Source of the DNA: Rhodospirillales bacterium
Lineage (GTDB): Bacteria > Pseudomonadota > Alphaproteobacteria > BOG-932 > Roseiterribacteraceae
Assembly: GCA_028291345.1 (NCBI GenBank)
Contig: JAQGIF010000330.1
Coordinates: forward strand, 1-32,354
Reading direction: 5' to 3'
Length of the DNA stretch: 32,354 nt
The translations under genes were made by a program, and so were the position numbers. Below the pieces are notes generated by a model. It searched no databases. It saw only the letters and a list, made by a program, of their open reading frames with translations, and was not told the DNA's origin. Positions within the stretch are counted from its first letter, which is position 1; every line of letters begins with the position of its first letter. Of the stretch, positions 1 to 32,354 are shown piece by piece.

Positions 1-755
1 TGCGCCAGCACGCTTTCGGCGGGAACGACGATCTCGAACTGATCGGCGGCGGCCTCCTTAATGGCGAGGAAGGCCTCGTTTTCCCAGGCGAGCAAAACGT
101 CGCCGACGCCGCGCTGGGTGAAGGTGATGGTCGATCCGCGCGCACCGCTATCGAGGGTCGGCACGTTCCTATATACGCCGGCGATATAGCTCTTGGTCCT
201 GCCCGCGTCGTTGCCGAACTGGTCCAGCGCCCAGCCCCAGGCCGCGAGATAGGCCATCTGGCCGCCCGACGAGGTCTTGGGGTTGGGCGTGATCACCGAG
301 ATGCCCGCCTTGGTGAGATCCCCCCAATCCTTGATCCCCTTCGGATTGCCCTTGCGGACGAGGAAGACGATGGTCGAGGTATAGGGTGTGCTTTCCTGCG
401 GCAGGCGCGTCACCCAGTCCTTGGCGAGCAGGCCCATGCCGGCGATAGCGTCGATATCAGTCGGGATGCCCAAGGTCACGACATCGGCATCCAGCCCGTC
501 GATCACCGCGCGCGCCTGCTTGCCCGAGCCGCCGTGCGACTGCTGGATCGCGACGTCGCCGCCACCCTGTTTCTTCCAGTAATCGGCGAAGGTGGCGTTA
601 TAGGCGACGTAGAATTCCCGCGTCGGATCATAGGAAACGTTGAGCAGAGTCGTAGCCGCATATGCACTGCGAATTGCGCCGTCGCCGAAAGAGGCGCCGA
701 ACGCGATCAGCGATAATGACAACCCAATGAGGGCGCGGCGAAAATGGCTGGTCAT
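1..755 (-). CDS. sbp: Periplasmic sulfate-binding protein of a sulfate ABC transporter (C-terminus cut by window edge)
   Basis: My translation of the minus strand from the ATG at 755 stays open to base 1, giving about 251 residues of a protein normally near 330-340. It begins with a Sec-type signal peptide (basic MTSHFRRAL, hydrophobic stretch, cleavage probably after SAYA near residue 33). The mature start [15 protein letters not shown] is the hallmark of the Sbp/CysP family, and [17 protein letters not shown] and [11 protein letters not shown] are further family blocks. The protein binds sulfate (or thiosulfate) in the periplasm and delivers it to the CysTWA permease. It lies 90 bp downstream of cysNC on the same strand, so it is probably in or near the same sulfur operon. 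The permease and ATPase genes are expected to the left but cannot be seen. Sbp versus CysP cannot be decided here. Confidence 0.93.
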
Positions 756-845
756 GGAAAGCTCTTTCGAAAGGATGAAGGCAAACAGGCGTCCGGTGCA
801 AAGCCTTTCAGCGCCTTCTCTCATTTCGACATTGCCGCAGCCGCA

Positions 846-2729
846 TCACACGCTCCATTCCGGCTCGACCATTTTCTGGTCGATCCGCGGATCGTGGAAG
901 CGGGAATCGACGAATCCAACCAATCTGTCGACTGCCTCTGCGATGTCAAGCTTGCCGGTATCGATCGTCAGATCCGGCATGACCGGGATCTCATAGGGGG
1001 CGTCCACACCGGCATAGAATTTGATCTCTCCGCGCCGCGCGCGCGCATACAACCCTTTTGGGTCGCGCGCCTCACAGAGTGCCAGGTCGGCGCGGATATG
1101 AACTTCGGCAAAACCGTCGCCTACGATGGCGCGGGCAAGGTCGCGGTCGGACTGCAAGGGCGACACCAAGGCGGCGATAGCGATATTGCCGGCATCGGCC
1201 AGCAGCTTAGCCGTCTCCGCGACGCGGCGTGTATTTTCGGTCCGGTCCGGCGGTGCGAAGCCCAGATCGTGCGACAGACCGCGACGGATCAGATCGGTGT
1301 CGATTACCACCGCATGCATGCCGCCTTCGAATAGAGCCCGTTCCAACGCCGCGGCGAGGGTCGATTTCCCCGAGCCCGGCAGGCCAGTCAGCCACAGCAC
1401 CGCGCCGCGATGGCGGTGGCGGCGTTCGCGTTCCTCACGCGAGACACCACCATAGACCGCGGCAGTTTGATCATTGATCTCCGCCTCGACGAAATCGAGC
1501 ACGATCGCGCCGCCCAACGCGTCGCCGCCATCCGTCAGGACCGCGCGGCCGGTGCGCGGCAGGGCCGCATAACGATCGACCGGAACGGGGTCCATGACGT
1601 CAAGGATAATTTCGGCAACCTGGTTGGTCAGAACCTGGGTCGCGGGCCGCTTCTCCAAAGTGTGGAGATCGACGACGCCGTCGATCAACCAGACCATCAC
1701 CCGGTATTCGCCCGCCGCCAATCGCAGGGTGAAGCTGCGCCCGACCGCCAGCGGCTCCGCCGCCAGCCAGAACATACGCACCGTCAGTCGGCGCGCCATC
1801 CGGATGGGCTCCGCAGCCGGGGCGGCGATATGACCTCGTTCGACAAATGCCCGTTGGTCGAGCGTGATACCTATTGTGTCGCCCGGGGCGGCACTCATGC
1901 GCCGGCTCGTCTGGTTCCAATCCTCGATCGACGCCACCCGGGCGATCGACCCGCCCGGTGCGAAGGCCAACGCATCGCCGACCCGAAGCACGCCGCTCTC
2001 GACCCGCCCCGCCAGAATGCGCCGTTCGTCGAATTTATAGATGTCCTGCACCGTGAAGCGCAGCGCCAGCACATCGGGCGAGACTGCGTCAGGCTCGACG
2101 CGGTCCAGCGCCTCGAGCAGGGTCGGACCGTGATACCAGTCCAGGCCCGGCGTGCGCACCGCGATCATATCGCCATGCTTCGCGCTGATCGGGATGATCG
2201 CGGTCGCGGCAATATCGATCTGCTGCAGATAATCGCGTACCTGCTTGGCAGCCGTCGCAAAGCAGTCGGCCGAATAGTCGATCTTGTCCATCTTGTTGAC
2301 GGCGACGATCAGACGCCTGACCCCCAGCAAGGTCAGCAGATAGAGATGACGGCGCGACTGTTCGAGTGTGCCCTCGGTCGCATCGATGACGACGATCGCG
2401 AGATCGGCAGAAGCCGCGCCGGTCACCATATTGCGCAGGAATTCATCCTGGCCGGGCGCGTCTATGATCGCAAACGCGCGGCGGGGCGTACGGAACACGG
2501 CCTCGCTGGTGTCGATCGTCGTGCCCCGGTCGCGTTCGACTTGCAATGCGTCGGTCACGAATGCCCATTCGAAATCGACGCCGCGCTTGCGGCTCATCTC
2601 GGCCACAGCTGCGACACGGCCGTCGGCCAGCGCGCCCGCCTCATTCAGCAGGCGGCCGATCAGAGTCGACTTACCATGATCGACATTGCCGACGATGACG
2701 ACGCGGAGCGGCTCGAGACCTTCATCCAT
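846..2729 (-). CDS. cysNC: Bifunctional sulfate adenylyltransferase large subunit / adenylylsulfate kinase (CysN-CysC fusion)
   Basis: A 627-residue fusion of two sulfate-activation enzymes. Residues about 1-420 are the CysN GTPase of ATP sulfurylase: P-loop GNVDHGKS at 14-21, DAPGQ at 90-94, NKMD at 145-148. CysN couples GTP hydrolysis to APS synthesis by CysD. Residues about 440-610 are APS kinase: P-loop GLPGSGKS at 449-456, DTDLIRRGLSHDLGF at 477-491 and EARDPKGLYARARRGEIK at 553-570. The kinase phosphorylates APS to PAPS. The CysNC arrangement is common in Proteobacteria. The ATG overlaps the TAA stop of the upstream CysH-CysD gene (TAATG), which indicates translational coupling and co-production with CysD. 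Oddly, the reductase next door has APS-reductase-type cysteines, so the PAPS made here may not be strictly needed for assimilation. Confidence 0.96.
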   Translation of the reverse strand: MDEGLEPLRVVIVGNVDHGKSTLIGRLLNEAGALADGRVAAVAEMSRKRGVDFEWAFVTDALQVERDRGTTIDTSEAVFRTPRRAFAIIDAPGQDEFLRNMVTGAASADLAIVVIDATEGTLEQSRRHLYLLTLLGVRRLIVAVNKMDKIDYSADCFATAAKQVRDYLQQIDIAATAIIPISAKHGDMIAVRTPGLDWYHGPTLLEALDRVEPDAVSPDVLALRFTVQDIYKFDERRILAGRVESGVLRVGDALAFAPGGSIARVASIEDWNQTSRRMSAAPGDTIGITLDQRAFVERGHIAAPAAEPIRMARRLTVRMFWLAAEPLAVGRSFTLRLAAGEYRVMVWLIDGVVDLHTLEKRPATQVLTNQVAEIILDVMDPVPVDRYAALPRTGRAVLTDGGDALGGAIVLDFVEAEINDQTAAVYGGVSREERERRHRHRGAVLWLTGLPGSGKSTLAAALERALFEGGMHAVVIDTDLIRRGLSHDLGFAPPDRTENTRRVAETAKLLADAGNIAIAALVSPLQSDRDLARAIVGDGFAEVHIRADLALCEARDPKGLYARARRGEIKFYAGVDAPYEIPVMPDLTIDTGKLDIAEAVDRLVGFVDSRFHDPRIDQKMVEPEWSV

Positions 2730-4300
2730 TACATATAGCCGCCGCTGCGCAGTCTCTCGAACGAGTCCTCCGCCTCATGATCCATTGTGCGCCCCGCACG
2801 CTCGGGAGCCTTGGTCGTCTCCAGTTCAGCGATAATATCGTCGATCGAGGCGGCCACGCTAGCCATCGGCTGAGTAATATTGCTTTCGCCCAGCGAGCGA
2901 TAGCGCATTCCGTCCTGGGCCAAATAGGCGGGCACGATGGGGATGCCCTCGGACTTGGTATAGCGCCAGATATCCAGTTCTGTCCAACCAAGCAGCGGGT
3001 GAACGCGGACATGCTCGTCGTCGGCTACGCGCGCCTTATAATGGTCCCAGAATTCAGCGGGCTGCTGTTCGATATTCCAATCGCCCTGGTTGGAGCGTGG
3101 CGAGAACACCCGTTCCTTCGCCCGGGTCGACTGTTCGTCGCGACGAATGCCGACGATGACGCCATTCAGCTTTTCGCGGCGAATGATCGCCTTCAGGCCG
3201 GCGCTTTTGCGCGCAGCGGCGCGCGCCAGCGGCGGCAGGCTGGGGTCGATATCCTCGACCGGCGGGCAGGCTTCGATCCGCAGATCCAGCCCCCACTCGG
3301 CGGCATAGCGGTCGCGGAAATCATAGACCGACGGCAGTTCCATGCCGGTGTCGAGCTCGACCACCGGGAACGGCACGCGGCCATAGAAGGCCTTGCGCGC
3401 CAGCCAGATCAGCACGTTGCTGTCCTTGCCGACCGACCACAGCATAGCAAGCTTCGGCAGGCGGGCGAAGGCCTCGCGCAGGATATAGATGCTCTGATTC
3501 TCAAGCTCGATCAGATGCTTCGGCGCGCGGGGCGGACGCTTGGCCGGAATGCGCGACAGATGAATGCCGCACTCGGTTTTCTCCAGCCCGGCCCAGCGTC
3601 CCGACCGCGCATCGGCACCGGGGGCGACCTTTTCCGTGCAGGGCATGCAGCCGATCGACAGGAAGCCGTCGGCAACCAGCGGATGACGCGGCAATTCACG
3701 GCGCTTGAACTCGGCCTCAAGTTGCTTCGCATCCCAATTGGCCAGCGGGTTGATCTTCAGCTTGCCATCCTCGGCTTCGATGGTCGGCAGCGCGGCGCGG
3801 GTGCCGCTCTGAAAACGCTTGCGCCCGGTGATCCAGCCGACATAGGACTTCAGCGCCCGGGCCAGCGGCTCGACCTTGCGGAACGCGCAGCAGGCGTCGT
3901 TATTGTCGCGCCAGAGCGTGCCAGCCTTATCCAGAGCCGCCTCAGCCGCGGCATCGGGACCGAAGGTCTGAACATTGGTGAGCCCGAGGAACTTCACGAG
4001 CTTGTCACGATAAGTGCGCGTCTCACCGAACAGCTTGCCCGTGTCGATGAAGATCACCGGGACCGCAGGGTCAATCTCCGCCGCCATCGCCAACAGCACC
4101 GCAGATTCCGCCCCGAAGGACGACACGAGCGCGATCTGGCCCGGCATCTCCTGCGTCAGCAGAACGCGCAGCAATTCGAGACCGTCGAGATGACCGTATC
4201 GTGCCGTCAAATCGGCCACGCGCAACGCGGCACCATCGACGACGATATCGGACGTTACGGTGAAAGGATCTACCGAAGCAGTGGCGAGCGGGGCTGACAT
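2729..4300 (-). CDS. cysH-cysD: CysH-CysD fusion: adenylyl-sulfate (APS/PAPS) reductase fused to sulfate adenylyltransferase small subunit
   Basis: One 523-residue open frame holds two normally separate enzymes. Residues about 35-250 are a CysH reductase: PP-loop-like SSFGAES at 60-66, the cysteine pairs C137-C138 and C218/C221 that bind [4Fe-4S] in APS-type reductases, and the catalytic tail KTECGIH with C244. Residues about 262-523 are CysD, ATP sulfurylase subunit 2: SVGKDSN at 289-295, GIRRDEQSTRAKERVFS at 384-400, and MRYRSLG at 465-471. The two are joined by only some 15 residues (IPAKRPPRAP). CysD makes APS from ATP and sulfate with CysN, and CysH reduces it to sulfite. The gene opens the minus-strand operon and overlaps cysNC. 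The frame is continuous with no stop or weak stretch at the junction. CysH substrate choice (APS, PAPS or both) is inferred from the cysteines only. Confidence 0.93.
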   Translation of the reverse strand: MSAPLATASVDPFTVTSDIVVDGAALRVADLTARYGHLDGLELLRVLLTQEMPGQIALVSSFGAESAVLLAMAAEIDPAVPVIFIDTGKLFGETRTYRDKLVKFLGLTNVQTFGPDAAAEAALDKAGTLWRDNNDACCAFRKVEPLARALKSYVGWITGRKRFQSGTRAALPTIEAEDGKLKINPLANWDAKQLEAEFKRRELPRHPLVADGFLSIGCMPCTEKVAPGADARSGRWAGLEKTECGIHLSRIPAKRPPRAPKHLIELENQSIYILREAFARLPKLAMLWSVGKDSNVLIWLARKAFYGRVPFPVVELDTGMELPSVYDFRDRYAAEWGLDLRIEACPPVEDIDPSLPPLARAAARKSAGLKAIIRREKLNGVIVGIRRDEQSTRAKERVFSPRSNQGDWNIEQQPAEFWDHYKARVADDEHVRVHPLLGWTELDIWRYTKSEGIPIVPAYLAQDGMRYRSLGESNITQPMASVAASIDDIIAELETTKAPERAGRTMDHEAEDSFERLRSGGYM

Positions 4301-4679
4301 CTTTGTACTCTAAGGCCTGGCGATTTTAACACTCTGAGAACGTTGTTTCTGTGCATTGCACATTGCCATATGATTGGGCCATATTGCAATCCTTCAAGGC
4401 CTATGTGGAATTGTCACATTTTCTATAAATAAACTGTTTAATGTGGCCTAGCCCGCTTCATATCCACTAAAAGGTCGCAAATGTGCGGTTTAGCGGGTGA
4501 GACACCGCGCATGAAGAGAGACGTCGGAGGGCCAACCGCGCTAATTTGCGAAAATTTCATGACAGCCATGAGCAATTTAACATGCATGAGTCCCTATCTT
4601 GGTCTACCGGACCGCAACTGGCGCCGGGCTGCCTGGACAGTTTACAATACGGGCACCAAATGAAAGCGAACCCAGTGCC
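4301..4679. promoter_or_regulatory. AT-rich divergent control region between the two sulfur operons
   Basis: This stretch of about 380 bp separates the divergent cysH-cysD and DUF2849-cysI operons and is visibly richer in A and T than its surroundings. It holds several nested symmetrical motifs: ATTGCA (4355-4360) facing TGCAAT (4385-4390), GCCATAT repeated directly at 4365-4371 and 4378-4384, ATGTG-N7-CACAT at 4403-4419, and the 11-bp palindrome TAAACTGTTTA at 4430-4440. These look like regulator binding sites, but no specific regulator (for example CysB/Cbl-like LysR) can be named from them. I could not assign a convincing -35/-10 pair to either operon and saw no recognisable riboswitch. 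A 60-codon frame at 4481-4663 is discussed among rejected items. Confidence 0.5.
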
Positions 4680-4949
4680 GTGACCACCGAAACCAAACTT
4701 TACGCCATCACCGCGAGCCGCCTGCGCGATGGCGCGGTGATTTATTTCGCGGGCAAGCAGACCTGGTCGGTGAAATTCGCCGATTCCGCGATCGCCCCTG
4801 ATGGTGACGCGCTGCTGGCCGAGGCGGCGGCAGGCCCCCCGCCGCTGGAAGCGGTCGGCGCCTATGTAATCGAAGTGACCCAGGCGGAGGGAATCATCCG
4901 CCCGGTCGGACTGCGCGAAGAAATTCGGGCGTTCGGCCCCACAGCGTAG
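4680..4949 (+). CDS. DUF2849 family protein of the sulfite reductase operon
   Basis: A small protein of 89 residues from the GTG at 4680, matching the DUF2849 family that sits directly before sulfite reductase in many Alphaproteobacteria. The motif TASRLRDGAVIYFAG near the start and YVIEV near the end fit that family; its biochemical role is unknown. An upstream in-frame start at 4599 exists but would add sequence that does not look protein-like, so GTG 4680 is preferred despite a weak ribosome binding site. A seven-codon reading frame (ATG at 4660) ends in TGA overlapping this GTG and could couple translation, though that is speculative. It is followed after 25 bp by cysI. Confidence 0.8.
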   Translation: MTTETKLYAITASRLRDGAVIYFAGKQTWSVKFADSAIAPDGDALLAEAAAGPPPLEAVGAYVIEVTQAEGIIRPVGLREEIRAFGPTA

Positions 4950-4974
4950 AGCCAGGCGGCGTAGGAGACGGTAC

Positions 4975-6627
4975 GTGTATCGGTATGACGAATTCGACAG
5001 ACGCTTCCTCGACGAGCGGGTCGCGCAATATCGCGATCAGGTGCGCCGCAGGCTGGCCGGCCAGTTAAGCGAGGAAGAGTTCCGGCCGCTGCGACTGCGC
5101 AACGGGCTCTATCTGCAGCTGCACGCCTATATGTACCGGATCGCCATCCCCTATGGCACTCTGTCCCCGGCGCAGTTGCGGATGCTAGGACATGTCGCGC
5201 GCAAATACGACCGCGGCTATGGCCATTTCACAACCCGCCAGAATATGCAGTTCAACTGGATCAAGCTGGACGAATCGCCGGATATCATGGCCGATCTGGC
5301 GTCTGTGGAAATGCACAGCATCCAGACTAGCGGCAATTGCATCCGCAATACGACCTCAGACCCGTTCGCCGGCGTCGCCGACGACGAGATCGAGGATCCG
5401 CGGCCTTATTGCGAGATCATCCGGCAATGGTCCACCCTGCATCCGGAGTTTTCCTGGCTGCCGCGCAAATTCAAGATTGCGGTATCGGCATCGAAAAAGG
5501 ATCGGGCAGCGGTCCATGTCCACGATATCGGCCTCTATCTCGTCCGCAACGCGGAGGGCGAGGTTGGCTTCCAGGTTCTGATCGGGGGCGGGCTGGGCCG
5601 CACGCCCATCATGGCCAAGGTGCTGCGCGAGTTCCTGCCCAAGAAAGACCTGCTGTCCTATCTGGAGGCCGCGCTGCGCGTCTACAACGAGTATGGCCGC
5701 CGCGACAATATCTATAAGGCCCGCATCAAGATCCTGGTTCAGTCCTTGGGCATCGACAAGATGCGCGAGGCGGTGGATGCGGAGTGGGCCAAGATGGACC
5801 ACACGCCCCTGGACCTGGACAACGAGACCGTTCGGGCCATCATCGCCCATTTCGCCCCACCCGCCTATGCAGCCGTGGGCAAAGATGATGACGCCGTCTT
5901 CCAAGCAGCCGTCGCTTCGGACAGGAAATTCGCCCGCTGGATGAAATACAATGTCGCCCACCACAAGCAGCCCGGCTATGCCATCGCCACCGTTTCGCTG
6001 AAGCCGCTCGGCACGCCGCCGGGCGACATCACCGCCGAACAGCTCGATCTGCTCGCCGAGCTGTCCGAGACATATGGTTTTGGCGAGGTCCGGGTTACCC
6101 ATGAGCAGAATGTCGTGTTCCCGGACGTGCGCCGCAGTGACCTGCCGGCCTTCTATAATGCCCTGGCGGCCGCCGGCCTCGGCACCGCCAATATTGGCCT
6201 GGCGAGCGACATCATCGCTTGTCCTGGGCTGGATTATTGCACCCTGGCCAACGCGCGCTCCATTCCGGTTGCTGAGAAGCTCGGCGAGCATCTCGCGGAC
6301 CGTGAAGAAGAGGTCGGTCCGATGAAGATCAAGATCTCGGGCTGCATCAATGCCTGCGGACACCACCATGTCGGCCATATCGGCATTCTCGGCGTGGATA
6401 AGAACGGCGAGGAATTCTACCAGATCACGGTGGGCGGCAGCGCCGATGAGCAATCGGCCGTGGGCGGCATCGTCGGCCGAGCCGTTTCCAGCGATCAGGT
6501 GAACGACGCTGTCGACAAGCTGCTGGACGTTTATGTTCGGATGCGCTGCGAGGGCGAGGACTTGCCCGCCACCTATCGCCGGGTCGGCCCCGAACCGTTC
6601 AAGGAGGCCGTTTATGGTGCTCATTAA
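4975..6627 (+). CDS. cysI: Sulfite reductase hemoprotein subunit (CysI/nitrite-sulfite reductase family)
   Basis: A 550-residue siroheme and [4Fe-4S] reductase that converts sulfite to sulfide in six electron steps. The two cysteine pairs that hold the cluster and siroheme are visible: C416-X5-C422 (CPGLDYC) and C457-X3-C461 (GCINACGHHHVGHIG). TTRQNMQFNWI near residue 86 is a typical ferredoxin-like half-domain motif. The start is GTG at 4975 behind a good AGGAG site. The protein is in the shorter hemoprotein class common in Alphaproteobacteria. No flavoprotein CysJ is present in the window, so the electron donor is probably ferredoxin or another reductase. Nitrite reductase is an alternative by family, but the cysteine-biosynthesis setting argues for sulfite. 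Confidence 0.94.
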   Translation: MYRYDEFDRRFLDERVAQYRDQVRRRLAGQLSEEEFRPLRLRNGLYLQLHAYMYRIAIPYGTLSPAQLRMLGHVARKYDRGYGHFTTRQNMQFNWIKLDESPDIMADLASVEMHSIQTSGNCIRNTTSDPFAGVADDEIEDPRPYCEIIRQWSTLHPEFSWLPRKFKIAVSASKKDRAAVHVHDIGLYLVRNAEGEVGFQVLIGGGLGRTPIMAKVLREFLPKKDLLSYLEAALRVYNEYGRRDNIYKARIKILVQSLGIDKMREAVDAEWAKMDHTPLDLDNETVRAIIAHFAPPAYAAVGKDDDAVFQAAVASDRKFARWMKYNVAHHKQPGYAIATVSLKPLGTPPGDITAEQLDLLAELSETYGFGEVRVTHEQNVVFPDVRRSDLPAFYNALAAAGLGTANIGLASDIIACPGLDYCTLANARSIPVAEKLGEHLADREEEVGPMKIKISGCINACGHHHVGHIGILGVDKNGEEFYQITVGGSADEQSAVGGIVGRAVSSDQVNDAVDKLLDVYVRMRCEGEDLPATYRRVGPEPFKEAVYGAH

Positions 6628-7108
6628 GGGACGGCAGGTCGTCGCGGACAGCTGGCGGCACCTCGACGATTCCGATCCCCTGCCCGCCACGGGCGCGGTC
6701 ACGATTTCGTGGGAGCGTTGGACAGTTGAACGCGGCACAATTGCGCGGCCGCGGGCACAGCTGGGCCTCCGCATCCCCAACACGGTGACCACCGCAGTGA
6801 TCGGCGCAGATGCCGATCACTGCGGATTGATCGCCGTCGCCTTCCCTAATTTCGGTGATGGCCGGGCCTTCTCGCAAGCGCGGGTCCTGCGCAGCCAATA
6901 CGGCTTTCGCGGTGAGATCCGCGCCACCGGGAACGTGCTGCGCGACCAACTGCAATTCATGGAACGCTGCGGCATCGACGCCTTCGAAGTGCCCGAGCGG
7001 GCTTTGACCGAGGACTGGCTCGCCGCGTTTTCGGAATTCGATCTGTTCTACCAGCCAGCCGCGGATAGCCGTCCCTGGATCGCCCGTCAGCGCGCCGGGC
7101 GCAACTGA
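6614..7108 (+). CDS. DUF934 family protein, sulfite reductase-associated
   Basis: This 164-residue protein belongs to DUF934, found next to cysI in many Alphaproteobacteria and often annotated as an oxidoreductase or CysI-associated protein. Its exact role is unproven; an accessory or electron-transfer function in sulfite reduction is an inference from gene order. The chosen ATG at 6614 follows AAGGAGG and overlaps the end of cysI by 14 bp, which suggests coupled translation. Recognisable segments include AVAFPNFGDGRAFSQARVL and LRDQLQFMERCGIDAFE, both typical of the family. Its sequence shows no signal peptide, membrane segment or paired metal-binding cysteines. Confidence 0.88.
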   Translation: MVLIKGRQVVADSWRHLDDSDPLPATGAVTISWERWTVERGTIARPRAQLGLRIPNTVTTAVIGADADHCGLIAVAFPNFGDGRAFSQARVLRSQYGFRGEIRATGNVLRDQLQFMERCGIDAFEVPERALTEDWLAAFSEFDLFYQPAADSRPWIARQRAGRN

Positions 7109-7113
7109 CGGGC

Positions 7114-7686
7114 ATGACCGTTCCGCTGGCGCTTGATCTGGCGCTTCTACCGGTCGCGCTGGCCGGTTCCGGCCCCGCACTGGTCAAGCGGCTGACCTTT
7201 CTGGATGGCGAACGGGTGCCGGGCCTCACCGTCTATGCCCCGGACCCGGCACCGGCCTTGGCCCGTGCCGCCGGCGGACGTCTGATCCCGCGGCTTCCCA
7301 CCGATGACGAAATTGCCGCCTGTCGCCTGCTGTTCGTCGCCGGCCTACCGTTTGCCCAATCGGCGGAACTTGCCGCGCTGGCCCGCAATCACGGGGTGCT
7401 GGTGAATGTCGAGGATACGCTGCTGCTCTGCGACTTCCACGTCCCCGCCGTCCTGCGGCGCGGCGAACTGGCGATCTCCATCTCCACCGGCGGATCGAGT
7501 CCGACGCTCGCGCGCCGGCTGCGCACTTATCTGGGAGACCTTCTACCGCCGGAATGGTCCGACCGCATCGCCCGTATTGCCACGTTGCGCGAGGATATGC
7601 GGGCCCGGGGCGCCGGGATGGCGGAGGTCACCAGGGCGACCGACGCATTGATCGACAAAGAGGGCTGGCTGCCGCCATCGCTTTAG
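7114..7686 (+). CDS. Precorrin-2 dehydrogenase / sirohydrochlorin ferrochelatase-like protein (siroheme synthase N-domain)
   Basis: A 190-residue protein matching the N-terminal (Met8p/CysG-B) module of siroheme synthase. It would oxidise precorrin-2 with NAD and insert iron, making siroheme for the CysI encoded upstream in the same operon. Visible features are the nucleotide-binding AGSGPALVKRLTFL at about residues 17-30 (glycine pattern slightly altered from GxGxxA), VNVEDTLLLCDFHVPAVL around 102-119 and the conserved AISISTGGSSPTLARRLR following it. The SAM-dependent methyltransferase half of CysG is absent and must be encoded elsewhere. It begins 5 bp after the DUF934 stop and ends tail-to-tail with the universal stress protein gene. 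Confidence 0.87.
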   Translation: MTVPLALDLALLPVALAGSGPALVKRLTFLDGERVPGLTVYAPDPAPALARAAGGRLIPRLPTDDEIAACRLLFVAGLPFAQSAELAALARNHGVLVNVEDTLLLCDFHVPAVLRRGELAISISTGGSSPTLARRLRTYLGDLLPPEWSDRIARIATLREDMRARGAGMAEVTRATDALIDKEGWLPPSL

Positions 7687-7696
7687 GCTTCGAGCC

Positions 7697-7717
7697 CATT
7701 AGCGCTTTGGGCTAATG
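7697..7717. terminator. Hairpin between convergent genes, possible bidirectional terminator
   Basis: CATTAGC at 7697-7703 and GCTAATG at 7711-7717 form a perfect 7-bp inverted repeat with a 7-base loop, in the 25-bp gap between the convergent siroheme gene and the universal stress protein gene (it covers the latter's stop codon). There is no T tract on either side, so classical rho-independent termination is doubtful. Confidence 0.35.
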
Positions 7718-8572
7718 CGCGAGCAGCACCGGCAGTTCGACATGGGAGATGATTTGCCGGGTCGTACCGCCGAATACCGCCTCGCGGGTGCGGCTGTGAT
7801 GATAGCCGCCCATCACAAGAAGGCTGGCCCCCATCCCCCGCGCTTCTGATAGCAGCGTCTCCGAGACGGATCTGCCAGCAGGTTCCATGTGCGCGGCCTT
7901 GGCGACGACGCCATGATGGCCGAGATAGGCGATCAGCTCCTCAGTATGCGCGGATTCCGCGCTGCCGATCGTGCGGATTTCCACTCGCTTCATGCGGCCG
8001 AGCAGCGGAAGTGCCGCCGCGATCGCCCGAACCTCCTCGCGCCCGCCTGCCCAGGCGACGAGCGCGCCTTCGAACAGACTGGACGGCGCGATGGCGGGAG
8101 ACAGCAGAATTGGGCGGCCGGCGTCGAACAAGACAGCTTCCAGCATTGCATCGCCGTCGACTGGGCCGCTCGGCCCCAGGCCGCGCATAACCACCAGATC
8201 GGCGAAGCGGGCTGCGTCGCGCAATATGACAGCGGAGGCGCCGATACGCTCGGTCCAGGAAACGGAGACGCCATGAGCATGTGCCTGGTCGGGGCCGGCA
8301 GGCAGGCCATGGCGGACGCGCCATTCTTCGAACGCCCTGCCAGCATCCTGGGCGGCGGACGCCGCCTCGCTTTCCACCGCGGCAACCAGTTCACCGGTCA
8401 TGACGGGTGCGGTCCAATCCGCGACATAGCGGGCGATATCCACGGGATCGGGCCGGAGGCATAGAGCCGACAGGTGGGACTCGAACGTTTGAGCGATTTC
8501 GAAGGCAATGCGCAGCGCGACATCGTCTGCATGATGGCCTGTAACTGGGAGCAATAAAGCGCGCAAACCCAT
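7712..8572 (-). CDS. Universal stress protein (tandem UspA domains)
   Basis: A cytoplasmic protein of 286 residues with two UspA-like halves. The second half ends in LVMGGYHHSRTREAVFGGTT, the G-X2-G-X9-G-(S/T) nucleotide-binding signature of ATP-binding Usp proteins, followed by HVELPVLLAH. The first half has ALLLPVTGHHADD at its start and a degenerate loop (LVVMRGLG), so probably only the C-terminal half binds ATP. I chose the ATG at 8572 because the GGAGG site touches the alternative ATG at 8581 directly and is well spaced (9 bases) for 8572. Its precise stress role is not visible. Upstream are an inverted repeat and an AT-rich stretch that could be its promoter. Confidence 0.85.
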   Translation of the reverse strand: MGLRALLLPVTGHHADDVALRIAFEIAQTFESHLSALCLRPDPVDIARYVADWTAPVMTGELVAAVESEAASAAQDAGRAFEEWRVRHGLPAGPDQAHAHGVSVSWTERIGASAVILRDAARFADLVVMRGLGPSGPVDGDAMLEAVLFDAGRPILLSPAIAPSSLFEGALVAWAGGREEVRAIAAALPLLGRMKRVEIRTIGSAESAHTEELIAYLGHHGVVAKAAHMEPAGRSVSETLLSEARGMGASLLVMGGYHHSRTREAVFGGTTRQIISHVELPVLLAH

Positions 8573-8588
8573 GGTAAGCATCCTCCGC

Positions 8589-8612
8589 CATTCGTTATTA
8601 TACAGTTATAAC
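8589..8612 (-). promoter_or_regulatory. Inverted repeat in the promoter region of the universal stress protein gene
   Basis: GTTAT at 8594-8598 and ATAAC at 8608-8612 form an inverted repeat with a 9-base spacer, just upstream of the universal stress protein start on the minus strand, within an AT-rich island. The adjoining decamer CATTCGTTAT (8589-8598) recurs at 12408-12417 in front of the phosphotransferase-like gene. An operator or promoter element is plausible but no regulator is identified. Confidence 0.3.
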
Positions 8613-8634
8613 ACGAAGAAAACTGTTTTGATCC

Positions 8635-8847
8635 TCATTCGACGCTGGAGATCCGCGGCGGGGATGACGGCCCTCGCCAATCGGTGATCTCTTCAAGTTC
8701 GAGGGCTTCGAGTTCGGTCGATGGCGGGAAATGGCCTTCGACAATAGGCTGCCCAGGGTTTTCTAAACACCAGTCGGCCGGTGCGGACAGCGGAAGCAGC
8801 AGCGTGGTCAGCCCGGCGGGGACATGCGGCGCGAAGCGGCCGGCCAA
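8635..8847 (-). CDS. Small hypothetical protein, doubtful
   Basis: An open frame of 70 codons from a TTG at 8847, directly after an in-frame TGA, to a stop at 8635. It sits in an otherwise empty 290-bp stretch between the glutathione-transferase-like gene and the universal stress protein gene. The codons favour G or C at the third position, as in the real genes nearby, and the acidic C-terminal part (STELEALELEEITDW) looks like protein, but I recognise no family, motif or signal peptide. There is no ATG or GTG and no clear ribosome binding site. It may be a real small protein, the tail of a decayed gene, or chance. Confidence 0.3.
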   Translation of the reverse strand: MAGRFAPHVPAGLTTLLLPLSAPADWCLENPGQPIVEGHFPPSTELEALELEEITDWRGPSSPPRISSVE

Positions 8848-8861
8848 AGCTGCGGTTCAAT

Positions 8862-9578
8862 CTAACTGTCCAGCTCCTTATAATGCCGGAAAATGCCGTC
8901 CTCGTTGAACGGAATGCGCCGATCCGATGCCAGATAGGCCGCGAGCCGGGGACGAGCGGAAACGCGGTCGTGTGAAGCGACGAGATGGGGCCACTGATTT
9001 TCCTGCTTTGCCATCGCTTGCGGAAAAGCGTAGCGCAGTCCCTCGACAACCTGGAACAGGCTGAGGTCGATATAGGTCGCGTCCACGCCGACCAGCCAGC
9101 CGCTTCCCATTGGATTCGCAGCGACGATCCGCTCGAAATAGCCAAGGAACTTGCCGATCCGGCTTTCACGAAATTCTTTTGCCCGGCGCCGGGCCTCAGG
9201 CTTCTGGTCTTCGTAAAAAAAGCCCGTGCCCAGCGGATGATGAGTGTCGTGCACCTCCGCCACTAGGTCCATTACCGTCAGTTGCAGCTGGTGAATGAAC
9301 AGCCGGTCCGCCGGGGTGCGCGGCGCGAGGTCGAGCCGCGGCCCCAGATAGAGCAGGATATTGGCGACCTGAGCGATCGCCAGCCGTCCGTGCTTCAGAA
9401 AGGGCGGGGCGAAAGGCGGGCGGATCGCGGACTTGTCCTCGAGCATTGCCATCATCGACTCAATGCCCTTTTTCGTCCGCGCGACATCGGCATAATCGGC
9501 CCCTGCCTCTTCCAGCGCCAGCCTGACGAACTCGCCCCGACCCTGGATCCCCGGCCAATAATACAATTCGTACGTCAT
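8862..9578 (-). CDS. Glutathione S-transferase family protein
   Basis: A 238-residue cytoplasmic protein. The N-terminal thioredoxin-like domain begins TYELYYWPGIQGRGEFVRL, with an early tyrosine and the FVRLALEEAGADY helix typical of the GST fold, and the C-terminal all-helical domain includes WLVGVDATYIDLSLFQVV around residues 165-185. GSTs conjugate glutathione to electrophiles or act as isomerases or peroxidases; the substrate here is unknown. The ATG at 9578 is preferred to an upstream in-frame start at 9716 because a GGGGGAGAGGG ribosome site lies just before it and the GST fold starts there. It follows the minus-strand lipocalin-like gene after 215 bp, in which I saw no gene, so it probably has its own promoter. 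Confidence 0.87.
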   Translation of the reverse strand: MTYELYYWPGIQGRGEFVRLALEEAGADYADVARTKKGIESMMAMLEDKSAIRPPFAPPFLKHGRLAIAQVANILLYLGPRLDLAPRTPADRLFIHQLQLTVMDLVAEVHDTHHPLGTGFFYEDQKPEARRRAKEFRESRIGKFLGYFERIVAANPMGSGWLVGVDATYIDLSLFQVVEGLRYAFPQAMAKQENQWPHLVASHDRVSARPRLAAYLASDRRIPFNEDGIFRHYKELDS

Positions 9579-9793
9579 TGCCCTCTCCCCCAGCCATCGA
9601 AGATGTTCAATAGGGAGCGAACACCGGGCACGCCGGTCTGGTTCAAACGCCGGCATGATGCTGCACACGGTCATACAAGCGGTCGACGATCGTATGATCG
9701 GAACCTCGTTGGGCATTCCGTGCAGCCTAATCCGAATGACGGATACGTTCTATCGGCCTCTCGCCCGAACGCTATGCCCACAGTATCCGGCAA

Positions 9794-10918
9794 TTAGCCG
9801 CCAGCATCCCTCGCGCGAATGCCCATTGCCGCGAGCAACCCTTCCGCAATGAAGGTCAGACTGCCGAACCCAGTACTTGTCTCCCCTGAGGCGTACTGCA
9901 CCACACGTACGGGCTGGATGCGGTGGATCGGACGACCGATCGTTCCGTCCGGGTAACGGACATCAGCATGGTGGGCGACGTCCCATATCTCGGTCTCGAG
10001 ATGCTGGAGCCCCCGCCAGACTCCCAAGCCCAGCCCGTCGCGATAACCGCCATAACCCAAGCCCGGCATCGCGATCGATGGTCCCTGCGCCTCGACCTCG
10101 ATTCGCGTGCGCTCACCATTGGTCGCGGTCACCTCAAAAGCCGCCCGCCGCATCCGGCGCGGGCGCGTGTCGTCGATGAATGCGACCTCGATATCGGCCG
10201 ATTCCCCGATCCAGCGGGTCGCGCGGGTCGCGCTGTCCAAAATTGCCGCCGACAAATAGCGCGAACCGTCCGCGCCATTCGCGACCTGGACATGGCCGCC
10301 AAACGCATCGGTCGAATAAAAAAGGAATGAGAAAAGCCCGCCGATCGGCGGCGGCGCTTCGCCGGTGCGCGGCTCTGCGATGCCGACACGCTCGCGCACG
10401 CCCCAGGAATGATCGCGGCAGGCCCACCAATCGTCGATCGCGATGCGGACGCCGCCCAGCTCCAGCCAACCGGTACAGCTGCCGACCTGATCGTAGCGGC
10501 TGTAATCCTCGATGATCCGCCCGGCCGATCGCTTGAAATGCTGACGCTCCTCCTGCGGTGGCAGGAAGGCGTGCCAATCCAGCACGCCCTTGAACGTGTC
10601 ATGGCCAATGTGAAGCCTGATATGCTCCATTGGCTCGACGATCTCGATCCGCAGTGGGCCGCAGGCTGGGTCGTAGGTCGGGCGCAATTGACGGGAAATT
10701 CGCAGATTATGCTGCTTGCCATCAACGATCGCGACCACTCCCCCATCGACGACATTCATGTTCTGGTAGACACCCATGGTGAATTGGAGCGTCGCCCCGC
10801 CCCGACGGTCGGATGCCGCGAACCAAAGCCGATCGAAGAATCGGGGGTCGCTGGTGCCGACATGGTCGAAGGTAGTGGGGAGTTGGTGCCAAAGAGAATC
10901 GTCGAGTGGGGTCAGCAT
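9794..10918 (-). CDS. Lipocalin-like (DUF7064/AttH-related) hypothetical protein
   Basis: A 374-residue protein without signal peptide or membrane segment, starting at an ATG behind a strong GGAGGTGAC site. Its beta-rich sequence and the motif DDWWACRDHSWGVRE (about residues 162-176) resemble the AttH/CrtC-like double-lipocalin proteins now grouped as DUF7064/DUF7065, found beside phosphotransferase-like genes in actinobacteria and sphingomonads. Members are presumed to bind or modify hydrophobic molecules; no reaction is established. It is the last gene of the minus-strand set with the unknown 150-residue protein, the phosphotransferase-like protein, TetR and the KstD-like flavoprotein, only 14 bp after the gene before it. 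Family assignment is from memory of sequence style and is moderately secure. Confidence 0.65.
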   Translation of the reverse strand: MLTPLDDSLWHQLPTTFDHVGTSDPRFFDRLWFAASDRRGGATLQFTMGVYQNMNVVDGGVVAIVDGKQHNLRISRQLRPTYDPACGPLRIEIVEPMEHIRLHIGHDTFKGVLDWHAFLPPQEERQHFKRSAGRIIEDYSRYDQVGSCTGWLELGGVRIAIDDWWACRDHSWGVRERVGIAEPRTGEAPPPIGGLFSFLFYSTDAFGGHVQVANGADGSRYLSAAILDSATRATRWIGESADIEVAFIDDTRPRRMRRAAFEVTATNGERTRIEVEAQGPSIAMPGLGYGGYRDGLGLGVWRGLQHLETEIWDVAHHADVRYPDGTIGRPIHRIQPVRVVQYASGETSTGFGSLTFIAEGLLAAMGIRARDAGG

Positions 10919-10932
10919 GTCACCTCCGAAAA

Positions 10933-11385
10933 TCAGGTTTTCTTCACGGGTTGCGCGGACATCTGGAACGGGAATCGCTCGGATCGCTCGCGGAACAGCG
11001 CTGTCATCAGGCGATAGGCTTCACCCCCGACGGGCTCGACCAGGATAGCCGGCATCGCCCGTACCAGCAGGCCGCGCAATTGCTGTTGACGATCTTCCAA
11101 AGCCACCCAGTCGGTGGGATCGGCCGGATGTGAGAGGGCGTTGCGGACCTCGTCGGCCAGCGGATCGGCGAGCAGCGATACCGCCGTCCGCAGGACGTCG
11201 GCGGTCGCGTCGATGTCCCAGGCGAGAAACGCCGGCACTTTCACCCAGGACGCGCCGAGGGCGTTCAACGCGCCGATTGCGCCGCGCAGTATTTCCGCCG
11301 GATAGGCCGACGTAACCTCGGGTGCGACAATTTCGGACAGGATACGGCTGAGTCCTTCCAGCTGTTCGGCAACGGTGGGACGCAT
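10933..11385 (-). CDS. Hypothetical protein paired with the phosphotransferase-like gene
   Basis: A 150-residue, mostly helical, soluble protein that I do not recognise. The ATG at 11383-11385 overlaps the TGA of the upstream phosphotransferase-like gene (ATGA), so the two are almost certainly translationally coupled and may act together. A longer in-frame reading from 11601 would run inside the phosphotransferase gene and is rejected. There are no cysteines, signal peptide or obvious catalytic motif. Leu/Ala-rich helices dominate, as in helper or oligomerisation subunits, but function should not be assumed. Confidence 0.75.
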   Translation of the reverse strand: MRPTVAEQLEGLSRILSEIVAPEVTSAYPAEILRGAIGALNALGASWVKVPAFLAWDIDATADVLRTAVSLLADPLADEVRNALSHPADPTDWVALEDRQQQLRGLLVRAMPAILVEPVGGEAYRLMTALFRERSERFPFQMSAQPVKKT

Positions 11386-12371
11386 CAGGCAGCCTCGATC
11401 AGTTCGAGCATCAGGCGGTAAATCCTGACGGGCGCGTGAAGAATGAAATTGAGCCGGCCGTCGGCAAAGGATCGCCTGCCCGTCTGGACCGTCATTGCCT
11501 GCTTCAGATTGGCCAGCACATTCCACCAGCGGATGGCGGCGGGGTCGGTCGAGAAGCCGGTACGCCGGCTCCATCGCTCGATGAGATGCGCCGATTCCCA
11601 TATGCCGGGGATGCTGTGCTCACCGGCGCGAAGCGGATTCGTGACCCAGCCGATATCCTCCAGTGGATCGCCCAAATGCGCGGTTTCCCAGTCCAGGATC
11701 AACGTGACCTCGTCGCCCTGCATCAGGACATTGCCCGGCTTGAAGTCGCCATGGACCAAAGTCGTGACCGATGTCGCCGGCTTGTTCCGGCGAAGCCAGG
11801 CGATCGCCATCTCCATTTCAGGCTCCGGCTCCAGCTGCACCCGCCGCAGTTCCCCCTCCCAAAGGTCGAGCGCAGCAGCGGCAGCATCGCGAGGTGGGGG
11901 GAGGACCTTGTCCAAGCCCAGGGCTCGCCAATCCAGCATGTGGATGTCGGCGAGCCGATCGTACAAGCGGTGAGCGATCGCTAACCGGCGCTCCACAGAT
12001 CGGTCGCTATTGAGCACGAGATAGTCGCAAATGCCCTCGGCACGGTCCATGACGATCGAAGGGCGGCCAAGCCTCGCGCCATCCGCATCGAGCCAGCGAA
12101 CCTTGGGAACCGGGACGGCGCAATCCGCCAATGCCGCGAGGGTGGCGAATTCCGTGGGGCGGTCGGTTTCCAGCACGCTTCCGACCGGATCGCGCCGGGC
12201 GATGAACGGCGAGGAATGAATCTTGCCGTTCGCCTGCCACGAGGCGTCGAACACCCAGTTTTCTCGCGAATAGCCGGCCGATGTGCGGCGCAGGCCCTCG
12301 ATGCGGACCGCCGGGTCGCCCAACTCTCCGGCCAGCCATTTCGTCAGTTGCCGCGCAATTGCCTCGGTCAT
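11385..12371 (-). CDS. Phosphotransferase family protein (aminoglycoside phosphotransferase / ACAD10-like kinase fold)
   Basis: A 328-residue kinase-fold protein of the APH family. The catalytic loop HGDFKPGN lies at 207-214 (D209 as base, N214 metal-binding) and the metal-binding DWE at 227-229. Such proteins in catabolic clusters are thought to phosphorylate small molecules such as hydroxy-acyl compounds rather than antibiotics, as in the ACAD10/11 type; that is an inference here. The ATG at 12371 follows a GGGGGAGGGG ribosome site; the upstream start at 12410 would fall inside a palindrome. It lies 69 bp after the TetR gene and overlaps the next gene by ATGA. Confidence 0.87.
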   Translation of the reverse strand: MTEAIARQLTKWLAGELGDPAVRIEGLRRTSAGYSRENWVFDASWQANGKIHSSPFIARRDPVGSVLETDRPTEFATLAALADCAVPVPKVRWLDADGARLGRPSIVMDRAEGICDYLVLNSDRSVERRLAIAHRLYDRLADIHMLDWRALGLDKVLPPPRDAAAAALDLWEGELRRVQLEPEPEMEMAIAWLRRNKPATSVTTLVHGDFKPGNVLMQGDEVTLILDWETAHLGDPLEDIGWVTNPLRAGEHSIPGIWESAHLIERWSRRTGFSTDPAAIRWWNVLANLKQAMTVQTGRRSFADGRLNFILHAPVRIYRLMLELIEAA

Positions 12372-12392
12372 CGGCGCCCCTCCCCCGCTCGA

Positions 12393-12427
12393 GCGCCCAT
12401 TTGGGCGCATTCGTTATCAGGAAATAA
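12393..12427 (-). promoter_or_regulatory. Palindrome and TetR-operator-like site between tetR and the phosphotransferase-like gene
   Basis: GCGCCCA (12393-12399) and TGGGCGC (12402-12408) form a perfect 7-bp inverted repeat with a 2-base centre. Beside it, TTATC-AGGA-AATAA at 12414-12427 resembles the perfect repeat TTATC-AGTGC-GATAA upstream of the KstD-like gene (14829-14843). The GC palindrome could be an attenuating hairpin or an operator, and the second element a weaker copy of the same operator. Location between regulator and target supports regulation; the binding protein is not proven. Confidence 0.4.
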
Positions 12428-12440
12428 ACTATATGTTTTA

Positions 12441-13052
12441 CTACGACGCAAGCGCCCCGCAAAACATATCGACCAGATTGCGGCTAAAGGCCTCGTCATC
12501 CAGCTGCTGCTCACGCGATCCGCCTCGGGCGCGAATGGCGGCGGCGTGAAGAAAAATACTGTGGGCGACACTGATCCGCTCCGATAAAATGACATCGGGT
12601 ATGTCCTTGAGCCGGGCGCGGAGAAGCGCGGCGGCCTCGTCGATGGCGGTATCGCCGACCAGATCCATGATCTGGCTGAAAGACAGGCTGACATCGTCGT
12701 GGAGGTCGCTGAGCAGCATCACGACCGACTTATCGTGCGGGTCGCCGCTCGCAAGCTCGGCAAAAGGCAGCACGAAGATCGCCGCGACGGCGCGCAGATC
12801 GTCGGGAGGCGCGACGGCGGCCTGCGCGAGCAGCACACGGCGACGGGCGACCAGCGGCGGCAGTTCCCGCTCCAGCAATGCCCGCAGCAGCCCTTCCTTG
12901 GTGCCGAAATGATATTGTAGGGCCCCCGCATTGCGCTGCTTCGCGGCGAGCCTGATTTCCCGCATGCTGACAGCCCCGATCCCTCGCGCTGCGAAAAGGC
13001 GAAGCGCGGTATCGAGAAGCTGCAGACGCGCCGGTTCAGGGCTGCGAGGCAT
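12441..13052 (-). CDS. TetR/AcrR family transcriptional regulator
   Basis: A 203-residue repressor-type protein. The N-terminal domain has the TetR layout ARLQLLDTALRLFAARG, then the helix-turn-helix region VSMREIRLAAKQRNAGALQYHFGTKEGLLRAL (about residues 23-55, written here in overlapping form as MREIRLAAK, GALQYHFGTKEGLL). The C-terminal ligand domain is variable and rich in alpha helices. It starts at an ATG 8 bp after the stop of the KstD-like gene, with an AAGGGG site overlapping that stop, so it is co-transcribed with it. The likely role is local control of this catabolic cluster in response to the substrate or its CoA ester. Confidence 0.9.
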   Translation of the reverse strand: MPRSPEPARLQLLDTALRLFAARGIGAVSMREIRLAAKQRNAGALQYHFGTKEGLLRALLERELPPLVARRRVLLAQAAVAPPDDLRAVAAIFVLPFAELASGDPHDKSVVMLLSDLHDDVSLSFSQIMDLVGDTAIDEAAALLRARLKDIPDVILSERISVAHSIFLHAAAIRARGGSREQQLDDEAFSRNLVDMFCGALAS

Positions 13053-13060
13053 GCAGCCCC

Positions 13061-14773
13061 TTAATGATTGGCACGCGCCACGTGGCGCGCCACACGGCGG
13101 CCCGAAAACACGCAGTCGGCGAAGGACAGGCCGCTGACATAGGTATTGGAAGCAACGCCGACTGCCGTACGCCCCGCGGCATACAAGCCGGGAATCGTCT
13201 GGCCGGCCTCATTCAGCACCAGCCCGGAGGTTTCCTCGATCCGCAAGCCGCCGAAGGTGATGACGGGCAGTGGCAGGAACCGGCTGTTTATCGAAATATC
13301 CATCGCGTAGAAAGGTGGCGCGACGATCGGCACCATATCGCTCATCTGCTTACCGAATGGGTCGGGCTGCTCGCCCCGTGCCGCGCGGTTATAGACCGCG
13401 ACCGTGTCGATCAGACCCAGCGTATCGATCCCGGCTCTCTCCGCCAGCGCGTCGAGCGTATCCGCCTTCTTATAATTGAACAGCAGGTTCAGCAGCGTGA
13501 TGTCGCGCTGGAACGGCACGATCAACGGGTCCATCGCCTGCTTGAAGGCCTGCCCGCGCAGATTCTTGTCATAGACGATGTAGCCGACGCCGCCATTGTG
13601 GTCGCCGATCTGCTCGCCCAGGCTGGCGCCATAGACGGTCTCGTCGATCATCCGCTTGCCCTGGGCATTAACAACGATGGCGTCAGACCAGGCCTTGGGC
13701 GGATTGATGAAGCGCCAGGCGCTGATCTTATCCATCAGCGCCAGCTGCCCGCCCGCGCCGGCGCCTATCATGATGCCCTGGCCCTGGTCGCCCAACGTGC
13801 CGTTCGGCATACCCGTGGCGTAAGTCGGGGCGAAATGCCGGACCATTGTGTTGTTCATGATGAAGCCGCCGGTGCTGAGCAGCACACCATCCCTTGCCCG
13901 GATCCAGCGTTCGACCCGAGACTTGGCCTCCACCTCGGCGGCACGCTTCAAATACCAGCTGCCCAGACCGATCGTGATGGCGGCGAAAGGCAAGGTGGGC
14001 GGCAGCATCGCGAGGAGCTTGTCGGCCGTGGCGATGAATTTGCCGAATCGCGATGCCTCCGGCGAACCGGCGGGAATCGACAATATTTTCACGCCGATCA
14101 CCCGCCCTGTGCTGTCCCGCGCAAGCTGCCGGGCCTCGGAATAGCGGTGAAATTTCAGCCCCTTGGCCATCGCCGAATCGCGCAGCGGGCCCCAGATGCC
14201 TATACCCACGCCCCAGGCCTTTTTGCCGTTGCTGATATGGGCACGATGGCCGCGCGCCGCCGGCTTGGCACGGGCGGCATAAGACGCCACCAGCGAATTG
14301 TCGGGGTGGTAGAGAAAATAGGCTAGCGGTGGATATGACGCTTTTTTCTTCCAGACCTTGCTGTTCAGCTTGCCGCCATTGGCCAGAATCCAGTCGACCG
14401 TCTCAACGCTTTCCTCGACGAATTTGCGCAGCGTTTCGTCGGAGACGACGTCGCCGACCTCGATCTTCAGGTATTTGTACATTTCCTCGGGCGTATCATC
14501 TTCGCCCGCTTCCTTCTGGATCTTGGTCCCACCGCCGGCATAGAAGATTCCGCCGTTGGCCGCCGTCGATCCGCCGCCCTCATAGCGATCGACCGCCGTG
14601 ACCTTCAGCCCGCGCTCCAGGCCTTCCAGAGCCGCGGCGACGCCGGCGCCGCCGAGGCCGACGACGACAAGGTCCGCGGTCTCGTCCCAGGCAAAACTGT
14701 CGGGGTCCGCGATCACCAGCGGGTCCTCGATCGCGACATCCAGTTTCGCGGCTTCAGCGGCGTTATATTTCAA
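13061..14773 (-). CDS. FAD-dependent oxidoreductase, 3-ketosteroid dehydrogenase / fumarate reductase flavoprotein family
   Basis: A 570-residue flavoprotein. The dinucleotide-binding motif DLVVVGLGGAGVAAALEGL lies at about residues 34-52, followed by the GGGSTAANGGIFYAGGG segment characteristic of the FrdA/KstD family, and the C-terminal FAD block GLYAAGRTAVGVASNTYVSG. Homologues dehydrogenate 3-ketosteroids (delta-1) or reduce double bonds; the substrate here cannot be told. The start is a TTG at 14773 behind an excellent GGGGGAGGAACC site, with no better ATG nearby. It is the first gene of a minus-strand operon with TetR, phosphotransferase-like, unknown and DUF7064-type genes, a context seen in degradation of steroid-like or terpenoid compounds. 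There is no signal peptide. Confidence 0.85.
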   Translation of the reverse strand: MKYNAAEAAKLDVAIEDPLVIADPDSFAWDETADLVVVGLGGAGVAAALEGLERGLKVTAVDRYEGGGSTAANGGIFYAGGGTKIQKEAGEDDTPEEMYKYLKIEVGDVVSDETLRKFVEESVETVDWILANGGKLNSKVWKKKASYPPLAYFLYHPDNSLVASYAARAKPAARGHRAHISNGKKAWGVGIGIWGPLRDSAMAKGLKFHRYSEARQLARDSTGRVIGVKILSIPAGSPEASRFGKFIATADKLLAMLPPTLPFAAITIGLGSWYLKRAAEVEAKSRVERWIRARDGVLLSTGGFIMNNTMVRHFAPTYATGMPNGTLGDQGQGIMIGAGAGGQLALMDKISAWRFINPPKAWSDAIVVNAQGKRMIDETVYGASLGEQIGDHNGGVGYIVYDKNLRGQAFKQAMDPLIVPFQRDITLLNLLFNYKKADTLDALAERAGIDTLGLIDTVAVYNRAARGEQPDPFGKQMSDMVPIVAPPFYAMDISINSRFLPLPVITFGGLRIEETSGLVLNEAGQTIPGLYAAGRTAVGVASNTYVSGLSFADCVFSGRRVARHVARANH

Positions 14774-14828
14774 GGTTCCTCCCCCAGGATTTTTACGAGA
14801 AACGCATCTTATTCGGTCGATGTTTCTA

Positions 14829-14843
14829 TTATCAGTGCGATAA
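14829..14843 (-). promoter_or_regulatory. Candidate TetR operator upstream of the KstD-like gene
   Basis: TTATC (14829-14833) and GATAA (14839-14843) form a perfect inverted repeat around AGTGC, 56 bp before the TTG start of the flavoprotein operon, the right place and size for a TetR-family half-site pair. A similar element lies at 12414-12427. GATAAT-like -10 sequences overlap it on the minus strand. Confidence 0.4.
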
Positions 14844-15004
14844 GGTCATGCGCCATTACGCGTTACGCGTCCAGAACCGTTCTGAATTTCGCGCCCACTG
14901 CTCAATAGTGAAGGGGCCTGGCGGCAATTCGACGCCGGGATTCCGCAAATGGAATCGCGGGCTGACCTGAAAGGCGAATGTGGAAATCCATTCGCCAACC
15001 ATTA

Positions 15005-15062
15005 CCCCTATAGCGGTTTCGCACAAAGGTTTTGTCCAATCCGCTATACCGCTAAAGGGTTT
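15005..15062. repeat. Nested palindromic intergenic element
   Basis: Within the 365-bp gene-free stretch between the KstD-like gene and folD (14774-15138). TATAGCGG at 15009-15016 pairs perfectly with CCGCTATA at 15041-15048, and its inner seven bases TAGCGGT (15011-15017) can instead pair with ACCGCTA at 15048-15054. Inside the loop ACAAA (15023-15027) faces TTTGT (15031-15035) across GGT. The element thus has two alternative stems around one inner hairpin. It resembles a small interspersed palindromic repeat or an operator. No second copy was found in the window. I saw no credible gene in the rest of this intergenic stretch; a 72-codon minus frame at 14856-15074 runs through the palindrome and is discounted. 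Confidence 0.5.
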
Positions 15063-15138
15063 CCGCGCAGCCATTGAACTGGCATGTTGCGGGCAGCGTA
15101 ATACAGCATGACTGAGTGTGAGGCGGAGAGTTCAACCG

Positions 15139-16020
15139 ATGACAGCACGTATCATCGACGGGAAGGCCGAAGCGGCGCGCCTGAGAGCGCAGATCGCGGT
15201 GGATGTCGCCGCCTTGAAACGGACGCACGGCGTCATCCCAGGCTTGGCGGTAGTGTTGGTCGGCAATGATCCGGCCAGCGATATCTATGTCCGCAACAAA
15301 GCGAAACAGACCCAGGAAGCCGGTATGGCTTCATTCGAATATCGCCTGCCCGAAAGCCTCTCCGAGCACGCGCTGCTCGACCTGATCGCCGAACTAAACG
15401 CACGCTCCGATGTTCACGGGATTCTCGTGCAGCTGCCGCTGCCGCCGCAAATCTCGTCGGAACGGATTCTCGACGCGATCGCGCCGGAGAAGGATGTTGA
15501 CGGGCTGCATCCGATCAATGCCGGCTATCTGGCCGCGGGCAAACCCGGGCTGGTTCCCTGCACTCCCCTGGGCTGCGTGATCCTGGCTAAGACCATGCAT
15601 GAAAGTCTTCAGGGGATGGAGGCGGTCGTGGTTGGCCGCTCGGTTCTCGTCGGCCGTCCGGTCGCCCAACTCCTCCTGGGGCAGAATTGCACGGTCACCA
15701 TCGCCCATTCGCAGACCCGCGACCTCGCTGCGACCTGCCGACACGCCGACATACTAGTCGTTGCGGTCGGCCGTCCGCAGATGGTCAAGGGCAACTGGAT
15801 CAAACCAGGTGCAACCGTCATCGATGTCGGCATCAACCGCGTCCCCAAGGATGCCGGCGGCACCAGGCTGGTCGGCGATGTCGCTTTCGACGAGGCGGTT
15901 CAGGTCGCCGGTGCGATCACGCCCGTGCCCGGCGGAGTCGGCCCGATGACCATCGCCTGCCTGCTGGCCAATACCCTGACCTGTGCGCGGATGAGGCTGG
16001 GATTGTCAATCGCGGCGTGA
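15139..16020 (+). CDS. folD: Bifunctional methylenetetrahydrofolate dehydrogenase / methenyltetrahydrofolate cyclohydrolase
   Basis: A 293-residue enzyme that interconverts 5,10-methylene-, methenyl- and 10-formyl-tetrahydrofolate with NADP. The family pattern is clear: catalytic YVRNKAKQ with Y50 and K54, [11 protein letters not shown], the dinucleotide segment [17 protein letters not shown] and the signature [11 protein letters not shown] near the end. The ATG at 15139 follows GGCGGAGAG; an upstream GTG at 15118 is in frame but adds only seven unconserved residues. The stop overlaps the next gene (TGATG), so folD leads a plus-strand transcription unit. Confidence 0.97.
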
Positions 16021-16517
16021 TGGAGGCTAGGGTGGTTCGGACCGCAATGACGCTGCTGGCGTTCGGCGCCGGATTGATCGCGACGCAACGATCAGCGGAC
16101 GATCCCGCGCCGCTGATCGTCCATGGACCCGAAGCCGTCGCCCGCGAAATCGCGGCCGCCGACAAAGCGTTCTCAGCCCGCTCCGCCACAGCAGGCACGG
16201 CCACGGCGTTTCGCGATTTCATGGACGGCAAGGACGGTCTGGAATTTGCCGGCGGCGAGCCCGAGCGCGGCTCGAAGGAAATCTACGACGCCCATGGCGG
16301 CGACCACCCATTCAAGAGCGTTCTGACCTGGGAGCCGGCGGAGATCTTTGCGTCCGCCGGCGGCAATCTGGGTGTAAGCTGGGGCCATCGGCTGTCCAAG
16401 CCAAATGACCCAGCTGAGAAACCGATCACCGGGCATTACGTGACCGTCTGGCGCAAGAACCCGGCCGGCGAATGGAAAGGCGTTGTCGATATCGGCGATG
16501 CGGACGGCGCATCCTGA
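16020..16517 (+). CDS. Exported NTF2-like / DUF4440-type protein
   Basis: A 165-residue protein beginning with a putative signal peptide ([21 protein letters not shown], cleavage perhaps near residue 24-27). The rest has the DUF4440/SnoaL-like layout: a helix AREIAAADKAFSARSATAG, FMDGKDGLEF, then strands ending HYVTVWRKNPAGEWKGVVD. NTF2-like proteins of this type bind small ligands or act as enzymes; no function is evident. The ATG overlaps the folD stop (TGATG). An inner ATG at 16047 would give a shorter signal peptide and cannot be excluded. Confidence 0.82.
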   Translation: MEARVVRTAMTLLAFGAGLIATQRSADDPAPLIVHGPEAVAREIAAADKAFSARSATAGTATAFRDFMDGKDGLEFAGGEPERGSKEIYDAHGGDHPFKSVLTWEPAEIFASAGGNLGVSWGHRLSKPNDPAEKPITGHYVTVWRKNPAGEWKGVVDIGDADGAS

Positions 16518-16545
16518 CTGCCCGCTTTTATGTTATGATGGATAA

Positions 16546-16860
16546 ATGAGAATGAAAGACCCCGACCCAACGCGCTTCCGTGCGGCACTTGATACTGCCT
16601 ATCAAGGGCGTCTGGACCGCGTCGTGTTGTTCGGGTCGCGCGCACGCGGTGATGCGCGCGTCGATTCCGATTATGACGTTGCCGTCTTTCTAAAGAACTC
16701 CCCAGGTTTTTGGACGGAGGCCGGACGTCTGGCGGAAATAGAAACAGAAATTCTTTACCATACGGGGCCGGTGGTCAACGCCCTGCCTTTCCCGGCCGAG
16801 GTCTATAACGCGCGCACGTCGTTGATGCTCGAGGTGCCACGGGACCGTCGCAATCTGTGA
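16546..16860 (+). CDS. mntA: Minimal nucleotidyltransferase (MNT) antitoxin
   Basis: A 104-residue nucleotidyltransferase-fold protein with the motif LFGSRARGDARVDSDYDVAVF (G30-S31 then D42 and D44, written in full as GSRARGD and SDYDVAVF), the metal-binding signature of MNT proteins. Partners of this type neutralise HEPN toxins by AMPylating a tyrosine (type VII toxin-antitoxin). The stop TGA overlaps the GTG start of the HEPN gene (GTGA), the usual sign of such pairs. It begins 28 bp after the NTF2-like gene. The two genes look less GC-rich than their neighbours, consistent with arrival by transfer. A housekeeping role is also possible for orphan MNT proteins. Confidence 0.82.
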   Translation: MRMKDPDPTRFRAALDTAYQGRLDRVVLFGSRARGDARVDSDYDVAVFLKNSPGFWTEAGRLAEIETEILYHTGPVVNALPFPAEVYNARTSLMLEVPRDRRNL

Positions 16861-17255
16861 CGCCGGTGATTTCAAGCCATATCGAAAAAGCCTGCGAATG
16901 CCTCATAACCCCCAAACGCGCACGGGCGATAGGGCTTGCAGAAGATAGGGGCCGCGCGACATACGTCGCCGCCTTCCATGCTGCACAGGCGTTTATTCTG
17001 CTAAGTACCGGAAAAATTGCTAAAACGCAGACTGGCCTGCGCACCGAATTTGCCAGACTCGCAAAGGCTGGCCCGCATATCGGGTCGGCCTTAACGTCCT
17101 TTCTCGGCCAGAGCTATAAACTCAGGTCCGTCGCGGATTATGGCGTCGGCCAAGAAATCACCGTAACCCCTGCGGAGGCAGATGCGGCCATCGAAGTCGC
17201 GACGCGGTTTATATATTGCATCAGGGAAATTATCGCTGCCGATGATGAACATTGA
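16857..17255 (+). CDS. hepT: HEPN domain protein, probable toxin partner of MNT
   Basis: A 132-residue helical protein of the HEPN (COG1895-like) family. It shows GRATYVAAFHAAQAF at 32-46, KTQTGLRTEF at 57-66 and LRSVADYG at 89-96, all blocks of the family. HEPN toxins are RNases or nucleotide-dependent inhibitors held in check by their MNT neighbour. The family commonly has a histidine where this protein has Gln58 in KTQTG; whether this lowers activity is unknown. The start is GTG at 16857 inside the MNT stop. Its stop TGA overlaps the TTG proposed as the start of the next gene. Confidence 0.8.
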   Translation: MTPVISSHIEKACECLITPKRARAIGLAEDRGRATYVAAFHAAQAFILLSTGKIAKTQTGLRTEFARLAKAGPHIGSALTSFLGQSYKLRSVADYGVGQEITVTPAEADAAIEVATRFIYCIREIIAADDEH

Positions 17256-18055
17256 GCCGCCTTTTGCCTGGATCCCAAATAATCCCCACTGAAGCCCTCC
17301 TCGCCCCCGACGAGCCACCGGCCTGCGTCACGCTGGGACAGCCCAACGATTCGCCCTTCCTGCTGCTCTGCGACCATGCCGGCAACCGTCTGCCGCGCCG
17401 GCTCGGTACGCTCGGCGTGTCCGAAAGTGAACGCCAACGGCATATCGCCTGGGATATCGGGGCGGCGGGGGTCGTGCGGAACATGGCGGAGCGGCTGGAC
17501 GCGTTTGCCATCCTGCAGACCTATTCGCGCCTCGCGATCGACTGCAACCGGTCGCCTGCCGTCGACAGCTCGATCGTCGCGATCAGCGAGGATACCGAGA
17601 TACCGGGCAATCTCAACCTGTCGCCCGCCGACCGGGAGCAGCGTATCGTGGAGATTTTCCAGCCCTATCATAACCGCATCGCGGCCGAGCTCGACCGCCG
17701 GCAGGCTGCACGGATTCCAACGATCATCGTGGCGATCCATAGCTTCACGCCGGTCTATCGGGGCGTCGGCCGCCCCTGGCATGTCGGACTGCTCTATAAC
17801 CGCGACGACCGCCTCGCCCGGCCGCTGATGGTGCTGCTCGAACGCGAAGGCGGCCTGGTCGTCGGTGATAACCAGCCTTACGCCGTCAGCGACGAGTCCG
17901 ACTACACCATCCCCGTTCATGGCGAGCGCCGCGGCCTGCCGCATGGCGAAATCGAGCTGCGCCAAGACCTGATCGGTGACGAGGTGGGACAAAGTGTCTG
18001 GGCCGAGCGCCTTGCACGGCTTCTGACATTGTCGCGGGCCGCGATATCGCCTTAA
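17252..18055 (+). CDS. N-formylglutamate amidohydrolase family protein
   Basis: A protein of up to 267 residues matching the N-formylglutamate amidohydrolase (HutG/FGase) family, which hydrolyses N-formylglutamate to glutamate and formate. Key features are LLLCDHAGNRLPRRLG near residue 38 (metal-binding histidine), RLAIDCNRSP, and AIHSFTPVYRG near the middle. No ATG or GTG lies before the conserved region: the likely start is TTG at 17252, overlapping the HEPN stop, or TTG at 17264, neither with a clear ribosome site. It is co-directional with the preceding toxin-antitoxin pair and may depend on their transcript. No hut genes are near, so the substrate may differ. Confidence 0.83.
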   Translation: MSRLLPGSQIIPTEALLAPDEPPACVTLGQPNDSPFLLLCDHAGNRLPRRLGTLGVSESERQRHIAWDIGAAGVVRNMAERLDAFAILQTYSRLAIDCNRSPAVDSSIVAISEDTEIPGNLNLSPADREQRIVEIFQPYHNRIAAELDRRQAARIPTIIVAIHSFTPVYRGVGRPWHVGLLYNRDDRLARPLMVLLEREGGLVVGDNQPYAVSDESDYTIPVHGERRGLPHGEIELRQDLIGDEVGQSVWAERLARLLTLSRAAISP

Positions 18056-18094
18056 GCTTCATCGCCGTCCGGATCTGAATGTCGACGGGATAAA

Positions 18095-18982
18095 ATGCGA
18101 ATTCTGACCGTGCGGCACATCTCCACCTATCGCTACTCCAAGCCGGTCGGGCTCGGCGAGCACTGGATGATGTTCCGGCCGCGGGCCAGCCACGATCTCC
18201 GCCTAATCAGCACAACCCTCGACATCACGCCAGCGCCCAAGGAAGAGATCTGGCTGCACGACGTGTTCGACAATTCCGTCGCCGTCGCCAGCTTCAAGGG
18301 CAAAACTCGCGAGCTCAGATTCGAGAGCACCGTCACTCTCGAACATTTCGAGACGCCCCGCCCCGAATACCGGCTGGCGCCCGAGGCGAAGACGTTCCCG
18401 TTCGAATATGACCACGACGACCGGCCCAACCTGGAGCTCGGCCTGTTGCGCCGCTATCCGTCCCAGCGCGTCGACGACTGGGCGAAGAGTTTCGTGTCGC
18501 AAAACGGCAAACCACAGGGCACAATGGCGCTGCTGCGGGCCATCGTGCTGGGTACGCGCAAGCAGCTCGTCTATTCCCGCAGGGTCGAACGCGGGACGCA
18601 GACACCGGAAGAAACGCTGATGCGGGGCAGCGGCACCTGCCGCGATTTCGCCTTGCTGATGATCGAGGCGGTGAGGTCTCTCGGAATCGCCGCCCGGTTC
18701 GTCAGTGGCTATATTTTCGTGCCCGAAAACGTGTTCTCTAACACGGTCGGCGGGGGTGCCACCCATGCCTGGCTTCAGGTCTATCTTCCGGGCGCCGGCT
18801 GGATCGATTTTGACCCGACCAACAACATCATCGGCAACCGCAATCTGATCCGAGTGGCGGTCGCCTGGGACCCTGCGAACGCCCTGCCTCTATGGGGAAC
18901 TTTTATCGGTTCCGCCGCGTCATTCCTCGGTTTGGAAGTGACGGTCAATGTCGCCGACGAAACTCCGCCTAAGGAAGATTGA
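18095..18982 (+). CDS. Transglutaminase-like cysteine protease family protein (first of pair)
   Basis: A 295-residue protein with an N-terminal beta-rich bacterial-transglutaminase N domain (RILTVRHISTYRYSKPVGLGEH) and a C-terminal transglutaminase-like core. The catalytic triad is visible: C182 in GSGTCRDFA, H224 in GATHAWLQVYLP and D240 in DFDPTN. Such proteins act as peptidases or amide-forming enzymes; in Proteobacteria they often occur in pairs near ATP-grasp/alpha-E peptide-modifying genes, which are not seen here. There is no signal peptide. It lies 39 bp after the amidohydrolase gene and 3 bp before a second member of the family. Confidence 0.88.
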   Translation: MRILTVRHISTYRYSKPVGLGEHWMMFRPRASHDLRLISTTLDITPAPKEEIWLHDVFDNSVAVASFKGKTRELRFESTVTLEHFETPRPEYRLAPEAKTFPFEYDHDDRPNLELGLLRRYPSQRVDDWAKSFVSQNGKPQGTMALLRAIVLGTRKQLVYSRRVERGTQTPEETLMRGSGTCRDFALLMIEAVRSLGIAARFVSGYIFVPENVFSNTVGGGATHAWLQVYLPGAGWIDFDPTNNIIGNRNLIRVAVAWDPANALPLWGTFIGSAASFLGLEVTVNVADETPPKED

Positions 18983-18985
18983 CCC

Positions 18986-19798
18986 ATGGACATCAAGATC
19001 GGCTATGAGATCAGTTATAATTGTTTTCAACCGACGCCGATGATGCTGATGCTGAATGTGCATCATACCCGGGTCAACGACATGTATGCGCCGGACATCA
19101 TGTCGACCAACCCGGTGGTCCCGATCACTGGATATCGCGACGCCTTCGGCAACTGGTGTAGCCGGATCGTGGCGCCGGCCGGGTTAATCACGATCACCAC
19201 CAGCACGACGGTGCGTGATAGCGGCCTGCCTGATCGGGTCGTGCCGGGCGCCAGTCAGGTACCGGTCGAGCAATTGCCGGACGATGTGCTGGTCTTCCTG
19301 TTGGGCAGCCGCTATTGCGAGACCGACCGCCTGTCCGATATCGCCTGGAGCCTGTTCGGTGGCTATGCGCCGGGGTGGGAGCGCGCCCAGGCGATCGTCA
19401 ATTATGTCCATTATCACATCAAGTTTGGCTATCAGAACGCCCGCGCCACCCGCACCGCCTGGGAAGCGTTCAATGAGCAGATCGGCGTCTGCCGCGACTA
19501 TGCCCACCTGGCAGTCGCATTCTGCCGCTGCATGAATATCCCGGCGCGCTATTGCACCGGCTATCTGGGCGATATCGGCGTGCCCGTCTCGGCCGACCCG
19601 ATGGATTTCTCGGCCTGGTTCGACGTCTATCTGGACGGCGACTGGTACACGATGGACGCTCGCAACCGGATTCCCAGAATCGGGCGGGTTTTGATCGCAC
19701 GCGGGCGCGACGCCACCGACGTCGCGATCAGCAATGTTTTCGGCCCCAATGCGCTGATGCGTTTCAAGGTCTGGACCGACGAGGTCAAGACGCCTTGA
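18986..19798 (+). CDS. Transglutaminase-like family protein (second of pair), histidine position changed
   Basis: A 270-residue relative of the preceding protein but of a different subfamily. The N-terminal domain begins IKIGYEISYNCFQPTP, and the core has C169 in GVCRDYAHLAVAF, then PMDFSAWFDVYLDGDW and the aspartate D224 in TMDARN. The place normally taken by the catalytic histidine (HAW) holds Ser209 (SAW). I believe DFSAW occurs in other members of this subfamily, so it may be characteristic and not decay. It is probably co-expressed with the first member (3-bp gap; AAGGAAG site before the ATG). The substrate is unknown. Confidence 0.87.
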   Translation: MDIKIGYEISYNCFQPTPMMLMLNVHHTRVNDMYAPDIMSTNPVVPITGYRDAFGNWCSRIVAPAGLITITTSTTVRDSGLPDRVVPGASQVPVEQLPDDVLVFLLGSRYCETDRLSDIAWSLFGGYAPGWERAQAIVNYVHYHIKFGYQNARATRTAWEAFNEQIGVCRDYAHLAVAFCRCMNIPARYCTGYLGDIGVPVSADPMDFSAWFDVYLDGDWYTMDARNRIPRIGRVLIARGRDATDVAISNVFGPNALMRFKVWTDEVKTP

Positions 19799-19860
19799 GG
19801 ACCATCGCGCGGGCCAGATCGATTCGCTAGGATCGCGGCCAAACGTTTGCGGTGGACCTC

Positions 19861-20916
19861 ATGGCTAGTGACGACATTTCCGCCTTCCGGCTCGGCATCA
19901 CGCGCGATTGCTTGGCGCCGGACGGCGACCGCCCGGGTTTCGACGCAAAGGCTTTCGCCGTGCTGGACGGTGCACCTAGCCTCGAATGGGAGTTCCTGCC
20001 CGATTTTGCCGAGCAGATCACCCCAACCGACGCCGCGCGCTATGACGCCATATTGTCCCTGCGCCCGGCGCTCACCGCCGCCAGCCTGGCCGGCGCCAAC
20101 CAGGCTGGCAACAATACCCGGCTAAAGCTGCTAGCCCGATTCGGAGCCGGTTTCGACAATGTCGACCTCGCCGCCTGCGATCAGGCTGGAATTCTAGTCA
20201 GCAATACGCCGGATGGAGTCAGGCGGCCGGTCGCGACCACGATCCTGACCTTTATCCTGGCCCTGTCGCATAAGCTGTTCATCAAGGACCGCCTGACCCG
20301 GACCGGGCGCTGGGGCGAGCGGACTCGCTTTATGGGCGAGGGATTGGTCGGCAAGGTGGTCGGCTCGATCGGCTTCGGCAGCATCGCGCAGGAAGCGTTC
20401 CGGCTGCTGGCACCGCTCGACATGGCGCACCTGGCCTATTCGCCGAGCCGGCATCCGGAAGACGCCGCCGGGCTGAACGTCCGTGAGGTCGATCTCGATA
20501 CGCTGCTGGCCGAGGCCGATTTCGTTTGCATCAATTGCTCGCTGACCCCGTCATCCCGCCGGATGATTGGCGCGCGTGAATTGGCACTGATGAAACCCAC
20601 CGCCTATCTGATCAATACCGGACGGGGGCAGATCATCGACGAGCCTGCGCTTTACGCAGCCCTGGCCGAAGGCCGCATCGCCGGGGCGGCGCTCGACGTA
20701 TTCGAGCAAGAACCGGTGCCGCCGGACAATCCAATCCTGAAGCTGGATAACGTTATCGTGTCTCCGCACTCGCTGTGCTGGACTGACGAATGCTATCGCA
20801 TGATCGCCGAGAGCGCGTTCCGGTCAGTCATCTCGGTAGCGTCGGGACGCAGGCCGGATAATCTGGTCAATTCGGGTGCGCTTGCCCACCCACGCTGGGC
20901 TCAAATCTCGGCGTAA
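19861..20916 (+). CDS. D-isomer-specific 2-hydroxyacid dehydrogenase
   Basis: A 351-residue NAD-binding oxidoreductase. The Rossmann motif [10 protein letters not shown], the catalytic arginine in [10 protein letters not shown], glutamate in DVFEQEP and histidine in SPHS are those of the D-2-hydroxyacid dehydrogenase superfamily (phosphoglycerate, glyoxylate and hydroxypyruvate reductases among them). The substrate is not clear. The ATG at 19861 is chosen over GTG 19852 because a GGTGGA site lies just before it. It ends inside the convergent IlvD/Edd dehydratase gene, overlapping it by 16 bp, which hints that the two may belong to the same sugar-acid pathway, though opposite strands argue against a shared operon. 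Confidence 0.88.
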
Positions 20917-22622
20917 GGCTTGCCTTCCATCGCCGCGCCGGGATGGGTCGTCGCGCCATGGGCGGCATCGCCGACGATCTGGGCATAGCGCCATAGCGCA
21001 CCCGAGCCGGCATTGACCGGGCGTGGCTGCCAGGCTTGCCGTCGATCGGTAAGTTCAGCATCCGTGAGTTCGACATTGATGGTTCCGGCTTCGGTGTCGA
21101 TATGGATCACGTCGCCGTTCCGCAGGAGCGCGATTGGCCCGCCCAATGCGGCCTCGGGCCCGATATGACCGACGCACAGCCCGCGCGTGCCGCCGGAAAA
21201 CCGGCCGTCGGTGATCAGCGCCGCCTTTTCGCCCATGCCCTGGCCATAGAGCGCGGCCGTCGCCGAGATCATCTCGCGCATGCCGGGTCCGCCGCGCGGC
21301 CCCTCATTACGGATCACCAGCACCTCGCCCTCGACATAGGCCTGGGTCAGGATGCCGTTCAGGCAGTCTTCCTCGGATTCGAAGATATGAGCCGGGCCGC
21401 TAAAGGTTCGGCGTTTCAGCCCCGCCACCTTACAGACCGACCCCAAAGGCGCCAGATTGCCCTTCAACCCGACGATACCGCCCCGCGCCGACAGGGGTTT
21501 GGCGAGCGAACGAACAATATCCTGCCCTTCCGGCACCACGATGTCGGCCAAGTTCTCGGCCACGGTCTTGCCGGTGACGGTCATGCAATCGCCATGCAGA
21601 TAGCCGCCATCCAGCAGCACCTTCATCAGCACCGGTACGCCGCCGATTTCGTCCAGGTCCTTCGCCAGATAGCGGCCTCCCGGCTGCAGATCGGCCAGAT
21701 AGGGCGTGCGGTCGAATACCGCGACCACATGGTCCATCGTGAAGTCGATCCCGGCCTCATGGGCCATTGCCGGCAGATGCAGCGCCGCATTGGTCGACCC
21801 GCCCGAGGCGGCGACCACGGCGGCGGCATTCTCGAAGGCCTTGCGCGTAGCGATGGCGCGGGGCCTGAGGCCCCGTTCTATCAGGTTCATCACCTGCTGC
21901 CCGGCCTGTTCGCAGATGCCCAGCCGGCTGGAATAGACCGATGGGACAGTTGCCGACCCCGGAGGAGCGAGCCCGATCGCCTCGGACACCGAGGCCATGG
22001 TGACAGCGGTGAACTGGCCGGGACAAGCGCCGCCGGTGGGCACCGCCACGCGCTCAAGCTCCGCCAGCCGGGCGTCGTTGATCTTGCCCATCGCGTGGGC
22101 GCCGACATTCTCGAAGACATTGATGATTGTGATGTCCTTGCCCCCGTCGCGGCCGGGGAGCGTGGAGCCGCCATAGAGGAAGACCGCCGGCACATCCAGC
22201 CGCAGGATCGCCATCATCATTGCCGGCAGGTTCTTGTCGCAGCCTCCGATGCAGACCATCGCGTCATATGCGTGGCCGCGCATTACCAATTCCACCGCAT
22301 CGGCGATATGCTCGCGCGATACAAGCGACGCCTTCATGCCCTGATGGCCGTTCGAGACGCCGTCATTGACCGAGATGGTGGTGAACTCGAATGGCGTGCC
22401 GCCTGCCGCCTTGATCCCGCCGCGCACGGCCTGGGCCTGGTCGCGATGGCCAAGGCTGCATGGTGAGCCGTCATTCCAGGTGGTGAAGATGCAGACGAGC
22501 GGCAGGTCGACACCGCCGGGCGGCACGCCGGCGCCGTACATCAAGGCCCGCTGCGGCGCGCGCGCCGGCCCCTGGGTGGAATGGCGGCTGGGAAGTTTGC
22601 TCTTGTCGAACCTGCCGGACAT
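20901..22622 (-). CDS. IlvD/Edd family dehydratase (dihydroxy-acid dehydratase-like)
   Basis: A 573-residue dehydratase. Three conserved cysteines suited to a [2Fe-2S] cluster are visible: C55 in [10 protein letters not shown]128 in [13 protein letters not shown] and C200 in [11 protein letters not shown]. The C-terminal segment [24 protein letters not shown] is the family signature. It dehydrates 2,3-dihydroxy acids: either branched-chain amino-acid precursors (IlvD) or sugar acids such as arabonate or xylonate. The sequence at the first cysteine ([13 protein letters not shown]) departs from classical IlvD, and no other ilv gene is near, so a sugar-acid or side role is possible. It follows the small membrane-protein gene after 28 bp on the same strand. 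Confidence 0.9.
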
Positions 22623-22650
22623 GATCTTGCCCCCTAAATGGGCTGTGAGA

Positions 22651-22911
22651 TCAGCCCCTTTTCAGTTTTTCCGCATGCACGTTGGCCTTTTGGACCAAGC
22701 TGGTGTGCCACGCATAGCAAGCATAGAAGGCAACCCCAAGCGGGAACTGCGCAAAGAGGGCATACTGACCCAGCACCCCCGAAAACTGGATATAGACGAT
22801 TGCCGCGAATAGCAGGATCGCCGCTGCTATCGGCAGGGCAAAGGCGCGAGTCTTTTCGGCTGAGACCTCAGCCTGCTGCTCCGCGCGTTCTGACATTGTG
22901 CTCATCGTCAT
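22651..22911 (-). CDS. Small membrane protein of the sterol-desaturase operon
   Basis: An 86-residue protein with two hydrophobic segments: [21 protein letters not shown] (about residues 23-43, counted in short form) and [19 protein letters not shown] (about 50-68), a charged N-terminus and a basic tail. I do not recognise the family. The ATG at 22911 overlaps the TAA stop of the upstream membrane-protein gene (TAATG); two further in-frame ATGs follow at 22905 and 22896. The coupling suggests it forms a complex or pathway with the 157-residue membrane protein and the sterol desaturase. Confidence 0.72.
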
Positions 22912-23384
22912 TAACCCGGAATGATTCCCACCTTCCCCATGTCGATGACATGGAGAAAGCGGGCCATCAGATAGGCGCCGATCGCGAAATTGACGACGTA
23001 GTAATATTTGACCATCCGCACATCGTGCGGCGGAGAAAAAATCTTGAAGGTCGTCGCCGTCGCCCACAGCAGCCAGATATCGACGGTGATCGCGCCCTCG
23101 GTTGCTGCGGCGGCGGCCCAGAATCCGGCCTTTTCCGCTACGATATGAAAGGTGGCGGGCGGCCAGGGTGACAGCGCGCCGTGGTAGAACGCGCCCAGTA
23201 CATAGCCGCCTTCCAGGATCAGGGGTGCAAGCCAGGCCGGATGGGTGAGGACGCGCAGCACCGGGTTCGCCGTCTTCAGCGTGCCGGCGATGGAAAAGCG
23301 CAGCGTCGTCAGCATCGTGAAGAACAGGATGATAGCCAGCGGCGTATAAAGGTTGACGGCCAGCGCCGGATGCTCCGCGCCCAA
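22911..23384 (-). CDS. Unrecognised membrane protein linked to sterol desaturase
   Basis: A 157-residue integral membrane protein with about four hydrophobic segments (YTPLAIILFFTML, LAPLILEGGYVLGAF, EGAITVDIWLLWATAT, YYVVNFAIGAYLMARFLHVI). I cannot assign it to a family. The start is a TTG at 23384, 4 bp after the desaturase stop, with a GGAG site overlapping that stop; the next in-frame ATG would remove the first membrane segment. Its stop overlaps the start of the 86-residue membrane protein. A role as partner or electron-transfer subunit of the desaturase is only a guess from the operon layout. Confidence 0.72.
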   Translation of the reverse strand: MGAEHPALAVNLYTPLAIILFFTMLTTLRFSIAGTLKTANPVLRVLTHPAWLAPLILEGGYVLGAFYHGALSPWPPATFHIVAEKAGFWAAAAATEGAITVDIWLLWATATTFKIFSPPHDVRMVKYYYVVNFAIGAYLMARFLHVIDMGKVGIIPG

Positions 23385-23388
23385 GACC

Positions 23389-24342
23389 TTACTCCGCCGC
23401 CACGAGAATGTGATCGTCCGCCGCGCGATAGCCCTTCGGCTTGGCGACGTGGTTATAGGTCTCGCCCGGCTTACCCAAGAAAACCAGGAGCTTGGCCCCG
23501 ATGCCCGGCGCGTGGACCGCGTCGATCAGCAATTGCTTGAAACCGAATGCCCAGATGGTGAAGGGGTTGTTCGAGTTCACGTCCTTGGTGATGCCGAACT
23601 TGATCTTCTCCTCGTTCGGCAGAATGAACGTGCCGAGGAGCCGATCGAAGATCATGGTCATGCCGCCGTAATTCTTATCCATATATTGCGGATTGCACGC
23701 ATGGTGGATCGAATGGTTGACCGGCGAGCAGAACCAGCGGTCGAACCAGCCCATGCTGCCGATCCGGCGCGTATGGATGAAAGTCTGGAACGAGATGCCT
23801 TTCGACATCAGCAGGAACGCGATCGGCGAAAAACCCAGCAGGCCCATCGGGATCACGCACAAGGCCTTATAGGCGAAGGTGCCCGGCGGTAGGCGCCACG
23901 AGGTGAAGAACTCGTATTCGCGCTGACTGTGATGGATCGAATGATCCGCCCACAAGATGCGAACCTCATGCCCCATCCGATGGTAGATATAGTGCCAGAA
24001 CTCACCCGCCAGGAAATAGAGCGGGATGGTGTAGAGATTGAACGGGATGTGCCAATGGCTGAGCCGCTGGCCGAGATAAAGCCCCGCCAGGATCAAGCCG
24101 TTTCCCCAGATGCCGTCGATCAGAATAGAGTGCAGGAACAGCACAAAATTGGCCGGTGCATCGTGCGGCACCAGCGGGCGAGGCGTCTCATCCTTACGAT
24201 GTTCCCACCAAGCCAAGGCGCGCAGCATGATCTCCGAGGCAATCACGAGCCCTAGAATGGCAGCGGTGCCCTGAGCCCAGAATTTCAGGAACTCCGCGAC
24301 TTCGGGTTCTCCGATATTGGTGATGCCCGACCAATCCATCAT
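23389..24342 (-). CDS. Sterol desaturase / fatty acid hydroxylase family membrane di-iron enzyme
   Basis: A 317-residue membrane oxygenase. The histidine clusters that hold the di-iron centre are HYIYHRMGHE, DHSIHHSQ and NHSIHHACN, spread in the order usual for the family, between hydrophobic segments. Such enzymes hydroxylate or desaturate sterols, fatty acids, carotenoids or alkylglycerol ethers in the membrane. The ATG at 24342 (or 24339, slightly better spaced) follows GGGGGAGGAAG; an upstream start at 24441 is rejected as unconserved. It is the first of three genes with two small membrane proteins downstream. The nearby KstD-like operon suggests sterol-like substrates, but the distance is large. 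Confidence 0.87.
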   Translation of the reverse strand: MMDWSGITNIGEPEVAEFLKFWAQGTAAILGLVIASEIMLRALAWWEHRKDETPRPLVPHDAPANFVLFLHSILIDGIWGNGLILAGLYLGQRLSHWHIPFNLYTIPLYFLAGEFWHYIYHRMGHEVRILWADHSIHHSQREYEFFTSWRLPPGTFAYKALCVIPMGLLGFSPIAFLLMSKGISFQTFIHTRRIGSMGWFDRWFCSPVNHSIHHACNPQYMDKNYGGMTMIFDRLLGTFILPNEEKIKFGITKDVNSNNPFTIWAFGFKQLLIDAVHAPGIGAKLLVFLGKPGETYNHVAKPKGYRAADDHILVAAE

Positions 24343-24463
24343 GCTTCCTCCCCCGACGATGCAAGCGGTGCCCATCGTCATCAGCACACGCCTGAACCGA
24401 ATATATGGTGCAACACGCTGTCGCGTCAAGCGATCCTTCATTGTTTGCTGTCAACCGACAATC

Positions 24464-24820
24464 TTACTGCCGCGCCTTATATGCACGCAATTGAATTGAA
24501 TAGACGTCGGCGATCTGATGCGCGGCGTCGATGGCCGCGTCGGCGTTCGCCTGCCATTGCAGCTTGACCTCGGGCTTGGTGTCCGGCGGCGCATTCTTGA
24601 TCTGCTGGGCAACGCAGGCTTCGTAGGTCTGGAGTATATTGACGTATTTCTGCAGCGCGTCGTGTCCCTCCTTCATGTCTTCGTCGCTGGCCGTCGCGCC
24701 TTGCGGCATCGCCGGCGCACGGGGCGGATCCGCGCAGGCGGCGCCCGCGGCCGGCCCAAAGGCGAAAGCGAACAGAATGACGGCGCCGGCCGCAGCCGTG
24801 CCTCGCAGGACATTCGACAT
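24464..24820 (-). CDS. Small exported hypothetical protein
   Basis: A 118-residue protein with a clear signal peptide (SNVLRGTAAAGAVILFAFAF, cleavage near GAACA around residues 28-31) and a helical, charged mature part containing EACVAQQIKNAPPDTKP. I recognise no family. The ATG at 24820 is chosen; a GTG at 24826 is the only alternative. It lies 120 bp before the sterol-desaturase start and 106 bp after the end of the AI-2E-type gene, on the same strand, so it may belong to either unit or stand alone. Confidence 0.7.
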   Translation of the reverse strand: MSNVLRGTAAAGAVILFAFAFGPAAGAACADPPRAPAMPQGATASDEDMKEGHDALQKYVNILQTYEACVAQQIKNAPPDTKPEVKLQWQANADAAIDAAHQIADVYSIQLRAYKARQ

Positions 24821-24926
24821 AGACACACCCGAAAGAGAAGAAACGGCGCGATGCTAACGGGTCTCGGAGCGAACGCCAACATCGCACTTACGACCGGCAC
24901 CGACCCTGCACCTACCGTTCGGGATA

Positions 24927-26861
24927 TTACCGGACCGTGCCCATCGCCTCCGAGATGCGTTGGGCCAGTTCGGTCAGTTCGGGTTCGTCATGAGTGGGCA
25001 GCTCATCGCCGCTTGCGCCCCGTTCTATGGCTTCGACCGCCGCTTCCAGCGACAGCACCACACGATCGGCACGGGTTTCGGCGCGGGCATGCTCGATCCG
25101 GGCTGCGTCCTGCTCCATGCCCCAAAAAGCCGCGATCAGGCAGATTTCGGATCCGATGCGCCGCCGGAACCGGCGGGCCAGATAGCGGGCATGAGGCACG
25201 GCTTCAGCGTCGAGATACGACAGGCAAACGGTCTTGATTCGTTGAGGATCGATTTCGGGAAGTGCGACCTCGATCGCCGAGGCGTAGGGAAGGGTCACCA
25301 CCTTGCGTCCGTCCTTTTCCAGCAGGATGGCGAGTAGAGCGGCAGCTGCCTCGTCCAGCGCGCTGCGCCCCGCCGCGCAGATCACAACCTCCGAGTCAGG
25401 AGCCGCAGCAGTATCGCCTTTCTTCACCTTGCCTACGGGCTTCGCCGATGCCTTGCGGTCCAGCTCCAAATTCGCGACGACCGCCATAACGCCGTCCGCG
25501 ACCTGGACCACATGATCGCTGTCCAGCACGCCGCGCAAGCGGTCGCGTTCGGCCAGCAGCAACGACCGAAGCACCACCTCGTCCAGGAATTGGGGAATCG
25601 ACTGGGTTTTGACGAAGTCCTCAGCCTGGCTCGTCGCCTCGTCGGCGTGGCCCGCCAACAGCCGTTGATAAAAGGCCTCTTCGGGTTTGAGCGCCGCCTG
25701 GTTGCCGAGCAATATGTCGAGAAAGGCCAGTTGCGGGACGTATCGCCCGATCACGGCGATGCAGACGGTCAGCGGCGTGGCCAACAGCAGGCCGATCGTG
25801 CCCCAGAGCCAAGTCCAGAAGATAGCGGACACGACCAGCGCCACGGCCGACAGCCCGGTGCTCGAGCCATAAAGCCAAGGCTCAAGCACGTTGCCGGTTA
25901 AAAGTTCAAGGCTCAGAAAAATGCCGGCTGTCCAGAACAGCATTCCCCAGCCCGGATCGACCGCGAAGGCAAGAGCAAGCGGCAGAATCGACGCGGCCAC
26001 GATCCCCAGATACGGAATGAAGCGCAAGACGGCGGCGAGTCCGCCCCAAAGGGCGGCGTTGGGGAGGCCAAGGGCGAACAGAGCGATCGTGACCACGACC
26101 CCGAAGCCGGTATTGACCAGGGTCTGCAGCAGCAGATAGCGGCTGACCCGCGTCCCCGCCTCATCCATTGCCATCGTCGTGCGGTGCAGATCCCGGACGC
26201 CCGCCAAACGAATGACCCGATCGCGCAGCGTCTCCTTTTCCGCCAGGAAGAAGACGATGAACAGCAGGATCAGTCCGATATCCGAAACCGGTTCGATCAG
26301 AGGGCCGACGACGGCGCGCACGATATCAACAGGCGTCAGGTCGGGGTTCTGGATTTCCACCGCGATCGGCTTGCCATCGGCAGGGTTCGCGGGAAGCGTG
26401 TCACGGCCGCGTCCGTTCCTTACCGACGCCGGCTCGTTCTGGTGGGACGGCTTGCTGAGGCTACGCAGGAACGCCGTTCCGCGATCCAGCATGGCGCGAG
26501 ACGGAAGGGCGCTGGCGACACCGTTGATCTTATTTTCTATATTAACTTGATAGGCCGGAATATTGACCGCCAGCCGTCCGACCTCGGCTGTGACGATATA
26601 GGCGAAGGCGACGACCGCCAGCAGAACAGGCGCCACGACTGCGATGATCGCAGGAATCCGCCCGAGATGCCGGCGCCGCAGCCAACCGACCGGCGGGCCG
26701 AGAGAAAAGCTGATCAGGATGGCGATGGCGATGGGAATGGCGATGCCACGGCCGAGATAAAGCGTCGCGGCAACCGCTGCAACGATCAGCAGCGTTTCGG
26801 TCCCCGACCCGTCCGCCGATCCGCGATCGCTTCGACGTGTCCTGAGCAATCGCCGCGCCAT
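24927..26861 (-). CDS. AI-2E/PerM family permease with long soluble C-terminal extension
   Basis: A protein of 644 residues from the ATG at 26861 (a GGGGGT site precedes it; ATG 26867 and GTG 26903 are alternatives). The N-terminal half is a typical AI-2E exporter/PerM permease: several membrane segments, IPAIIAVVAPVLLAVVAF, the loop with LRFIPYLGIVAASILPLAL and GNVLEPWLYGSSTGLS. Ordinary members are near 350 residues; here about 260 further residues follow that are soluble, with a Rossmann-like SEVVICAAGRSALDEAAAAL segment resembling a cobalamin-binding or regulatory fold. The substrate is not known; the family name does not prove autoinducer transport. It follows a YbjN gene on the same strand. 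Confidence 0.83.
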   Translation of the reverse strand: MARRLLRTRRSDRGSADGSGTETLLIVAAVAATLYLGRGIAIPIAIAILISFSLGPPVGWLRRRHLGRIPAIIAVVAPVLLAVVAFAYIVTAEVGRLAVNIPAYQVNIENKINGVASALPSRAMLDRGTAFLRSLSKPSHQNEPASVRNGRGRDTLPANPADGKPIAVEIQNPDLTPVDIVRAVVGPLIEPVSDIGLILLFIVFFLAEKETLRDRVIRLAGVRDLHRTTMAMDEAGTRVSRYLLLQTLVNTGFGVVVTIALFALGLPNAALWGGLAAVLRFIPYLGIVAASILPLALAFAVDPGWGMLFWTAGIFLSLELLTGNVLEPWLYGSSTGLSAVALVVSAIFWTWLWGTIGLLLATPLTVCIAVIGRYVPQLAFLDILLGNQAALKPEEAFYQRLLAGHADEATSQAEDFVKTQSIPQFLDEVVLRSLLLAERDRLRGVLDSDHVVQVADGVMAVVANLELDRKASAKPVGKVKKGDTAAAPDSEVVICAAGRSALDEAAAALLAILLEKDGRKVVTLPYASAIEVALPEIDPQRIKTVCLSYLDAEAVPHARYLARRFRRRIGSEICLIAAFWGMEQDAARIEHARAETRADRVVLSLEAAVEAIERGASGDELPTHDEPELTELAQRISEAMGTVR

Positions 26862-26986
26862 GAACATACCCCCGATCGGCGCCGCAAGACGCGATTCAAG
26901 CACAAGTTAAGGCCCCGCGCCGCCTTGGGGGTGCCGGACCTTAACCTCTCAATAACACATCAGCACGGGGGTTTGAGCCGTTGTAC

Positions 26987-27005
26987 CGCCGAGGGGCGCT
27001 TTTTT
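26987..27005 (+). terminator. Weak hairpin with T6 tract on the plus strand, no gene before it
   Basis: CGCC (26987-26990), a GAGG loop and GGCG (26995-26998) are followed by C and six T residues (27000-27005), the shape of a minimal rho-independent terminator reading rightward. The flanking genes run leftward, so it would end an unknown small or antisense transcript; the stem is only 4 bp, so chance is quite possible. The rest of the stretch 26904-27056 shows no gene. Confidence 0.25.
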
Positions 27006-27056
27006 ATGCCGTCCGAAAGCTGTTCAGGGTCCAACGGCCTGGGGTCCTATAATGAA

Positions 27057-27503
27057 TCAGGCGGAGTTGGCGGCTCCGCCGGCGACCGTGTCGCCGCGCA
27101 GCCAGGCCATCAGTTCCTGCAGCAGACGGTCCCACAGCTCCATTGTCGCGCGGATATGATTGACGGTCACGCCGGCGGCGGCAATGACATCCATGTCCAT
27201 CACGATGAAATCATCTACCTTGTGCAAACGTGCGAAGCGCTTGTTGCGGTTCCAGTCATTGACCCGCTCGATCGGGAAATCGCCCTCGATCTTGATGACC
27301 GTCAGATAGGTGAAATCGAGGAAGCCTTCGACCGGCGCGGGCGCGCGATTGCCCATCCGCACATTGAAGCTGATGCCGCCGGTGGCGCTGGCGATCAGTG
27401 GCGTGCCGTTATTGTCGGCGCGATGCTCGGTCCGGTAGCCGGCGCTCTGCATGATCTCGCCCAATTGCTCGGGAGACACCGCCATGATTTGGGCTTCGGC
27501 CAT
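27057..27503 (-). CDS. YbjN domain-containing protein
   Basis: A 148-residue protein of the YbjN/type III secretion chaperone-like fold. It has SPEQLGEIMQSAGYRTEH at the start, ISFNVRMGN and the characteristic FPIERVNDWNRNKRFARLHKV stretch of the family. YbjN proteins are cytosolic, small, and linked to stress and motility regulation in enterobacteria; the function here is unknown. The ATG at 27503 is preceded by repeated AT-rich motifs that may be its promoter. It is followed by the AI-2E-type gene. Confidence 0.88.
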   Translation of the reverse strand: MAEAQIMAVSPEQLGEIMQSAGYRTEHRADNNGTPLIASATGGISFNVRMGNRAPAPVEGFLDFTYLTVIKIEGDFPIERVNDWNRNKRFARLHKVDDFIVMDMDVIAAAGVTVNHIRATMELWDRLLQELMAWLRGDTVAGGAANSA

Positions 27504-27519
27504 AAAACTCGCTCCGAAA

Positions 27520-27571
27520 TCGTTAGTTGGGTTCGTTAAGAAGCAGGACGCTTCGTTAAAGAAGTTAAGGG
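27520..27571 (-). promoter_or_regulatory. Direct repeats upstream of the ybjN-like gene
   Basis: TTCGTTAAGAAG at 27532-27543 recurs as TTCGTTAAAGAAG at 27552-27564, exactly 20 bp apart, with a third CGTTA at 27521 and a GTTAAGG next to the second copy. The spacing of about two helical turns suggests binding of a regulator on one face of the DNA in front of the ybjN-like gene. TTAA-N5-TTAA is not the spacing of a CtrA site. Confidence 0.35.
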
Positions 27572-27617
27572 CGGCTCATTACCACCCGTTATCCCGGATT
27601 GCCAGAGCCGAGGTGCC

Positions 27618-27640
27618 AAAAACCGCCCTAGGGCTTCGCC
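27618..27640 (-). terminator. Rho-independent-type terminator after the esterase gene
   Basis: On the minus strand, reading leftward, GGGC-GAA-GCCC is followed by TA, GGGC and GGTTTTT; the stem spans the stop codon of the esterase gene (27628-27630) and the T tract is 27618-27622 as A residues on the plus strand. Two hairpin registers are possible (GGGC-GAA-GCCC, or GCCC-TA-GGGC). The short U run is adequate. Confidence 0.5.
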
Positions 27641-28629
27641 CAACCGGCATGTTTGGCTAGGAAATGCGCGAATTCCACACGCATTTCCTGATCCTCGGGG
27701 GCACCGCCGAAGCCGCCGTGCGGCATCGCTTCCCAGACATGAAGCTCGGTCTCGAGGCCTGCGCGCCGCAGCGCTCGGTGAATTCGAGCCGAGTTCGACA
27801 GGAACACATCGCGCGTGCCGGTCTGGATGAAGGTGGGTGGAAAACCTTTGGTGAAATCGCCGAATAGGGGCGACAGGTACGGGTCGGCCAGATCGGCCCC
27901 GTTGGCGTAGAGCGCGTTCATCTCAGGCAGCCCGCCCCGCAACACCACATCGATATCCCGGTTGGTGTGGAATGTGTCGCCTGATTCGGTGAGGTCGACC
28001 TCAGGCGTGAACAATCCGATCGCTGCTGGCAGCGGCAGGCCGAGATCGCGGATCTTGAGAGGGACCGCCGCCGCCAGATTGCCGCCGCCAGATGCTCCTG
28101 AAATCACGATCTGGTCGGGCCGGTAAGTCTTCAGCAATTCGCGATAGACCGCGACGCAATCGTCCAGTGCAGCCGGATAGGGATGGTCGGGTGGGTTGCG
28201 GTAATCGACCGCGAAGACCTTGCAGCGATTGGCGAATGCCTCCATCCGGGCAAACAGGCCCGTGGCCTCACCGGCCAGCAGGACCAAACCGCCGCCATGA
28301 AAATAGAGCAGCGCCTTGTCGCGGTTCTCCGTCGGAACTACCTCGGGCTCGGTCACATAGACCATTACGCCGGCCAGGATTTCGGCCGCGAACTTGACCG
28401 GCAATGCCATCAGCGGGTCGCGCATCATCGCCGCCATGCCAGTGTTCATCTGTTCGATACGAGCGTGCCAGCCGGCTTTGTCGTGCAGCGGGGGAAAGGG
28501 CGGCGTCGCCGGGCGGTCCATGGCGAGCGACGCCTGCGCCTCCAGGCTGATCGATTTGGGCAAGGGAATAACACGCTCGGTCAGACGAAGCCCATCCGTC
28601 GCAGTCGTGCCAGCGGCATAATCGTCCAT
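27628..28629 (-). CDS. Alpha/beta hydrolase, hormone-sensitive-lipase family esterase
   Basis: A 333-residue esterase. The oxyanion-hole motif HGGG lies at 111-114, the nucleophile elbow GASGGG gives Ser180 (a variant of the usual GDSAGG), and the triad is completed by D274 (GTRDVF) and H304 (MPHGGFG). Such enzymes hydrolyse acyl esters of small to medium chain length; the substrate is open. The ATG at 28629 follows GGGGGAAGATC; the in-frame start at 28677 is not supported. It is transcribed away from the APC permease gene, with a palindrome between them. Confidence 0.9.
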   Translation of the reverse strand: MDDYAAGTTATDGLRLTERVIPLPKSISLEAQASLAMDRPATPPFPPLHDKAGWHARIEQMNTGMAAMMRDPLMALPVKFAAEILAGVMVYVTEPEVVPTENRDKALLYFHGGGLVLLAGEATGLFARMEAFANRCKVFAVDYRNPPDHPYPAALDDCVAVYRELLKTYRPDQIVISGASGGGNLAAAVPLKIRDLGLPLPAAIGLFTPEVDLTESGDTFHTNRDIDVVLRGGLPEMNALYANGADLADPYLSPLFGDFTKGFPPTFIQTGTRDVFLSNSARIHRALRRAGLETELHVWEAMPHGGFGGAPEDQEMRVEFAHFLAKHAGWAKP

Positions 28630-28726
28630 GATCTTCCCCCAAAGTCGATCGCCCGACCCAGTGGCGCCGCCTATCACGGCCCTATCGGGATTTTCATCAA
28701 CCTAGTTGGACGCGCGGACCATTGTC

Positions 28727-28742
28727 CATCGATGAATCGATG
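28727..28742. promoter_or_regulatory. Perfect 16-bp palindrome in the divergent esterase/permease promoter region
   Basis: CATCGAT (28727-28733), GA, ATCGATG (28736-28742) is a perfect inverted repeat in the 190-bp gap between the divergent esterase and amino-acid permease genes, about 98 bp from the esterase start and 78 bp from the permease start. It is a good candidate operator for one or both genes. No regulator gene is adjacent. Confidence 0.45.
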
Positions 28743-28819
28743 CCTTCGCAGCGCTTGCCATTTGGCCCGATGTCGCGGAAGCTTCGGTCTGCCTTCCATA
28801 ATCCGACGCCAGGAACCCG

Positions 28820-30253
28820 ATGCAGCCTCAAAAATCCCTCTTTGCCGTCAAGAGTTACGAGGATGTGTGCGCGGACGGGGAGGCAGGCGAGCATAAGCTG
28901 AAACGGGTGCTGGGACCGGTCAACCTGGTCGCGCTCGGCATCGGCGCGATCATCGGGGCGGGGTTGTTCTCGTTGACCGGCGTCGCGGCAGGCGAAAATG
29001 CCGGCCCGGCGGTCGTTCTGTCCTTCATCATCGCGGCAATCGGCTGCGGCTTAGCTGGCCTGTGCTATAGCGAACTGGCCTCGATGATCCCGGTATCGGG
29101 CAGCGCCTACACCTATGCCCAGGCGACGATGGGCGAGCTGGTGGCTTGGATTATCGGCTGGGATCTGGTGCTGGAATATGCCATCGGGGCGGCGACCGTG
29201 TCGGTCAGCTGGTCGCGCCATCTGGTCGAACTGTTCGACAGCCTGGGCATCCCGATCGCCACGATCATTCCCATCGGTGGGGTCAACGTCAATCTCGGCG
29301 CCATCGCCGTCATCGTCGCCATCTCGCTGCTGCTGATGCGCGGGATCGGCGAATCCGCCAAGGCGAACATGGCCATCGTTATCGTGAAGGTGGCGATCGT
29401 CATCGCCGTCATCAGCGTCGGCGCGTTCTATGTCAAACCATCCAATTATGTGCCGTTCATCCCGCCCAATACCGGCACGTTCGGCGAGTTCGGCATTAGC
29501 GGCATCTTTCGCGCCGCCGGCATCATCTTCTTCGCCTATATCGGCTTCGACGCGATCTCAACCACCGCGCAGGAAGCCAAGAACCCACAGAAGGACATGG
29601 TGAAGGGAATCATGGGGTCGCTGATTATCTGCACGATCCTCTATATCGCCTTCTCGCTGGTGCTGGTTGGCATGGTTAATTACCAGGCGCTGAAGGGTGA
29701 TTCGGCCCCGACCGCAACGGCGATCAACATGACGCCCTTCCCAATCCTGAAGGTGTTGGTGAAGTTCGGCATCGTCGCCGGTCAGACTTCAGTGATCTTG
29801 GTGATGCTGCTGGGCCAGTCGCGTGTGTTCCGCGCCATGTCGGCCGACCGGCTGCTGCCCAAGATCTTCAGCGACATCCACCCGACCTGGCGGACGCCCT
29901 GGCGTTCCAACATGCTGTTTATGGTCTTCGTCAGCCTGTTCGCCGGCTTCATCCCGATCTCGGTATTGGGCGAGATGACCTCCATCGGCACCCTGCTCGC
30001 TTTCGTCATCGTCTGCATCGGTGTCATCGTCCTGCGCCGGACCCGGCCCGACCTGCCTCGCCCGTTCCGCACGCCCTGGGTCCCCGTCATTCCGATCGCC
30101 GGCGTCATCGTCTGCATGTCTATGATGGTGGCGCTGGATATCGGCACCTGGATACGGCTGGTCATCTGGCTGCTGATCGGCTTCGCCGTCTATTTCGGCT
30201 ATAGCCGCCGCCAACGCGGCGGTCCGGCGGCGCTGCCGCACCCAGCGGAGTAG
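28820..30253 (+). CDS. APC superfamily amino acid permease (CAT/YfnA-like)
   Basis: A 477-residue inner-membrane transporter with about twelve hydrophobic segments. The first bears GIGAIIGAGLFSLTGVAAG, the unwound-helix substrate motif of the APC fold, and IIFFAYIGFDAISTTAQEAKNPQKD carries the conserved FDAISTTAEE-type signature of cationic amino acid transporters. It probably imports amino acids with protons; the specificity cannot be told. The ATG at 28820 follows CAGGAACCC. It ends only 2 bp from the convergent CinA-domain gene. Confidence 0.92.
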   Translation: MQPQKSLFAVKSYEDVCADGEAGEHKLKRVLGPVNLVALGIGAIIGAGLFSLTGVAAGENAGPAVVLSFIIAAIGCGLAGLCYSELASMIPVSGSAYTYAQATMGELVAWIIGWDLVLEYAIGAATVSVSWSRHLVELFDSLGIPIATIIPIGGVNVNLGAIAVIVAISLLLMRGIGESAKANMAIVIVKVAIVIAVISVGAFYVKPSNYVPFIPPNTGTFGEFGISGIFRAAGIIFFAYIGFDAISTTAQEAKNPQKDMVKGIMGSLIICTILYIAFSLVLVGMVNYQALKGDSAPTATAINMTPFPILKVLVKFGIVAGQTSVILVMLLGQSRVFRAMSADRLLPKIFSDIHPTWRTPWRSNMLFMVFVSLFAGFIPISVLGEMTSIGTLLAFVIVCIGVIVLRRTRPDLPRPFRTPWVPVIPIAGVIVCMSMMVALDIGTWIRLVIWLLIGFAVYFGYSRRQRGGPAALPHPAE

Positions 30254-30255
30254 GA

Positions 30256-31017
30256 TCACGCCGGGTCTTCGATCACCGGCTCTCCGCCCAGCATGCGGAC
30301 CATCCTGTATATCTCTTGGGCAACGGCATCCAGCACACCGGCATCCGTTCCACGCGCCACCAGACTGACGCCGAACTGGCCGGCGCGAAACCAGGGATAG
30401 CTGCCGATATCGACATCCGGGTACAGCGCCTGGATCGCGCTGAGCGGTTCGGCCAGCACGCTTTCGGCGATCTGGCACGCGATGGCGCGGGTCAGCACGA
30501 CAGGCCCCCCCGCCAGGCTAGGCACGATTCCGTCCACCATGGCGCGCATGATTGCCGGTACTCCAGCCATGACGAAAACATTCTCCATGCGGAAACCTGG
30601 CGCCGCCGACACCGGATTGTTGATCAATCTGGCCCCTTCCGGCACGCGCGCCATGCGCAGCCGGGTTGGAGTCACCTGGCCTTCGCCGTAATGCTGTTCC
30701 AACCGAGCCGCGGCTTCGGGATCAATGACTAGCGCTCGTCCGAACGCCTTCGCCATCGCCTCGGCGGTAATGTCGTCATGGGTCGGCCCAATACCGCCCG
30801 TGGTAAAGACGTATGTGTAGCGCGCGGACAGGGCCTGGACAGCCGCGACGATCTCACTCTCGATATCCGGCACCACCCGCGCCTCCCCGAGGCGGATGCC
30901 TTTGGCGGTCAGCCGCCCGGCGATCCAGTTCAGATTGGAATCCTGGGTGCGGCCCGATAATATTTCATTGCCGATAATAAGGATGGCTGCGGTCGGCGCC
31001 GGTGCGTCAGAGGACAT
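30256..31017 (-). CDS. CinA N-terminal (molybdopterin-binding, COG1058) domain protein
   Basis: A 253-residue protein corresponding to the N-terminal half of CinA. It begins AAILIIGNEILSGRTQDSN and has TTGGIGPTHDDITAEAMA at about 73-90, both characteristic of the MoCF_biosynth-like COG1058 domain, which in full-length CinA is an ADP-ribose pyrophosphatase. The C-terminal nicotinamide-nucleotide deamidase half is absent, a common arrangement in Alphaproteobacteria. It diverges from the methionine aminopeptidase gene across about 100 bp and converges with the permease. Confidence 0.9.
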   Translation of the reverse strand: MSSDAPAPTAAILIIGNEILSGRTQDSNLNWIAGRLTAKGIRLGEARVVPDIESEIVAAVQALSARYTYVFTTGGIGPTHDDITAEAMAKAFGRALVIDPEAAARLEQHYGEGQVTPTRLRMARVPEGARLINNPVSAAPGFRMENVFVMAGVPAIMRAMVDGIVPSLAGGPVVLTRAIACQIAESVLAEPLSAIQALYPDVDIGSYPWFRAGQFGVSLVARGTDAGVLDAVAQEIYRMVRMLGGEPVIEDPA

Positions 31018-31119
31018 ATGCGCAATCTATTCTTGTTTCACTGCCTCGGGCGATCCAAATCTTGATCCCGCTCGCCGGTTGGCCGATGGTGCAGGGAATA
31101 TTTTCCAGTTGAGCATTCG

Positions 31120-31953
31120 ATGAACCGTCAATCCGCCCATCGCGAGCCCGCGCACGACCCAGCGGTCGTCATTCACGGCCCGGCCGATTTCGCCGCGATG
31201 CGGATCGCCGGACGGCTGGCGGCCGAATCGCTCGATTTCATCACGCCTTATGTGAAGCCCGGTGTAACCACCGCTGAACTCGACCGGCTCTGCGAGCAGT
31301 TCCAGCGCGACCGCGGCGGCATCCCCGCGCCTCTCGGCTATAAGGGCTATCCCAAGTCGGTCTGCATCTCGATCAACCATGTCGTCTGTCACGGCATTCC
31401 GGGCGACCGGAAGCTGCTTGACGGCGATATCGTCAATATCGACGTCACGCCGACGGTTGACGGTTGGCACGGCGATTCCAGCCGGATGTATCTGGCGGGC
31501 GACAAGATCCCTTTGCGGGCCCGCAAGCTGGTCGATGTCACCTACGACGCGATGATGCGCGGCATTGCGATGATCAAGCCTGGCGCGACATTGGGCGACG
31601 TCGGGCACGCGATCCAGAGCTTCGTCGAATCCCACCGCTTTTCGGTGGTGCGCGATTTCTGCGGACACGGCACCGGCAAGATCTTCCACGAAGCGCCGTC
31701 GGTGCTACATTACGGCCGTCCCGGCGAGGGGCTGGTGTTGAGGCCCGGCATGATCTTCACCGTCGAGCCGATGGTGAATATCGGCCGGCATGAGGTGAAG
31801 ATCCTCGATGACGGCTGGACCGCCGTGACCCGCGACCGGTCGCTTTCGGCACAGTTCGAACATACAATCGGCGTGACCGATACCGGCGTCGAAATATTCA
31901 CCCTCTCGCCCGCGGGCCTCACCAAGCCGCCCTACATCTCCCACAGAGCGTGA
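31120..31953 (+). CDS. map: Type I methionine aminopeptidase
   Basis: A 277-residue metalloenzyme that removes the initiator methionine from new proteins in the cytoplasm. The five metal ligands of the pita-bread fold are visible: D108 (VNIDVT), D119 (WHGDSSRMY), H183 (FCGHGTGK), E216 (TVEPMVN) and E247 (QFEHTI), and H91 (VVCHGIPGD) is the substrate-interacting histidine. There is a short, unconserved N-terminal stretch (about 20 residues) before the catalytic domain. It is followed after 13 bp by radC, an order common in Alphaproteobacteria. Confidence 0.96.
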   Translation: MNRQSAHREPAHDPAVVIHGPADFAAMRIAGRLAAESLDFITPYVKPGVTTAELDRLCEQFQRDRGGIPAPLGYKGYPKSVCISINHVVCHGIPGDRKLLDGDIVNIDVTPTVDGWHGDSSRMYLAGDKIPLRARKLVDVTYDAMMRGIAMIKPGATLGDVGHAIQSFVESHRFSVVRDFCGHGTGKIFHEAPSVLHYGRPGEGLVLRPGMIFTVEPMVNIGRHEVKILDDGWTAVTRDRSLSAQFEHTIGVTDTGVEIFTLSPAGLTKPPYISHRA

Positions 31954-31966
31954 TGCAAAGGCCGGC

Positions 31967-32354
31967 GTGACGCAGAGCTTAGCCGCCGCCACGTCGGACG
32001 AGGCCGAGCCCGGTCATATCGGGCATCGGCAAAGGCAGCGCGACCGCTTCATGACAGGCGGGGCCTACGCGCTGCCCGATTACGAATTATTGGAACTGCT
32101 CCTGTTCGCCGCCATCCCGCGCAAGGATGTGAAACCGCTGGCCAAGCAGCTCATCCGCCGCTTCAAGGATTTTGCCGGCGTGATCAGCGCGTCACCCGCC
32201 GCGCTCGGCGCGGAGGATCTGTCAGATAACTCCATCGCCACATTGAAACTGGTCCAGGCCGGCGCGCTGCGGCTTGGGGGCAGCATGTACTCGACCGGCC
32301 GGTCCTGTCGCCCTGGACGGCGCTAATCGAATATTTGCGCGCGGCGATGGCGCA
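31967..32354 (+). pseudogene. radC: radC, 5' part, with apparent frameshift (UPF0758/RadC family)
   Basis: The start is GTG at 31967, 13 bp after map. The first frame encodes the RadC N-terminal helix-hairpin-helix region (DYELLELLLFAAIPRKDVKPL, LIRRFKDFAGVISASPAAL, ATLKLVQAGALRL) and then leaves the family at a GGGGG run (32276-32280), meeting a stop at 32326. In the adjacent frame, from the CAG at 32281, the family sequence resumes as QHVLDRPVLSPWTALIEYLR and continues in frame to the window edge. The pattern fits loss of one base at the G run. It may be a sequencing error, a true inactivation or, less likely, ribosomal frameshifting. The MPN/JAMM C-terminal domain lies beyond the window. 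Confidence 0.85.

Follow-up and report, generated by a model that had tools for sequence, protein, structure and literature searches.

A single reading frame for CysH and CysD

In the window, i.e. the whole analysed stretch of 32,354 nucleotides, an APS/PAPS reductase (CysH) and the sulfurylase subunit CysD are encoded as one polypeptide. The APS-making enzyme half and the APS reductase are normally two proteins encoded by neighbouring genes. That the two are truly fused is borne out by all three examined genomes of the genus, in which the fusion is conserved. It represents a new, genus-restricted combination of two known enzymes, which is probably functional. A literature search found no paper on a CysH-CysD fusion.

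The gene, here termed cysHD (2729..4300, minus strand), runs from 4300 to 2729 as a single uninterrupted open reading frame of 523 codons. Based on profile matches, motifs and a predicted model, its product comprises CysH (residues 25-250), a linker (248-261) and a short CysD (262-523). PF01507 (Pfam) matched twice within the product, and the borders determined by profile were residues 25-250 for CysH and residue 261 for the beginning of CysD. The first-pass annotation had proposed one polypeptide with CysD starting near residue 262. The open frame and the two domain profiles bear this out, since both domain identities were matched by family profiles and the start of CysD was placed at about 261-262. 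A stop or frameshift at the junction near base 3530, which had been named as an observation against the fusion, is absent from the cysHD frame.

The interdomain linker (LSRIPAKRPPRAPK; 3518..3559, minus strand) has a low predicted order and comprises 14 residues in all three species. Inspection of the junction codons 236-285 of cysHD revealed no ATG, GTG or TTG, so that a separate CysD would be hard to make.

Distribution and divergence of the fused gene

The single cysH-cysD frame was found in 3/3 examined genomes of the genus, which comprises soil and bog alphaproteobacteria. The count is three and not five, as the loci L085 and L086 apparently duplicate the genomes of L004 and L005 with identical identity values. 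A search for the same architecture, as suggested by the first-pass annotation, yielded the two other genomes of the genus. No further unbroken cysH-cysD frame was present among the matches listed from samples of the class (385 genomes) and the phylum (399 genomes; some in both, together about 780). Among the matches listed from a plasmid search, only unfused relatives were found. In the remaining sampled genomes, cysH and cysD were either absent as a pair or encoded by two genes of their own, whose ends mostly touch or overlap. Both genomes of the sister genus carry a separate cysH ending in ECGIHR, which runs into cysD with an ATGA overlap, and in Azospirillum, Skermanella and others cysH and cysD touch, overlap or are separated by one in-frame stop. 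In the tree, the fused CysDs formed one clade with a support of 100/100, which points to a single origin. Accordingly, the sequences indicate that two adjacent, co-translated genes were joined in a single event.

Compared to the product of the window, the two other fused proteins showed identities of 86% and 81-83%. Among the three species, dS in the two domains was mostly 0.9-2.1, near saturation, with dN of 0.07-0.15 and dN/dS well below 1; the lowest dN of all parts of cysHD was determined for the CysD half. In the closest pair, the linker showed mainly silent changes (7.5/13 synonymous sites vs 2.5/29 other sites). When the window was compared with the most distant genome, a dN of 0.52 was calculated over the 14 codons, i.e. 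the sequence of the linker is poorly conserved and its length and frame are retained. The cysteines C137/138, C218/221 and C244 are invariant in the three species.

The two halves of the protein

The CysH half (residues 25-250; 3551..4228, minus strand) was assigned by profiles and PDB matches. It passed NF002537 (CysH) with 304.2 bits (cut-off 154) and TIGR00434 with 196.8 (cut-off 165.1), and it failed TIGR02055 (APS reductase, thioredoxin dependent) with 195.5 bits against a cut-off of 235.3. The best sequence match in the PDB was 7lhr from M. tuberculosis, and 2goy from P. aeruginosa was also matched. The domain carries the [4Fe-4S] ligands of the four-cysteine APS type (CC pair 137/138 and CxxC motif 218/221) and the nucleophile motif ECGxH (ECGIH, 243-247). 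All of these cysteines, including C244, lie exactly where the first-pass annotation had given them, and their APS-type character holds. Since the Fe-S cysteines are present while the TIGR02055 cut-off was missed, the domain is filed under the CysH family, with APS as its presumed substrate. Apart from the fused one, no CysH is encoded in the genome, which is 97% complete.

The CysD half (residues 262-523; 2732..3517, minus strand) was delimited by profiles and by comparison with 1zun_A. NF003587 (CysD) matched from residue 261 and was passed with 334.3 bits (cut-off 195), while the score of 229.8 for TIGR02039 (CysD) lay under the cut-off of 396.6. The half lacks an insert of about 30 residues after residue 462, before the FRTLG segment, which is present in the canonical CysD encoded elsewhere in this genome. 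In sequence and fold, its best solved relative is the P. syringae CysD 1zun_A. The PP-loop SVGKDS (289-294), RRDE (386-389) and RAKER (393-397) are intact and strongly conserved in the alignment. In the tree, the half sits in a clade of short CysDs, far from the canonical CysD clade. Most short-CysD loci have CysN(C) directly downstream, usually CysNC in alphaproteobacteria. In the sister genus (two genomes), neither a canonical CysD nor Sat (PF01747) was found, and by elimination the short CysD is the only candidate for the ATP sulfurylase there.

CysH and CysD are homologous PP-loop enzymes. A separate observation concerns the short CysDs outside the alphaproteobacterial clade, since in 36/36 of them the positions that correspond to the [4Fe-4S] ligands of APS reductase are occupied by CC...CxxC (e.g. 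LECCTELK / RSIGCVPC). Their genes (loci L008, L039, L041, L046, L052-L067, L069-L083 and L088) mostly adjoin CysN. In the short-CysD clade of the window these ligands are lost (AA / ExxI). A literature search on Fe-S or short CysDs yielded nothing on point, and an Fe-S 'CysD' looks undescribed in the papers covered.

AlphaFold2 predicted two confident domains for the cysHD product, matching 2goy_A (CysH) and 1zun_A (CysD), with disorder at 249-258 and a pTM of 0.53. For the alignment, separate cysH and cysD of relatives were joined as in-frame pairs through one stop. The model shows a floppy linker, and neither a fixed arrangement of the domains nor a channel is visible. Because the ECGIH tail stays within the flexible stretch, the model would still allow the reductase tail to swing in. 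The tail is indeed internal and tethered on both sides, as claimed before, but this is not a novelty of cysHD, since the plant-type APR has the same feature; a working enzyme was obtained when the plant-type thioredoxin-like domain was grafted after the tail of a bacterial APR (PMC6827007).

The CysNC partner and the second sulfurylase set

The adjoining cysNC (846..2729, minus strand) encodes a GTPase (CysN) joined to an APS kinase (CysC). Its start overlaps the stop of cysHD by one base (TAATG). The neighbouring CysNC fusion named in the first-pass annotation is present, and it is translationally coupled to cysHD. Both domains of CysNC are complete end to end (Pfam); against NF004035 (bifunctional CysN/CysC, PRK05506) a score of 540.5 was determined, which failed the cut-off of 715. 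DAPGQ as the G3 motif of CysN is confined to the three fusion genomes, and the sister genus has DAPGH. Among about 110 loci, 105/114 entries (duplicates included) have the G3 histidine, and the seven entries with glutamine are copies of the three fusion genomes. In the kinase, DGD is changed to DTD in the window and in L004, i.e. in two of the three fusion genomes, whereas L005 keeps DGD. This substitution could possibly weaken the APS kinase. Of the proposed two-protein, four-activity complex, the adjoining CysNC is in place, but since DGD is changed to DTD, four activities are not assured.

A canonical cysD-cysNC set followed by a cysQ-like gene was found on another contig (C10) of the same genome (L121, 9446-13022). 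Eight matches to sulfotransferase families were obtained in this genome and none to the Sat-type sulfurylase PF01747. Since the canonical set lies next to cysQ and sulfotransferases are encoded in the genome, a role in PAPS formation and sulfation is suggested for it. The genome thus seems to divide its labour between two sulfurylase sets, with that of the window providing APS for reduction and that on C10 providing PAPS for sulfation. The canonical set adjoins cofG/cofH-like and F420-ligase-like genes.

Divergently from cysHD, an operon of sulfite reduction is encoded on the plus strand. It comprises a DUF2849 protein (4599..4949), a NirA/CysI-like siroheme sulfite reductase identified by profile matches (4975..6627), a DUF934 protein, which is a usual neighbour of cysI and cysH (6533..7108, true start probably downstream of 6533), and a siroheme synthase of the CysG N-terminal type, i.e. 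the precorrin-2 dehydrogenase part (7114..7686, Pfam).

Proposed function and alternative explanations

Taken together, we consider it likely that cysHD encodes a bifunctional assimilatory enzyme, which together with the adjoining CysNC makes APS and reduces it. The C-terminal CysD half, with CysN of the next gene, would adenylate sulfate to APS. Formation of sulfite from APS would fall to the N-terminal Fe-S CysH half, acting through C244 and thioredoxin, and the siroheme reductase of the divergent operon would complete the reduction of sulfite. In the ancestor of one genus, two co-translated genes that touched each other would have lost the stop separating them. The fusion would set both steps at 1:1 and hold APS near the reductase before it reaches the APS kinase. 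Activity of both halves, APS as the substrate and a benefit of proximity are what we infer. Several observations weigh against the bifunctional reading: the canonical cysD-cysNC-cysQ could also supply APS, the CysD half is short and under the TIGR02039 cut-off, the linker is poorly conserved towards the most distant genome, and the model gives no fixed arrangement of the domains.

Two of the explanations to be weighed are sub-versions of the bifunctional one. According to the first, the stop was merely lost, and the active halves work independently on a floppy tether with a fixed stoichiometry as the only gain. Because cysH and cysD of relatives touch, overlap (ATGA) or differ by one in-frame stop, such a fusion needs only a tiny change, and the predicted disorder of the linker and the confinement to one genus among the matches listed are in line with it. 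Its chance is set at slightly under even, since the frame has been kept unbroken in three species across synonymous saturation and the genus-specific G3 change in the partner CysN hints at a joint change.

According to the second, the APS formed by CysD is transferred to the active site of CysH without being released, with CysN retuned for the transfer. The two halves are consecutive enzymes on the same chain, the APS kinase joined to CysN is a competitor for this APS, the change from DAPGH to DAPGQ is limited to the three fusion genomes among the roughly 110 loci, and channelling has been argued for a dinoflagellate ATPS-APR fusion (PMC2275785). As the model shows no rigid interface and the H to Q change in CysN may be unrelated, this version is rated as unlikely. 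The direct hand-over of APS between the halves suggested by the first-pass annotation is a plausible idea, and true channelling is possible. A stricter form, in which CysHD-CysNC turns sulfate into sulfite as a self-contained unit that APS never leaves, the GTPase switch of CysN was retuned along with the fusion (His to Gln at the catalytic position of G3) and PAPS comes from the canonical CysD-CysNC-CysQ, appears rather improbable.

Alternatively, the CysD half could be decayed or regulatory, with the canonical CysDNC elsewhere activating all sulfate and the CysH half working alone. The second set in the genome, the short and divergent sequence and the DTD in the partner kinase would fit this explanation. 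Nonetheless, it is judged very unlikely, since PP-loop, RRDE and RAKER are intact and strongly conserved, the lowest dN in cysHD lies in this half, its clade provides the sole candidate sulfurylase of the sister genus, and the canonical set with cysQ and the genomic sulfotransferases suit PAPS and sulfation. That a sequencing or assembly error deleted a stop between what are really two proteins is hardly credible: although the assemblies are drafts of metagenome type and the nearest outside relatives have two genes, frame and linker length are common to three independent genomes (81-86% identity) with no start codon near the junction, and as these genomes have diverged to synonymous saturation, error or chance is excluded for practical purposes.

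Comparison with known systems

The bifunctional reading of cysHD has a reported counterpart in the dinoflagellate Heterocapsa triquetra, where ATP sulfurylase and APS reductase are likewise joined in one chain and channelling was proposed. In contrast to cysHD, this ATPS-APR belongs to a eukaryote and was discussed within the phylogeny of the Sat-type ATPS (PMC2275785), whereas cysHD has a PP-loop CysD; its APR is of the type without Fe-S cysteines. The plant-type APR (TIGR00424) also has its ECGxH tail inside the chain, with a second folded domain behind it, but this domain is a thioredoxin-like electron donor and in cysHD a sulfurylase. As in the CysD/CysN(C) complexes of P. syringae (1ZUN) and M. 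tuberculosis (CysD-CysNC), a PP-loop CysD is combined with a GTPase partner, to which in M. tuberculosis the kinase is also fused. In both species CysD is free, while that of cysHD is short, lies behind CysH and has a partner with the G3 His to Gln change. The cysH-cysD-cysNC operons of Azospirillum, Skermanella and the sister genus agree in gene order, short-CysD clade and downstream CysNC, but consist of separate genes, with junctions that mostly touch, overlap or contain an in-frame stop.

APS is the branch point between reduction and PAPS formation, and the equilibrium of its formation is very unfavourable. A natural bacterial CysH-CysD fusion, together with the unfused enzymes of the sister genus, would offer a clean system in which to ask whether tethering benefits consecutive enzymes of sulfate metabolism.

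Elsewhere in the window (17252-19798, plus strand), an N-formylglutamate amidohydrolase-like gene is followed by two tandem transglutaminase-like genes, as named by reading of the sequence.
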